This document shows positions 1-64,000 of a stretch of DNA of 64,000 bases, piece after piece. Each line of letters begins with the position of its first letter. The first letter of the stretch is position 1. The translations under genes and the position numbers were made by a program. This DNA is from Salinisphaera japonica YTM-1 (GTDB taxonomy: Bacteria; Pseudomonadota; Gammaproteobacteria; Nevskiales; Salinisphaeraceae). A model generated the notes under the pieces. It had not been told where the DNA came from. It did no database searches and saw only the letters and a program-made list of their open reading frames with translations. Location: NCBI RefSeq assembly GCF_003788585.1, contig NZ_AYKG01000023.1, positions 1 through 64,000 of the forward strand. Reading direction: 5' to 3'.

Positions 1-16
1 CGGACACGATTTGCGG

Positions 17-57
17 TCTCCAACGCGGCGCTCGTATGAAACGGCAACAGACCCTAG
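17..57. repeat. Right end of a second copy of the post-ssb palindromic element
   Basis: These 41 bases match the right end of the structured element after ssb (14430-14470). Bases 31-57 correspond to its 27-base terminal inverted repeat and differ at only two positions (37 and 51). The rest of this copy lies outside the window. It stands just upstream of sucC. The match shows that the element is a dispersed repeat and not unique to the ssb locus. Confidence 0.8.
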
Positions 58-67
58 GCCAGGCAAG

Positions 68-96
68 TTGTGGTCACGGACACATCACGCGACAAT
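68..96 (+). promoter_or_regulatory. Candidate sigma-70 promoter for sucCD
   Basis: TTGTGG (68-73) and GACAAT (91-96) are 17 bases apart, about 50 bases before sucC. Both hexamers are only partial matches to the consensus. sucCD is often read from an upstream sucAB transcript, but that region is not visible here, so this is a weak call. Confidence 0.3.
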
Positions 97-143
97 GCCT
101 CCCGATTTACGAGTCGGTTTCGATCCTTAAGTGAGGCGATGAG

Positions 144-1307
<1,164 letters not shown>

Positions 1308-1353
1308 GCGCTGCCGTCGTCAAGCCACACGATTTCAAGATCAGGATCGATTC

Positions 1354-2223
1354 ATGAGCATTCTCGTCAATAACGACACCAAACTCATCGTCCAGGGCTT
1401 CACCGGCAGCCAGGGCACGTTCCACTCCGAACAGTGCATGGCCTATGGCACCAATATCGTGGGCGGTGTCACACCCGGCCGCGGCGGTGAGACCCATCTC
1501 GAGCGCCCGGTGTTCAACACCTGCGCCGAAGCCGTTCGTGAGACCGGCGCCAACGCAACGATGATCTACGTGCCGGCGCCGTTCGCCGCCGATGCCATCC
1601 TCGAGGCCGAGGCTGCGGGCATCAAGACCATCATCTGCATCACCGAGCATATCCCGGTCATGGACATGCTCAAGGTGCGCGCGGTGCTGGATGAGTCCGA
1701 CTCGGTACTCGTCGGGCCCAACTGCCCGGGCGTGATTACGCCGGGTGAGTGCAAGATCGGCATCATGCCGGCGCATATTCACCAGAAGGGCAAGATCGGC
1801 ATCGTGTCCCGCTCGGGCACGCTGACCTATGAAGCCGTCTTCCAGACCACACACAACGGCCTGGGCCAGTCCACCTGTGTCGGCATCGGCGGTGACCCGA
1901 TCCACGGCCTGGACTTCATCGACGTGCTGGAGATGTTCGAAAACGACCCGCAGACCGAAGGCGTGGTCATGGTCGGCGAAATCGGCGGCACGGCCGAAGA
2001 AGAAGCCGCCGAGTTCATCAAGCACAGCATGAAAAAGCCCGTCGTGGCTTATATCGCGGGCGTGACCGCGCCCCCGGGCAAGCGCATGGGCCACGCCGGG
2101 GCGATCATCTCCGGCGGCAAGGGCACGGCCGACGACAAGTTCGCCGCTCTGGAAGCCGCCGGTGTCGCCACCGTGCGCTCCACCGCCGAAATCGGCACCA
2201 AGATGGAAGAAGTGCTGGGCTAA
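1354..2223 (+). CDS. sucD: Succinyl-CoA synthetase alpha subunit
   Basis: Alpha subunit of succinyl-CoA synthetase, which binds CoA and carries the phosphohistidine intermediate. The 289-aa protein has the N-terminal CoA-binding Rossmann domain ([13 protein letters not shown] near residue 15) and the ligase domain with [13 protein letters not shown], where His247 is the expected phosphorylated residue. It is the second gene of sucCD, and a strong intrinsic terminator begins about 25 bases after the stop, so the transcript probably ends here. Confidence 0.97.
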
Positions 2224-2247
2224 GTTCCAATCCGCTTCCGGCTGATG

Positions 2248-2280
2248 AAACCGGCGTCCTTCGGGGCGCCGGTTTTTTTT
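2248..2280 (+). terminator. Rho-independent terminator of sucCD
   Basis: A GC-rich stem (ACCGGCG...CGCCGGT around a TTCG-type loop) is followed by a run of eight or more T. Position and orientation fit the end of the sucCD transcript. Confidence 0.93.
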
Positions 2281-2281
2281 C

Positions 2282-2753
2282 GGCTTTGTTTTTTAAGACG
2301 ATCCGCAGATTGCGCAGATTTTGGGCGGATTACCCGTGAGTCGTAGCGGTCTCGGGGCGCCACATTTGTCCCAGTCGTTGCTGCGAGATTTTTTATCCGC
2401 AGATGGACGCAGATAAACGCAGATGGGCGGTGCGATGTTAAGTCGTTTCGAAATCGCGGCGCCACGGCCTTCCGCGTCGTAGTCGCCAAGAATGAAAAGT
2501 CTGTTCACGTTCTTGGGCCCATCATTTTTTAGTAGCCGCTTACGATGCCGCAAGCCGTGGCGCCCGTGTGGCTTCGTTCGAGCTTCTTGCTAGTCCGCCA
2601 TCTGCGTTTATCTGCGTCCATCTGTGGATCAATGTCTTAAAGAACCGACTCGAAAACGGTGGCGCCCCGAAGTCGCCACGACGCCCGGGCCGTCCGCCCA
2701 AAATCTGCGCAATCTGTGAAATCTGCGGATAGACTCAAAGAACGAAGCCGCAA
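2282..2753. repeat. Inverted pair of CGCAGAT-type repeat units filling the sucD-GFA gap
   Basis: No credible gene lies between sucD and the next CDS. Instead a unit at about 2282-2430 runs from GGCTTTGTTTTTTAAGAC through ATCCGCAGATTGCGCAGATT to a 10-base-period block ATCCGCAGATGGACGCAGAT. A related unit lies in reverse orientation at about 2597-2753 and ends in AAAGAACGAAGCC. Outside the short words the arms also match over about 50 bases (2311-2363 against the reverse complement of 2659-2711) with only scattered mismatches. The region could therefore fold as one long imperfect hairpin. Related units occur near 8.3-9.1, 29.9-30.6, 43.4, 47.8 and 50.0 kb. Confidence 0.8.
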
Positions 2754-2836
2754 GGGTGACTAGAGTTACCAGGGTTATAGGATTACATCGCCGGTACGTG
2801 CTGTCATGGCGTCAACACTCGAAAGCGTTCAACACC

Positions 2837-3259
2837 ATGAGCGAGACGTACGAACTGAGCTGTGACTGTGGTCACGTGACGATGACGGCCAAGGGCGAGC
2901 CGAAGCTGTCGCTGTTCTGTCATTGCGGCAGTTGCCGCCAGCTTTATAACGCTGACATGCTGTCGGCCACGGGCTGGGCGCATGACAACGTCGAGCTGCC
3001 GGACGAGTCCAAGCTGTTCGTTCACAAGATGGACGGCAAGGACATGACGCGTTACGGCTGCCCGAGATGCGGCATGACGATGTACGGCGTGCACAAGCCG
3101 GGCATTCCGGTGATTCCGCATGCGTTGTTCCGCAAGATCAACGGCGGCGAGCTGCAAGACGAGCTCAAGCCCACGCTGCATCTGTTCTATCGTGATCGGG
3201 TCGTCGATGTAGACGATGATCTCGAGAAATCGCAGGGCGGCGAGGCTGTCGGTCTGTAA
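2837..3259 (+). CDS. GFA/CENP-V-type zinc-binding protein, copy 1
   Basis: A 140-aa protein of the glutathione-dependent formaldehyde-activating (GFA) fold, with the usual zinc-cysteine pattern: CDCG near residue 10, CHCGSC near residue 31 and CPRCG near residue 75. Family members are small cytoplasmic zinc proteins, some described as carbon-sulfur lyases; the substrate here is unknown. I chose the ATG at 2837 because the family-like sequence starts there (MSETYELSCDCG); the extra 27 codons upstream look like repeat-derived DNA. A hairpin with a T-run follows. The next gene is a paralogue, so this is a tandem duplication. Confidence 0.8.
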   Translation: MSETYELSCDCGHVTMTAKGEPKLSLFCHCGSCRQLYNADMLSATGWAHDNVELPDESKLFVHKMDGKDMTRYGCPRCGMTMYGVHKPGIPVIPHALFRKINGGELQDELKPTLHLFYRDRVVDVDDDLEKSQGGEAVGL

Positions 3260-3283
3260 GCGTCGGCCAGGTCTTTGAGCGCC

Positions 3284-3316
3284 ATGCCGGGCACCGGAAA
3301 CGGGCCCGGCATTTTT
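3284..3316 (+). terminator. Terminator after the first GFA gene
   Basis: A perfect 9-bp stem, ATGCCGGGC (3284-3292) with GCCCGGCAT (3304-3312), is followed by TTTT. It lies before the start of the second GFA gene, which supports a downstream start for that gene. Confidence 0.75.
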
Positions 3317-3367
3317 ATTGCCGATAAGGCATGCGATGATGACGCGCTTTCGAGCGGAGAGCCTGTC

Positions 3368-3814
3368 TTGGCCACGATCTATCATCTCGCCTGTGACTGC
3401 GGCGCGGTCGAACTCGATGTCAGCGGTACGCCGGTCGTCAGTGCGTATTGTCATTGCCGAAGCTGTCGCGAGATGTATGGCGTGGAGATGCTCTCGGCCA
3501 GCGCCTGGGCCAACGATGCCGTAACGCGCCGCGTTGCGGCCGGCACCGATCTGATCGCGCATCGCCAGCCCGGGCGGCGCATGTGGCGTTATCACTGCGC
3601 GGCCTGTGGCCGCCTGGTTCACGGGCGTAACCGCCATGGCTATCTGGTCATTCCCACCGAGCGCTTTCGTGTGGCCGGCGACGACCGTCTGCCCGGCCCG
3701 CTCGAGCCCACCGTGCATCTGTTCTACGATCAGCGTGTGATCGACATGGGCGATGAGCTGCCCAGACACGCCGACGACGGCGATCTGTTTTCCAAATCCC
3801 ACACCGAGGCTTGA
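3368..3814 (+). CDS. GFA/CENP-V-type zinc-binding protein, copy 2
   Basis: A 148-aa paralogue of the preceding gene, with the same cysteine layout (CDCG, CHCRSC, CAACG) and a similar C-terminal segment (PTVHLFY). I place the start at TTG 3368. GGAGAG stands just upstream at good spacing, the protein then aligns end to end with copy 1, and the longer reading frame back to 3275 would run through a terminator. The function is probably similar to copy 1 but the substrate is unknown. nadE follows 11 bases later and may be co-transcribed. Confidence 0.75.
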   Translation: MATIYHLACDCGAVELDVSGTPVVSAYCHCRSCREMYGVEMLSASAWANDAVTRRVAAGTDLIAHRQPGRRMWRYHCAACGRLVHGRNRHGYLVIPTERFRVAGDDRLPGPLEPTVHLFYDQRVIDMGDELPRHADDGDLFSKSHTEA

Positions 3815-3825
3815 GGGCGTCACGC

Positions 3826-5442
3826 ATGGCAGACCATTCGCTTCGTATCGCCATGGCCCAGCTCAATGTCTGGGTCGGCGATATCGCCGGCAACACCCGA
3901 CAGATCATCGAGGCGGCCCATACCGCCCGGGATCGTGATCGCGCGGATATCGTCGTGGTTCCCGAGCTGGCCCTGATCGGCTATCCGCCGGACGACCTGT
4001 TGCTGCGGCGCGGCCTGCCGGATGCCATTGCCGCAGCGCTGGATGAGCTGCAGGCCGGTATCACCGGCATCACGGCGGTGGTGGGCTATCCCGAATACGC
4101 GGGAGAGGCGATCTACAACGCCGCCCGCGTGATCCGCGACGGCCAGGCCATTGCCCATTACCGCAAGCAGTGCCTGCCCAACTACGGCGTGTTCGACGAG
4201 CGCCGGCACTACAGGCCGGGTGACGCGCCCTGTGTATTCGAGCAGGCCGGGCACGCGATCGGCGTGACCATCTGTGAGGATATCTGGGAGACGGGCCCGG
4301 CGGCGCAGGCTCGTGCGGCCGGGGCCGAGATGCTGGTCAACCTGAACGCTTCGCCGTTCCATGCCGACAAGCAGCCCGAGCGCGAGCGGCTTCTGGCCGG
4401 GCGGGCCACGGACAACGACGTGGCGATCTGCTACGTCAACTGTGTTGGCGGCCAGGACGAGCTGGTCTTCGACGGCCAGTCGTTTGCCGTGGCGCGGGAC
4501 GGCACCGTGGCGGCCCGCGCACCCGCCTTCGAGGCTGGGGTGTTCACGGTCGAGATGACAGGCACTCGTTCGAGCGGTGATATCGCCGAGCGCCCCGCGC
4601 CCGAGGCGCTGGTCTATGACGCGCTGGTACGCGCCACGCGCGACTATGTCGATCGCAACGGCTTTCCCGGGGCGCTGATCGGGCTGTCCGGCGGCATCGA
4701 CTCGGCGCTGGCATTGGCGATCGCTGTGGATGCACTCGGCGGTGATCGGGTCTGGGCGGTATCGCTGCCCTCGCGCTACACCGCCGATATCAGCAACACT
4801 GATGCCGCCGACCAGGCCGAGCGCATGGGCGTGCGCTACGATGAGATGCCCATCGAGGATGGGTTTTCCAGTCTGTTGAATACGCTGGCGCCGCTGTTTG
4901 GCGATCGGGCCCCGGACACGGCCGAGGAGAACCTGCAGTCGCGTATTCGCGGCGCGCTGCTGATGTCGTTGTCCAACAAGTTCGGCCACGTGGTGCTGGC
5001 CACCGGCAACAAGTCCGAGATGGCGGTGGGCTACGCCACGCTCTACGGCGATATGTGTGGCGGCTTTGCCCCGCTCAAGGATGTCTACAAGACCTGGGTC
5101 TATCGCCTGTCGAATTTTCGCAACACCCGCGGTGCGGTGATCCCCGAGCGGGTGATCACACGTCCGCCCTCGGCCGAACTGCGTGATGATCAGGCCGATA
5201 CCGACACGCTGCCCGAATACGACGTGCTCGATCCGATCATCGAGGCCTGGGTCGAGGAGGGCGCATCGATCGACGACATCGTGGCGCGCGGCTTCGTGGA
5301 GGCCGATGTCCGTCAGGCCGCCGGTTTGATCCGGCGCAACGAATACAAGCGTCGTCAGGCCGCACCGGGGCCCAAGATCACGCATCGGGCCTTCGGGCGT
5401 GACCGGCGCTATCCGATCACCGCCGTCTACGGTGATCTCTAG
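3826..5442 (+). CDS. nadE: Glutamine-dependent NAD+ synthetase
   Basis: Catalyses the last step of NAD synthesis, amidation of nicotinic acid adenine dinucleotide using ammonia from glutamine. The N-terminal nitrilase-type glutaminase domain has the expected triad Glu47 (VVPEL), Lys114 (YRKQCLPNYG) and Cys150 (TICEDIW). The C-terminal synthetase has the ATP pyrophosphatase loop SGGIDS at 288-293 and the family signature TGNKSEMAVGY. From ATG 3826 the protein has 538 aa, normal for the two-domain form. An upstream in-frame TTG at 3811 would add five residues, but the GAGG site fits the ATG better. A bidirectional terminator separates it from the convergent bamD. Confidence 0.95.
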   Translation: MADHSLRIAMAQLNVWVGDIAGNTRQIIEAAHTARDRDRADIVVVPELALIGYPPDDLLLRRGLPDAIAAALDELQAGITGITAVVGYPEYAGEAIYNAARVIRDGQAIAHYRKQCLPNYGVFDERRHYRPGDAPCVFEQAGHAIGVTICEDIWETGPAAQARAAGAEMLVNLNASPFHADKQPERERLLAGRATDNDVAICYVNCVGGQDELVFDGQSFAVARDGTVAARAPAFEAGVFTVEMTGTRSSGDIAERPAPEALVYDALVRATRDYVDRNGFPGALIGLSGGIDSALALAIAVDALGGDRVWAVSLPSRYTADISNTDAADQAERMGVRYDEMPIEDGFSSLLNTLAPLFGDRAPDTAEENLQSRIRGALLMSLSNKFGHVVLATGNKSEMAVGYATLYGDMCGGFAPLKDVYKTWVYRLSNFRNTRGAVIPERVITRPPSAELRDDQADTDTLPEYDVLDPIIEAWVEEGASIDDIVARGFVEADVRQAAGLIRRNEYKRRQAAPGPKITHRAFGRDRRYPITAVYGDL

Positions 5443-5470
5443 CTGTGTAACCCAGCCGTTCGCCACGCAC

Positions 5471-5502
5471 AAAAAAGCCGAGGCAGCACCTCGGCTTTTT
5501 TG
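5471..5502. terminator. Bidirectional terminator between nadE and bamD
   Basis: AAAAAAGCCGAGG, a short loop and CCTCGGCTTTTTT form a symmetrical stem with A and T runs on either side. It can end both converging transcripts. Confidence 0.92.
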
Positions 5503-5520
5503 TGCCCGAACGCTTATCGT

Positions 5521-6447
5521 TCAGCCGGCGTTGGCCCTATCCGCATCGCCGGTGGCGGTGTCGTTTGTACCATCGATCGGCGCGCCGCTGGCCGGTGTGC
5601 TGTCCATGGCCGGCAGCTCGTAGTCCGGTGTCTCGCCGGCCTGCTGGCGATAGAACTCGTCGCGGTGCAGGAGATAGTTCGGGTAGGAGGCCTGCAGAAT
5701 CGCGCGGCTGTCCTCGGCCAGATCCGGCTGATTGAGCTTGGCGTAGGAGACCTCCATGATCTCCAGCGCGCGGGGCACGGCATTCGAGCCCTGATAATCC
5801 TCAACCACCTGTTCGGCACGCCGGGCGGCTGCCACGTAGGCATGCCGCTTGAGATAATACTCGGCGATATCCAAGTCAAAATGCGCCACACGATTACGGA
5901 TATCGATCATGTGCAGCTGGGCGTCCTTGGCATAGACGCTGTCGGGATAGTTATTCACCAGCAGGCTGAAGTCGTTGAACGACTGTTTCAGGTACTCGAC
6001 GTTGCGCCGATCCGGGTTGGCGCTGATCAGGCTCTGCTGGTTCTGGGCATAGTTGGATACGCCGCGCATGTAATAGACGTAATCGATATGCTGATTACGC
6101 GGATGCTGCTTGATGAAACGATCGGCCGCGTCGGTGGCCTGGTCGTAGTCTTCGGCTTCGTAGTGCGCAGTGATCGATTCCAGCTCGGACTGCGGCGCGT
6201 AAGGCGTAAACGGGAAACGCGCGGTCACCTCGGAGTACAATGGCAGCGCCTGTTCGGGCTGGCCGTGCATGAGAAAGTCACGAGCCGAATCGTACAGGCG
6301 CGCGGCATCCGCGGATTTCAGCTTTTCGCCCTTGCGGTTGACCAGCGGCGTCTTGCTGTAGCCGGTGTCTTCGATGCTCTTGTCCGAAGCACAGCCGGTG
6401 ACCAACAGTGCCGCGGTGATGCCGAGCGCGAGAACGATGTGTCGCAT
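5521..6447 (-). CDS. bamD: Outer membrane assembly lipoprotein BamD
   Basis: Essential lipoprotein of the BAM complex that inserts beta-barrel proteins into the outer membrane. The start at 6447 gives a signal peptide ending in LLVTGCAS, with the lipid-modified Cys at residue 19. The body contains TPR-like helical repeats (YDSARDFLMHGQPEQALPLY and following), as in YfiO. At 308 aa it is longer than the usual roughly 245 aa, because of a C-terminal tail rich in Pro, Thr, Ala and Asp after about residue 265. It is divergent from rluD, the common arrangement in gammaproteobacteria. The longer frame beginning upstream at 6792 would overlap rluD and is rejected. Confidence 0.93.
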   Translation of the reverse strand: MRHIVLALGITAALLVTGCASDKSIEDTGYSKTPLVNRKGEKLKSADAARLYDSARDFLMHGQPEQALPLYSEVTARFPFTPYAPQSELESITAHYEAEDYDQATDAADRFIKQHPRNQHIDYVYYMRGVSNYAQNQQSLISANPDRRNVEYLKQSFNDFSLLVNNYPDSVYAKDAQLHMIDIRNRVAHFDLDIAEYYLKRHAYVAAARRAEQVVEDYQGSNAVPRALEIMEVSYAKLNQPDLAEDSRAILQASYPNYLLHRDEFYRQQAGETPDYELPAMDSTPASGAPIDGTNDTATGDADRANAG

Positions 6448-6566
6448 TGAAGCCCCGAGCGCGTCCCCGCGCTTTTCCAAGCAAAACAAAGCGAAAGTAT
6501 ACCTATGATGATTCCAGCGAGTCATACGCGTGGCCGTTTCGTGGCTTGTACGCGAGGCATGGGCCG

Positions 6567-7541
6567 ATGAGTGCCCCGGCCGACGCGGCGGTACACGATT
6601 TCCTGCTGCCCGAGAGTGCGGCCGGCAAACGCCTGGACAAGGCACTGGCCGAGGCCTTGCCCGACTACTCGCGCTCGCGTCTGAAACAGTGGCTCGAACA
6701 GGGCGCGCTGACCGTGGACGAGGCCACGCCCGCGCCCAAGACCGCCGTGGGTGGCGGCGAGCGGATACGACTGATCGTGCCCGAGACGCCACACGACGAA
6801 TCGGTCGAGCCCGAGCGGATGCAGCTCAACATCATCCACGAGGACGCCTCGATTCTCGTGCTGGACAAGCCCGCGGGCCTGGTCATGCATCCGGGGGCGG
6901 GCAACCAGAGCGGTACGCTACAAAACGCGCTGGTGGCCTACGACGAATCCCTGGCGGCCTTGCCGCGCGCCGGTATCGTGCATCGCCTGGATAAGGACAC
7001 CTCCGGCATCCTAGTGGTTGCCAAGACGTTTGCCGCGCACAAGCAGCTTGTTGATGATCTGGCCGAGCGCACCATCAAGCGCGAGTACGAGGCCGTATCG
7101 GTCGGCGTGATGACGGCTGGTGGCCATGTTGATGCCCCGATCGATCGGCACCCGGTCGATCGCAAGAAGATGGCGATCCGCGAAGAAGGGCGCGAAGCCG
7201 TCACGCACTATCGCGTGATCCATAAATATCGCGCGCACACCCATATCCGTTGTCAGCTGGAGACCGGGCGTACGCACCAGATTCGGGTCCATATGGCCTA
7301 CGTGCGCTTTCCGCTGCTGGGCGATCCGGTCTATGGCCGGCGTCTGGCGCTGCCCAAGGACGCCAGCGAGGCCTTCGTTGGTGCCCTGCGCGGCTTCAAG
7401 CGCCAAGCCCTGCATGCCGCCACGCTCGGCCTGACCCATCCGGAAACCGGCGAGGCCATGCAATGGAGCGCGCCGCGCCCAGCCGATTTCGAAGCCCTGT
7501 TGGCGGCCCTGGCCGCCGACGCACGCGAGCACGGCAAATGA
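6567..7541 (+). CDS. rluD: 23S rRNA pseudouridine synthase RluD
   Basis: Converts uridines of helix 69 in 23S rRNA (1911, 1915 and 1917 in E. coli) to pseudouridine. The N-terminal S4 RNA-binding domain covers about residues 15-75 (RLDKALAEALPDYSRSRLK), followed by the RluA-type catalytic domain with HRLDKDTSG at 139-147 and catalytic Asp142. The 324-aa length from ATG 6567 matches the family. It is divergent from bamD and overlaps the next gene by four bases (ATGA), so rluD and pgeF are translationally coupled. Confidence 0.95.
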   Translation: MSAPADAAVHDFLLPESAAGKRLDKALAEALPDYSRSRLKQWLEQGALTVDEATPAPKTAVGGGERIRLIVPETPHDESVEPERMQLNIIHEDASILVLDKPAGLVMHPGAGNQSGTLQNALVAYDESLAALPRAGIVHRLDKDTSGILVVAKTFAAHKQLVDDLAERTIKREYEAVSVGVMTAGGHVDAPIDRHPVDRKKMAIREEGREAVTHYRVIHKYRAHTHIRCQLETGRTHQIRVHMAYVRFPLLGDPVYGRRLALPKDASEAFVGALRGFKRQALHAATLGLTHPETGEAMQWSAPRPADFEALLAALAADAREHGK

Positions 7542-8293
7542 ACCCGGTCAGCGATATCGTCTGGGCCGACTGGCCGGCCCTGGCCGGCGTGCGGGCCGGC
7601 ACGACGCGGCGCACCGGCGGCGTGAGCGCGGCCCCATTCGCGTCGTTGAATCTCGGGGATCACGTCGGCGATGCCCCCGATGCCGTGGCATTGAACCGCG
7701 CGCGTCTGGTCGACACCTTGGCACTCCCCAGCGCGCCCGCCTGGCTGAGCCAAATCCACGGCACGCGGGTCATTGATCTCGACCAAGAAACAGGCGAGGG
7801 CATCGAAGCCGATGCCGCGGTCACACGGGATCCCACACGGGTATTGGCGATCCTCACGGCTGATTGCTTGCCGGTGGTGTTTTGCAACGCCGAGGGTACG
7901 GCTCTAGGGGCGGCCCATGCCGGCTGGCGCGGCCTGGCCGCTGGCGTGCTCGAAGCCACGATCGAGGCCATGCCCGGCCCGCCGCGTGAACTCATGGCCT
8001 GGCTCGGACCGGCCATCGGCCCCACGCGCTTCGAGGTTGGCGCCGACGTGCGCGCGGCGTTCGTCGATCACCACAGCGACGACCACGCCGCCTTCCGCGA
8101 GGCCCGCCGCCCCGGTAAATTCGTGGCCGATATCTACGCGCTGGCCCGGGCCCGCCTGCGGCGCGCCGGCGTTATCAACGTCACCGGCGGTGAACACTGC
8201 ACGATCAGCGATCGCTGCTTTTTCTCGCATCGCCGCGACAAGGGCCAGACCGGGCGCATGGCGACACTGGTCTGGCAGGTGGAGCGTTTTTGA
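7538..8293 (+). CDS. pgeF: PgeF/YfiH multicopper-type purine nucleoside phosphorylase family protein
   Basis: Member of the YfiH/LACC1 family. E. coli PgeF helps keep peptidoglycan precursors correct by removing wrongly incorporated serine; other members act on purine nucleosides. The expected zinc ligands are His74 (SQIHGTRV), Cys110 (TADCLPVVF) and His127 (AAHAGWRGL). The C-terminal family motif RCFFSHRRD is present. The 251-aa length fits. The start at 7538 overlaps the rluD stop. A block of repeats separates it from uvrA, which converges from the other strand. Confidence 0.92.
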   Translation: MNPVSDIVWADWPALAGVRAGTTRRTGGVSAAPFASLNLGDHVGDAPDAVALNRARLVDTLALPSAPAWLSQIHGTRVIDLDQETGEGIEADAAVTRDPTRVLAILTADCLPVVFCNAEGTALGAAHAGWRGLAAGVLEATIEAMPGPPRELMAWLGPAIGPTRFEVGADVRAAFVDHHSDDHAAFREARRPGKFVADIYALARARLRRAGVINVTGGEHCTISDRCFFSHRRDKGQTGRMATLVWQVERF

Positions 8294-9092
8294 AGAACAT
8301 CGTCCGCAAATGAACGCAAATCAATACAGACATTTATCCGCAGATGAACGCAGATGAGCGCCGATGAGCGCCGATGAAGAAGACGATGGTCTGGATATAG
8401 CCGCTTATCGGGCAAGATATTCATCCGCAGATTACGCAGATTTCACAGATTAAAAGACAAGGTTTTTATCGATTGATCTGGTGAGTGCGACGACTCCGAC
8501 CTCATCGCATCGGCCAATCAATCTGCGTCATCTGTGTAATCTGCGGATTGTCTTTCTGTCTGTATTCATTCGCGCTCATTCGCGTTCATTGGCGGACGAT
8601 TCAGAGAGAACCGCCGACCGCCGGTGAAGACGATGATGGTTTGAAGATAACGGCTGATCGGACAAGATATTCATCCGCAGATTTCACAGATTAAAAGACA
8701 AGGGTTTTATCGATTGATCTGGTGAGTGCGACGACTCCGACCTCATCGCATCGGCCAATCAATCTGCGTCATCTGCGCAATCTGCGGCTTGTCTTTCTGC
8801 CTGTATTCGTTCGCGCTCATTTGCGGACGATTCAGAGAGAACCGCCGACCGCCGACCGCCGATGAAGACGATGATGGTTTGAAGATAACGGCTGATCGGA
8901 CAAGATATTCATCCGCAGATTTCACAGATTAAAAGATGAGATTTTATCGATTTACCCGGTGAGTCCCACGACTCTGATCTGAACGCATCGACCAACCAAT
9001 CTGCGTCATCTGTGTAATCTGCGGATTGTCTTCCTGTCTGTATTCATTCGCGCTCATTCGCGTGTATTGGCGGACTGTTCAAAGAAGAGCCG
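8294..9092. repeat. Three tandem units of about 240 bp built from inverted CGCAGAT words
   Basis: Between pgeF and the 3' end of uvrA there is no credible gene. After a short 10-base-period block (8306-8385) come three similar units at about 8391-8640, 8641-8878 and 8879-9092. Each reads ACAAGATATTCATCCGCAG, ATTTCACAGATTAAAAGA, a spacer with GACTCCGACCTCATCGCATC, then the reverse words AATCTGCG and ATCTGCGG, and finally CTGTATTCATTCGCGCTCATT. The forward and reverse words can pair, so each unit is an imperfect hairpin. Units 1 and 2 are nearly identical, which means recent duplication; unit 3 is more diverged. Confidence 0.85.
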
Positions 9093-9098
9093 CCAAGC

Positions 9099-12044
<2,946 letters not shown>

Positions 12045-12254
12045 GCGACGAACTCGCCAACAGACCAAACCACACAGTATAGCCCCCGTCACAAGTCAGA
12101 CCGATAAAACGGCCGATCACGAAACAGGCCGGCTCGGGCGCTGTGTTAATCTTTCGCGCCTGTTGCCGGACGCCGGCCGGAAACGCGCCGGACGCCTCGG
12201 CCGACCCATCAGCTGCGTAGTCATGCAGCATTCAAGACGTATCCAGGGCGGCCC

Positions 12255-13628
12255 ATGACACCAACTGAATCACGCGCGGCATTCTCGCTGGCCGGTATTT
12301 TCTCGCTGCGAATGCTGGGCCTGTTCATGATCTACCCGGTGTTCACGTTCTATGCCGAACACCTGGCCGGCTCCACGCCCACCACGGTCGGCCTGGCGCT
12401 GGGGGCCTACGGGCTCACCCAGGCGCTGCTCCAGATTCCTTTCGGCTTTGCCTCGGACCGCATCGGGCGCAAGCGCATGATCGCCATCGGCCTGCTGATC
12501 TTTGCCGGTGGCAGCGTCGTGGCCGCGCTCTCCACCACGATCTACGGCGTGATCTTCGGGCGTATCCTGCAGGGCGCGGGCGCCGTAGGCTCGACGATTC
12601 TGGCGCTCAACGCCGATCTGACCCGCGAGGAATCGCGGACCAAGGCCATGGCGACCATCGGGCTAACGATCGGTCTGGCGTTTGCCCTGGCGCTCGTCGC
12701 CGGGCCGGTGATCAACGCCTGGGCCGGCGTACCGGGCATCTTCTGGTTCACGGCCGTGCTGGCGATCCTGGGCATCGGCGTGCTGTATCTGGTGACGCCG
12801 ACGCCGGCGAACATCCGCTCGCACCGGGATACCCAGGCCGTTCCGGAACTCTTTGGCCGCGTGCTGGCCGATCGCGAACTATTGCGCCTGGATTTTGCGA
12901 TCTTCGCGCTGCACGCGATTCTCACGGCTAGTTTCATCGCGTTGCCGAGCATGCTGCGTACGGTGCTGGGTATTCATCAGGACTGGCAATGGGTGGTCTA
13001 TCTGCCAACGCTGGCGGTGTCGGTGGCCATCATGGTGCCGGCGATCATCGTCGCCGAGTCCAAGCGCCAGATGAAGCCGGTGTTCGTGGCCTCGGTGGCC
13101 GTGCTGTGTATTGCGCCCGGCATTCTGGCGTTCTATCGCGATAGCCTGGTCGAGATTCTGGTACTGCTAACGCTGTTCTTCGCGGCCTTCAATATCATGG
13201 AGGCCAGCCTGCCGTCGCTGATTTCCAAGGTGGCCCCGGCCGATGCCAAGGGCACGGCCATGGGGATCTACTCGTCGTCGCAGTTTTTCGGCATCTTTGT
13301 GGGCGGCACGGTGGGCGGCTGGGCCTACGGCCAGTTCGGCACCGGTGGCGTGTTCGGCTTTGCGGCACTCGTCGGGCTGATCTGGCTGGTCATCGCCGCC
13401 GGCATGCCCAAGCCACGCTTTGCACGCTCGCATATGGTCAATGTCGGTGCGATCAGCGATCATGAGGCCCGTCGTCTGGCGGCCGAGATCGAGGCCGTCG
13501 AAGGCGTGTTCGAAGCGGTCGTCGTGCCGGCCGACCAAGTCGCTTACATCAAATTCGACGGCCGTGTGGTCGAGCCCGATGTGCTCAACCGTTTCGCACC
13601 GTCTCATTCCACGCCAGCGCCGGCCTGA
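12255..13628 (+). CDS. MFS transporter with C-terminal ferredoxin-like domain (YajR-like)
   Basis: A 457-aa inner-membrane protein with about 12 hydrophobic segments over residues 1-390. The major facilitator motif A is visible as [12 protein letters not shown] between helices 2 and 3. The last 60 residues (from about [20 protein letters not shown]) form a soluble domain like the YAM domain of E. coli YajR. The substrate is unknown; drug-type proton antiport is the usual family guess. A uvrA-MFS-ssb order is common in gammaproteobacteria. ssb follows after 35 bases and may share the transcript. Confidence 0.85.
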
Positions 13629-13663
13629 GGCCGGGGCGTCGTTCATCGAGCAGGGAGGCCGTC

Positions 13664-14203
13664 ATGGCCAGTCGAGGCATCAATAAAGCCATCATCGTCG
13701 GGAATCTCGGCGCCGATCCAGAAACTCGCTACACCGCCGGCGGTACCGCCGTGACCAACTGCAACGTCGCGACCTCGGAGACCTGGCGCGACAAGACTTC
13801 GGGCGAGATGCAGGAGCGCACCGAGTGGCATCGCATCGTGTTCTTTGCCCGTCTGGCTGAAGTGGCCGGGGAATACCTGAAGAAAGGCTCCAAGGTCTAC
13901 GTCGAAGGGCGTATCCAGACCCGTAAATGGCAGGGCCAGGACGGCCAGGATCGTTACACGACCGAGATCGTGGCCAACGAGATGCAGATGCTCGACTCCC
14001 GTGGCGGCGGGGGCGGCCAGGGTGGCGGCAGTGCCCCGTTTGGCGGCGGTCAACAACGAAGCAGCGGGGGCAGCCAGCAGCAGGGCGGCGGCACCGGCGG
14101 TGGCAATCAGGGCGGCGGTGGCGGCCAGCAGGGCTACCAACAGCCACAGCCGGCCAGCGAACCCGGCTTCGATGACGATCTGGACGACGATATTCCGTTC
14201 TAG
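13664..14203 (+). CDS. ssb: Single-stranded DNA-binding protein
   Basis: Binds single-stranded DNA in replication, repair and recombination. The OB fold covers residues 1-110 ([26 protein letters not shown]). A flexible Gly/Gln-rich linker follows (about 112-160), then the conserved acidic tail ending DDDIPF that binds partner proteins. The 179-aa length is normal. GGGAGG precedes the ATG at good distance. The stop codon TAG lies inside the left arm of the palindromic element that follows, so the element abuts the gene exactly. Confidence 0.97.
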
Positions 14204-14470
14204 GGGCTGTTGCCGTTTCGTACGAGTCCGCGCCAAGCGCTGTTTTGCGGCAAGACGAAGCGTAGCTCACGCCGCGCAGTCATTCTGCGCCAGTGGGCTA
14301 GAACGCTGGATTCCCGCAAAACAGCGCTTGTCCCGAAGGGTTGGGCCCAAAATCTGGCCATGCCGCTGGATCACCTTGATCGTGGCACGCCACGACCTGC
14401 GGCTCGCGCCTTGCCTGGCCAGATTTTGGGCTCCAACGCGGCGCTCGTACGAAACGGCAACAGCCCCTAG
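14200..14470. repeat. 271-bp element of nested perfect inverted repeats after ssb
   Basis: The outer arms are a perfect 27-bp inverted repeat (14200-14226 and 14444-14470). Inside are two further perfect stems side by side: 17 bp (14234-14250 with 14314-14330) and 16 bp (14345-14360 with 14416-14431). Each encloses a small hairpin: GCGCAG-TCATT-CTGCGC at 14274-14290, and TCGTGGC-AC-GCCACGA at 14380-14395. As RNA or extruded DNA it would form a branched shape of five stems. No reading frame in it looks coding. A partial second copy is at 17-57. The stems could act as terminator for ssb and for the convergent thioredoxin gene, but no T-run follows. Confidence 0.93.
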
Positions 14471-14480
14471 CTCAGACGCG

Positions 14481-15302
14481 CTAAGAACCCGTCAGGCCAC
14501 GTAGTCGTGCGGCCAGCGTGGCCGGCGATAACAGGCCGGTATGACGCGCCTGGCGCTTGCCGTGGCCGTCAAAGAACAGGGTTGTCGGATAGCCGCGCAC
14601 GGCCCATGTTTCGGCCAGTCGATGTTGTGTATCGATCAGTTGATGCTTGAGTTTCAGCCCGGCGTCGGAGAGAAACCGCTGCATGGCGGCGCGGCTGTCG
14701 TCTTCGTTAACGAACACGAAGACGACGCCCGGGTATTGTGTCTGTGCCCGGGCCAGCATCGGCATCTCGCGACGACACGGCCCGCACCAGCTGGCCCATA
14801 GATTGACCACCATCGGCTTGCCGGGGGCCGCGTCGGCCAGGCCGGCAAGCGAGATGTCGGCCTGATTCGGGCGTGCCAGCGGTATCGTGGTCAGGTGGGT
14901 TGGCTGGGTATCGAGTGCGGCCAGCCCCCAGAACCCCAAGCCAGCACTCAGCCCGCCGGCCGCCAGTGCCCCGGCCAGAGGCAGGCGAAGTGCGGGGACG
15001 CGGCAGCCGGCAACGAGCGCGTAGAGTGCTGCGCCCGCCAACCCGCCCCAGAGATCGAACCCCTGGTCGCGCAGGTCCAGAATCTGTAGCGGGTGGGGCG
15101 CGTAGAGCGCGGCGTAGCGCGCCACGAACACCAGGCGTGCCGCTACCAGCCCGACGAATGCGAGCGCGAACAGGCGATCGACAAGTCGGGCACGTCGTGC
15201 TCGGGCCAGGATGATGCCCGCCAGCACGGCCACGCCGAAGGCGGCTAACCAGACGAGCCGATCCCCGCCAATCAGAAACGGCCCGATAGCCACGAGAGTC
15301 AC
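14481..15302 (-). CDS. Membrane-anchored thioredoxin (TlpA-like) with Lgt-like N-terminal membrane part
   Basis: A 273-aa fusion. Residues 1-130 are hydrophobic with about four membrane segments and loosely recall the core of prolipoprotein diacylglyceryl transferase (ARLVFVARYAALYAPHPLQI, GFDLWGGLAGA). Residues 140-273 form a TlpA/ResA-type thioredoxin domain with Cys173 and Cys176 (WASWCGPCRREMP) and the cis-Pro region RGYPTTLFF. The likely role is a disulfide reductase facing the periplasm. The start is GTG at 15302; no strong ribosome site was seen, and another GTG lies three codons later. It follows the phosphatase-like gene on the same strand by 15 bases. Confidence 0.8.
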   Translation of the reverse strand: MTLVAIGPFLIGGDRLVWLAAFGVAVLAGIILARARRARLVDRLFALAFVGLVAARLVFVARYAALYAPHPLQILDLRDQGFDLWGGLAGAALYALVAGCRVPALRLPLAGALAAGGLSAGLGFWGLAALDTQPTHLTTIPLARPNQADISLAGLADAAPGKPMVVNLWASWCGPCRREMPMLARAQTQYPGVVFVFVNEDDSRAAMQRFLSDAGLKLKHQLIDTQHRLAETWAVRGYPTTLFFDGHGKRQARHTGLLSPATLAARLRGLTGS

Positions 15303-15317
15303 CGTGTTAGCGGCGGG

Positions 15318-15770
15318 TCAGTTGGTCACGCCGAGCTTGTCGCGCATGGCACCCAGCAGCGGTGAGCTCGGGTTGAGCCCGGTATCCAGGCCGATCTGTA
15401 GCGCGCTTTCGGCCGGTTCGTTGTGCAGATAGCGGGCGCGATAAGCCATCAGAGCGCCCACGCGATTACTGCTGGCACAGTGCACCAACGCTGGCGTGCC
15501 GCCATCCAGGGCATCGTCGAGCTGCTTGGCGTTGCCGGCGTTGATGTCGTCCGGGCCGGCCACGGGAATCACGAGATACGTCATGCCGGCCGCGGCCACG
15601 GCTGCGGCCTCGTCGTATTCGTTGAACTCGCCGGCCGGGCGGAGATTGATGACCGTGCGTACGCCCTCGCGGGCTGCGGCCTGGAGCTGGGCCTCGCTCG
15701 GCTGGCCGGCGGTGACGATCTCGTTGCCGTAACGTGCGGCGTGGCTAAGATCACTCGTGTAGTCGCTCAT
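15318..15770 (-). CDS. Small tyrosine-phosphatase-like protein (DUF442/Blh type)
   Basis: A 150-aa cytoplasmic protein with the layout of the DUF442 or beta-lactamase-hydrolase-like phosphatases: TAGQPSEAQL near residue 20, GVRTVINLRP near 36-45 and LVHCASSNRVGAL at 96-108. The putative catalytic loop has Cys98 and Arg103 with four residues between, as in DUF442 proteins (CRTGTR-type), and not the five of classical tyrosine phosphatases. The substrate is unknown. It lies 15 bases upstream of the thioredoxin fusion, so the two probably form one transcript. Confidence 0.7.
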   Translation of the reverse strand: MSDYTSDLSHAARYGNEIVTAGQPSEAQLQAAAREGVRTVINLRPAGEFNEYDEAAAVAAAGMTYLVIPVAGPDDINAGNAKQLDDALDGGTPALVHCASSNRVGALMAYRARYLHNEPAESALQIGLDTGLNPSSPLLGAMRDKLGVTN

Positions 15771-15984
15771 GTGGGTTCCGTTTGGAAAAGTCCTGTCTGC
15801 ATGATCGCGTTTCGTGCGCCAGAGACAAGCGGTGCGACATCATTTTAGCGCGCATGCCCGGATGCCGACCGATCATTCGCGTCATGAAAATGACTTGAAA
15901 ACAGTTGGTTGCATCACGTCCTGTCACAAATGAGTCATTTTGCGATGATAAGGTTTCGCTCTACACTCATCGAGCAGCTGCGAC

Positions 15985-16878
15985 ATGGCTTATCGATTCA
16001 CGCCGTTTGTTCTGCCTATGCGAGCGCCGTGGCAGGGCTCACTGTTCGAGCGCTTGCCCAACCGACTGGTCAGGCAAGCGCGCTGTCGAATGATCCGCTC
16101 ACGTTTCCCGGCCCTGATATGGGATAACGTTCCCGAGCAGATGTCGCCCGCGACTCGCGTGTGGCTGCGCAGCGCTTTCGTGCCCTTGGCACAACGTGTT
16201 TTCGACCGTACCAGTCGTCGATTCTGGTTGACGTGGTTATCCGACGACAGTTTGAATCAGCTCAAGCGTTTCATTCTGGTGTTCGATCAGACGGGCCAGC
16301 CGATCGCCTGGGCCGCGGCCGGTGCGTTCGAGGTCGATGGGCGACGGTGTTTTTACGGCAGCTCGGCCGGGGTCGATCCGGCCTGGCAGGGTAGCGGCAT
16401 CACAAGCTCGGCAGCACGCCACCTGTTCCTGCCGGCGCTGGGCGCGGCCGCTCCGCGCACGTTGTATGCCGTGGTGCGGACCGGCAATCCGCTGGTCTAC
16501 AGCGCCTGGCAGGCCGGCCAGGTCGGCCGGCAGCCGATTTATCCCGCGCTGGATGGGCGCGAGCCGCCGGCCGCCATCGCCGCGATCGCTCGCGAGGCCG
16601 CGGATCGGCTGGGTCACGGTGATCGGCTCGATCCGACGACGTTGATCATGCGTGATTGCTATAACGACGAGGCCGCCGGGCTGTGGTCGAAACGCCCGCC
16701 CTGCGACGACGACACCGTGGGCCGATGGTTCAACGACAATCTTACCGCGCACGACGGGGTCATGATGGTGGTGCCGTTCGACCCCGCCGCCACGTTTGCC
16801 CAGGAAAGCATGCGCCTGGTTCAGAAACGCCTGGGGCTGAACACCGGTCGATCATCGCGACGGGCCAGCGCTGCCTGA
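15985..16878 (+). CDS. Uncharacterised protein with GNAT-like motif
   Basis: A 297-aa protein I do not recognise with certainty. The segment GSSAGVDPAWQGSGITSSA near residues 130-150 resembles the acetyl-CoA-binding motif A of GNAT acetyltransferases (QGxGxG/A-like), preceded by strands that could form the acceptor side. No signal peptide or membrane span is evident. The ATG at 15985 has only a weak ribosome site. The 3' end overlaps the convergent solute-binding protein gene by 27 bases. Codon use and GC look like those of its neighbours. Confidence 0.55.
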   Translation: MAYRFTPFVLPMRAPWQGSLFERLPNRLVRQARCRMIRSRFPALIWDNVPEQMSPATRVWLRSAFVPLAQRVFDRTSRRFWLTWLSDDSLNQLKRFILVFDQTGQPIAWAAAGAFEVDGRRCFYGSSAGVDPAWQGSGITSSAARHLFLPALGAAAPRTLYAVVRTGNPLVYSAWQAGQVGRQPIYPALDGREPPAAIAAIAREAADRLGHGDRLDPTTLIMRDCYNDEAAGLWSKRPPCDDDTVGRWFNDNLTAHDGVMMVVPFDPAATFAQESMRLVQKRLGLNTGRSSRRASAA

Positions 16879-17928
16879 GGCGCCACAGCCGGGTTGGCCG
16901 GGCACTGAAAAGCGCGCCTGCCATTGGGCCAGATCACGACGGCGTTGGGCCGGGTCAACTTGTGCCAACAGGCCGGCGTCGAGTGCGATCGGCATGATGC
17001 GTGCCTGATCGGCCGGGCGCGTCCCGTTTGAGCGGTCGGTCGATGTGCCGGCACGGGGCGGGCCGGCAAGTTGTGTCTGGCGCGTCAATACGCGTTGGCC
17101 TTGCCCGGAGAGTAGATAGGTGACGAATTTATGCGCGGCTTCGGGGTGTGGGGCCGCGCGATGCACGAACACCATACGACTGAGCATCAGCGTGTAGTCC
17201 CTGGGTGCGACGATGCGAATCTCTGGATGGCGGCGGGCATAGCGTCTGGCATAAGCGCCCAGCAGGTTATAAGCCAGCACGAACCGGCCCTCGGACAGCC
17301 CGGTTAGCATGGCGCGGGTATTGGACACCTGGCGGGCGCGGGCCTGGCCAAAGGCGCTGACCAGTTGCCAGAAGCGCGCGGTATGGCCGGCATCGGCCTG
17401 ATAGAGGGCATACCCCACGGCACTTCGCGCCGGGTCATAGATCGCCACGCGCCCACAGAATCGGGGGCGCCGGTCGGTGAGTGCGCGGTAGAGCGCGCCG
17501 TGGGAATCCAGCGCGATGTCGGCCGGCAGCAGATCCGCGCGATAGGCGAACACCACGGGCTCGAACGTGAAGCCGAACACCGAGTCGCGCCATTTGAAAC
17601 GCGCCGGCCAGCCATCAATCACCGGCCCGGACAGACGCGCGGCATAGCCGGCGTTGGCGGCCGCCAGCTGTGAGGGCATCGCTGAGCTGATGACCACATC
17701 CGGTGGCCGGCTCATGTCGTGAATACGGCGCTCGACCGCACGGGTCGCCAGATCGGCGTAGCGGATATCGATATCCGGATGGGCGCGTTCAAAGGCTGCC
17801 AGCACGGGGGCGATGGCTGGTCGGTCCAAGGCCGCGGCGATATGCAGCGACGTGGCGGCCGGTGCCGAGGCTGCCGTGCCGGAGAGGCAGAGTGCGAGCA
17901 GCAGACAGGCACAAGGCAGGCGGCGCAT
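16852..17928 (-). CDS. Periplasmic solute-binding protein (family 1 type) in the sensor operon
   Basis: A 358-aa protein with a signal peptide (RRLPCACLLLALCLSG, cleavage near APA at about 24-26) and the fold of family-1 or Fe3+-type ABC binding proteins (HIAAALDRPAIAPVLAAFE, PPDVVISSAMPSQL, VGYALYQ). The ATG at 17928 is two bases after the sensor kinase stop, so response regulator, kinase and binding protein form one operon. No permease or ATPase genes are near. It may therefore bind a ligand for sensing, as PgtC does in the Pgt system, instead of feeding a transporter; this is inference. Confidence 0.8.
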   Translation of the reverse strand: MRRLPCACLLLALCLSGTAASAPAATSLHIAAALDRPAIAPVLAAFERAHPDIDIRYADLATRAVERRIHDMSRPPDVVISSAMPSQLAAANAGYAARLSGPVIDGWPARFKWRDSVFGFTFEPVVFAYRADLLPADIALDSHGALYRALTDRRPRFCGRVAIYDPARSAVGYALYQADAGHTARFWQLVSAFGQARARQVSNTRAMLTGLSEGRFVLAYNLLGAYARRYARRHPEIRIVAPRDYTLMLSRMVFVHRAAPHPEAAHKFVTYLLSGQGQRVLTRQTQLAGPPRAGTSTDRSNGTRPADQARIMPIALDAGLLAQVDPAQRRRDLAQWQARFSVPGQPGCGASGSAGPSR

Positions 17929-17930
17929 CG

Positions 17931-19319
17931 TCACGGCCTGGCGCGCGGCAGGCACAGACAGGCCCGGCAGCCGCCGGCGGCGCGCTCGTCGAGCGAGAAC
18001 GAGCCGCCGTGGGCCTCGGCGATCGAGCTCACGATCGCCAGCCCCAGCCCGGAGCCGGGCTGCTCGGTGTTCTCGCCGCGACGAAACGCAGCGCGCAACG
18101 CCTGCGGCGACGCACTGGCCAGCCCCGGCCCATCGTCGATGACGCACAGCCAGAACACGGCGTCGCGTTCGGATAACCGCACCGTAACGGCCGTGCCTGC
18201 CGGCGTATGGACGAGCGCGTTATCAATCAGGTTACGCAGCGCCTCTTGCAAGGCCCAGCGCGTGCCGGTCACGGCGGCCGGGCCGGTTAGCGCGTTGATA
18301 TAACTGAGCTCGTGCGGGGGGCTGTCGCAAAGCGCGACCTGTTCGGCGTGTTCGCGCGTGATCTGCTCGGCGAGTGTGGCCAGCTCGATCGACTCGTCGC
18401 CGGGTGTGGTGTCGTGGCTTAGACGGGCCATGTGCAGAAGCTGGCCGGCCAGACGGCCGGCATGTTGGGCCGTGGCATGAATACGCGCCAGCGCAGCGTG
18501 CCAGACAGCGGGGTCATCCGATTCGAGCGCGGCCTCGCTGGCATTGGCCAGGCCGGCCAGCGGTGTCTTCAGCTGATGGCTGGCATCGGCGGTGAAACGC
18601 AGCAGGCTGTCGCGTGCGGCGCGCTGACGCGTGAACAGGCTATCGAGCGTGGCGGCCAGCGGGGCGATTTCGCCCGGCACACGCGCATCCAGCGCGCTGA
18701 AATCATCCGCACGCCGTGCGGCCAGGCGGTCACGCAGCCGGCGTACCGGTGCCAGCGTACTCGCGATGGCCACCAGGCCCAGGCCGCCGGCGGCCAGGAT
18801 GAGAATCACGAATCGCATCACGGCCGGCTCGAACAACCGGGCCGCCAAGGCACGGCGCCCGCCCAGGGTCTGGCCCATCCAGATCGTCAGCGACGTATGC
18901 GCCGACCAGCCCGCCAGATCAAGCTGGCGGCCGTGCAGGCGCCAGCGCGTGCCGTCATGGCTGACGGTGCGCCAGGCCGGCAGGGTCGGGTGGCTGCCCG
19001 GCTCGACCGGCAGATCCAGGTTGGCCGTCAGGCGCTGCCCGGCCTGGTCGAACACGCCGTAATACACGCGTGCCTCGGCCGTGCCCGACAGGATACGCAG
19101 CGCCGCCGCCGGTACGGTCACCACAGGCTCATCGCCGGCCCAGCGGATAGCATCGGCCATCGTCAGGGCCGCGGCGGTAAGCTGGGCGTCGTAGGCGCGC
19201 TGTGCGTTTCGGGTGGCCGAGATATGGGCCTCGATGAGCAGAATCGTGCCCAGGGCGGTGGCGCCGGCCAGCAGCCAGAGCATCAGGCGCGCGCGCAGGC
19301 TGGTGGTGATCCGGATCAA
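17931..19319 (-). CDS. Sensor histidine kinase, TctE-like
   Basis: A 462-aa inner-membrane kinase. It has a first membrane span at about residues 10-30, a periplasmic sensor region (about 31-165) of the TctE/2CSK_N type, a second span at about 168-190, a HAMP-like segment, and the HisKA box FTADASHQLKTPLAG with His248. The ATPase domain has LRNLIDNALVHTP (N box), DDGPGL (G1) and GSGLGLAIV (G2). It overlaps the response regulator gene by four bases. With the divergent tctCBA genes it probably senses citrate or another tricarboxylate; the ligand itself is not shown by the sequence. Confidence 0.9.
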   Translation of the reverse strand: MIRITTSLRARLMLWLLAGATALGTILLIEAHISATRNAQRAYDAQLTAAALTMADAIRWAGDEPVVTVPAAALRILSGTAEARVYYGVFDQAGQRLTANLDLPVEPGSHPTLPAWRTVSHDGTRWRLHGRQLDLAGWSAHTSLTIWMGQTLGGRRALAARLFEPAVMRFVILILAAGGLGLVAIASTLAPVRRLRDRLAARRADDFSALDARVPGEIAPLAATLDSLFTRQRAARDSLLRFTADASHQLKTPLAGLANASEAALESDDPAVWHAALARIHATAQHAGRLAGQLLHMARLSHDTTPGDESIELATLAEQITREHAEQVALCDSPPHELSYINALTGPAAVTGTRWALQEALRNLIDNALVHTPAGTAVTVRLSERDAVFWLCVIDDGPGLASASPQALRAAFRRGENTEQPGSGLGLAIVSSIAEAHGGSFSLDERAAGGCRACLCLPRARP

Positions 19320-19984
19320 TGGCCGTCGTACTCAAGCCGATAGCCCAGCCCGCGCAGGGTGCGGATAGCAAGCCCCGAGCCGGCCAGGCGCTTGCGCAGG
19401 CGGCTGATATAAACTTCCAGCGCGTTAGAGCCCACGGCATCGAAGCCGAACAGCTGGGCCTCCAGCGTCTCGCGCGCGACGATGCGCTGGGCGTGGCGCA
19501 GCAGGTTCTCGGCCAGGCGCAACTCGCGCCGTGGCAGATCGAGTGCCTGGCCGGCCAGGGTCAGCGTGCCGGTCACCGGGTCGAAGACCAGCGCGCCCAG
19601 TACCAGCCGATCATCGACGCGTTGCTGGCTGCGCCGGCCCAGCGCGCGTACCCGGGCTCGCAGTTCGGCCAGCGAGAAGGGCTTGGCCAGATAATCGTCG
19701 GCGCCCAGATCCAGGCCGCGCACCCGGTCGTCCACGCCGTCGCGGGCGGTGATGATGAGCACGGGTGTGTCGTCATCGGTGCCGCGTAGCTGGGCCAGCA
19801 CATCCAGGCCGCTGCCATCGGGCAGGCCCAGATCCAGCAGCACCAGATCGAAACGCTCACGGGCCAGCGCGGCCTGGGCCTGGCCCGCACGGGCCAGCCG
19901 ATCGACGGTATGTCCGACCGCCGTCAATGACATGGTCACCGACTCGGCGATGAGCGTGTCGTCTTCGATCAGCAGCAGGCGCAT
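19316..19984 (-). CDS. Response regulator, TctD-like (OmpR family)
   Basis: A 222-aa regulator. The receiver domain (1-115) has the acidic pair Glu7-Asp8-Asp9, the phospho-acceptor Asp51 (LVLLDLGLPDGSG) and the Lys of YLAKPF. The C-terminal winged helix (about 125-220) ends in IRTLRGLGYRLE. First gene of the regulator-kinase-binding protein operon. The 152-base region shared with the divergent tctC is the natural place for its operator, and a direct repeat of TGACAG is seen there. Confidence 0.92.
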   Translation of the reverse strand: MRLLLIEDDTLIAESVTMSLTAVGHTVDRLARAGQAQAALARERFDLVLLDLGLPDGSGLDVLAQLRGTDDDTPVLIITARDGVDDRVRGLDLGADDYLAKPFSLAELRARVRALGRRSQQRVDDRLVLGALVFDPVTGTLTLAGQALDLPRRELRLAENLLRHAQRIVARETLEAQLFGFDAVGSNALEVYISRLRKRLAGSGLAIRTLRGLGYRLEYDGH

Positions 19985-20013
19985 GCGACTAAAGTCGGCG
20001 CGAATCGGCTCGG

Positions 20014-20033
20014 TTCTGACAGGTTCATGACAG
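20014..20033. promoter_or_regulatory. Candidate TctD operator (direct repeat)
   Basis: TTCTGACAG (20014-20022) and TTCATGACAG (20024-20033) form a direct repeat spaced by about one helical turn (the TGACAG halves start 11 bases apart), midway between tctD and tctC. OmpR-family regulators bind such tandem half-sites. The assignment rests on position and repeat structure only. Confidence 0.4.
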
Positions 20034-20136
20034 CAGGCCTCCCTAGCATGGTTCGCACGATCACAAGAGCATAACGACCCCGTCGTGTGCCAGCACGTGC
20101 CCGGCGCTGCCGCCGGGCCGTATCGAGGAGAGTCTC

Positions 20137-21138
20137 ATGCAAGAGCCTGCCCGCCGCGGCGCAGCCCGGTGGTGGCGCGTCGCGTCTATCGCGCTCGTCG
20201 CTATCGCGTTGATCGGCTGCCAGAAACAGGTCGCCGGTGATCATCCGGAGTGTATCGCGCCCGCCAAGCCCGGTGGGGGTTATGACCTGACCTGTCGTCT
20301 GCTGGCCAACGGCCTACAGAAGACCGGCCTGATGACCACGCCCATGATCGTGAGCTATATGCCTGGCGGCATCGGGGCGGTGGCCTACAACCACGTCAAC
20401 GCCACCCGCGATCACGACGGTGATCTGGTTGTGGCCGCCAGCACCGGGGCGGCGGTGAATCTGGCGCTTGGTAAGTTCGGTTCCTACGACGCCGACGCCG
20501 TGCGCTGGCTGGGCGCGTTTGCCGCTGATTACGGCGTGCTGGTGGTGGCCGCCGATTCGCCCTACAAGACGCTGTCCGATCTGGTGGCGGCACTGAAAAA
20601 AGATCCCGGCAGCGTCGTCGCCGGGGCCGGTGGCTCGATCGGCAGCCAGGACTGGATGAAGATCGCGCTGGTGGCCAAACGTGCTGCCGGCGTGGCGCCC
20701 AAGGATCTGCGCTTTGTGTCTTATGAAGGCGGCGGGGAGGCCATGGGCAGCCTGCTGGGCCATCACATCGATGTCTTCACCGGCGATGCCTCGGAGATGG
20801 CCGGTCATATCGGCTCGGGCAAGATCCGGGTGCTGGCGATTCTGGCCGATCAGCGCCTGGGCGGTGTCTATAGCGATATTCCGACCGCCAAGGAGCAGGG
20901 CTATGACATCGAGTGGCCGACCTGGCGTGGCTTCTATATGGGGCCGAACGTGACCGATGCCAATTACGAAACATGGGTGGCGCGCTTGAAAAAGCTGGCG
21001 GCCACCGATCAGTTCAAGACCATGCGCACCAAGCAGGGGCTGTTCCCCGAGGCCCGCTTTGGCGCGGATTTCGATGATTACGTGGTCAACCAGGCCCACG
21101 AGTTCGAAGCACTGGCACGACAGGTAGGGCTCAAGTGA
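20137..21138 (+). CDS. tctC: Tripartite tricarboxylate transporter binding lipoprotein TctC
   Basis: Binding protein of a TTT-family tricarboxylate transporter. Unlike most Bug/TctC proteins it has a lipobox (ALIGC, lipid-modified Cys28) after a basic N-terminus, so it should be a lipoprotein. The first binding strand and loop are AKPGGGYDLTCRLL near residue 45. The 333-aa length is normal. GAGGAGAG stands before the ATG. First gene of tctCBA; its stop overlaps the tctB start. Confidence 0.9.
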   Translation: MQEPARRGAARWWRVASIALVAIALIGCQKQVAGDHPECIAPAKPGGGYDLTCRLLANGLQKTGLMTTPMIVSYMPGGIGAVAYNHVNATRDHDGDLVVAASTGAAVNLALGKFGSYDADAVRWLGAFAADYGVLVVAADSPYKTLSDLVAALKKDPGSVVAGAGGSIGSQDWMKIALVAKRAAGVAPKDLRFVSYEGGGEAMGSLLGHHIDVFTGDASEMAGHIGSGKIRVLAILADQRLGGVYSDIPTAKEQGYDIEWPTWRGFYMGPNVTDANYETWVARLKKLAATDQFKTMRTKQGLFPEARFGADFDDYVVNQAHEFEALARQVGLK

Positions 21139-21590
21139 TGTCGGATTCTTCCACGCACAACGATCGCATCTTCGCCGGGCTGCTTCTGGTTCTGGCGATT
21201 GGTTTTGGTGCCATGGCGCTGGCCATGCACGTCCCGTTTGCCTATGACCCGTTGGGGCCCACGGCGTTTCCGCTGATCCTGTCGGGCGCGCTTGGCGTCA
21301 TGTCGATCACGTTGATGCTGCGCCCGGCGGCCGGCACCGGTCTGCCGGGTGGGCGCGTGGGCGCCCAGCTGGTCGGTGTGCTGGTTGTACTCATCGCCTA
21401 CGCCGCGCTGTTCACCCGCGCCGGTTATCTGGCCAGCACCGTGGTGGCGATGATCGTGCTGGCGCGGATCTTCGGTGCGACCTGGGTTAAGGCGATTATT
21501 TCCGGTGTGGTCCTGACGGCCGCGAGCTACGGCCTGTTCGTCTGGGCGCTGGGCATCGTGCTGCCGGTCGGCAGCTGGCTTGTTTACTAG
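21138..21590 (+). CDS. tctB: Small membrane subunit TctB
   Basis: A 150-aa protein with four predicted membrane helices (FAGLLLVLAIGFGAMALAM, FPLILSGALGVMSI, LVGVLVVLIAYAALF and a C-terminal pair), typical of TctB. It partners TctA in the inner membrane. ATG 21138 overlaps the tctC stop (ATGA), showing translational coupling; tctA begins nine bases after its stop. Confidence 0.88.
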   Translation: MSDSSTHNDRIFAGLLLVLAIGFGAMALAMHVPFAYDPLGPTAFPLILSGALGVMSITLMLRPAAGTGLPGGRVGAQLVGVLVVLIAYAALFTRAGYLASTVVAMIVLARIFGATWVKAIISGVVLTAASYGLFVWALGIVLPVGSWLVY

Positions 21591-21599
21591 GAGACATCG

Positions 21600-23096
21600 A
21601 TGTTCGATTTCATGATTCACGGCTTCGATGTCGCGCTCACGCCCCTGAACCTGGGGCTGGCGCTCTGCGGGGCCATTCTTGGCACGTTCTTCGGTGCGCT
21701 GCCGGGCATCGGGCCGATCAACGGCATCGCGATTCTCATGCCGTTGGCCTACACGCTGGGTCTGCCGGCCGAGTCGGCGTTGATCTTGTTGGCGGGTATC
21801 TATACCGGCGCCGAATACGGCGGGCGCATGTCGTCGATTCTGCTCAACGTGCCGGGCGATGCCGGGGCGGTGATGACCACGCTGGACGGTCATCCGCTGG
21901 CCAAGAAAGGCCTGGCCGGACCGGCATTGGGGCTGTCGGCGGTGGCCTCGTTCGTAGGTGCGACCATTGCGATAATTGGGCTCACCCTGTTCGCCCCGCT
22001 GTTAGCGCGGGTAGCGGTGATGTTCGGCCCGGCCGAGTTCTTTGCATTGATGATCTTCGCCTTTGCCTCGATGTCGGTGATGATGGGCAGCGACCCGCTC
22101 AAGACCGGCATCGCCGCCGTGCTGGGCGTGATGATCGCCATGATCGGCGTGGATTCTTCCACCGGCGTATTGCGCTATACCTTCGATATGCCCGAGCTGT
22201 ATGACGGCATCGATTTCGTGGTGCTTATCATCGGGCTGTTCGCGGTCAGCGAGATTCTGCTGATGCTGGAGCAGGCGGCCCGCGACGGCGTGACCGATAT
22301 GCCGGCGGTGGGCCGTGTGTTCGTGAAGTTCAAGGAAGTGATCGCCTGTCGCGGCGCGATCCTACGCTCGGGATTTATGGGCTTCGTGATCGGCACGTTG
22401 CCGGGTACCGGCGCCTCGGTGGCTTCGGCCGTGGCTTACACCACGGAAAAACGCATCAACGATCGCGAGGGCACGTTTGGTGAGGGCGACATGCGCGGCC
22501 TGGCCGCCCCCGAGGCGGCCAACAACGCCTCGGCCGTGGGCTCGTTCGTGCCGCTGCTCACGCTGGGCATCCCCGGCTCGGGCACCACGGCCGTGCTGCT
22601 GGGCGCGCTCATGCTCTACAACATCACGCCCGGGCCCATGATGTTCTCCGAGCGGCCCGAAGTGGCCGGCGGGCTGATTGCCTCGTTGTATATCGGCAAC
22701 GTCGTGTTGTTGCTTTTGAATCTGCCGCTGGCCGGCCTGTTTGCCAAAGTGCTCACGATACCGCGCTGGGTGCTGGTGCCGTTCGTGGCCTTGTTGGCTT
22801 TCGTTGGCGTGTATCAACTGCATTCCGATCCGATCGCCATCTACACCATGCTGGCCGTGGGTGTGTTCGGTTATGTACTGCGCAAGTTCGGTTTTTCGTT
22901 GGCGCCGGTGATTCTGGGTTACGTGCTGGGCGGGCTGGCCGAGGTCAATCTACGCCGGGCGCTGGCGATCAGCGGCGGCTCGCCGGATGTGCTCTGGGCC
23001 TCGGGAATTTCGATCGGGCTGTATATCGCGGCCGTGGCGTTGCTCGTCGCGCCCTGGCTGATCGGGCGTCTGCGGCCACGAAAATACGCTGACTGA
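21600..23096 (+). CDS. tctA: Large membrane subunit TctA
   Basis: A 498-aa, many-helix inner-membrane protein, the transport channel of the TTT system. Family segments are clear: [16 protein letters not shown] near residue 35, [17 protein letters not shown] near 65-80 and [16 protein letters not shown] near 320. AGGAGA precedes the ATG. Last gene of tctCBA. Substrate identity (citrate or another carboxylate) cannot be read from the sequence. Confidence 0.95.
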
Positions 23097-23213
23097 TCAC
23101 AGCCGGCCCGCGAATGGCTGCCCGCCACCGCGGCTGACGGAACGATTCGGCCCATGCGGCGTCAATGACAACGTCATTCGTCTGTCGGGCCGGCCGTCGG
23201 CCAAGCGAGCATC

Positions 23214-24464
23214 ATGTCGGGCGCGTCGTCTTCGCGGATCCACGCTTTTGATTCTCTGCGGGGGCTGGCTGCCTGTGCTGTTGTCTTCGGACATCTGATT
23301 CAAGTGCTGCAAGGCCAGAGTGATCCGGTCTATGCCACCTTCTTCGACTGGACGCGCGTGGCGGCATTCACGCCGCTGCATGTGCTCTGGCAGAGTCAGG
23401 CCGCTGTCGTGCTGTTTTTTACGCTGAGCGGCTTCGTGTTGTATCTGCTGCTCCAGAGGGCACGGTTGTCGATGGCCGGCTATGTGGTCAAACGCGTGAT
23501 GCGTCTGTACGTCCCTTATGCTGCGGCAGTCATGATTGGAGTCGTCGGGGCCTACGGTGTCGATGGCGATACGCTGACCGGCTTCAACAGCTGGATCAGC
23601 AAGTTCTGGTCATGGCCGGTGACATGGCAGGCCGTTGCCGAGCACGCGATTTTTCTCGGCCAGTTCAATGCCGATCGTTACGATTTCACGGTTTGGACGC
23701 TTGTTCACGAGATGCGGATCTCGTTGTTGTTCCCGCTAATCTTCTGGCTGGTGCGTCGCTTGCCCGGGTGGGCCGCACTCGGGCCGTTCGTGTTGGCTAG
23801 CGTGGCCGTGGCCTGGATCGGCCAGCCCGGCGTCGAAGCCGGTTGGCCATGGCTGAACGCGGTGGCCGGTGTTGCTGATCGTGGTGGGCTGACGGCATAT
23901 GTCTTGACCGTACACTACCTGCTGGCCTTCGCCATCGGTGCGAGCCTGGCGCGACATCGAGAGACGTTGATTGCGGCTTATCGCCGGCTGTCTCCCCGCA
24001 CGCGGCTGCTTCTGGCGATATTGACCTTTCTACTCTGTGTACACGGCGGTCAGGCCATGCAGGTCTTCGGGCTGGCGACCATGGTGCCCTATGACTGGCC
24101 GTTAATGGCCGGATCGGCGCTGTTGTTGATCACCGCGGCCGCGGCACCGCGGTTTCGACGCTGCCTGGAACACCCGGCGCTGTGTTACCTCGGGCGAATC
24201 TCTTACAGCCTGTATCTGTTTCACCCGCTGGTGCTCTTGGCGATGCTGCATGTCTTCGCCGACCGTCTGTCGTTGGTCGTGCTGTTGCCAGTCACGTTGG
24301 TCTCGATGTTCGGTGTGGCGGATTTGGCATATCGCATGCTGGAGCGGCCAGCGATCGCGCTGTCATCGCAGGCGGCTGCGTACGTCATGGAGGCACAGCG
24401 CCGACTGATGGCTCGCCGGCGACGGCAGGGGCTACGAGGCGGCCAGCCAGATGCGTTAGACTAG
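23214..24464 (+). CDS. Acyltransferase 3 family membrane protein (OafA/YrhL-like)
   Basis: A 416-aa integral membrane O-acyltransferase with about ten helices. The N-terminal motif [18 protein letters not shown] includes the conserved RG and His of the family; [13 protein letters not shown] appears near the C-terminus. Such proteins transfer acetyl groups to surface glycans, but the acceptor is unknown here. It stands between tctA and miaB with gaps on both sides, so is probably a single transcription unit. Confidence 0.85.
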
Positions 24465-24501
24465 CGGGTCATATCCTGGCTGCTGCCGGAGCCGATCATC
24501 T

Positions 24502-25884
24502 ATGTCCGAGACCATCGAAAACGCCAACACGCCGCGTGTGTTCGTGGCCACCTGGGGCTGCCAGATGAACGAGTACGACTCGGCCAAGATGGTCGACGTA
24601 CTGGCCAAGAACCGCGGGGCCACGCGCGTGGCGACTCCGGAAGAGGCCGACATCATTCTGCTGAACACCTGCTCGATTCGTGAGAAGGCGCAGGAGAAGG
24701 TGTTCTCGCAGTTGGGCCGCTGGAAGCCGCTCAAGGACGCCAACCCGAATCTGGTGATCGGCGTGGGCGGCTGCGTGGCCTCGCAGGAAGGCCACGTCAT
24801 CCGTGAGCGGGCCCCGTTCGTGGATATGGTCTTTGGCCCGCAGACGCTGCACCGCCTGCCTCAGATGCTCGATGACGTGGCCGATAACGGCGCGGGCATT
24901 GTGGATATCGCCTTCCCCGAGATCGACAAGTTCGATGCCATGCCGGCGCCACGGGCCGAGGGCGCGACGGCGTTCGTTTCGATCATGGAAGGCTGCTCGA
25001 AGTATTGCAGCTTCTGTGTGGTGCCCTATACCCGCGGCGAAGAGATCAGCCGGCCGTTTGACGATGTGATTCTGGAAATCGCCGAGCTGGCCGAGCAGGG
25101 GGTGAAGGAAATCACGCTGCTGGGCCAGAACGTCAACGGCTATCGCGGGCCCATGGCCGACGGCTCGATCTGTGATCTGGCCATGCTCGTGGAGTTCGTG
25201 GCCGAGTTCGAGGGCATTGAACGTATTCGGTATACCACCAGCCACCCGCTGGAGTTCTCGGATGCGCTGATCGAGGCCTATGCCCGTGTACCGAAGCTGG
25301 CCAATGTTTTGCATCTGCCGGTGCAGTCGGGTTCCAACGCCGTGCTGGAGACCATGAACCGTGGCTACAGCGTCGAGCACTTCATCGAGCGCATCGAAAA
25401 GCTGCGCGCGGTGCGCCCGGACATCAGCCTGTCGACGGATATCATCGTGGGCCATCCGGGCGAGGGGGCGGCCGAGTTCGAGGCCACGATGGATCTGATC
25501 GAGCGGATCGGTTTCGATGCCGCGTTTTCGTTCATCTACAGCAGCCGGCCGGGTACGCCGGCCGCCGATATGGCCGACGACGAGCCGCGGGCGTTGAAGA
25601 AACAACGTCTGAAGCGCGTGCAGGATCGTATTGCCGTGTTCAATCGCCAGCTCATGACCGATATGGTCGGCACCACGCAGCGCGTGCTGGTCGAGCGCGA
25701 ATCCAAGCGCGGTGGCGGCCAGATGGCCGGGCGGACAGACTCCAACCGCTGGGTGAACTTTGAAGGCCACCCGCGCATGGCCGGGCATTTCGTTGAAATC
25801 GAGATCACCGAGGCCTTGGATAATTCACTGCGTGGCCGCATCAAGACTCATGAAACCGTCGTAGAGCCGCTGGCGCCTGCCTGA
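24502..25884 (+). CDS. miaB: tRNA-2-methylthio-N6-dimethylallyladenosine synthase MiaB
   Basis: Radical-SAM methylthiotransferase that converts i6A37 to ms2i6A37 in tRNAs. The N-terminal UPF0004 domain has cluster cysteines Cys20, Cys57 and Cys91; the radical-SAM cluster is Cys165-x3-Cys169-x2-Cys172 (GCSKYCSFC). A C-terminal TRAM domain follows after about residue 395. The 460-aa length is normal. It heads the block miaB-phoH-ybeY-corC-lnt, a conserved gammaproteobacterial order. Confidence 0.97.
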
Positions 25885-25923
25885 ACCGGCAACGCCCACG
25901 CTCATCAACCGTGTCGAGGCCCC

Positions 25924-26916
25924 TTGGCTGAAGAACTGCTGAAAAAAACCATCGAGCTCGATCCGCCGGACATCGCGCGTCTGGCCAACCTGTGCGGCCC
26001 ACAGGACGGGCATCTGCGCCTGATCGAGAACACGTTGGACGTGGCCGTGCATAACCGCGGACATCTGTTTCAGATCGAGGGCAGTGAGAACGCCGCCGAG
26101 GCGGCGATCGACACCCTGAACGAGCTGTATGCCGCCACCGCCACGGGCGCGCTGGATACCGAGCGCGTGCACGTGGTGGCCCGCACGGCCGAGCGCGAGC
26201 GGATCGAGGCCGCCGCCAACAACCCGGCCGAGCCCACGCGCGACGTGGTCATCAAGACCCGCAACGGCATGGTGCGCGGGCGCGGGCCCAACCAGCGGCG
26301 TTATCTGGCCAATCTGGCCAACAACGACCTGAACTTCGGCATCGGCCCGGCCGGTACCGGCAAGACGTATCTGGCGGTGGCTGCGGCGGTCGACGCGCTC
26401 GAATCCGAGCGTGTGCGCCGGCTACTGTTAGTGCGCCCGGCGGTCGAGGCGGGCGAGAACCTGGGTTTTCTGCCCGGCGATCTGGCCCAGAAGATCGACC
26501 CTTATCTGCGCCCGCTCTATGACGCGCTCTATGAAATGCTGGGCCACGAGCGGGTCGGCCGGCTGATCGATCAGCAGGTGATCGAGATCGCGCCGCTGGC
26601 CTACATGCGCGGGCGTACGCTCAACGAGGCGTTCATCATTCTCGACGAAGCTCAGAACACCACTGTGGCCCAGATGAAGATGTTCTTGACGCGTATCGGC
26701 TTCGGTTCGACGGCGGTGGTCACGGGCGACATGACCCAGGTCGATCTGCCGTCGTCCAAGGCCAGCGGGCTGGCGCATTCGGTACGCCTGCTCAAGGGCA
26801 TCGACGGCATCAGCGTGACGCGCTTTGCCGCCAGCGACGTGGTGCGTCACCCGCTGGTGCAGAAAATCGTGGCGGCCTACGACGCCGAGGCCGAGGACGG
26901 CGCGGCCCCCTCGTGA
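25924..26916 (+). CDS. ybeZ: PhoH-like ATPase (YbeZ)
   Basis: A 330-aa P-loop ATPase of the PhoH family, thought to act with YbeY in RNA metabolism. Walker A is GPAGTGKT at 141-148 and the Walker B region is EAFIILDEAQN. The start is a TTG (MAEELLKKTIEL) with GAGG a few bases upstream. The stop overlaps the GTG start of ybeY, so the two are coupled. Confidence 0.92.
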   Translation: MAEELLKKTIELDPPDIARLANLCGPQDGHLRLIENTLDVAVHNRGHLFQIEGSENAAEAAIDTLNELYAATATGALDTERVHVVARTAERERIEAAANNPAEPTRDVVIKTRNGMVRGRGPNQRRYLANLANNDLNFGIGPAGTGKTYLAVAAAVDALESERVRRLLLVRPAVEAGENLGFLPGDLAQKIDPYLRPLYDALYEMLGHERVGRLIDQQVIEIAPLAYMRGRTLNEAFIILDEAQNTTVAQMKMFLTRIGFGSTAVVTGDMTQVDLPSSKASGLAHSVRLLKGIDGISVTRFAASDVVRHPLVQKIVAAYDAEAEDGAAPS

Positions 26917-27386
26917 TCGAGGTCGATACCACCGGCGAGGCCGCCGGTTTTGCCGGTATCCAAGCCGTGGATATCGAGGCGGTGGTGGCAGCCGTTCTGG
27001 ACACCCAGGGCATCGATCACGCCGATGACGAGGTCTCACTTGCCGTGCGCCTGGTTGATCGCGATGAATCTGCCGCACTCAACGCGGCGTGGCGCGACAA
27101 ACCCCATGCCACCAACGTGCTGTCGTTTCCGGCCGATGTCGCGTTGCCCGGGTTTCGGGCGCTGGGTGATCTGGTGATCTGTATGCCGGTGGTGGCCGAC
27201 GAGGCCGCCACACAGGGTAAATCGCTGGCCGCGCACTTCACGCACATGATCGTGCACGGCAGCTTTCACTTGCTCGGCCATGATCATATCGATGATGATG
27301 AGGCCAAGATCATGGAAGCGGCCGAGCGCCGTGTGATGGCCGGGCTTGGCCATCGCGATCCCTACGCATTGCCGAACGAGGCATAA
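26913..27386 (+). CDS. ybeY: Endoribonuclease/rRNA maturation factor YbeY
   Basis: Zinc-dependent protein for 16S rRNA 3' maturation and ribosome quality control. The signature HGSFHLLGHDH gives ligands His115, His119 and His125. The 157-aa length is standard. It begins with GTG overlapping the ybeZ stop. The N-terminal extension before the beta strand (residues 1-20) varies in the family. Confidence 0.95.
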   Translation: MIEVDTTGEAAGFAGIQAVDIEAVVAAVLDTQGIDHADDEVSLAVRLVDRDESAALNAAWRDKPHATNVLSFPADVALPGFRALGDLVICMPVVADEAATQGKSLAAHFTHMIVHGSFHLLGHDHIDDDEAKIMEAAERRVMAGLGHRDPYALPNEA

Positions 27387-27440
27387 GCGCGACCCCGCGC
27401 CTGAACCATCGATAGAGGAGGCGGCCCAGGCCGCACGAGC

Positions 27441-28286
27441 ATGAGCGACGACGATCCCGACCCGTCTAGAGGCGGCTGGCTGCGCCAGATCGGCATGAGC
27501 CTGGCCGGCCCGCCGCGTGATAGAGAAGAACTGGTCGAGGTGCTGGCCGAGGCCCAGGAAAACCAGCTGCTGGATGTCGACGCGCTCTGGATGATGCAGG
27601 GCGTGTTGCGCGTATCCGAGCAGCAGGTGCGCGATATCATGATTCCGCGCTCGCAGATGGTGGTCATCGACTCCGACGCCGAGCTGGCCGAGGTGAGAGC
27701 CACGGCCGCCGAATCCGGGCACTCGCGTTTTCCGATCATCGGGGAATCACGCGATGAGGTCGTGGGGATTCTGCTGGCCAAGGATCTGCTGGGCGTCGAG
27801 GGCGCCGATGGCGATGCCTTCGTGCTGGATGCCATCGTGCGCCCGGCGGTGTATGTGCCCGAATCCAAGCGCGTGAACGTGCTGCTCAAGGAGTTCAAGG
27901 CCTCGCGTAATCATATGGCCGTGGTGGTCGATGAATACGGCGGCGTGGCCGGGCTGGTCACGATCGAAGACGCGCTCGAGCAGATCGTGGGCGAGATCGA
28001 CGACGAATACGACGAGGCAGAGGGCGCGAATATCCTGCGCCAGGAAAAGAACCGCTATCAGCTGCATGCACTTACGCCGGTCGATGAGTTCAATCGTTAC
28101 TTCGGCACCGACTTCTCCGACGACGAGTTCGATACCGTCGGCGGGCTGGTGATGCACGAGTTCGGACATATGCCCGGGCGCGGTGAGACAACGATCATCG
28201 ATCGCTTCCAGTTCAACGTGCAGCGCGCGGATTCGCGCCGTATTCATCTGTTTCAGATGACCGTTCTGCCGGAAGGCGCGGAATGA
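27441..28286 (+). CDS. ybeX: CorC/YbeX CBS-domain protein
   Basis: A 281-aa soluble protein with two CBS domains (IMIPRSQMVVIDSDAEL near residue 68, and a second near 130-185) and a C-terminal CorC/HlyC transporter-associated domain (YQLHALTPVDEFNRYF). The family is linked to magnesium/cobalt efflux and, for YbeX, to ribosome metabolism. A GAGGAG-type site stands upstream. lnt follows after seven bases. Confidence 0.92.
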   Translation: MSDDDPDPSRGGWLRQIGMSLAGPPRDREELVEVLAEAQENQLLDVDALWMMQGVLRVSEQQVRDIMIPRSQMVVIDSDAELAEVRATAAESGHSRFPIIGESRDEVVGILLAKDLLGVEGADGDAFVLDAIVRPAVYVPESKRVNVLLKEFKASRNHMAVVVDEYGGVAGLVTIEDALEQIVGEIDDEYDEAEGANILRQEKNRYQLHALTPVDEFNRYFGTDFSDDEFDTVGGLVMHEFGHMPGRGETTIIDRFQFNVQRADSRRIHLFQMTVLPEGAE

Positions 28287-28293
28287 TCCGATC

Positions 28294-29847
28294 ATGAGCG
28301 CCTGGCGCAGGATCGTCTTCGACTGGCTCGTGCCGGCCGCACTCGGCGGCGTGGCTACGTTGGGCTTTGCCCCCTATAACCTGTACCCGCTGACGCTGCT
28401 GGCCGTGCTCGGCCTGGTCGCGCTCTGGCGCGGGCACGGCCCCGTGCGTTGTGCCTGGCGCGGCTTCGTGTTCGCGAGCGTGCATTTCGCCACCGGCGTG
28501 TACTGGATCTATGTCGCCATGCACGGCCATGCCGGCGTACCCGCTGCGCTCGCGGTGTTGTCGGTGGGTGGCCTGTCCGTTTATCTGGCGTTCTATCCCG
28601 CACTGGCCGGTGCACTGGCCGGGCTGATGCGGCGGCTGCCATTGACGCTCTGGGCGTTGTTGGCCGTGCCGGCAGCCTGGACGATCGGCGAATGGCTGCG
28701 CGGCTGGGTGTTCACCGGCTTCGACTGGCTGGCACTTGGCTATATCGGCACCGAGATACCGGTCAACGGGCTGGCGCCCATCATCGGCGTGCACGGCCTG
28801 TCGTTTCTGGTCATGGCCGCGGCCGGCACTCTGTACATGCTCTATGTCGGGCGCGTGCCGGCCCGGCTTGTGGCACTGGTGCTGATTCTGGCGACTCCGG
28901 TCTTGTTGTGGTGTCTGCCGCCGGCCGTGCACTGGACACACCCGGCCGGCCCGGCCATGAAGGCCACGGTCGTTCAGGGCAACACGCAGCAGTCCGAGAA
29001 ATGGGACCCGGCAACGCTGGCCCCCACGATGGCGGGCTATGAGCGCATGACCGAAACCAGCGATGCCGATCTGGTGGTCTGGCCCGAGGTCGCTATCCCG
29101 GCGTTGGCCCAGCGCGTGGCCACGCCGCTACGCCGGATCAGCCGGCAGGCCGCGGCCAACGATCAGCTCGTGCTGGCCGGCCTGCTGCGCCTGGACCCGG
29201 ACGGCCAGCGTTATTACAACAGCCTGATCGCACTGGGCGCCGGGCGCGGTGAATACCACAAGCGTCATCTGGTGCCGTTTGGTGAATACGTGCCGGGGCC
29301 GAAATGGCTCGGCGCGTTGCTGGACGGCATGGGGGCCCCGATCGGTGGCCTGGCGATCGGCGAGCGCGTGCAGCCGTTGTTCTACAAGGGGGATATCGCC
29401 CTCGGCGCCTCGATCTGTTTCGAAGATGTCTTCTCGCGCAATATTCTCACCGAAATGCCACGGGCCAATATCCTGGTCAACGTGACCAACGATGCCTGGT
29501 TTGCCGGCAGCAACGGCCCGCCCCAGCATTTGCAGATCGCGCGCATGCGTGCCGCCGAGATGGGCCGGCCGATGGTGCGCGCGGCCAATACCGGCATCTC
29601 GGCCCATATCGACTTCACCGGCCGTGTGTTCGCCCGAACCGACGAAGACGTGCGCACCCGCCTGACCGGCATGGTCGTACCCCGTGAAGGGGTAACCCCC
29701 TTCGTGCGCTACGGCGAAACCCCGGTCGTGGCCGGCTCGGGCACGATCGTGCTACTAGGGCTTCTGAGTGCGGCCGCCGGCGCCCTGCGTCGTCGCGGCC
29801 AGAACCGCGTGGCCGATCGCCGCCGTGCTCTGGCCGGGCGCGTGTAG
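28294..29847 (+). CDS. lnt: Apolipoprotein N-acyltransferase
   Basis: Inner-membrane enzyme that adds the third acyl chain to lipoproteins. About six to eight N-terminal helices (residues 10-210) are followed by a periplasmic nitrilase domain with the catalytic triad Glu265 (VVWPEVAIP), Lys323 (YHKRHLVPFGEY) and Cys375 (GASICFEDVF). The 517-aa length is typical. Last gene of the phoH-ybeY-corC-lnt group; a long repeat region separates it from leuS. Confidence 0.95.
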   Translation: MSAWRRIVFDWLVPAALGGVATLGFAPYNLYPLTLLAVLGLVALWRGHGPVRCAWRGFVFASVHFATGVYWIYVAMHGHAGVPAALAVLSVGGLSVYLAFYPALAGALAGLMRRLPLTLWALLAVPAAWTIGEWLRGWVFTGFDWLALGYIGTEIPVNGLAPIIGVHGLSFLVMAAAGTLYMLYVGRVPARLVALVLILATPVLLWCLPPAVHWTHPAGPAMKATVVQGNTQQSEKWDPATLAPTMAGYERMTETSDADLVVWPEVAIPALAQRVATPLRRISRQAAANDQLVLAGLLRLDPDGQRYYNSLIALGAGRGEYHKRHLVPFGEYVPGPKWLGALLDGMGAPIGGLAIGERVQPLFYKGDIALGASICFEDVFSRNILTEMPRANILVNVTNDAWFAGSNGPPQHLQIARMRAAEMGRPMVRAANTGISAHIDFTGRVFARTDEDVRTRLTGMVVPREGVTPFVRYGETPVVAGSGTIVLLGLLSAAAGALRRRGQNRVADRRRALAGRV

Positions 29848-29866
29848 CTTCGTTTCGGGTCTGCGG

Positions 29867-33083
<3,217 letters not shown>

Positions 33084-33087
33084 GGCT

Positions 33088-33654
33088 ATGTTTAAATCCA
33101 CGATCGCCGCCGGCGGCCTGTCAAGCGCGACGCGCCTCGCAACGGCCCTGCTGGGCCTGCTCGTCATCAGCGGCTGTGGTTTTCACCTGCAGGGGCGTTC
33201 GGTCCTGCCCGATAACGTCGAGCAGATGGCCGTGCTCTACGACAACGACTACACCGTGGGTGACCCGGAAGTCGTGCGGGTGCTCAAGCAACGCCTGCGC
33301 CAGCGCGATCAACTGGGCCGCGCCACGGCACCGGCGGTGCTGCGTATCGTCAGGGTCGCCCAGAACCAGCGCACGATCGCGGTCAGCCCGGTGGACGGTG
33401 ATGCCGCGGTGTATCAGCTGAGTGTGCAGGTCACCTACAACTACACCGTCAACGGCGAGGCCCGCCTGGCCGGTGAGCGCGTGGTGGCCGTGCGCGATTA
33501 CAGCGTCGAGGCCAGCCAGCGGCTGTCCATCGACGACCAGCGACGACACACGCTGGAACAGATGCAAAACGATCTGGCCGACCAGATCCTGGCGCGCATC
33601 TCTCAGGCCAATCAGGCCATAGACGCGTCAAGCACGGCCGAAACGCCCGAGTGA
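33088..33654 (+). CDS. lptE: LPS assembly lipoprotein LptE
   Basis: Outer-membrane lipoprotein that plugs the LptD barrel and helps lipopolysaccharide reach the cell surface. The start at 33088 gives a signal peptide ending LLVISGC, with the lipid-modified Cys followed by GFHLQG, the family hallmark. The 188-aa length is normal. It directly follows leuS as in most gammaproteobacteria, but the usual next gene, holA, is replaced by a nitroreductase. Confidence 0.93.
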   Translation: MFKSTIAAGGLSSATRLATALLGLLVISGCGFHLQGRSVLPDNVEQMAVLYDNDYTVGDPEVVRVLKQRLRQRDQLGRATAPAVLRIVRVAQNQRTIAVSPVDGDAAVYQLSVQVTYNYTVNGEARLAGERVVAVRDYSVEASQRLSIDDQRRHTLEQMQNDLADQILARISQANQAIDASSTAETPE

Positions 33655-33658
33655 TCGT

Positions 33659-34249
33659 ATGACCGACAGTACGCGCCTGACCGATAGTCCGGTCGCCCCG
33701 GCGGATGCCGCGGCCTTGTTGCGCGGGCGACGCACAGTCGACCGCTTCCGCGATGACACCGTGCCCGACGCCGCGATCGTGCATGAGGCGATCGAGGTCG
33801 CGCGCTGGGCGCCTAATCATCACCTGACCGAGCCCTGGCGGTTTGCGCTGATCGGCGCGGCTACCAAGGCCCGGATCATCGAGCTCAACACCGCGCTGGT
33901 CGCGGCCAGCAAGGGTGACGACGTGGCCGAGGCCAAGCGCGAGCGCTGGTCACAGATGCCCGGCTGGCTGGCCGTGACGTGTCTGCGCCATGATGACCCG
34001 ATCATGGCCGGTGAGGACTATGCGGCCTGTGCCTGCGCGATTCAGAACCTCTCGATCTATCTGCACAGCGCGGGTATCGGCACCAAATGGGCCAGCGGGG
34101 CGGTCACCCGTGAAAGCGCCTTTCTACAGGCCATCGATGCCGATCCGACACGCGAGTATTGTGTGGGTCTCATCTGGTATGGCTATCCGTTGCGTCGTCC
34201 GAAAAGCCGGCGCAAGGCGCTTTCCGAGATCATTCGACACTGCGACTGA
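33659..34249 (+). CDS. Nitroreductase family FMN protein
   Basis: A 196-aa flavoprotein of the nitroreductase fold, with the N-terminal RRTVDRF motif near residue 25 and ARWAPNHHLTEPWRFALIG near 48-66, as in NfsA/RutE-like members. The substrate is unknown. It starts four bases after lptE, so it probably shares the leuS-lptE transcript. Its length and the WAPNHHLTEPWRF segment recall the YdjA-type subfamily. Confidence 0.85.
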   Translation: MTDSTRLTDSPVAPADAAALLRGRRTVDRFRDDTVPDAAIVHEAIEVARWAPNHHLTEPWRFALIGAATKARIIELNTALVAASKGDDVAEAKRERWSQMPGWLAVTCLRHDDPIMAGEDYAACACAIQNLSIYLHSAGIGTKWASGAVTRESAFLQAIDADPTREYCVGLIWYGYPLRRPKSRRKALSEIIRHCD

Positions 34250-34291
34250 GCGTGCGGCGCGCTGGGCGATCACACGGGGTTAAGAAAAGCG

Positions 34292-34320
34292 TTGCAAAGC
34301 CCGGGTTACGGCTATAGAAT
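34292..34320 (+). promoter_or_regulatory. Promoter for rplM-rpsI
   Basis: TTGCAA (34292-34297) and TAGAAT (34315-34320) are separated by 17 bases, about 55 bases before rplM. The match is good for sigma-70, and the region after it is free for a leader. Confidence 0.65.
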
Positions 34321-34374
34321 TGCGCGCTTTCGCAGCGGCGCTGCTGTGTTTCGCTACGGCTGACGAGTATTGCA

Positions 34375-34803
34375 ATGAAGACGTTTTCCGCGAAGAAAAA
34401 CGAGGTCCCCGGCGATTGGTTCGTCGTTGACGCTACCGATAAGACACTGGGTCGTCTGGCCTCCGAGATCGCGTTCCGCCTGCGCGGCAAGCACAAGCCG
34501 GAGTACACACCGCACATGGACGTCGGCGATCATATCGTCGTCATCAACGCTGCCAATGTGAAAACCACCGGCAAAAAGCCGCAGCAGAAAGTTTATTATC
34601 GCTTCACCGGCTACGTCGGTAACATGAAGTCGATTACCCTGGAAAAGCAGCTCGCCACGCATCCGGAGCGCGTGATCGAGCATGCGGTCAAGGGCATGCT
34701 GCCCAAGGGTCCGTTGGGTCGTGACATGGCGCGCAAGCTGCGTGTCTATCCGGCCGCCGATCATCCGCACACCGCACAGCAGCCGCAGACGCTGGAGATT
34801 TAA
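34375..34803 (+). CDS. rplM: 50S ribosomal protein L13
   Basis: Early-assembling large-subunit protein. The 142-aa length and motifs such as [16 protein letters not shown] (residues 15-30) and [19 protein letters not shown] identify it. Paired with rpsI three bases downstream, the universal bacterial order. Confidence 0.98.
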
Positions 34804-34806
34804 AGC

Positions 34807-35199
34807 ATGGCAACCGAACAGTCCTACGGCACCGGCCGTCGCAAGACCGCCTCCGCTCGTGTCTTCATCAAGCCGGGATCCGGTCAGATCACCGTCAACA
34901 AGAAGACACTGGACGAATACTTCGGTCGTCCGACCTCGCGCATGATCGTGCGCCAGGCGCTCGAAGCCACCGACGCGACAGGCCGTTTCGACATCACCGT
35001 CACGGTCCACGGCGGCGGCCCGAACGGCCAGGCCGGCGCGATCCGTCACGGTCTGGCCCGTGCTCTGGTCGACTACGACGAAGGCATGCGTCCGGCACTG
35101 CGTGCCGCCGGTTACATGACCCGCGATGCGCGTAAGGTCGAGCGTAAGAAGATCGGCCTGCACAAGGCCCGTAAGTCGCCGCAGTACTCCAAGCGCTAA
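34807..35199 (+). CDS. rpsI: 30S ribosomal protein S9
   Basis: Small-subunit protein whose C-terminal tail reaches the P-site tRNA. The 130-aa length, [17 protein letters not shown] near the N-terminus and the basic end KSPQYSKR are diagnostic. A tRNA-Gln gene follows about 55 bases later. Confidence 0.98.
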
Positions 35200-35253
35200 A
35201 GCGACTGCTCGGTACGCCGGCTTTTTAGGGCTGGTGTACCGACAACCAGTTGA

Positions 35254-35327
35254 TGGGGAATCGTCTAGTGGTAGGACTGCGGACTCTGACTCCGCCAGCG
35301 GGGGTTCGAATCCCTCTTCCCCAGCCA
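35254..35327 (+). tRNA. tRNA-Gln (CTG)
   Basis: A complete 74-base cloverleaf with encoded CCA. The acceptor TGGGGAA pairs with TTCCCCA, the anticodon stem GCGGA/TCCGC encloses CTCTGAC (anticodon CTG, reads CAG), and the T loop is GGTTCGAATCC. Its last 19 bases are copied twice downstream in a tandem array. Confidence 0.95.
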
Positions 35328-35692
35328 TAAGGAAGGCCCGCCTCGAGCGGGCCTTTTTTATGGCTGGCGTAGCGGCCCTGATGAGAATCCCGTGGTTCGA
35401 AAGGGCGCCGTAGGCGCCCGCCGACAGTCGAACTTTGTTCGACTGGGCCCGAAGGGCCGAGCAGTCGGCCTATGGCCGAATGCGAGCAATCCCTCTTCCC
35501 CAGCCATAAGGAAGGCCCGCCTCGAGCGGGCCTTTTTTATGGCTGGCGTAGCGGACCTGATGAGCACCCCGTGGTTCGATGGGCGAGCAAGCTCGCCCAG
35601 ACAGTCGAGCGTTAAGCTCGACTGGGCCCGAAGGGCCGAGCAGTCGGCCTAAGGCCGAATGCGAGCAATCCCTCTTCCCCATCCATAAAAAG
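35309..35692 (+). repeat. Tandem array of about 180-bp units headed by the tRNA-Gln 3' end
   Basis: AATCCCTCTTCCCCAGCCA, the 3' part of tRNA-Gln, occurs at 35309, 35489 and (with a changed base, then truncated) 35667, so the periods are 180 and 178 bases. Each full unit continues with the terminator hairpin and then hairpins at 35403-35419, 35425-35445, 35446-35458 and 35466-35480 (unit 1 numbering). Between units two stems change on both sides at once: GGGCGCC/GGCGCCC becomes GGGCGAG/CTCGCCC, and CAGTCGAA/TTCGACTG becomes CAGTCGAG/CTCGACTG. That points to selection on RNA or DNA structure. Confidence 0.92.
35333..35359 (+). terminator. Terminator of tRNA-Gln (first copy)
   Basis: AAGGCCCGC, loop CTCGA and GCGGGCCTT are followed by TTTT. 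The same hairpin is repeated 180 bases later, at about 35513-35539. Confidence 0.9.
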
Positions 35693-35734
35693 TGTACCTC
35701 CTTTGTCGCATTTGAACGCAACAAGGAAGACGCT

Positions 35735-36165
35735 ATGGCAGGCGAAACACGCGCACAGCTCAACCATGACACCGCTTGGACGTCAGCCATTGCCGCTGGC
35801 GCGGCACTTATTGCATTACACGTATACGAACACGGCATCATCGGCGCGGTACTCAGTGTCAGCCAAGTGACTGCCGTCTTTGTCGTGGCCGTGACCCTCG
35901 GCCTATTTTGTAAGAAGCACCGACGGGACGTCGATATCTGGCTGGGCCGATATGTCGGCTACGGATTGCTCGGGCTGGTCTATCAGATACTCTGGGCGGG
36001 CTGGCCGGTATCCTCGCCGTCACCTTGGTGCAGGGCACGGACGTTATGCCCGACCGTGGGCTGGTGTTGTACGTCACGCTGGAGACGCTGGGGCTTGTGG
36101 CAATCCTGTTGCCGGGTTTGATGACGTTCTTGACTCGGCCGAAGGGTAAGCCCGGCGCGAGGTAG
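35735..36165 (+). pseudogene. Frameshifted small membrane protein gene
   Basis: The frame opens at ATG 35735 with a good ribosome site (AAGGAAGA) and reads MAGETRAQLNHDTAWTS, then two hydrophobic segments. After about 35985 the frame continues into unlikely sequence (SPSPWCRARTLCPTVGWC). The frame one base back instead reads a plausible membrane segment (LGGLAGILAVTLVQG, then GLVLYVTLETLGLVAILLPG) to a stop at 36165. Joined, the frames give about 143 aa with four hydrophobic helices. A real frameshift mutation, a sequencing error or, less likely, programmed shifting could explain it; no slippery heptamer was seen. I do not recognise the family. Confidence 0.6.
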
Positions 36166-36317
36166 GAAGGCGGCACTACGGCTGGCTAATGGCCGGCTGT
36201 AGGTAGGCGTTAGGTGGCTCGGTGGGGAGACTCGCCGGGCTTTTCTGACTGTTAAGTCGACAGCTCAAGAATCCGCTATTGTATGGTTAAGAAACCAATG
36301 AAGATGACGGGGAACTC

Positions 36318-36704
36318 ATGACTGACAACAGCGAAGACCAGCTTAAAAACGGCTTTACAATTCAGCGTCAAGACGCTCCTAATTTGTCGACAGCATTTGG
36401 TCCTTTGGTGAGTATCATGGGCCCTTTCAACGGCTATTTTGTGGTTCACTTTGCATGTGAAAGTGCCCGCATAAAGGAAGAGCAAGTCGTCCCTGTCACC
36501 AACTCAGAGGGGCAGGTTAATCCTGACGAGCATGGTTTTGCTGAGATGCAAGTCCGTGTATCCCCTGAGTCACTCCATCCTGTACGTGAGACGACAGCAC
36601 GTATTCTTGTTCCTGAATCTCAAATAGAGAGTATGGCCGCGGCCTTTCAACAGGCGGCTGAGGATTATCGCAACAACAAGATGACGTCCGGCACGTCGAA
36701 GTAA
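36318..36704 (+). CDS. Orphan 128-aa soluble protein in lower-GC islet
   Basis: Not recognised. A soluble protein without signal peptide or membrane span: an N-terminal part with GPLVSIMGPFNGYFVVHFAC and a C-terminal helix VPESQIESMAAAFQQAAEDY. Base composition is clearly lower in GC and codon use differs from the flanking genes, suggesting transfer. GGGGAACTC precedes the ATG. It is followed within about ten bases by another orphan, so the two may form a pair. Confidence 0.6.
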   Translation: MTDNSEDQLKNGFTIQRQDAPNLSTAFGPLVSIMGPFNGYFVVHFACESARIKEEQVVPVTNSEGQVNPDEHGFAEMQVRVSPESLHPVRETTARILVPESQIESMAAAFQQAAEDYRNNKMTSGTSK

Positions 36705-36714
36705 TTTGAAGTCG

Positions 36715-37131
36715 ATGAGCGAAATTCGGGCAAACGACTGGGGCTCAGGCGGAGTCCATCTTTATACTCAAGGTGGTAGATATATTCCCCCGAGAGAGAC
36801 TCCACCTCTTACAAACAGGGAAGGCGAGCAGTACACTAAGTTTGGCGCAGACCATGTCCATCTGTTCCCTGGCGTGGGTCGGTTTGATTATCAAGAACCG
36901 AAACTCTACGGAGCCAGTATGAAAGATATATATGAAAAAGTTGAGAAGATAGAAGATCAAGTCGAAAAGATTAAGGTAGACATGGCAACGGTCAAGACTG
37001 ACCTCTCCTATAAGCCTTCCAATGGGAAGCTCTACGGTGTAATGGCTACTGCCACTACGATTATACTTGCCGGCTTGTCTATAGCAGTTATTGTGTTGCT
37101 TAACTTTTTAGGGCCAGCCTTAAATCCATAA
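36715..37131 (+). CDS. Orphan coiled-coil protein with C-terminal membrane anchor
   Basis: Not recognised. The first 65 residues are Gly/Pro-rich and aromatic (GGVHLYTQGGRYIPPRETPP). A predicted coiled coil follows (MKDIYEKVEKIEDQVEKIKV, about residues 70-95), and the protein ends in one hydrophobic helix (TTIILAGLSIAVIVLLNFLG, about 113-132). That makes it a tail-anchored or C-terminally anchored protein of 138 aa. A TTG nine bases upstream is an alternative start. Low GC like its neighbour, with which it is probably co-transcribed. Confidence 0.6.
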   Translation: MSEIRANDWGSGGVHLYTQGGRYIPPRETPPLTNREGEQYTKFGADHVHLFPGVGRFDYQEPKLYGASMKDIYEKVEKIEDQVEKIKVDMATVKTDLSYKPSNGKLYGVMATATTIILAGLSIAVIVLLNFLGPALNP

Positions 37132-37698
37132 GCCGGGCTAAAAATACCGCAGATTTTCGAGGGGTATCTAATAATGAAGACGCGCGCGTTTACCCCCGTG
37201 CTACCCCCTTCGCTGACACACAGCCGGTCCCATAATTGAGGCCCCAACCTGGGGCCGGGGGTGTCCGGCGGCTCGGGCTGCGACAAGACCAGCTCGCACT
37301 TAGGGCGCCACATCCCTTTACGCCCGGCCCCGCGGCTGACCAAACGAACTGCACGATGGCCACACCCAGGGCAGGGTCCGCCTGCTTGGTCCTGGCCTGT
37401 AAATCGATAATGCTCGTTCGTTACCGCTACGACTTCCCGCAGCGCGTCGAGCAGCGCGCTAAGAGCTTCGGCTCGCGATGGCGCTACCGCGTACAGCGTG
37501 GCGCGTTTATCACCGCTGGGCGTGTGTCTAAGTACGTAGGCGTGCCAACCTACCGATAGATCACAGTTAGGCGTTCAAGACAGGCGAGCGAGCCCGACCC
37601 GAAGTATCGGCGCAATAAGAAAACCCTTGATCGCTGTTCTTTGCGTCAAGATTCGGCGATAGTGTTTTGAAACAACACGCCTACGCCGAGAGCGCAAA
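37132..37698. other. Gap without a convincing gene
   Basis: About 570 bases follow the two orphans. A frame at 37236-37559 is open but starts in improbable Pro/Arg-rich sequence; only its last third (from about 37413, MLVRYRYDFPQRVEQRAKSF) looks protein-like and may be a gene remnant. No integrase, terminal repeat or tRNA was found. Probably decayed accessory DNA. Confidence 0.5.
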
Positions 37699-37902
37699 AT
37701 GTCATATGAAGTAACGTATCGCCTGCCTGAGTCCGGCGAGATACAGCCCGTTCAATTGATCAAGCTCGTCAACTCAGACGGCAAGGATGTGACCACTCGT
37801 TTCAAGGCATGGACCAAATCATCCCGAGTATCCATGAATACGGCCGACGAGCTATCAGAAGCCATCATCAACTTCCGCGAGTTCGAAAGCGACGATAGCT
37901 GA
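37699..37902 (+). CDS. Small hypothetical protein, 67 aa
   Basis: Begins MSYEVTYRLPESGEIQP and ends in an acidic tail (FREFESDDS). No membrane span or known motif. A hairpin with T-run lies just after the stop, and codon use is reasonable, so it is probably a real gene. The function is unknown. Confidence 0.5.
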   Translation: MSYEVTYRLPESGEIQPVQLIKLVNSDGKDVTTRFKAWTKSSRVSMNTADELSEAIINFREFESDDS

Positions 37903-37921
37903 AACAGGTGCCCGCGCAGCA

Positions 37922-37956
37922 AAAAGCCGCTCAGGCACGGCCGTAAGCGGGCTTTT
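37922..37956 (+). terminator. Terminator after the 67-aa gene
   Basis: AAAAGCC-CGCT type arm (37922-37931) pairs with AGCGGGCTTTT (37946-37956), giving a stem bounded by A and T runs; it could act in both directions. Confidence 0.6.
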
Positions 37957-38133
37957 CGCAACCCTGCGTTGCCCGGTTTTGGAAACGAGCCGCGGCGGTT
38001 GGATAGCCCATCGCGCGTTGGCTTCGACGCGCTATCTTTTCGAATCGGTATCGGCCCGCGGGGCGTACATGGGCGGTTGCCGATAAAAGATAACGGTTCA
38101 AGAGAGGCCGCCAGGCCACAGGGAGACAGGGAT

Positions 38134-38184
38134 ATGGGCCAGTTGATACATGGCCATGGCGTGCATGAGAACACGCCACTGTGA
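38134..38184 (+). CDS. Possible 16-aa leader peptide coupled to the osmoprotectant importer
   Basis: ATG 38134 is preceded at eight bases by GGGAG, the best ribosome site in the area. The frame reads MGQLIHGHGVHENTPL and stops at TGA 38182-38184. The GTG start of the ABC ATPase is 38181-38183, so stop and start overlap (GTGA) in different frames. The ATPase gene has no comparable site of its own. Translation of the short frame would therefore deliver ribosomes to the ATPase start. Whether the peptide has a role is unknown. Confidence 0.45.
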   Translation: MGQLIHGHGVHENTPL

Positions 38185-39239
38185 TCACGTTCGAGCAGGT
38201 CACGAAACGCTACGGCGATCAGACAGTGGCCGTCGACGGTCTGGATCTTACGATCGCATCGGGAGAGTTGACGGTTCTGGTCGGCCCCTCCGGGTGTGGC
38301 AAGACGACCACGCTTCGCATGATCAACCGGCTGGAGCCGGCCTCGGCCGGGCGGATCGCCATCGATGACCGGGCGATCGATTCGCTGGATGCGATGACGT
38401 TGCGGCGTGGCATTGGTTATGTCATGCAGCATTCCGGGTTGTTTCCGCATCGTTCGGTGTTCGACAACATTGCCACGGTGCCGCGGCTGCTGGGCTGGAA
38501 GAAGCCGGCCGTGCAGGAGCGCGTGCACCGCTTGATCGAAACCGTGGGTCTGAGCCCGTCGCTGGCCACGCGTTATCCACATCAGCTGTCGGGCGGGCAG
38601 CAGCAGCGGGTGGGTGTCGCGCGTGCGTTGGCGGCCGATCCGCCGATTCTATTGATGGATGAGCCGTTCGCGGCAGTGGACCCGATCGTGCGCCGACGCC
38701 TGCAGGACGAGCTGCTGGATCTACAGGCCCGGCTGCAGAAGACCATTGTGTTCGTGACCCACGATATCGACGAAGCGATCCGTCTGGGCGACCGTATCGC
38801 GATCTTTGCCGTCGGCGGGCGGCTGGCGCAGTTCGACACACCCCGCAACCTGTTGGCCGCACCCGCCGATGATTTCGTGGCTGATTTTCTAGGCCGGGAT
38901 CGTGAGCTCAAGCGTCTGGCGCTGCTCGACGTGCGCCAGGCGCCGCGCATGCATGCGCCGCCCCTCGTGGACAACGACCGTGCGGTACCCGAGGCGAAGG
39001 AGAGCACTGTCCACGACTGGGTTGTGGTGCACGACAACGCCGGCCGACTGTTGGGCTGGCGCCACCGGGGTGCCAGCGCGCTGCAACCGTTCACCGATAC
39101 GGTTTCGCCGACAACCGCGCTGGATCGCGTGCTGGCAGCCGCCTTGCGCAGCCCGATCGGCGTGGTGCCGGTGGTTGACGACGACGGGTGCCTGGATGGG
39201 CTGATCGGGCCGGCCGAACTGCGCAAGGCACTGGCATGA
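38181..39239 (+). CDS. Osmoprotectant ABC transporter ATP-binding protein (OpuCA/ProV-type)
   Basis: A 352-aa ATPase that energises uptake of glycine betaine, choline, carnitine or related compounds. Walker A is GPSGCGKTT at 35-43; the QHSGLFPHRSV Q-loop region, LSGGQQQR signature and LLMDEPF Walker B follow. C-terminal CBS-type sequence (about 255-352) is as in OpuCA proteins, which sense ionic strength. GTG start at 38181. The order ATPase-permease-permease-binding protein, with overlapping genes, forms one operon. Confidence 0.9.
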   Translation: MITFEQVTKRYGDQTVAVDGLDLTIASGELTVLVGPSGCGKTTTLRMINRLEPASAGRIAIDDRAIDSLDAMTLRRGIGYVMQHSGLFPHRSVFDNIATVPRLLGWKKPAVQERVHRLIETVGLSPSLATRYPHQLSGGQQQRVGVARALAADPPILLMDEPFAAVDPIVRRRLQDELLDLQARLQKTIVFVTHDIDEAIRLGDRIAIFAVGGRLAQFDTPRNLLAAPADDFVADFLGRDRELKRLALLDVRQAPRMHAPPLVDNDRAVPEAKESTVHDWVVVHDNAGRLLGWRHRGASALQPFTDTVSPTTALDRVLAAALRSPIGVVPVVDDDGCLDGLIGPAELRKALA

Positions 39240-39883
39240 GTCTGGTTCAGTGGGACTGGGTGGCCCGTCATGGCGGCGAGATCGGCGCCCAGCTCGGCCA
39301 GCATGTGCTGCTGACCGGGCTGGCTCTGGGTTTCGGGTTGCTGATCGCTTTTCCGTTGGCGCTGGCGGCCGTACGCTGGCCGCGTTTCTACGGGCCCTCG
39401 CTCGGGCTGACCGGCATTCTGTTCACGGTGCCGTCACTGGCGCTGTTCATCCTGTTGATCCCGTTCACGGGGCTGTCGATTGCCACGTCTCTGATCGGGC
39501 TCACGATCTATACCCTGCTGATTCTGTTTCGCAATATCGTGGAAGGCCTGCGTGGTGTGCCCGCCGATGTGTCCGAGGCGGCGAAAGCGCTCGGCTATTC
39601 GCGTGGTCGTCGGCTCGTGCAGGTCGAGTTGCCGATCGCGCTGCCGGTCATCATGGCCGGTGTTCGTATCGCAGCGGTCACCACGATCGGCATGGTCACG
39701 GTGACCGCATTGATCGGTCAGGGCGGACTGGGGCAGCTGTTCATCACCGGTTTCACGCTGCATTTCACGACGCCGCTTCTGGTGGGTTTCGTGCTCTCGA
39801 TTGCTTTGGCGGTGAGCGTGGATCTGCTGCTCGCCGGCCTGCTGTGGTGGCTTACACCCTGGCAACGCGGGCGTGCGACATGA
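39236..39883 (+). CDS. Osmoprotectant ABC transporter permease, first
   Basis: A 215-aa inner-membrane permease with five to six helices and the EAA loop SEAAKALGYSRGRRLVQVELPIALP. ATG 39236 overlaps the ATPase stop (ATGA). It pairs with the second permease to form the channel. Naming within OpuC/Yeh systems is uncertain. Confidence 0.9.
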   Translation: MSLVQWDWVARHGGEIGAQLGQHVLLTGLALGFGLLIAFPLALAAVRWPRFYGPSLGLTGILFTVPSLALFILLIPFTGLSIATSLIGLTIYTLLILFRNIVEGLRGVPADVSEAAKALGYSRGRRLVQVELPIALPVIMAGVRIAAVTTIGMVTVTALIGQGGLGQLFITGFTLHFTTPLLVGFVLSIALAVSVDLLLAGLLWWLTPWQRGRAT

Positions 39884-40635
39884 GCCGGTACGTCTTGGTT
39901 TTGGTCGCGATGATGCTTGGCCTGCTGAGCCTGCCCGCGCAGGCCATCGGGCTCGAGGCCGACGGGCTGGGCGTGGCGGGCCAGCTCGTGGACTGGTTCG
40001 TCGCCCCCGCGCAGTGGCACGGCCCAACGAGCCTGCCGACGCGTATCGTCGAGCATCTGTATTACATGACGAGTGCGATGGCGATCGCGCTGTTGATCGC
40101 ACTGCCGGTGGGCATTGGGCTCGGCCATTGGGGCCGTGGCGGGCTGTTGGCGATCAACGTGGCCAACATGGGGCGTGCGGTGCCGTCCTTCGGGCTTGTG
40201 ATTCTGATGTTTCTGCTCGTGGGGTTCGGCTTCGTGCCGGTGCTGGTCGCCCTGGTGGCATTGGCGATACCGCCGATGGTCACGAACAGCTATGTCGGTA
40301 TGCAGGCCGTCGATCCGGCGGTACGCACGGCAGCGATCGCGCTTGGCCTGTCGCGCTGGCAGCGGCTGTTTCAGGTCGAGCTGCCGATCGCCATGCCGCT
40401 GGTGATGGCCGGAATCCGCACCTCGGCGGTGCAGGTGTTGTCCACGGCCACACTGGCGGCCTATGTCGGGCTTGGCGGGCTGGGGCGTTATCTGATCGAT
40501 GGCCTGGCCCAGCAGCAGCTGGCGCAGGTGGTTGGCGGCGCGCTGGTCGTTGCTGTCCTGGCCGTGCTGCTCGAGGCCTTGCTGGCCGGCCTGCAACATC
40601 TGCTGGTTTCGCCCGGGCTGCGCCGTGAGGGATGA
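39880..40635 (+). CDS. Osmoprotectant ABC transporter permease, second
   Basis: A 251-aa permease beginning with a signal-anchor (VLVLVAMMLGLLSLPAQA) and about six helices. The EAA loop is VRTAAIALGLSRWQRLFQV. ATG 39880 overlaps the previous stop by four bases. It is longer at the N-terminus than its partner. Confidence 0.88.
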   Translation: MSRYVLVLVAMMLGLLSLPAQAIGLEADGLGVAGQLVDWFVAPAQWHGPTSLPTRIVEHLYYMTSAMAIALLIALPVGIGLGHWGRGGLLAINVANMGRAVPSFGLVILMFLLVGFGFVPVLVALVALAIPPMVTNSYVGMQAVDPAVRTAAIALGLSRWQRLFQVELPIAMPLVMAGIRTSAVQVLSTATLAAYVGLGGLGRYLIDGLAQQQLAQVVGGALVVAVLAVLLEALLAGLQHLLVSPGLRREG

Positions 40636-40677
40636 GCCCGGGTTGCGGCGCCGCGCGCCACACCACAAGATCCTGTC

Positions 40678-41586
40678 ATGACCCGTTCAAACTCTATCTT
40701 GATGCCAACGTTCCAACTGATTCGTCGTCTTGCTGCTGGCGCGGCGCTGATAGCGCTTGCCGTACCTGCAACCGCATTGGCGGCAAAGCCACTCGTGGTG
40801 GGCTCCACCAATTTTCCCGAGCAACTCGTTCTGGCCAATATCTATGCCGAGGCGCTTGCCGATCACGATATTGCGGTCAAGAAACGCCTGAATCTCGGCT
40901 CGCGAGAGATCGTGTTTCCGGCGCTTAAAAACGGCGAAATCGATGTGTTGCCCGAATATTCCGGCGCGTTGCTGGGCTATCTCAGTAACGGCAAATCCAA
41001 GGCCGGGAAGCCGGATGCCGTGATGGCCGCACTGAAAAACACGCTGCCGTCTGGTGTTGTCGCACTGGCGCCGAGCCCGGCCCAGGACAAGGATGGCCTC
41101 GTGGTTACGCCCGACACCGCCAAGCGTTACGACCTGGAGACACTGTCCGACCTGGCGCCGGTTGCTTCCAAGCTCACGCTGGGCGGCCCGCCGGAAACCC
41201 AGACGCGCTATGTGGGCGTGCCGGGCCTGAAAGCGGTCTACGGCATCGAGTTCGGCCAGTTCCGCGCGCTGGATGCTGGCGGCCCGTTGACGCAAGGCGC
41301 GCTGTCCAGCGGGGCGATTGATGTGGCTCGGATGTTCACCACGCAGGGCGTGATCGACGAGCGCGGCTGGATTCTGCTCAAGGACGACAAGAATCTGGTG
41401 CCGGCCCAGAATATCGTGCCGGTGGCCCGCAAGGCCACGCTGACCGATGAGATACGCGACGTGCTGAACGCGGTATCGGCCCAGCTGTCGACCGCCGATC
41501 TGCAACGGATGAACCGTCGCGTATCGGTTGATCACGCCGATCCCAGCCAGGTCGCCCACGACTGGCTCGAACAGCACGAGCTGTAG
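40678..41586 (+). CDS. Osmoprotectant ABC transporter substrate-binding protein
   Basis: A 302-aa periplasmic protein with a signal peptide (RRLAAGAALIALAVPATALA, cleavage near residue 36) and the OpuAC/OsmF-type start of the mature chain (KPLVVGSTNFPEQ, GEIDVLPEYSGALLGY). Binds a quaternary ammonium osmoprotectant. Last gene of the operon, with a terminator after it. The aromatic residues of the ligand box cannot be assigned safely by eye. Confidence 0.9.
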   Translation: MTRSNSILMPTFQLIRRLAAGAALIALAVPATALAAKPLVVGSTNFPEQLVLANIYAEALADHDIAVKKRLNLGSREIVFPALKNGEIDVLPEYSGALLGYLSNGKSKAGKPDAVMAALKNTLPSGVVALAPSPAQDKDGLVVTPDTAKRYDLETLSDLAPVASKLTLGGPPETQTRYVGVPGLKAVYGIEFGQFRALDAGGPLTQGALSSGAIDVARMFTTQGVIDERGWILLKDDKNLVPAQNIVPVARKATLTDEIRDVLNAVSAQLSTADLQRMNRRVSVDHADPSQVAHDWLEQHEL

Positions 41587-41619
41587 AGACAAATACAGGC
41601 CCAGGCCTGATCGCACCAG

Positions 41620-41647
41620 CCCGGGGCATTCTGCCTCGGGTTTTTTT
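41620..41647 (+). terminator. Terminator of the osmoprotectant operon
   Basis: CCCGGGGCA, loop TTC and TGCCTCGGG (one G-T pair) are followed by seven T. Confidence 0.88.
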
Positions 41648-41920
41648 ATGCGCGCGGGCCGAACGGGTCATTCCATCCAACATGTCGATCTCTGATTTTT
41701 CAGGCGGCCGCGGCGGTTTCTTGTCGTTGCCTTGGCGGCGTGCAGCGATGCGCCGGCCGCCCGACGGGATGCGCTTTTCTGGTGCCATTGATTGCTGCCT
41801 CGGCGTGCACGACGCGGTGGTGGTGGCCCGCGTCAAAAGAGCCGTCATGAACGGCTCAATAAGGCCAAGCGATTGATCCAGATATGGTTTTCGCTTTTTT
41901 TTAAGCAGTGTCTGACGTCC

Positions 41921-41938
41921 TTGGCACGGTTCCTGCTT
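41921..41938 (+). promoter_or_regulatory. Sigma-54-type promoter of the nitrate assimilation genes
   Basis: TTGGCACGGTTCCTGCTT has the invariant GG (41923-41924) and GC (41935-41936) exactly ten bases apart and follows the TGGCACG-N4-TTGC consensus closely. It lies about 75 bases before the NarK-type gene, in the 362-base gap that otherwise has no credible gene. A TGCAC half-site at 41806-41810 is at typical enhancer distance for NtrC, but a full palindrome was not seen. Confidence 0.7.
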
Positions 41939-42010
41939 CCTGCACGGATGGACGTGCTTGGATCGCTCGCCGCACGAGCTGCGTTGCGATCGATGGAAAG
42001 GGAGAGCCGC

Positions 42011-43315
42011 TTGAAGACCCATAAAGTAGAGCAGTTGATCATCGCGACCGTCGGTTTCTTCTGGTGTTTTTTGATGTGGTTCGCCACGGCGGCCTTCAGT
42101 CCCAGTATTGCTGATCACTACGGCCTGTCGGTGGCGGCACTTGGCCTGCTTGCCAGCTCGGCTCTCTGGATGGCCCCGATCGGGCGCATCGTGGCCGGGT
42201 GGACGGCTGACCGGTTCGGCGCGCCGCGAACCTTTGCCGTGATTCTCGGCGTTTGCGGCATCGTCTCGATTGCATCCGGATTCACCACGAACTACACGCT
42301 GCTGTTCATCGAGCGGGTGATTGTGGCTATTGCCGGGGTGTCTTTCGTGGTGGGTATCCAGCACGTGGCCCAGTGGTTTGACAGCGACGAGATCGGCACG
42401 GCCGAAGGCCTGTATGCCGGTACGGGCAATGTCGGTGCCGGGGTGGGGGCCTTGCTGCTACCCCGGATATTCGGCCTGGATTACCAGGGGGCGTTCATAT
42501 TTCTGGGGATCGGCGCGCTGGTCATCGCGGTTTGGTATCTCTGGCGCGGCGAAGCCGCTCGTGATCACGCCACGCGTGATGCCACGGCCAAGGGCGCGGC
42601 CGATTGGCGCGGCACGGTCTTTGTGTGGAGCCGCTATATCGCGATTGCGTTGATGCTGGCCTATGCCATGTCCTTCGGGCTGGAGATCGCGCTGAACTCG
42701 TGGCTGTCGAGTTATTTCGCGGAAGGTTTCAAGGCCGAGATCGCCGCCCTTGGCTTCACGACGGTGGCCGGCGTACAGGTGGCCGCCGGCACGTTCGGCG
42801 CCGTGCAATCGTTCATGGCCGCGCTTTTTCGCCCGTTTGCCGGTTTCATGTCCGACACCTTCCAGAAAAAAGGCTGGACACCGCTGCCGGTGGTGGCCAA
42901 GACGCTGCCCTACGCGCCGCGCCTGCATTGGCTGGCCATTGCGCTGTTGTTGATCGTGGCCGCCATGCTGGCCCTTACGGTCGCCGGCATGGCCGGGCTG
43001 TTGCCGGTCTCGATCGTGGCCCTGGTCGCACTCGGCTTGTTCATCAGCTTCGGTACGGGCGGCACGTTCGCACTCGTGCCCCTGTTATTCCCGACCCGGC
43101 CCGGGGTGGCAGCCGGCTTCATCGGTGGCCTGTCCTGTTCCGGCGGCATCGTCTATCCGCTGATTTTCGCCGGCGGGGCGAGCATTCACATGGGCTATGC
43201 CTATACCGCGATCTTCCTGTTCATCCCGTTCGTTATGTTTTTCTTCTGGGCCGCGCGCCACGAGCGCAGCCCGGCCGAGCACGGCATCGGCGAGTTCAAG
43301 CCGATCTCCGACTGA
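42011..43315 (+). CDS. Nitrate/nitrite MFS transporter (NarK/NasA type)
   Basis: A major-facilitator carrier with 12 helices for nitrate uptake (and possibly nitrite export). Family features: GWTADRFGAPRT (motif A), GTGNVGAGVGALLLP (nitrate-signature-like Gly-rich segment near residue 140) and SFGTGGTFALVPLLFP near 340. I chose TTG 42011 (MKTHKVEQLII), because AGGGAGAG stands just ahead of it; an ATG six codons earlier is the alternative. It gives 434 aa. First gene after the sigma-54 promoter; nitrate and nitrite reductase genes follow. Confidence 0.85.
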   Translation: MKTHKVEQLIIATVGFFWCFLMWFATAAFSPSIADHYGLSVAALGLLASSALWMAPIGRIVAGWTADRFGAPRTFAVILGVCGIVSIASGFTTNYTLLFIERVIVAIAGVSFVVGIQHVAQWFDSDEIGTAEGLYAGTGNVGAGVGALLLPRIFGLDYQGAFIFLGIGALVIAVWYLWRGEAARDHATRDATAKGAADWRGTVFVWSRYIAIALMLAYAMSFGLEIALNSWLSSYFAEGFKAEIAALGFTTVAGVQVAAGTFGAVQSFMAALFRPFAGFMSDTFQKKGWTPLPVVAKTLPYAPRLHWLAIALLLIVAAMLALTVAGMAGLLPVSIVALVALGLFISFGTGGTFALVPLLFPTRPGVAAGFIGGLSCSGGIVYPLIFAGGASIHMGYAYTAIFLFIPFVMFFFWAARHERSPAEHGIGEFKPISD

Positions 43316-43337
43316 GCACGTTTTCCCAAAACATGTC

Positions 43338-43530
43338 GTCCGTAAATGAACGCGAATGAATACAGGGAATTTATGCGCATACGGCACCGAGACTTCACCG
43401 ATCGAGAATGACGAGCGCATCTCTTCGTGGGTTTTGTCGCCATAGATCATGTGGTCGAAGACCATCAGGAATGCATCCGGGCGAATTGTCTCAAACCGTC
43501 TTTTTTTTATTTTCATTTGCGGACCGGGAT
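43338..43530. repeat. CGCAGAT-family repeat remnants, nitrate cluster junction 1
   Basis: The 236-base gap before the 50-aa gene contains CGTCCGTAAATGAACGCG and AATGAATACAG (43338-43370), the same words as at 8.3 and 47.7 kb, and a reverse word CATTTGCGGACCGG near 43514. They face inward as in the other loci but are more decayed. Confidence 0.65.
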
Positions 43531-43551
43531 TTCACAGGAAAGAGGCACGAA

Positions 43552-43704
43552 ATGGCACAGCAAGCACTCGACAAGAGCCAACCAGACGCCTGGTACAAAT
43601 ACGGCGTTGCTTTTCTGTTTGCCGAAATGGGCATCGCCCTCTGTGTCTGTGGGTATTCGCTGTTCATGGCGTTTACGGGGACCGGCGGGTTTCCCGGTCA
43701 TTGA
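43552..43704 (+). CDS. 50-aa single-span membrane protein in the nitrate cluster
   Basis: ATG 43552 is preceded by AGGAAAGAGG, one of the best ribosome sites in the window. The product begins MAQQALDKSQPDAWYKYG, then has one hydrophobic helix (VAFLFAEMGIALCVCGYSLF, about residues 19-38) and a short end FTGTGGFPGH. I do not recognise a family. Lying between the transporter and the FAD reductase gene, it could be a small subunit or anchor for nitrate assimilation; this is inference from position. Confidence 0.7.
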   Translation: MAQQALDKSQPDAWYKYGVAFLFAEMGIALCVCGYSLFMAFTGTGGFPGH

Positions 43705-43735
43705 TTCGTCCGTGATGCCGGGCAACGAGGCAGCT

Positions 43736-45016
43736 ATGCACGACAATCATCAGCCCAAACTGGATCTGGTCGTCATCGGCAACGGTATGGCCGGGCTGCG
43801 CGTGATCGAGGATCTGCTCGAGATCGCGCCCGAGCGCTACAACATCATCGTATTCGGTGCGGAGCCGCATGCCAGCTATAACCGCATCATGCTCTCGCCG
43901 GTGTTGGCCGGCGACAAGGCGTTTGCCGATATCCAGATCCACGATCGGCGTTGGTACGAAGCCAACGGCATTACGCTCTATACCGGCGAGGCCGTTGCCA
44001 CGATCGATCGCCGAAGACGCATGGTCATCTCTGCCGAAGGCCGAGAGGTTGGCTACGACCGGCTGGTCCTGGCCACGGGCTCGCGGCCATTCATTATCCC
44101 CGTGCCCGGCCATGACCGACCGGGCGTGATCTCGTTTCGTGACATCACCGACGTCGATGACATGGTCAAGGCCAGCGAAAACGGCGGGAAGGCTGTCGTC
44201 ATCGGCGGTGGCCTGCTGGGCCTGGAGGCGGCCTACGGGCTGCACAAGCGCGGTATGGACGTCACCATCGTGCACTTGATGGATCAGCTCATGGAGCGCC
44301 AGCTCGACCCGGCGGCCGCTGCACTCCTGCAGCACTCGTTGGCCCAGCGCGGCCTCTCGTTTCGTATGGGGGCAGAGACCGCAGCCATTACCGGCGATGA
44401 CGCCGGCCACGTCAACGGCCTACGGTTCAAGGACGCCGACGACTCGACGCTGGATGCTGATCTGGTGGTCATGGCCGTCGGCATACGGCCGAATATCGAT
44501 CTGGCAAAGGCCTCGGGGCTGCACTGTGACAAGGGCATTGTCGTCAACGACACGATGCAGACCTATGACCCGCGGATCTACGCGGTGGGTGAGTGCGTGG
44601 AACACCGCAAGGCGGTCTATGGCCTGGTGGCCCCGCTATGGGATCAGGCCAAGGTCTGTGCCAATCATCTGGCTTGGCGTGGGCATTCTCAATACGACGG
44701 CTCGGTCACCGCGACCCAGCTCAAGGTCACCGGTATCGATATGTACTCGGCCGGCGATTTCGCCGACGACGAGGCCGCTGACACGCTCACCTATGCCGAT
44801 ATTCGACGCGGCGTGTATAAGCGCATCGTGCTGCGCGAGGGCCGTATCGCCGGTGTCGTGCTCTACGGCGACACCCGCGACGGGCCCTGGTATTTCAAGC
44901 ATATGCAGGCGGGTACCGATGTATCGGCGTTCCGCGATCTGTTGCTCTTCGGCAAGGCATTCGTTGAAACCGGTGCCGATGAGACGGCCGACGAACACGA
45001 CGCAGAGGCCGCGTGA
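43736..45016 (+). CDS. FAD/NAD(P)H oxidoreductase, NirB N-terminal-like (nitrate reductase electron donor)
   Basis: A 426-aa two-dinucleotide-binding flavoprotein matching the N-terminal third of NirB/NasB: FAD motif VIGNGMAGLRVIEDL near residue 10, SYNRIMLSPVLAGD near 50, and the NAD(P)H motif VIGGGLLGLEAAYGL near 155. It lacks the siroheme and Fe-S parts of NirB, so it is a stand-alone reductase, probably passing electrons to NasA. GAGG precedes ATG 43736. Its stop overlaps the nasA start. Confidence 0.85.
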   Translation: MHDNHQPKLDLVVIGNGMAGLRVIEDLLEIAPERYNIIVFGAEPHASYNRIMLSPVLAGDKAFADIQIHDRRWYEANGITLYTGEAVATIDRRRRMVISAEGREVGYDRLVLATGSRPFIIPVPGHDRPGVISFRDITDVDDMVKASENGGKAVVIGGGLLGLEAAYGLHKRGMDVTIVHLMDQLMERQLDPAAAALLQHSLAQRGLSFRMGAETAAITGDDAGHVNGLRFKDADDSTLDADLVVMAVGIRPNIDLAKASGLHCDKGIVVNDTMQTYDPRIYAVGECVEHRKAVYGLVAPLWDQAKVCANHLAWRGHSQYDGSVTATQLKVTGIDMYSAGDFADDEAADTLTYADIRRGVYKRIVLREGRIAGVVLYGDTRDGPWYFKHMQAGTDVSAFRDLLLFGKAFVETGADETADEHDAEAA

Positions 45017-47706
45017 TGACAACGACCACGCAAACCACGTGTCCCTATTGCGGCGTGGGCTGTGGCGTGACTGCCACGCTCGACGGCGATAACGCCGTAT
45101 CGATCGCCGGCGACGGGCAGCATCCGTCCAACAAGGGCAGCCTGTGTTCCAAGGGCACAGCCCTGGCCGATACCGTCGATCTTGGTGGGCGCTTGTTGCA
45201 CCCCAGGGTCGACGGTGTACGCGCCGACTGGGACACGGCACTGGCGCGCGTGGCCAGCGGCTTTGCTGACACCATCGCCGAGCACGGCCCGGATGCCGTG
45301 GCGTTTTATGTCTCGGGCCAGCTGCTGACCGAGGACTACTACATCGCCAACAAGCTGATGAAAGGCTATATCGGCTCGGCGAACATCGATACCAACTCCC
45401 GGCTGTGCATGTCCTCGGCCGTGGCCGGTCATAAGCGGGCTTTCGGTGAGGACGTGGTGCCGGGCTGCTACGACGATCTGGAGGCCGCTGATCTGGTCGT
45501 GCTCGTTGGCTCCAATACCGCCTGGTGTCATCCCGTGGTTTACCAACGCCTCATGGCTGCCCGAGAAGCCGATCCGAACAAGAAACTGGTTGTGATCGAC
45601 CCGCGGCGTACGGCCACCGCCGACACCGCCGATCTGCATCTGCCGCTCGCCCCCGGGACAGACGTGGCGCTGTTCAACGGGCTGTTGGCTTATCTGGCCA
45701 ATAACGGTTTCACGACGGATCTGCCGGGCGGGGCCGAGGCGATCGCCGCGGCCGGCCCGGGCCGTGACATTCAGGGCGGCGATATCGCCACCGTGGCCGA
45801 GGCCGTCGGCGTGGACGACGCCGATCTGCAGACTTTCTTTGAATGGTTTGCCGCCACCGAGCGCACGGTCACGGTGTTTTCCCAAGGCGTGAACCAGTCC
45901 TCGGCCGGGACCGACAAGGTCAACGCGATCATCAACTGTCATCTGTTGACCGAGCGTATCGGCAAGCCCGGGGCCTGTCCGTTTTCGATCACCGGCCAGC
46001 CCAATGCCATGGGCGGGCGCGAGGTGGGCGGGCTGTCGAGCACGCTGGCCGCGCATATGGGCTTTGATCAGGCCGATACGGTGCAACGATTCTGGGATTC
46101 GCCGGCGATTGCCCGTGAGCCGGGCTTGAAAGCGCTCGAGCTGTTCGAGGCTATCGAAGCAGGCCAGGTGAAAGCAGTCTGGATCATGGCCACCAACCCG
46201 CTGGTGAGCCTGCCCGATGCCGATCGTGCCAAGGCAGCACTCGAACAATGCCCGCTGGTGGTCGTGTCAGACGTCATGCGCCATACCGATACCGCCGATC
46301 TGGCCGATGTGCTTTTGCCTGCGGCGGCCTGGGCCGAGAAGACCGGCACGGTCACCAATTCCGAGCGGATGATCTCGCGCCAGCGTGCTTTTCTACCCAT
46401 GCCGGGCCAGGCCCGGGCCGACTGGGCCATCATGTGTGATGTGGCACAGCGCATGGGCTTCGCCGATGGGTTTGTCTATGAGGGCCCGGCAGCGATCTTT
46501 CGCGAGCACGCTGCGCTGACGGCATTTGAAAACGACGGCGACCGCGTATTGAACTTGGCCGGCCTGGCCGATCTCTCGGAGGCCGATTACGACTATTTGG
46601 CCCCTACGCGCTGGCCGGTGACGACATGCCAGCCGCTACGTGCCGCCGGCGCAATGCCGGCTCGTCAGGGCGTCGATCAGCTGTTTGCCGACGGCACGTA
46701 CCCAACCGCCGATGGCCAAGCGCATCTGGTGGCCGTCACACCGCGCGGGCCGGCCAACGCGGTTTCGGCCGATTATCCGCTGGCACTCAATACCGGACGG
46801 ATTCGGGATCATTGGCACACCATGACGCGCACGGCCAAATCGCCGCGCCTGGCCGCGCATATCCCCGAGCCGTTCGTCGAGATCCATCCGGCGGATGCCG
46901 AACTATATGGCATCACCGACGGCGCGCTGGCGACCATCACCACCGCCTGGGGCCAGGCCGCGCTGCGCGTCATCACGACCGAGCGTCAACGCCAGGGCTG
47001 TCTGTTCGCGCCCATGCACTGGAACGACCAGTTCGCATCAAGCGCGCGTATCGGCACGGCCGCCAACCCGGCGGTCTGCCCGATCTCGGGGGAACCCGAG
47101 TTCAAGCACACGCCGGCGGCCATCGCCCCCTTGGCGGCGACATGGTACGGCTTCATCTATGCCGTCCGCCCTCTGTGGGTGCGCGCTATGGCCGGTATCG
47201 ACTGGTGGATCAAGGTGCCGGGCGAGCGTTTCGTGCGCTATGAGATTGCTGGTTGCGAGACGCCCACGGATCTGAAGACCACTGCCCGGCACTGGCTTGG
47301 CGTCGCCGCGCGCGACGTGGACTGGCTGGAGGCCGCCGATCCGGCGGCCGGCACGTATCGCGCCGCCCACGTTGATGCCGGGCATCTGGAAGCGGCCGTG
47401 TTCATCGCCCCCACGCCGGAACGTCTGCCCGAGCGCAGCTGGCTGGCAGGGTGCTTTACCGGCCAGGCGATGACCGAGGCCGAGCGCGCGGCCGTGCTCG
47501 CCGGCCGCCCCGCAGATGCCAGCGCCGACACCGGCCCGCAGGTCTGTTCCTGTTTCGGGGTGGGACGCAAGACAATCCTGCGGGCGATCAAGAGCGATGG
47601 CCTGGACTCGGTCGAGGCCGTGGGCCGGGCGCTTGAGGCCGGCACCAACTGCGGCTCCTGCAAGCCTGAAATCGCCGAGCTTCTTTCTCAGGCCGACAAA
47701 GCATGA
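45016..47706 (+). CDS. nasA: Assimilatory nitrate reductase catalytic subunit
   Basis: Molybdopterin enzyme that reduces nitrate to nitrite in the cytoplasm. The N-terminal [4Fe-4S] site is Cys9, Cys12, Cys16 and Cys44 (CPYCGVGCG, GSLCSKG). The molybdopterin domains follow, with NIDTNSRLCMSSAV near residue 130, where Cys is the probable Mo ligand. A C-terminal BFD-like [2Fe-2S] domain has Cys844, Cys846, Cys879 and Cys882 (CSCFGVGRK, CGSC). The 896-aa length fits NasA with this extra domain. ATG 45016 overlaps the previous stop by one base. Confidence 0.93.
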   Translation: MTTTTQTTCPYCGVGCGVTATLDGDNAVSIAGDGQHPSNKGSLCSKGTALADTVDLGGRLLHPRVDGVRADWDTALARVASGFADTIAEHGPDAVAFYVSGQLLTEDYYIANKLMKGYIGSANIDTNSRLCMSSAVAGHKRAFGEDVVPGCYDDLEAADLVVLVGSNTAWCHPVVYQRLMAAREADPNKKLVVIDPRRTATADTADLHLPLAPGTDVALFNGLLAYLANNGFTTDLPGGAEAIAAAGPGRDIQGGDIATVAEAVGVDDADLQTFFEWFAATERTVTVFSQGVNQSSAGTDKVNAIINCHLLTERIGKPGACPFSITGQPNAMGGREVGGLSSTLAAHMGFDQADTVQRFWDSPAIAREPGLKALELFEAIEAGQVKAVWIMATNPLVSLPDADRAKAALEQCPLVVVSDVMRHTDTADLADVLLPAAAWAEKTGTVTNSERMISRQRAFLPMPGQARADWAIMCDVAQRMGFADGFVYEGPAAIFREHAALTAFENDGDRVLNLAGLADLSEADYDYLAPTRWPVTTCQPLRAAGAMPARQGVDQLFADGTYPTADGQAHLVAVTPRGPANAVSADYPLALNTGRIRDHWHTMTRTAKSPRLAAHIPEPFVEIHPADAELYGITDGALATITTAWGQAALRVITTERQRQGCLFAPMHWNDQFASSARIGTAANPAVCPISGEPEFKHTPAAIAPLAATWYGFIYAVRPLWVRAMAGIDWWIKVPGERFVRYEIAGCETPTDLKTTARHWLGVAARDVDWLEAADPAAGTYRAAHVDAGHLEAAVFIAPTPERLPERSWLAGCFTGQAMTEAERAAVLAGRPADASADTGPQVCSCFGVGRKTILRAIKSDGLDSVEAVGRALEAGTNCGSCKPEIAELLSQADKA

Positions 47707-47707
47707 A

Positions 47708-47885
47708 AGGTCCGCGAATGAACGCGAACAAGCGCAAATGAATACAGACGGTTTTCATCCGCAGATGGATGTAGAAGCGCGCCCAGCCCCGCGTTGTTGC
47801 TAGCCCAACAGAGGCTAGCGATCACGGTGGATAAAGATAGGCAAATTGGTCTTTTCCATCTGCGGATTGCCTTCAAAAAAAACAC
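47708..47885. repeat. CGCAGAT-family repeat, nitrate cluster junction 2
   Basis: Directly after nasA: GTCCGCGAATGAACGCGAAC, AATGAATACAG and TTTTCATCCGCAGATGGATG (47708-47770), then the reverse word CATCTGCGGATTGCCTT (47859-47875). The two ends are inverted, with the gap between two genes of one pathway in the middle. Confidence 0.72.
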
Positions 47886-47917
47886 GACTCGTGATCGATC
47901 ACTGATCGGAGCCTGAC

Positions 47918-49867
47918 ATGACCGACAACACATTCAACGAAGATCAGGAACGCTATCTCAAGGGCGTGACCGCGGGCTTGCATATCGCCCGCGGCGTGCC
48001 GGGCATGACCGGCCTGACCGGGGCCAAGACCCTGCGCCCGGACGACTGGCATGCTCAGGCACGCATTCGTGCCCAAGCCATGGGCGGCGAGCTGGCCAGC
48101 CAGGAGCAAGCCAAGTCTGAGTGCAACCCGCTGGATATGTGGGACCGCATGACCGAGCTGGCCGCAAAGGGCGCGTATCCCAAGGGCGACGATGTGTTTC
48201 TGATGAAAGGCAACGGCCTGTTCTATGTCGCGCCCAACCAGGATTCATACATGTGCCGGCTACGCATGCCGGGCGGCATCTGGTCGACCCACCAGGTGCG
48301 CGGTGTAGCCGATCTGGCCAAGGCTTACGGCGGCGGCTATACCCACGTCACTACCCGCGCCAATCTACAGATCCGCGAGATCGGCCCGAAGGACCCGCTC
48401 AACGTCGAGACCGGCCTGGCCGATATCGGCGTGCTCAATCGTGGTTCGGGCGGCGACAATATCCGTAATATCACCGGCAGCCCGCTGGCCGGTATCGATC
48501 CCGACGAGCTGATCGATGTCACCCCGTATTGCCGGGCCATGCATCACCATATCCTGAATCATCGCGAGCTCTACGGCCTGCCGCGCAAGTTCAATATCGC
48601 CTTCGATGGCGGCGGGCGTATTTCAGCACTTGAGGGCACCAATGATGTTGGCTTTTCTGCTGTGCTGCCCAAGGCCGATGGCCCGTTGCCACAACGGCCT
48701 TATTTCCGATTGGGGCTTGGCGGTATTACCGGACACAAGGATTTCGCCCGCGATACCGGGGTGATGCTCAAGCCTGAAGAGTGCGTGCCGGTCGCCCACG
48801 CCGTGCTCAAGGTGTTTCTCATGAACGGCGATCGCACCGATCGCGACAAGGCCCGGCTGAAATACGTGCTCGATCGCTGGGGTTTCGACAAGTTCATGCG
48901 CGAGGTTCAGAAAGAACTGGACTTCCCGTTGCGCTGGTTCGACCTGAAACGCTGCGAGCCGCGCGCGGAGATCCAGCGCGCGGGGCATATGGGCGTTCAC
49001 GATGCGTCCCAGAACGGCATGCACTACGTCGGCGTGATCTGTCCGGTCGGCCGGCTGTCGGTCAAGCAGATGCATCAACTGGCCGATATCGCCGACAAGT
49101 ACGGCGACCACAAGATCCGGGCGACCGTTTGGCAGAACGTGGTACTTGGCGGCATCGCCAAGTCCGATATCGATAAGGTCAAAAAAGCCGTGGCCAAGAC
49201 CGGCCTGCACGTCGAGGCCAGCCCCGCGCGTACCGGCATGGTGGCCTGTACCGGCAGCTGGGGCTGCAAGTTCGGCAATGCTGAAACCAAGGGCAACGCC
49301 ATGACGCTGGTCGAGCATATCGAGGCCACGCTTGAGCTCGACCAGCCGATTAATTTCAATATCACCGGCTGCCCCAACTCCTGTGCCCAGCACTATATCG
49401 GCGATATCGGCCTGCTCGGTGCCCGGGTGGACGACCCGGATGCTGCCGACCCGGAAGAAGCCGATCAGGTCGACGGGTTTCATGTCTTCATCGGCGGCGG
49501 CTACGACGATCAGGAAGGCATTGCCGAAGAGCTGGCCGCTAGCGTGCCCGCGAGCCGAATGCCGGTCTATATCGAAAGTCTACTGGGGCTGTATCTGGAC
49601 GAGCGTCGCAGCGGCGAGCCGTTCGTGACCTATGCCCGGCGCCAGGACATGGCTGATCTGCGAGAACGCTTGGCCAAACGCTCGGCCGCCGCCGCGGCGG
49701 CCCAAAACGCCACCGAGCAGGCCCCGGCCACCGATGCCGAAACGCCCGAAGGTGCCAAGACCGCGCTCGAGCCGACCGTGGAATCCGAGGCAGAAGTGAC
49801 CCAGCACCCACAGGATGCCGACGCCAAACGAGAAGAAGACGAGGACGATCAGACCAACGCGGCCTGA
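47918..49867 (+). CDS. Siroheme nitrite (or sulfite) reductase, NirA-like
   Basis: Six-electron reductase, in this context nitrite to ammonium. The cluster-siroheme ligands are Cys444 and Cys450 (CX5C, ACTGSWGCKFG) and Cys485 and Cys489 (CX3C, TGCPNSC). Two ferredoxin-like half domains flank them (DSYMCRLRMPGGIWS near residue 107 and a repeat near 365). The 649-aa length includes an unusual C-terminal tail after about residue 575, low in complexity and very acidic. GGAG precedes the ATG. A sulfite-reducing role cannot be excluded from sequence alone. Confidence 0.85.
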   Translation: MTDNTFNEDQERYLKGVTAGLHIARGVPGMTGLTGAKTLRPDDWHAQARIRAQAMGGELASQEQAKSECNPLDMWDRMTELAAKGAYPKGDDVFLMKGNGLFYVAPNQDSYMCRLRMPGGIWSTHQVRGVADLAKAYGGGYTHVTTRANLQIREIGPKDPLNVETGLADIGVLNRGSGGDNIRNITGSPLAGIDPDELIDVTPYCRAMHHHILNHRELYGLPRKFNIAFDGGGRISALEGTNDVGFSAVLPKADGPLPQRPYFRLGLGGITGHKDFARDTGVMLKPEECVPVAHAVLKVFLMNGDRTDRDKARLKYVLDRWGFDKFMREVQKELDFPLRWFDLKRCEPRAEIQRAGHMGVHDASQNGMHYVGVICPVGRLSVKQMHQLADIADKYGDHKIRATVWQNVVLGGIAKSDIDKVKKAVAKTGLHVEASPARTGMVACTGSWGCKFGNAETKGNAMTLVEHIEATLELDQPINFNITGCPNSCAQHYIGDIGLLGARVDDPDAADPEEADQVDGFHVFIGGGYDDQEGIAEELAASVPASRMPVYIESLLGLYLDERRSGEPFVTYARRQDMADLRERLAKRSAAAAAAQNATEQAPATDAETPEGAKTALEPTVESEAEVTQHPQDADAKREEDEDDQTNAA

Positions 49868-49881
49868 TCCTTGTCAGACGT

Positions 49882-50133
49882 TCATCCACAAATTCCGCAG
49901 GTTTAAGGCAAGAAAGCATTTATCCGCCGATGGACGCAGATAACGCAGATGGCGGTTTGGGTTTGGCGACAACTATTGATGGGCGGCGCCACGGCGCGGT
50001 GCGCCTTCGTTAGCTTGGTTAAAGATAGAAAGCGAAAGACATTTTTTTGAACGACGCCGCCGCAAATCGCGGCGCCCGGTGGTTACAACGACTTGGCTGC
50101 TGCTCGTCATCTGCGTTCATCCGCGGATAAGAA
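49882..50133. repeat. CGCAGAT-family repeat, nitrate cluster junction 3
   Basis: The 303-base gap holds no gene. It begins with TTCATCCACAAATTCCGCAG and ATTTATCCGCCGATGGACGC, followed by AGATAACGCAGATGG, and ends with the reverse words CGTCATCTGCGTTCATCCGC (about 50106-50125). The middle has a second GC-rich inverted pair (GGCGGCGCCACGGCG against CGCCGCCGCAAATCG-type sequence). Confidence 0.72.
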
Positions 50134-50170
50134 AGAGAACCCTTCTCGTGCGTAAAAACGAGGTAAAAAC

Positions 50171-51739
50171 ATGCCCACACAAGTCAATCTCATCCCGGAA
50201 GACGCCCCGTTCGAGGCGGGCCAGCGGGAATGGCTGAACGGCCTGATTTCGGCGTTGGCCGGCTGGGAGGGTTCGCTCGGCGGGGCCGAGCAGGGCGGCG
50301 GCGAGGCGAAAGAGTCGTTTCCCTGGCATGACCCGGCCATGGCGATGGAGGAGCGCATGGCGCTGGCCGAGGGCAAGCCCTACGAGCGCCAGCTCATGGC
50401 GGCGATGGCCCAGCTGGACTGTGGCCAGTGTGGCTATCTGTGCAAGACCTACGCCGAGGCCATCGCCTTTGACGGCGAGGCGGTGAATCGTTGTGTACCC
50501 GGGGCCAAGGAAACCGAACGCAAATTGAAGGAACTGGTCGCCGAGCATGAGGCGGCCAATACCGGTAATAAGGCCGATGAATTCGCTGAAGCGAAACCTG
50601 CGCCCAAGCCGAAAAAAACAGCGCCGCTGGGCACACGCGACAACCCGCTCATGGCCCGGCTTAAATCCAGCACGCCGCTCAACGCCGACGGCTCGTCAAA
50701 AGACACGCGCCATGTGGTGGTCGACCTGGGCGATTCGGGCGTTGAATACACCGCCGGCGACTCGATGGGCATTTTTCCGGAAAATGACCCGCGCACGGTC
50801 GACGCTATCCTGGCTGACCTGGATGTCTCCGGCGGCGAGAGCGTACGCGTCGAGGGTCAGGACAAACTGCTGCGCCAGGCCTTGCTCAAGGATCGTGACG
50901 TCACCAAACCCTCGGATGAGGTCATCGCACTTCTGGCCGAGCACGCCGGCGACGCCGACGAAGCCGAGGACTTGAAGATGCTGGCGGGCCGCGGCGCCGA
51001 AGAAGGCCAGACGTTGCTCGAGCTCTTGCGGGTGTATCCGAGTGCCCGGCCGCCGTTACAAGGGCTGGTCGACGAACTGGGCCCGCTGCAGCCGCGGCTG
51101 TATTCCATCGCCTCGTCGTCGAAACAGCACCCGGCTGAAATTCACACGACCGTCGCCGTGGTGAAGACCGCGGTTTATGGGCGCGGTTACAAGGGTGTGG
51201 CGTCAACGTTTCTGGCCAAGCGCCTGTCACGGCATGGCGAAGTACCGATCTATATACAGCGATCCGATGAGTTCCGCGTCAACGCCGACCCCGATCACCC
51301 GGCGATCATGATCGGCCCCGGAACCGGTATCGCCCCGTTCATCGCGTTTCTACAAGAGCGCGAGGCGCTCGAGCACGCCGGCAAGAACTGGCTGTTCTTC
51401 GGCAATCCGGAATCGGCCAAGGATCATATTTATCGCGACCAGCTCGAGGTCTGGCGCAAGACGGGGCTGATCAGCCGCCTGACGCTCGCCTTCTCGCGCG
51501 ATCAACAAGACAAGGTTTATGTTCAGACCCGCATGCTGGAACAAGCCCGCGAGTTCTGGGCCTGGCTACAGGCCGGGGCGGTGATTTATATCTGCGGCGA
51601 TGCCTCGCGCATGGCCAAGGATGTTGATGCCGCGCTTCATCGCATCGTGGCCGAGCAGGGCAACATGAGCGACAAGGCCGCCGCCCGCTATGTCGCCGCC
51701 TTGTCCGATCATCATCGCTACCTGCGAGATGTCTACTGA
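50171..51739 (+). CDS. CysJ-like FAD/NADPH reductase with N-terminal Fe-S domain
   Basis: A 522-aa flavoprotein. The N-terminal region has Cys84, Cys87, Cys91 and Cys108 (DCGQCGYLCKTY ... RCVPG), like the small [4Fe-4S] domain of Rnf/Fe-S proteins. An alanine/lysine-rich linker follows. The rest is the ferredoxin-NADP reductase part of sulfite reductase flavoprotein: RLYSIASS (FAD), GPGTGIAPFIAF (NADPH) and the C-terminal aromatic end DVY. The FMN flavodoxin domain of CysJ is absent. It probably feeds electrons to the preceding siroheme enzyme. GAGGT precedes the ATG. Confidence 0.82.
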   Translation: MPTQVNLIPEDAPFEAGQREWLNGLISALAGWEGSLGGAEQGGGEAKESFPWHDPAMAMEERMALAEGKPYERQLMAAMAQLDCGQCGYLCKTYAEAIAFDGEAVNRCVPGAKETERKLKELVAEHEAANTGNKADEFAEAKPAPKPKKTAPLGTRDNPLMARLKSSTPLNADGSSKDTRHVVVDLGDSGVEYTAGDSMGIFPENDPRTVDAILADLDVSGGESVRVEGQDKLLRQALLKDRDVTKPSDEVIALLAEHAGDADEAEDLKMLAGRGAEEGQTLLELLRVYPSARPPLQGLVDELGPLQPRLYSIASSSKQHPAEIHTTVAVVKTAVYGRGYKGVASTFLAKRLSRHGEVPIYIQRSDEFRVNADPDHPAIMIGPGTGIAPFIAFLQEREALEHAGKNWLFFGNPESAKDHIYRDQLEVWRKTGLISRLTLAFSRDQQDKVYVQTRMLEQAREFWAWLQAGAVIYICGDASRMAKDVDAALHRIVAEQGNMSDKAAARYVAALSDHHRYLRDVY

Positions 51740-51804
51740 GCTTGCAATCGGGGCAGGTCGAGCTGTTACGGTCGATTCATCACTAAACGACGCTAAAAAA
51801 CGTC

Positions 51805-52371
51805 ATGAAAAAACAAGTCGCACTGACTGCTGCTATCGCTTCGCTGTTTGCCGCACCCGTGGCGATCGCCCAATCCAGTGATTCGGGCAAGAACATGCAG
51901 AACGGTCCGCAATCGGATAACAGCCTGTTGTTCGGCATGCTGGATAGCGATAACGACGGCACGCTGAGCGAAAAAGAGCTGTCCAATCTGCCGCAGGCGG
52001 TCGCGAAGATGGCTTATCGTCAGATGGACTACGACGGTAATGGCAACGTCTCGCAGATCGAGTACACCACGGCTGCCAAAGCCCGTGCCCTGCGTACGTT
52101 CGGCGCGCTGGACAGCAACGGCGACGGCTCGCTGAACACCGATGAAATCACCTCGGATCAGGCACAGCAGAGCGCGCAGATGTCGCAGCAGCAGAAAAAC
52201 TATTACAACCAGATGTCCGAGAAAATGGACCAGAACGGCGATGGTGAAGTCTCGCGCAGCGAGTGGATCCAGGCGTTCATAGGCGATGCGGCTAGCGATA
52301 ACGCGTCGCCGGCAACACAGACGCAGGGTGAGTCGAAAAACACGCAGCAGCAGAACGAGCAGAACGGCTAA
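51805..52371 (+). CDS. Secreted EF-hand calcium-binding protein
   Basis: A 188-aa protein with a signal peptide (ALTAAIASLFAAPVAIA, cleavage near 22/23) and four 12-residue EF-hand loops: D47-E58, D75-E86, D103-E114 and D142-E153, all with DxDxDG-type spacing (DSDNDG, DYDGNG, DSNGDG, DQNGDG). The C-terminus is Gln/Asn-rich. Probably a periplasmic calcium buffer or sensor. Single gene with a terminator after it. Confidence 0.85.
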   Translation: MKKQVALTAAIASLFAAPVAIAQSSDSGKNMQNGPQSDNSLLFGMLDSDNDGTLSEKELSNLPQAVAKMAYRQMDYDGNGNVSQIEYTTAAKARALRTFGALDSNGDGSLNTDEITSDQAQQSAQMSQQQKNYYNQMSEKMDQNGDGEVSRSEWIQAFIGDAASDNASPATQTQGESKNTQQQNEQNG

Positions 52372-52390
52372 GTTCGGTTCTGGCATACAT

Positions 52391-52422
52391 AAAAAAGCCG
52401 GCGTGGCAGCGCCGGCTTTTTT
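52391..52422. terminator. Bidirectional terminator between EF-hand gene and aldehyde dehydrogenase
   Basis: AAAAAAGCCGGCG, loop and CGCCGGCTTTTTT form a symmetrical GC-rich stem between convergent genes. Confidence 0.92.
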
Positions 52423-52468
52423 GTGTCCGGCGCCTGTGAAGCGGCGCCGGAGCAGTCGATGAAACGCG

Positions 52469-53944
52469 TTAGAAGTGGACGTACATCGTCTTGTTCTTCA
52501 CATAGGCCTCCAGACCGTACTTGCCGTCTTCGCCGCCGATACCGCTGTTGCGATAGCCCTTGTGAAAGCCCTGTACCGACTCGCCGCCGCCGCGATTGAC
52601 ATAGATCTCGCCGAAATCCAGATCGTGCACGGTGTTCATCAAGCGTTTGACGTCGTTGGTGAACAAATAGGCCGACAGGCCGTACTCTGAAACATTGGCA
52701 TAGTCGATGGCCTGTTCGAACGAATCGACCTTCATGATCGGCACGACCGGGCCGAAGATCTCTTCCTGCATGATCTCCATATCGTTTTGCACGCCCGTGA
52801 GTACGGTCGGCGCATAGTAGAAGCCTTCGTCGTACTCGCCGCCGGTCAACCGCTGGCCGCCGGTTTCCAGGGTGGCGCCGGCCTTGATCGCGCGCTGGAC
52901 CATGTCATGAACCTTGTCCAGCTCGCCGCTGGAGATCTTGGGGCCCAGGTCCACATCTTCGTGCTTGAGCGGATCGCCGACCTTGAGCTCATCGACACGC
53001 TGTTTGAAGCGATCAAGGAAGGTATCGTAGATGCCGGCGTGCACATACATGCGCTCGTTACAGGTACACACCTGGCCGTTATTGGAGAAACGCGAGACGA
53101 TCGCGGCTTCCACGGCGCGCTCCATGTCAGCATCGTCCATGACGATGAAGGGCGCCTTGCCGCCCAGCTCCAGGCGCACGATCTTCAGGTGCGGGGCTGC
53201 GGCCTTGGCGATTTCACGCCCGCCGCGCACGCTGCCGGTCATGGAGACAAGCTGTGTGATGTTGCTGGTCACCAGATGGTTGCCAACATCCTGGCCGTGG
53301 CCGTTGACCAGGTTGATCACCCCGTCAGGAATACCCGCCTGACGGGCCAGCTCGACCACTTCCATCGCGGTCAGCGGCGTCTCCTCGGACGGCTTCAGCA
53401 CGATCGTATTGCCGGCAGCCAGGGCAGGGCCCAGCTTGCGTCCGATCAGTGCGGCCGGGAAGTTCCAGGCCGTGATGCCGGCGACCACGCCGTGGGGCAC
53501 CTTCTGGATCCAGATCTGCTCATTGGGATCATCCGCGGGCACGATATCGCCCTCGATTCGGCGCGTGTTTTCTGCCGCGAAACGGATCAGATCCGCACAC
53601 ATGCCGACATCCGCGCGGGCCTCGGTCAGCGGCTTGCCCTGTTCGGCCGTGATCAGATTGGCCAGACGCTCGGTGTCGTCGTGCAACAGATCGACCAGTT
53701 TGAACAACAGATCGGCCCGATGCTTGGCCGTGGTACGGCGCCAGGACTCAAAGGCGCGATCGGCAGCCTCGAGCGCGTCCTGTGCATCGTTGGACGTCGA
53801 CAGATTCAAACGACCCACCACGGCGCCGGTGGCCGGGTTAGTCACATCCAGCGATTCGCCGTGGCCGTCGGTCCACTGGCCGTCGATGAACTGTCGATAG
53901 ACAGAAACGCCGTCCTGCTCGTGTTTCATGGAATGTTGCGACAT
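52469..53944 (-). CDS. aldA: NAD-dependent aldehyde dehydrogenase, AldA-like (lactaldehyde/glycolaldehyde)
   Basis: A 491-aa class-3-type ALDH. Catalytic residues are Asn161 (TAWNFP), Lys184 (LKPSEETPL), Glu259 (LELGGKAPF) and Cys293 (NGQVCTCNERMYV). The QVCTC-ER context is typical of E. coli AldA, which oxidises lactaldehyde and glycolaldehyde, so that name is likely, though the substrate is unproven. GGGAG precedes the ATG at 53944. Single gene, minus strand, next to tRNA-Arg. Confidence 0.8.
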   Translation of the reverse strand: MSQHSMKHEQDGVSVYRQFIDGQWTDGHGESLDVTNPATGAVVGRLNLSTSNDAQDALEAADRAFESWRRTTAKHRADLLFKLVDLLHDDTERLANLITAEQGKPLTEARADVGMCADLIRFAAENTRRIEGDIVPADDPNEQIWIQKVPHGVVAGITAWNFPAALIGRKLGPALAAGNTIVLKPSEETPLTAMEVVELARQAGIPDGVINLVNGHGQDVGNHLVTSNITQLVSMTGSVRGGREIAKAAAPHLKIVRLELGGKAPFIVMDDADMERAVEAAIVSRFSNNGQVCTCNERMYVHAGIYDTFLDRFKQRVDELKVGDPLKHEDVDLGPKISSGELDKVHDMVQRAIKAGATLETGGQRLTGGEYDEGFYYAPTVLTGVQNDMEIMQEEIFGPVVPIMKVDSFEQAIDYANVSEYGLSAYLFTNDVKRLMNTVHDLDFGEIYVNRGGGESVQGFHKGYRNSGIGGEDGKYGLEAYVKNKTMYVHF

Positions 53945-54104
53945 CGTCTTGGCTCCCGGTGTCGGGGACTGGATTGAATGCCACCACCTTACAAGGCTGT
54001 TTTGGTCGTCTGCTACCGGGAATCACCGGATGAACGACCGACTGATGGATCACACCTAGTGACCCTGCCGCGGCGATGGCACAATGACGTCGCCGCAAGG
54101 CAAT

Positions 54105-54180
54105 GCGCTCGTAGCTCAGGGGATAGAGCAGCGGTCTTCTAAACCGCTGGTCGCTGGTTCGAATCCAGCCGGGCGCGCCA
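54105..54180 (+). tRNA. tRNA-Arg (TCT)
   Basis: A 76-base cloverleaf with encoded CCA. The acceptor GCGCTCG pairs with CGGGCGC (one T-G pair), the anticodon stem GCGGT/ACCGC encloses CTTCTAA (anticodon TCT, reads AGA), and the T arm is CTGGTTCGAATCCAG. Its 3' end is repeated four more times downstream. Confidence 0.95.
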
Positions 54181-55049
54181 TTCATGTAGGCCGTGCGCAG
54201 CGCGGCCTACATGAATGGCATATCGACTAGATATTCGAACCAGCGACAATAAAAATGATGGTTCGACGGCTGCGTGAAGCGCAGACGAACGGGACGGCAC
54301 CAGCCGTACCGGCCCCGAAGGGGTGAGCCGGCACGGCCGGCGAATAATCCAGCCGGGCGCGCCATTCATGTAGGCCGTGCGCAGCGCGGCCTACATGAAT
54401 GGCATATCGACTAGACATTCGAACCAGCGACAATAAAAATGATGGTTCGACGGCTGCGTGAAGCGCAGACGAACGGGACGGCACCAGCCGTACCGGCCCC
54501 GAAGGGGTGAGCCGGCACGGCCGGCGAATAATCCAGCCGGGCGCGCCATTCATGTAGGCCGTGCGCAGCGCGGCCTACATGAATGGCATATCGACTAGAC
54601 ATTCGAACCAGCGACAATAAAAATGATGGTTCGACGGCTGCGCGAAGCGCAGACGAACGGGACGGCTCAGCCGTACCGGCCCCGAAGGGGTGAGTCGGCG
54701 CAGCCGGCGAATAATCCAGCCGGGCGCGCCATTCATGTAGGCCGTGCGCAGCGCGGCCTACATGAATGGCATATCGACTAGATATTCGAACCAGCGGCAA
54801 TAAAAATGATGGTTCGACGGCTGCGTGAAGCGCAGACGAACGGGACGGCACCAGCCGTACCGGCCTCGAAGGGGTGAGCCGGCGCAGCCGGCGAATAATC
54901 CAGCCGGGCGCGCCATTCATGCAGGCCGTGCGCAGCGGCGCCTACATGAATGGCATATCGACTAGATATTCGAACCAGCGACATAAAAATAATGGTTCGA
55001 CGGCTGCGCGAAGCGCAGACGAACGGTACGGCACCAGCTGTACCGGCCC
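54162..55049 (+). repeat. Five-fold tandem array of about 184-bp units headed by the tRNA-Arg 3' end
   Basis: AATCCAGCCGGGCGCGCCA (the last 19 bases of tRNA-Arg) recurs at 54162, 54346, 54530, 54713 and 54897, so periods are 184, 184, 183 and 184 bases. Each unit continues with a 17-bp stem that starts in the tRNA GCCA (54177-54193 with 54203-54219). Then comes TTCGAACCAGCGA, an exact inverted copy of part of the tRNA T arm, which pairs with a following TGGTTCGA. A string of small hairpins follows, including GGCCCCGAAGGGG and GCCGGC-ACG-GCCGGC. The fifth unit diverges after about 55049. No T-run follows the 17-bp stem. Confidence 0.95.
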
Positions 55050-55152
55050 CGTCTCGGCCTGAATCGATCGCGCGGCATGCCATTCCTGCAGACCGACCCC
55101 GTCGCTTGCAGCCGCATAGGCCCCGGGTTCGGCCAAGAATCCACTGCAACGG

Positions 55153-55181
55153 TTGGCAAGCCGAGGCAACCGGGCTAGAAT
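55153..55181 (+). promoter_or_regulatory. Promoter for tRNA-His and tRNA-Lys
   Basis: TTGGCA (55153-55158) and TAGAAT (55176-55181) are 17 bases apart, about 47 bases before tRNA-His. It lets these tRNAs be transcribed independently of the upstream array. Confidence 0.7.
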
Positions 55182-55228
55182 GCGCAGCTCGTTACGACGA
55201 TTGGTTCGTCGCAACGTGTCAGACGATG

Positions 55229-55304
55229 GTGGGCGTAGCTCAGTTGGTAGAGCCCTGGATTGTGATTCCAGTCGTCGTGGGTTCGAGTCCCATCGTCCAC
55301 CCCA
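55229..55304 (+). tRNA. tRNA-His (GTG)
   Basis: The acceptor GTGGGCG pairs with CGTCCAC, and the preceding G (55228) can supply the extra G-1 opposite C73. The anticodon stem CTGGA/TCCAG encloses TTGTGAT, anticodon GTG. CCA is encoded at 55302-55304. Confidence 0.95.
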
Positions 55305-55319
55305 CCGTCTGCACCGGTC

Positions 55320-55394
<75 letters not shown>

Positions 55395-55409
55395 AACCTG
55401 TTTGATGAA

Positions 55410-55435
55410 AAGCCGGCCCTGGCGCCGGCTTTTTT
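55410..55435 (+). terminator. Terminator of tRNA-His/Lys
   Basis: AAGCCGGC, loop CCTGGC and GCCGGCTT are followed by TTTT. Confidence 0.88.
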
Positions 55436-55509
55436 GTGCCCATCGCAGCGCTTGAATGACCGGCAATAGCGCCCATCTCCTGAATAGCAAAGATATCAGG
55501 AGCAGCGGC

Positions 55510-56505
55510 TTGGAAACACACGATCTCAACGGCCACGGACTGAACGCATCGCGTATTGGTCTGGGTACCTGGGCCATTGGGGGCTGGATGTGGGGCGGCA
55601 CGGACGAGGCCGAATCGATCCGTACGATTCAGGGCGCCCCGGACAAGGGCGTGAACCTGATCGATACCGCGCCGGTCTATGGTTTCGGGCGCTCTGAGGA
55701 GATCGTGGGCAAGGCCGTGGCCGAGGCCAAGATGCGCGATCAGGTCGTGCTGGCCACCAAGTGTGCGCTTGAATGGGACGACAAGGGCGGTGTTCAGCGC
55801 AACGCCTCGAAAAAGCGCGTGCTTAAGGAAGCCGATGATTCGTTGAAACGCCTGCGCACCGACGTGATCGATCTGCTGCAGGTGCACTGGCCGGATCCGG
55901 TCGTGGATGTACGCGAAACCGCTGAAGCCATGGCCGAGCTGAAAGAGGCCGGCAAGATTCGAGCGGTGGGGGTGTCGAACTTCTCGCCGGAACAGATGGA
56001 TGCTTTCCAGGAAGTGGTCGCCATCGATGTCGCTCAGAACCCGTACAACCTGTTCGAGCGCGATATCGATCACGACGTGCTGCCCTGGGCCGAGAAACAC
56101 GACACGCGTTTGCTGGCCTATGGCGCGCTGTGCCGCGGCCTGTTGTCCGGGCGCATGCACGCTAGTCGCGAGTTTCCGGGCGACGATCTGCGCAATAACG
56201 ACCCGAAATTCGCCCAGCCGCGTTTCAACCAGTATCTGGCCGCGGTCGATGCACTCGAGGCATTTGCGCAGAAGCACTACGACAAGCACGTGCTGGATCT
56301 GGCCATTCGCTGGCTGCTCGATCAATACGATCATGCCTTCGCGCTCTGGGGCGCGCGCACGCCGGACCAGCTGGATGCCGTGGCCAACGTGCCCGGCTGG
56401 CATCTGAACGGTGCGGCCCGGGCCGAGATCAAGGCCATCGTCGATCAGCACGTGACCGACCCCGTTGGCCCGGAATTCATGGCGCCGCCCTCTCGCAAGG
56501 ATTGA
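55510..56505 (+). CDS. Aldo/keto reductase
   Basis: A 331-aa NADPH-dependent oxidoreductase with the (alpha/beta)8 fold. The catalytic set is visible as Asp and Tyr in NLIDTAPVYGFG, Lys in VLATKCALEW and His in LLQVHWPDP. I chose TTG 55510 (AGGAG seven bases ahead) over an ATG at 55456, which would add an unlikely N-terminus reaching back towards the tRNA terminator. The substrate is unknown. Confidence 0.85.
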   Translation: METHDLNGHGLNASRIGLGTWAIGGWMWGGTDEAESIRTIQGAPDKGVNLIDTAPVYGFGRSEEIVGKAVAEAKMRDQVVLATKCALEWDDKGGVQRNASKKRVLKEADDSLKRLRTDVIDLLQVHWPDPVVDVRETAEAMAELKEAGKIRAVGVSNFSPEQMDAFQEVVAIDVAQNPYNLFERDIDHDVLPWAEKHDTRLLAYGALCRGLLSGRMHASREFPGDDLRNNDPKFAQPRFNQYLAAVDALEAFAQKHYDKHVLDLAIRWLLDQYDHAFALWGARTPDQLDAVANVPGWHLNGAARAEIKAIVDQHVTDPVGPEFMAPPSRKD

Positions 56506-56536
56506 ACACGGTGCCCACCGGCCCCACATCGGTGGG

Positions 56537-56565
56537 TTCGGCAGATAAAGGCCGGTTGCTATACT
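56537..56565 (+). promoter_or_regulatory. Promoter and hairpin leader of tig
   Basis: TTCGGC (56537-56542) and an extended -10, TGC-TATACT (TATACT at 56560-56565), are 17 bases apart. A hairpin CGAGGCG/CGCCTCG (56577-56583 with 56595-56601) follows in the leader, 41 bases before the ATG. Confidence 0.55.
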
Positions 56566-56642
56566 GCCCGGTCGTTCGAGGCGGCGTGGCGCGTCGCCTC
56601 GTTGTTATTCAATAAAAGATTCAAGTTTCCATCGAGGTAATA

Positions 56643-57968
56643 ATGGACGTCTCCGTAGAAAATCCCGGCGGCCTGAAGCGACGCCTGAAAGTCCAGATTC
56701 CCGCCGAGCGAGTCAACGGCGCGGTGGACGAGAAGGTCAAACGCGTCGGTGCCAACGCGCGTATTCCGGGGTTTCGTCCGGGCAAGGCGCCCACCAAGAT
56801 CCTGTATCAGCGCTACGGCGAGCAGGCCCGCCAGGAAGTCGTGTCCGAACTGGTCCAGCAGACCTATCCGGAAGCGCTGGAACAATCCGAGTTGAACCCG
56901 GCCGGCCAGCCCGAGATCGAGTTCGATGGCTTTGGTGAAGATGGCTCGCTCGCCTACGCCGCCAACGTCGAGGTTTATCCCGAGATCGAGCTGAGCGGTC
57001 TGGACGATATCAGCGTCGAAAAACCGCAGACCGAAGTCGACGACGGCGATATCGACAACACGCTTACGCGTATTCGCGAGCAGAACAAGACTTATGAAGA
57101 CGTCGAGCGCGAAGCCGCCGACGGCGACAAGGTCACGCTCGATTACGTCGGGCGTATCGACGGCGAGGCCTTCGAAGGCGGCTCGGCCGATGACATGACC
57201 ATCACGCTGGGCGAGCAGCAGTTCCTGCCCGACATGGAGCGTGGTCTGGTCGGTCACAAGGCCGGTGAAGACTTCAATCTCGACGTTACCTTCCCCGAGG
57301 AATACGGCGCCAAGGAGCTGGCCGGCAAAACCGCGACGTTCGAGATCAAGCTGAAATCCGTCGCCGGGCCCAAGTCGGCCGAGCTGACCGAGGACTTCAT
57401 CAAGGAGATGGGGATCGAGGAGGGCACGGAAGAAGCCCTGCGGGCCCGCGTGCGTGAATCGCTCGAGCAGGAAGTCAAGCACGCTATCGAAACCAGCGTG
57501 AAAACGCAGGTCATGGATAACCTCTATGAGGCCAATCCGATCGAAGTGCCCCAGCCGATGGTGGCCCAGGAAATCGAGCGGATGCGCAAGGAGGCCAGCC
57601 AGCGGCTGCCCGAGCAGCTTCAGAACAACCCCGAGCAGCTCAAGCAGATGCTGCCCGACGAGGCGTTGCAGGAGCAGGCCGAGAAACGCGTCGCACTGGG
57701 GCTTCTCATTGCCGAGGTGATTTCGGCGCGTGAAATCGAGCTCGACCAGGCCAAGGTCGACGAGAAGATGGAAGAAGTGGCTGCCGGCTATGGCGATCAG
57801 GCCGAGCAGGTCAAACAGTATTACCAGCAGAACCCGCAGTTGATGCAGGGCCTGCAGGCGATGGTCATGGAACAGCAGGTGGTTGATAACCTGCTCGAAA
57901 ACGCCACCATCACCGAGAAGGAAACCGAGCTCGACGAGCTTCTGAACGCCAACCAAAACGCCGGCTGA
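56643..57968 (+). CDS. tig: Trigger factor chaperone
   Basis: Ribosome-bound chaperone and peptidyl-prolyl isomerase. The N-terminal ribosome-binding domain contains the signature GFRPGKAPTKIL near residue 43; the FKBP domain spans about 155-245 (GDKVTLDYVGRIDGEAFEGG); the C-terminal helical arms follow. The 441-aa length is normal. GAGGTAATA precedes the ATG. First gene of tig-clpP-clpX-lon. Confidence 0.97.
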   Translation: MDVSVENPGGLKRRLKVQIPAERVNGAVDEKVKRVGANARIPGFRPGKAPTKILYQRYGEQARQEVVSELVQQTYPEALEQSELNPAGQPEIEFDGFGEDGSLAYAANVEVYPEIELSGLDDISVEKPQTEVDDGDIDNTLTRIREQNKTYEDVEREAADGDKVTLDYVGRIDGEAFEGGSADDMTITLGEQQFLPDMERGLVGHKAGEDFNLDVTFPEEYGAKELAGKTATFEIKLKSVAGPKSAELTEDFIKEMGIEEGTEEALRARVRESLEQEVKHAIETSVKTQVMDNLYEANPIEVPQPMVAQEIERMRKEASQRLPEQLQNNPEQLKQMLPDEALQEQAEKRVALGLLIAEVISAREIELDQAKVDEKMEEVAAGYGDQAEQVKQYYQQNPQLMQGLQAMVMEQQVVDNLLENATITEKETELDELLNANQNAG

Positions 57969-58011
57969 ACCGTAGGCTCACGATAAGGTTGGTTTAGACA
58001 AGCGAGACGTT

Positions 58012-58650
58012 ATGGCAGACAACGACTACACGCAGCCCCAGAACCTGGGGCTGATTCCGATGGTCATCGAACAGACCGCTCGTGGCGAGCGCTCGTTCGA
58101 TATCTATTCGCGCCTGCTCAAGGAGCGGGTGATCTTCTGCGTCGGCCCCGTCGACGACCACATGGCCAACCTGATTGTGGCCCAGCTGCTGTTCCTGGAA
58201 TCGGATAACCCGGACAAGGACATCCAGCTGTATATCAATTCGCCGGGTGGCGTGATCACCGCGGGCATGTCGATCTACGACACGATGCAGTTTGTCAAGC
58301 CCGACGTGGCCACGATGTGCATCGGCCAGGCCGCCAGCATGGGTGCCGTGCTGTTGGCCGGCGGGGCCCAGGGCAAGCGCTATGCGTTGCCCAACTCGCG
58401 CGTGATGATCCACCAGCCGCTGGGCGGCTTCCAGGGTCAGGCCACGGATATCGAGATCCATGCCCGCGAGATCCTGCACGCCCGTGAGCGCTTGAACGAC
58501 GTGCTGGCCCATCACACGGGCCAGCCGCTGGACAAGATCAAGCGGGATACCGAGCGTGATTTCTTCATGAGCGCCAACCAGGCCAACGAGTACGGCGTGA
58601 TCGACGACATCCTGACGTCGCGCGCTGCCCTGGCCGACAAGTCGAGCTAG
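58012..58650 (+). CDS. clpP: ATP-dependent Clp protease proteolytic subunit
   Basis: Serine peptidase that forms the double-ring chamber of ClpXP/ClpAP. The triad is Ser109 ([11 protein letters not shown]), His134 ([10 protein letters not shown]) and Asp183 (RDTERDFF). The 212-aa length includes the propeptide-like start. A GC-rich hairpin (58667-58692) stands between it and clpX and may modulate read-through. Confidence 0.98.
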
Positions 58651-58764
58651 CCTCGATACACACGCAGCCCGCCCCGGTTCTGCCGGGCGGGCCGCGTGAC
58701 ACGATTTGCACGGTGTGTCATACAAGAGACATCGAGCAGCACGAGCTTCAAGAGGTCCCTATTC

Positions 58765-60042
58765 ATGGCAGACAACGGCAACAACGACACGGGTTCGAAG
58801 GAAAACAACGGTCGAACCCTGCATTGCTCGTTCTGCGGCAAAAGCGAACACGAGGTTCGCAAACTCATCGCGGGCCCGTCGGTCTTCATCTGCGACGAGT
58901 GCGTGGACCTGTGCAACGACATCATGCGCGAAGAGCTGGCGAGCAAGCCGGCCAAGGAAGGCCTGCCCAGCCCGCAGGAAATCCGTCGCGTGCTGGATGA
59001 CTATGTCATCGGTCAGGTATCGGCCAAAAAGATTCTGGCGGTTGCGGTGTACAACCACTACAAGCGCCTGAACGCTGAAGCCGCCGAGGACGACGTCGAG
59101 CTGACCAAGTCCAATATCCTGATGATCGGGCCGACCGGCTGTGGCAAGACGCTGCTGGCCGAGACGCTGGCTCGTCTGCTGGATGTGCCGTTCGCGATCG
59201 CCGACGCCACCACGCTGACCGAGGCCGGTTATGTGGGCGAGGACGTCGAGAACATCATCCAGAAGCTCTTGCAAAAGTGCGACTACGACGTCGAAAAAGC
59301 ACAGCGCGGTATCGTTTATATCGACGAGATCGATAAGATTTCGCGCAAGTCCGAAAACCCGTCGATCACGCGTGATGTTTCGGGTGAGGGCGTGCAGCAG
59401 GCCCTGTTGAAGCTCATCGAGGGCACCACCGCCTCGATCCCGCCACAGGGCGGGCGCAAGCATCCGCAGCAGGAGTTCCTGCAGGTCGACACCTCGGGCA
59501 TTCTGTTCATCTGTGGCGGTGCGTTCGCCGGCCTGGACGAAACCATCAAGACCCGGGAAGGGCGTTCGGGCATCGGCTTTTCCGCCGAGGTCAAGGGCGC
59601 ATCGGACCAGCGCAGCCTGGGCGACATGCTCAAGACCATCGAGCCGGAAGATCTGGTCAAATACGGCCTGATCCCCGAGTTCGTCGGGCGCTTGCCGGTA
59701 ATCGCCACGCTCGAAGAGCTGGACGAGGAAGCGTTGATCTCGATCCTGCGTGAGCCCAAGAACGCGCTGACCAAGCAGTATGCCAAGCTCTTCGAGATGG
59801 AAGACTGCGAGCTGGAACTGCGTGATGACGCGCTCAAGGCGATCGCGCATCGCGCGATGACCCGCAAGACCGGGGCGCGGGGTCTGCGTACGATTCTCGA
59901 ATCCATCCTGCTGGATGTGATGTACGAGCTTCCGGCCATGGAGAACGTTTCCAAGGTTGTCGTGGACGAGGCCGTGGTCAAGGGCGATGCCCAGCCTTAT
60001 ATCGTCTATGAGAACGCCGAGGTCGAGCGCGCCGGGGCTTAA
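58765..60042 (+). CDS. clpX: Clp protease ATP-binding subunit ClpX
   Basis: AAA+ unfoldase that feeds ClpP. The N-terminal zinc domain has CSFCGKSE and CDECVDLC (about residues 19-50). Walker A is [12 protein letters not shown] near 125, Walker B is [11 protein letters not shown], and the pore and IGF-type loop regions follow. From ATG 58765 it has 425 aa, the family length; the frame open upstream is non-coding leader. AGAGG precedes the start. Confidence 0.98.
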
Positions 60043-60110
60043 CCGGCGCCATGCCGGCCGGCCACGATTGAAATTCGGCCGGCCGGTCTCCATATCTCAA
60101 TGAAATCCAC

Positions 60111-60136
60111 GCGGCCGGCTCTTGCCGGCCGCTTTA
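60111..60136 (+). terminator. Hairpin with short T-run just before lon
   Basis: GCGGCCGGC (60111-60119), loop TCTT and GCCGGCCGC (60124-60132) are followed by TTTA, ending about 16 bases before the lon ATG. A second hairpin without T-run lies at 60054-60086. This is probably the end of clpX transcripts or an attenuator; some read-through into lon is likely. Confidence 0.55.
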
Positions 60137-60152
60137 TGTCAGCGAGGGCTGA

Positions 60153-62540
60153 ATGGCAGACAACGCCCTGGTACCCGTGCTTCCGCTTCGTGATGTGGTG
60201 GTGTTCCCCCACATGGCGATTCCGTTGTTCGTGGGCCGAGAGAAGTCCATCGCCGCGCTGGAAGCGGCCATGGCCGAAGACAAGAAGATTCTTCTGGTCG
60301 CACAGCGCGCCGCGGATGTTGATGATCCCGGTGCCGACGATATCTACGATGTCGGCACGCTGGCCTCGATCCTGCAGCTGCTCAAATTGCCGGACGGCAC
60401 CGTCAAGGTGCTGGTCGAAGGCGCCAATCGGGCGCGGCTGTCCAATCTGCACGAGGCCGATGGTGGCCTGGTAGCCGAGCACGCTGAAATCGACGAGAAC
60501 GAGCAGAACAGCGCCGAAGCCGACGCACTGATGCGCCAGGCCGTCTCGACGTTCGAGTCCTACACCAAGCTCAACAAGAAGATTCCGTCCGAGCTGCTGC
60601 CGTCGCTGTCCAGCATGGACGCGGCCGGCCGCCTGGCCGACACGATCGCCGCGCATCTCAACCTGAAGCTGGACGAGCGTCAGGATGTGCTCGAGATCGC
60701 TGACGCCGGCTCGCGCCTTGAGCATGTGGTCGCCAAGACCGATGCCGAGATCGAGGTGCTGCAGATCGAGAAGAAGATCCGTGGCCGCGTGAAGCAGCAG
60801 ATGGAGAAGTCGCAGCGCGAGTATTATCTGAATGAGCAGATGAAGGCCATTCAGAAAGAGCTCGGTGAAATCGACGACGCGCCGAACGATCTCGACGAGC
60901 TCGAAGAGAAGATCGAAAAAGCCGGCATGCCGAAGGAGGCCAAGAAAAAGGTCACCACCGAGTTCAACAAGCTCAAGAGCATGTCGCCGATGTCCGCCGA
61001 GGCCACGGTCGTACGGAACTATCTCGACTGGATGGTCGATATTCCGTGGAAGAAGCGTTCGCGTACCAAGATTGATTTGGACAAGGCCCAGAAGACGCTT
61101 GATGCCGACCACTACGGTCTTGAGCGTATCAAGGAACGCATCGTCGAAAACCTGGCGGTTCAGAGCCGGGTCAAGAAGATCAAGGGCCCGATCCTGTGTC
61201 TCGTGGGCCCGCCGGGCGTGGGCAAGACCTCTCTGGGCCGCTCGATCGCCAAGGCCACGAACCGTGAGTTCGTGCGCATGAGCCTGGGCGGCGTACGCGA
61301 CGAGGCCGAGATCCGGGGCCATCGTCGGACCTATATCGGCAGCCTGCCGGGCAAGATCATCCAGAACATGGCCAAGGTGGGCGTGCGCAACCCGCTGTTT
61401 CTGCTCGACGAAGTCGACAAGATGGCCAATGATTTCCGCGGTGATCCAGCATCTGCCCTGCTGGAAGTGCTGGATCCGGAGCAGAACAATACGTTCGCCG
61501 ATCACTATCTCGAGGTCGACTACGATCTGTCCGAGGTGATGTTCGTCTGCACCGCCAATACGCTCGATATCCCGGCGCCCCTGCTGGACCGGATGGAAGT
61601 CATCCGGCTGTCGGGCTATACCGAGGACGAAAAGGTCAATATCGCCGAGCGCTATCTCGTGCCCAAGGCGATGAAGGAAAACGGGCTCAAGGAGGCCGAG
61701 CTCTCGGTCTCGGATAATGCCCTGACCGATATCATCCGGCGTTATACCCGCGAAGCCGGTGTGCGAAACCTCGAGCGCGATATTTCCAAGATCTGTCGCA
61801 AGGTGGTCAAGGAGCTCATCAGCGATAAGGAACGTGATACGTCGCAGGTCTCCAAACGTAACCTGGACAAATATCTGGGCGTACCCAAATATCGCTATGG
61901 CCGCGCCGAAGAGCACGACAGCATCGGCCAGGTGGTCGGTCTGGCCTGGACGGAAGTCGGCGGTGAACTGCTCACGATCGAGTCCGTGGCCGTGCCCGGC
62001 AAGGGCAAGCCGCTGAACACCGGCTCGCTGGGCGACGTGATGCAGGAGTCGATCCAAGCGGCGCTCACGGTCATCCGGTCACGCTATGCCGCGCTCGGTA
62101 TCGAGCGCGATTTCATGACCAAATCGGATCTGCACGTCCATGTTCCCGAAGGGGCAACCCCCAAGGACGGGCCTTCCGCGGGCGTGGGGATGTGTACATC
62201 GATGGTCTCGTCACTGACCCAGATTCCGGTGCGTGCGGATGTTGCCATGACCGGCGAAATCACGCTGCGCGGCGATGTATTGCCGATCGGCGGGCTGAAG
62301 GAAAAGCTGTTGGCGGCCCATCGCGGCGGGATCAAGATCGTGGTCATTCCCGACGAGAACACGAAGGATCTCGCCGAGATCCCCGACAACATCAAGAACC
62401 GTCTGGATATCCGACCGGTGCGCACCATCGACGAAGTGCTCGAAATCGCACTCACTCGTGCACCGCAGCCATTGCCCGACGACGGCGCCAAGCCCGAGTC
62501 GGCCAGCAAGAGTGAACCCGGCGAATTCCGGGCGCACTAG
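60153..62540 (+). CDS. lon: ATP-dependent protease Lon
   Basis: AAA+ serine protease for damaged and regulatory proteins. N-terminal LAN domain (1-200), ATPase domain with Walker A GPPGVGKT near residue 350, and the Ser-Lys dyad Ser675 (PKDGPSAGV) and Lys718 ([14 protein letters not shown]). The 795-aa length is typical. The ATG is preceded by GCGAGGGCTGA. hupB follows with its own promoter. Confidence 0.98.
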
Positions 62541-62574
62541 CTGGTGTTGTCTCGATTCCGGCGCCAACCCTTTG

Positions 62575-62604
62575 TTGACGCTGGAATCGGGGCCTTGGTA
62601 TAAA
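62575..62604 (+). promoter_or_regulatory. Promoter of hupB
   Basis: TTGACG (62575-62580) and TATAAA (62599-62604) are 18 bases apart: a strong sigma-70 match with a leader of about 130 bases before the hupB ATG. Confidence 0.75.
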
Positions 62605-62741
62605 TCTGGCTTCTTGACGGTCAGTCGTTGTCGATTGCACGCGATATGACATGCATGTTGCGTCTGACGTACAACATGAAGACCGGTTCGCGAGGCGGAC
62701 CATCGAAAAACTCTCTAATTCCTTCAAGGGGATCATCCGTT

Positions 62742-63014
62742 ATGAATAAAACCGAACTCGTCGATGCCGTCGCCGCTGACGCGGACCTGTCCAAAGCCGA
62801 CGCCTCGCGTGCCGTGGATGCCATGATCGACTCGGTCACCGATGCCTTGAAAAAAGGCGACAAAGTTTCGCTGGTGGGCTTTGGCGTGTTCTCCGTGCGT
62901 GAGCGTGCCGCACGTCAGGGCCGCAACCCCAAGACCGGCCAGTCGATTCAGATCCCGTCGGGCAAAACACCCGGTTTCAAGGCTGGTAAAGCACTGAAAG
63001 ACGCTGTAAACTAG
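62742..63014 (+). CDS. hupB: Nucleoid protein HU-beta
   Basis: A 90-aa DNA-bending protein. [20 protein letters not shown] starts the family; the beta-arm [22 protein letters not shown] gives the intercalating Pro motif. AAGGGGAT precedes ATG 62742. The gene order lon-hupB-ppiD is conserved; here tRNA-Val and two tRNA-Asp genes are inserted before ppiD. Confidence 0.97.
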
Positions 63015-63055
63015 CGATCCTTCGCAGGGGCAGAAGGCAGGTATCTGCTCTCGCG

Positions 63056-63131
63056 GGGTGCTTAGCTCAGTTGGTAGAGCGTCGCCTTTACACGGCGAAT
63101 GTCGGCGGTTCAAGTCCGTCAGCACCCACCA
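63056..63131 (+). tRNA. tRNA-Val (TAC)
   Basis: The acceptor GGGTGCT pairs with AGCACCC; the anticodon stem TCGCC/GGCGA encloses TTTACAC (anticodon TAC); CCA is encoded. It begins 42 bases after hupB. Confidence 0.95.
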
Positions 63132-63145
63132 AATAGCAGGTTAAC

Positions 63146-63222
63146 GGAGCGGTAGTTCAGCTGGTTAGAATGCCGGCCTGTCACGCCGGAGGTCGCGGGT
63201 TCGAGTCCCGTCCGCTCCGCCA
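63146..63222 (+). tRNA. tRNA-Asp (GTC), copy 1
   Basis: A 77-base cloverleaf. GGAGCGG pairs with CCGCTCC; the anticodon stem CCGGC/GCCGG encloses CTGTCAC (anticodon GTC); CCA is encoded. It lies 14 bases after tRNA-Val, so the two are co-transcribed. The sequence is identical to copy 2. Confidence 0.96.
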
Positions 63223-63258
63223 CGGTCATCGCGTCGGGCACGCCCGACGGGCCGAACA

Positions 63259-63288
63259 AAGAGAGTGCTGAATCGGCACTCTCTTTTT
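63259..63288 (+). terminator. Terminator after tRNA-Asp copy 1
   Basis: AGAGAGTGC, a seven-base loop and GCACTCTCT are followed by TTTT. Confidence 0.88.
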
Positions 63289-63338
63289 ATTGAGCGATGC
63301 CGAAGCACTTGCGTTTCGGTCGGTCGCGACAAGAGTAC

Positions 63339-63415
63339 GGAGCGGTAGTTCAGCTGGTTAGAATGCCGGCCTGTCACGCCGGAGGTCGCGGGTTCGAGTC
63401 CCGTCCGCTCCGCCA
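63339..63415 (+). tRNA. tRNA-Asp (GTC), copy 2
   Basis: All 77 bases are identical to copy 1, 193 bases downstream. The sequence around it differs from that around copy 1, apart from the gene itself. A separate terminator follows, so it may have its own promoter, though none was clear. Confidence 0.96.
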
Positions 63416-63444
63416 ACCGGTCGCCCGATAGCCGGGTGACGAAA

Positions 63445-63472
63445 AAGACGCCTTTCGGGGCGTCTTTTTTTT
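63445..63472 (+). terminator. Terminator after tRNA-Asp copy 2
   Basis: AAAGACGCC, loop TTTC and GGGGCGTCTTT form a stem followed by a run of T. Confidence 0.88.
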
Positions 63473-63613
63473 GTCCGCTCTTTGTCTTATTCCATCATCT
63501 GGCAGGCGATCAGCCGCCGTATTGCGGCCGGGCGATCGCGCGGTGGATGCGGTGAACGTGCAGGGCAGGCACAATGCTGGGCTTGTCGGAATCAACACTT
63601 CACGGGGCATTGC

Positions 63614-64000
63614 ATGCTGCAGAAGATTCGGGACGGGTCCAGTGGCCCATTGGCATATGTCGTGGTGGGCCTCATCGCGGTGGTCTTCGGGGTCTGGGGC
63701 ATTGGCTCGTACTTCACGCCCTCAAGTGATCCCACGATTGCCACCGCGGAGGATTCCCAGATCACGCAGTCCGAGCTCCAGCGTGCCTTCGACCAGCGTT
63801 ATCAGCAGCTGCGCCAGGCCATGGGCGACAGCTTCAACACGAGCGTCTTTCCGCCCGGTGAGGTGCGTCGCAGCGTGTTGCAACGCCTGATCGATCAGGC
63901 CGTGGTCACGCAGTACGCCAGCGATAACGGCTATCGCGTGACGGATGCTGATCTGTTGGCCTATATTCGCGACAATCCCCAGTTTCAGGCCAACGGCTCG
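63614..64000 (+). CDS. ppiD: Periplasmic folding chaperone PpiD (5' part)
   Basis: Starts at ATG 63614 and runs off the window end after 129 codons. It reads MLQKIRDGSSGPLAYVVVGL, then one membrane anchor (about residues 13-33), then a SurA-like N-terminal chaperone domain (SQITQSELQRAFDQRYQQLR, RRSVLQRLIDQAVV). Matches inner-membrane-anchored PpiD, which helps outer-membrane proteins fold. Position after hupB supports the name. Confidence 0.92.
   Translation, partial: MLQKIRDGSSGPLAYVVVGLIAVVFGVWGIGSYFTPSSDPTIATAEDSQITQSELQRAFDQRYQQLRQAMGDSFNTSVFPPGEVRRSVLQRLIDQAVVTQYASDNGYRVTDADLLAYIRDNPQFQANGS

Follow-up and report, generated by a model that had tools for sequence, protein, structure and literature searches.

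What is the tandem array that directly follows the tRNA-Arg(TCT) gene in the 64-kb stretch of DNA analysed here (the window), and why should its units carry pieces of that tRNA in both orientations? A first-pass annotation had read the locus as a five-fold array of units of about 184 bp. The last 19 bases of the tRNA, AATCCAGCCGGGCGCGCCA, occur free of mismatches at 54162 (the gene itself) and at each of the four copies listed in the table, precisely where that annotation placed them. The successive steps are 184, 184, 183 and 184 bp, and when two mismatches are allowed there is no further site in the window. Tandem Repeats Finder reports a repeat at 54162-55051 with a period of 184, 4.8 copies, 96% matches and a score of 1640. 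Together, the copy positions and this repeat call define four complete units and a truncated fifth without a terminal copy. The period and the number of units are thus as described, but the fifth unit contains only an antisense block and the first half of the core and lacks the tRNA 3′ copy.

Table 1. Features of the two arrays in the window, and tRNA-like copies at other loci (given with their locus handles)
Feature	Position	Strand	Remarks
tRNA-Gln(CTG), carrier of second array	35254..35327	+	ARAGORN
TLR unit 1 behind tRNA-Gln(CTG)	35328..35506	+	core 35393-35493; tRNA 3′ copy 35488-35506
TLR unit 2 behind tRNA-Gln(CTG)	35507..35685	+	core 35572-35672; 3′ copy with one mismatch
tRNA-Arg(TCT), array carrier	54105..54180	+	ARAGORN; RF00005 69 bits
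Trailer hairpin, unit 1	54177..54219	+	5′ strand takes in the tRNA GCCA end
TLR unit 1	54181..54364	+	R1 covariance model 101.3 bits
TLR unit 2	54365..54548	+	R1 101.3 bits; copy end
TLR unit 3 (183 bp)	54549..54731	+	R1 97.3 bits; copy end
TLR unit 4	54732..54915	+	R1 100.5 bits; copy end
TLR unit 5, truncated	54916..55051	+	R1 48.2 bits; no tRNA 3′ copy
Antisense block, unit 1	54233..54247	+	complementary to tRNA 54150-54164; conserved in orthologs
Antisense block, later units	54417-54431, 54601-54615, 54784-54798 (1 mismatch), 54968-54982	+	
Core, unit 1	54259..54351	+	T-arm copy TGGTTCGA, hairpins P1-P4, GAATAATCCA
Cores, units 2-5	54443-54535, 54627-54718, 54810-54902, 54993-55051 (broken)	+	
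tRNA 3′-end copies	54346..54364, 54530-54548, 54713-54731, 54897-54915	+	19/19 in four units
tRNA-like copies, some tandem	L218 1468-1568; L212 1547-1923; L198 1480-1568 (reverse strand); L292 1490-2005; L309 1518-1606		

Each unit is ordered as a spacer hairpin, the block ATTCGAACCAGCGAC, a short A-rich loop, TGGTTCGA, four hairpins, and GAATAATCCA with the remainder of the tRNA 3′ end. The first core begins 79 nt behind the tRNA, and TGGTTCGA is a copy of the 5′ half of its T arm. The 15-nt block ATTCGAACCAGCGAC is the exact complement of GTCGCTGGTTCGAAT, the T-arm 5′ half of the tRNA. It is present in all five units, with one mismatch in the fourth, bearing out the earlier observation of an inverted part of the T arm in each; at up to one mismatch, no site lies outside these units in the window. 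The chain of hairpins described in the units is likewise real by the measure of folding, with each of the units modelled folding better than its shuffles (z of −2.6 to −4.7). The trailer hairpin of unit 1 shows compensatory changes between species, and no T run follows it.

The 3′-end copies recall the tRNA-linked repeats (TLRs) of E. coli, which were first seen in 1978 by Egan and Landy and catalogued in 1999 by Rudd, and for which no function was known as of 2021 (PMC8144298). E. coli has 22 copies at ten loci, each repeating the last 18-19 bp of the gene upstream (PMC8144298). Four Arg units match their upstream gene at 19/19 positions, and the five Arg units and two Gln units of the window lie directly behind a tRNA gene, in the TLR range of one to five per locus. 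A covariance model, R1, was built from eight units of the same genome and contains no E. coli sequence. In a search space of 569 kb, with loci from 24 other, distant genomes, picked up through the marker gene clpP, included in the background, R1 matches all four rtT units of E. coli tyrTV (E of 2.4e-6 to 6e-5) and, outside its own genome, nothing else. The tyrTV repeats of K-12 also have the same order of parts as the Arg(TCT) units. The likeness to rtT that the first-pass annotation had put forward as a parallel is therefore true homology. A refined model, R2, matches further repeats in K-12, namely the proK units and those of serX (three), the lysT operon (five), the argVYZQ operon (three) and tyrTV (four), as well as the rrnB repeat known as RrB in the T1-T2 spacer (47 bits; L347 332-417). 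The 3′-end copy, the position and the R1 and R2 matches thus place the array among the TLRs, and its homology with rtT is well supported by sequence comparison. This kind of element is already known, and the Arg(TCT) array is a divergent member. The carrier is indeed a tRNA other than Tyr, but this is not unusual, as K-12 repeats also lie behind Lys, Arg, Ser, Pro and 5S genes. The units that R2 assigns at K-12 lysT, argVYZQ, serX and proK (L330, L332, L336, L337) have no counterpart among the RefSeq features there.

The Rfam model for rtT, RF00391 (gathering score 45 bits), finds no match in the window at gathering, none at the Arg(TCT) locus with E≤10 and none at the Arg loci with E≤0.05. 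It does pass for a Tyr array of the same genome (58.7 bits), and in K-12 it recognises the proK, lys and serX repeats. A conserved peptide resembling Tpr is not supported, as the reading frames shift between units of one array, being 23, 23, 39, 23 and 39 codons long with differing ends.

Running a covariance model of the unit on relatives, as the first-pass annotation proposed, reveals R1 matches in 12 of 13 other genomes of the genus, one of them (G002) with a single match at 5.1e-5. About 100 of the 124 R1 matches are located behind a tRNA, with the first core 53-85 nt past the CCA and further cores in steps of ∼180. One positive genome, G008, is a single-contig assembly with the same layout, on which ground an assembly artefact was rejected, and orthologous arrays in most genomes of the genus refute neutral slippage or artefact as the whole story. 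Among 369 Gammaproteobacteria, R2 identifies units in 116 genomes (96 of 272 genera; E≤1e-3), whereas only 23 of these genomes give RF00391 a score above its cut-off. Outside this class, R2 also matches one family of the same phylum (f211). The carriers are tRNAs for Arg, Gln, Tyr, Ser, Glu, Asp, Thr, Pro and Lys. A few matches of R1 or R2 that lack a tRNA were left out as chance or unexplained (L183, L188, L187; L314, L316, L318-L320); at one of these, L187 1501-2042 (G027), R1 matches tandem elements with no tRNA upstream within the locus.

The window holds a second TLR array, overlooked in the first reading, at 35309-35688 behind tRNA-Gln(CTG). Its two units have a tRNA 3′-end copy with zero or one mismatch and a hairpin with a T run resembling an intrinsic terminator, and the core begins 66 nt behind the tRNA. 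Searching the same genome with one unit revealed three units behind tRNA-Arg(TCG) and fragments at Arg(CCG) and Arg(CCT). Scanning its tRNA genes gave the same three units, two behind Tyr(GTA) and one behind Arg(CCT); at Arg(CCG) and Arg(ACG), nothing survives but the antisense block with a broken core. One divergent unit follows tRNA-Val(GAC) (L121, C1:151005, reverse strand), where a 3′-end copy and an antisense stretch are evident. The core of this unit has no R2 match on the tRNA strand and only a 23.5-bit match on the opposite strand, and it is possibly a divergent type that keeps only the copy and the antisense. Elsewhere in the window, two identical tRNA-Asp genes (63146-63415) stand 193 bp apart with terminator-like hairpins between them and no TLR core. 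A tRNA-His(atg) call by ARAGORN at 53082-53172 (−) lies inside an aldehyde dehydrogenase-like reading frame, lacks RF00005 support and is probably false.

The antisense block changes with the tRNA that carries it. In type 1, seen at most Arg, Pro, Ser(GCT) and Thr loci, up to 17 nt of the block are complementary to the 5′ half of the T arm together with bases of the variable loop. In type 2, seen at Gln, Tyr, Glu and many Ser loci, up to 15 nt are complementary to the 3′ half of the T stem together with the 3′ strand of the acceptor. When local complementarity to the own tRNA is summed over 97 loci, the total is 1255, versus 826 (sd 17) with tRNAs permuted, and none of 10,000 permutations reached it. 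Exact antisense of 13-17 nt is present at 32 of 37 Arg loci, and in the Arg type only 4-10 of these nucleotides are accounted for by the unit's own T-arm copy. An 8-nt extension of the match agrees with the own tRNA at 119 of 136 positions versus 83 when permuted (17 distinct T arms), although this test is biased, since only loci with a match of 5 nt or more entered it; the unbiased comparison is the 97-locus permutation. Across 11 Arg(TCT) orthologs, there is no change at the first 13 positions of the block, while the adjoining spacer has diverged with compensatory hairpin changes, and the block persists in G011 and G014 despite a decayed core. We found no earlier report of antisense to the own tRNA in open-licence papers. 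Within that literature, the 13-17-nt antisense, the covarying core at the T-loop insertion site and the tRNA-like copies (see below) are new here.

What such a block might do to its precursor was modelled as equilibrium folding of the RNA, without co-transcriptional order, modified bases or proteins. In the predicted minimum free energy structure of the Arg(TCT) precursor (−142.9 kcal/mol), the T arm is held by the block and the tRNA's 5′ acceptor strand by the 3′ copy, and a fold with native acceptor and T stem is predicted to be 4.8 kcal/mol costlier. With the own unit attached, the modelled probability of a native T stem has a median of 0.001 over 97 precursors; the median is 0.73 if the unit comes from another isotype and 0.78 if the tRNA stands without any unit. 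Shuffling the antisense block is predicted to restore this probability to 0.43, while it stays near zero when the core or the copy is shuffled. A transcript reaching only through the block would suffice for loss of the T stem. The block is thus predicted to outcompete the native T stem. The idea that the 3′ copy rescues the fold of the tRNA was rejected: with the copy removed or shuffled, the T-stem probability falls no further, and so the copy gives no rescue at equilibrium.

The reading that best explains both the presence of the antisense block and why it follows the identity of the tRNA, which we favour tentatively and somewhat short of even odds, is that each unit might be a cis-acting anti-tRNA RNA element in the 3′ trailer. 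When a transcript extends past the tRNA without timely cleavage, the block would capture the T arm of the precursor, taking its 5′ half in the Arg type and the 3′ half plus the acceptor strand in the Gln/Tyr type. The 3′-end copy could displace the native partner of the 5′ acceptor strand, and with the block on the T arm and the copy on the acceptor strand the precursor would be held in a non-tRNA fold. Early termination, by the terminator-like hairpin present at some tRNAs, or fast 3′ cleavage would let the tRNA fold, and we infer that these events would decide whether the block is made at all. The outcome would be a tRNA-specific brake on read-through or on unprocessed precursor. A broader version is rather more doubtful, namely that TLRs in general are widespread, isotype-specific, riboswitch-like trailers of this anti-tRNA kind, in which the block, co-varying with its tRNA, would flip the precursor from the cloverleaf to another fold and back, and the 3′-end copy would, in that other fold, replace the native 3′ strand.

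Several observations count against an anti-tRNA trailer. The tRNA is made first and perhaps may never open. Terminator-like hairpins precede the core at 16 of 16 Gln(CTG), seven of eight Arg(ACG) and six of seven Arg(CCG) loci (compared with one of 11 for Arg(TCT) and none of 16 Tyr or 11 Gln(TTG) loci), such that few transcripts would arrive at those units. Arrays are also dispensable, since G001 and G016, of the same genus or family, have no unit behind tRNA-Arg(TCT). The rrnB repeat lies behind 5S rRNA, shows no 5S antisense evident by eye, and is of a kind reported to bind Hfq and CsrA (PMC8144298). Moreover, the conserved core is left without a clear job. Finally, part of the antisense match could be left over from the origin of the unit, though its conservation beside a diverged spacer would then be unexplained.

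The core is itself a strongly covarying structure. Among 112 aligned units, 28 of 34 core pairs have changed on both sides; cells with changes on both sides number 617 compared with 180 in shuffles, and 92.9% of cells are paired compared with 31-43% when partners are slid, a margin that is large even though an alignment fitted to the structure is favourably biased. Read on the tRNA strand, G.U pairs outnumber A.C pairs by 147 to 27, which indicates selection on the tRNA-sense strand. The covariation and the strand of the G.U pairs support a structured RNA on the tRNA strand, of the sort suggested in the first-pass annotation, and bear only indirectly on whether it would be transcribed and processed from the tRNA precursor. 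As aligned, the core is a five-way junction at the T-loop insertion position, closed by the T-stem copy and carrying hairpins P1-P4 with conserved GA/AA linkers; P1 of E. coli has adjacent G-A mismatches, which fits the published tandem GA motif of RtT (PMC7657543). These properties also suit a small RNA that is cut from the tRNA precursor and acts in trans on protein or other RNAs, in the manner of RrA/B/F with Hfq and CsrA. The K-12 tyrTV unit is annotated as the ncRNA rttR, with an end near the CCA of the copy, and RtT-family RNAs have been detected by RT-PCR in Actinobacillus (PMC4986893). Nonetheless, we regard a trans-acting RNA as unlikely: it leaves both the antisense and the copy of the own tRNA unexplained, tRNA-linked repeats stand at <0.01 for CsrA affinity (PMC8144298), and the starvation role once attributed to rtT was retracted and its phenotype traced to a neighbouring gene (PMC8144298).

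It is equally improbable, in our estimate, that the units are selfish or neutral DNA, in which a T-loop insertion once spread among tRNA genes and arrays grew by unequal recombination between 3′ copies. In five genomes (G006, G008, G010, G181 and G174), an intact gene for tRNA-Gln(TTG), Arg(CCG) or Arg(CCT) is preceded by one to three full tRNA-like copies. Such a copy has the 5′ part of the gene and, in the T loop, a core that separates GGTTCGA from AATCC; its 3′ acceptor strand is altered and without CCA. TLR units themselves are built like the 3′ part of their own tRNA with the five-way-junction RNA replacing the T loop, and we infer that each downstream unit derives from a copy of the tRNA in which the short antisense block took the place of the 5′ two thirds. 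Unit number per locus ranges from 0 to 5; under the anti-tRNA reading, too, units would be gained or lost by recombination between the 19-bp copies. Units are more alike within an array than between orthologs: the median distance between units is 0.09 inside an array, 0.30 from one ortholog to the next and 0.36 from one tRNA to another in a single genome. The tRNA-like copies, the varying unit number and the likeness within arrays favour neutral DNA, but for 57 of 87 units in the genus the nearest relative outside the own array is a unit of the same tRNA in another genome, which indicates vertical descent. As judged from these distances, TLR loci are inherited and their arrays homogenise. Furthermore, the covariation and the conserved antisense demand selection or an odd mutational process. 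Mobile DNA of phages or plasmids was rejected, as nucleotide searches with one unit gave no match in 50,697 phage records and plasmid matches confined to the tRNA.

The least probable alternative, if only slightly so, is a 3′-end module serving termination, processing or insulation, in which spacer hairpins, terminators and the compact core stop polymerase or protect the trailer while the copy supplies an end for CCA trimming, for although it is in keeping with the terminator-like hairpins ahead of the core at many loci, the spacer hairpin that pairs with the CCA end across species and a narrow distance from tRNA to core (mostly 71-84 nt for Arg and Tyr), it requires neither the own-tRNA antisense nor an exact 19-nt copy, and the Tyr and Gln(TTG) loci have no such terminator.

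If the block acts as the anti-tRNA reading predicts, many tRNA genes would have a built-in brake on their own folding, and this could be tested in E. coli. TLRs pass from an E. coli curiosity to a family that about one third of the sampled Gammaproteobacteria possess and that extends to one or more other classes of the phylum. Through the own-tRNA antisense, which on paper is strong enough to unfold the tRNA, these repeats of no known function gain a testable candidate role.

Among known systems, the 3′ETS-leuZ of E. coli would resemble the proposed trailer in its working only, as a tRNA 3′ trailer that regulates by base pairing; it pairs in trans with the small RNA RyhB and has neither 3′-end copies nor the core (PMC6191717). 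RrA, RrB and RrF lie between T1 and T2 of E. coli rrn operons and are related through the R2 match to the rrnB copy, but they sit behind 5S rRNA. Transcripts of such rRNA-linked TLRs arise through read-through and have been reported to bind both Hfq and CsrA in vitro (PMC8144298). RtT-family RNAs also occur near Asn and Lys tRNAs in Pasteurellaceae (PMC4986893). The rtT RNA of tyrTV (rttR, RF00391) has the same core, and the Tyr array of this genome falls within its family, whereas the Arg and Gln arrays of the window score below RF00391 and have no conserved Tpr frame. With the E. coli TLRs as a whole, the array shares an 18-19-nt copy of the tRNA 3′ end, a position behind a tRNA, tandem units of ∼180 bp and a homologous core. 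It differs from them in that all five Arg isoacceptor types in this genus bear units or remnants, and in that the Arg-type antisense block targets the 5′ half of the T arm.
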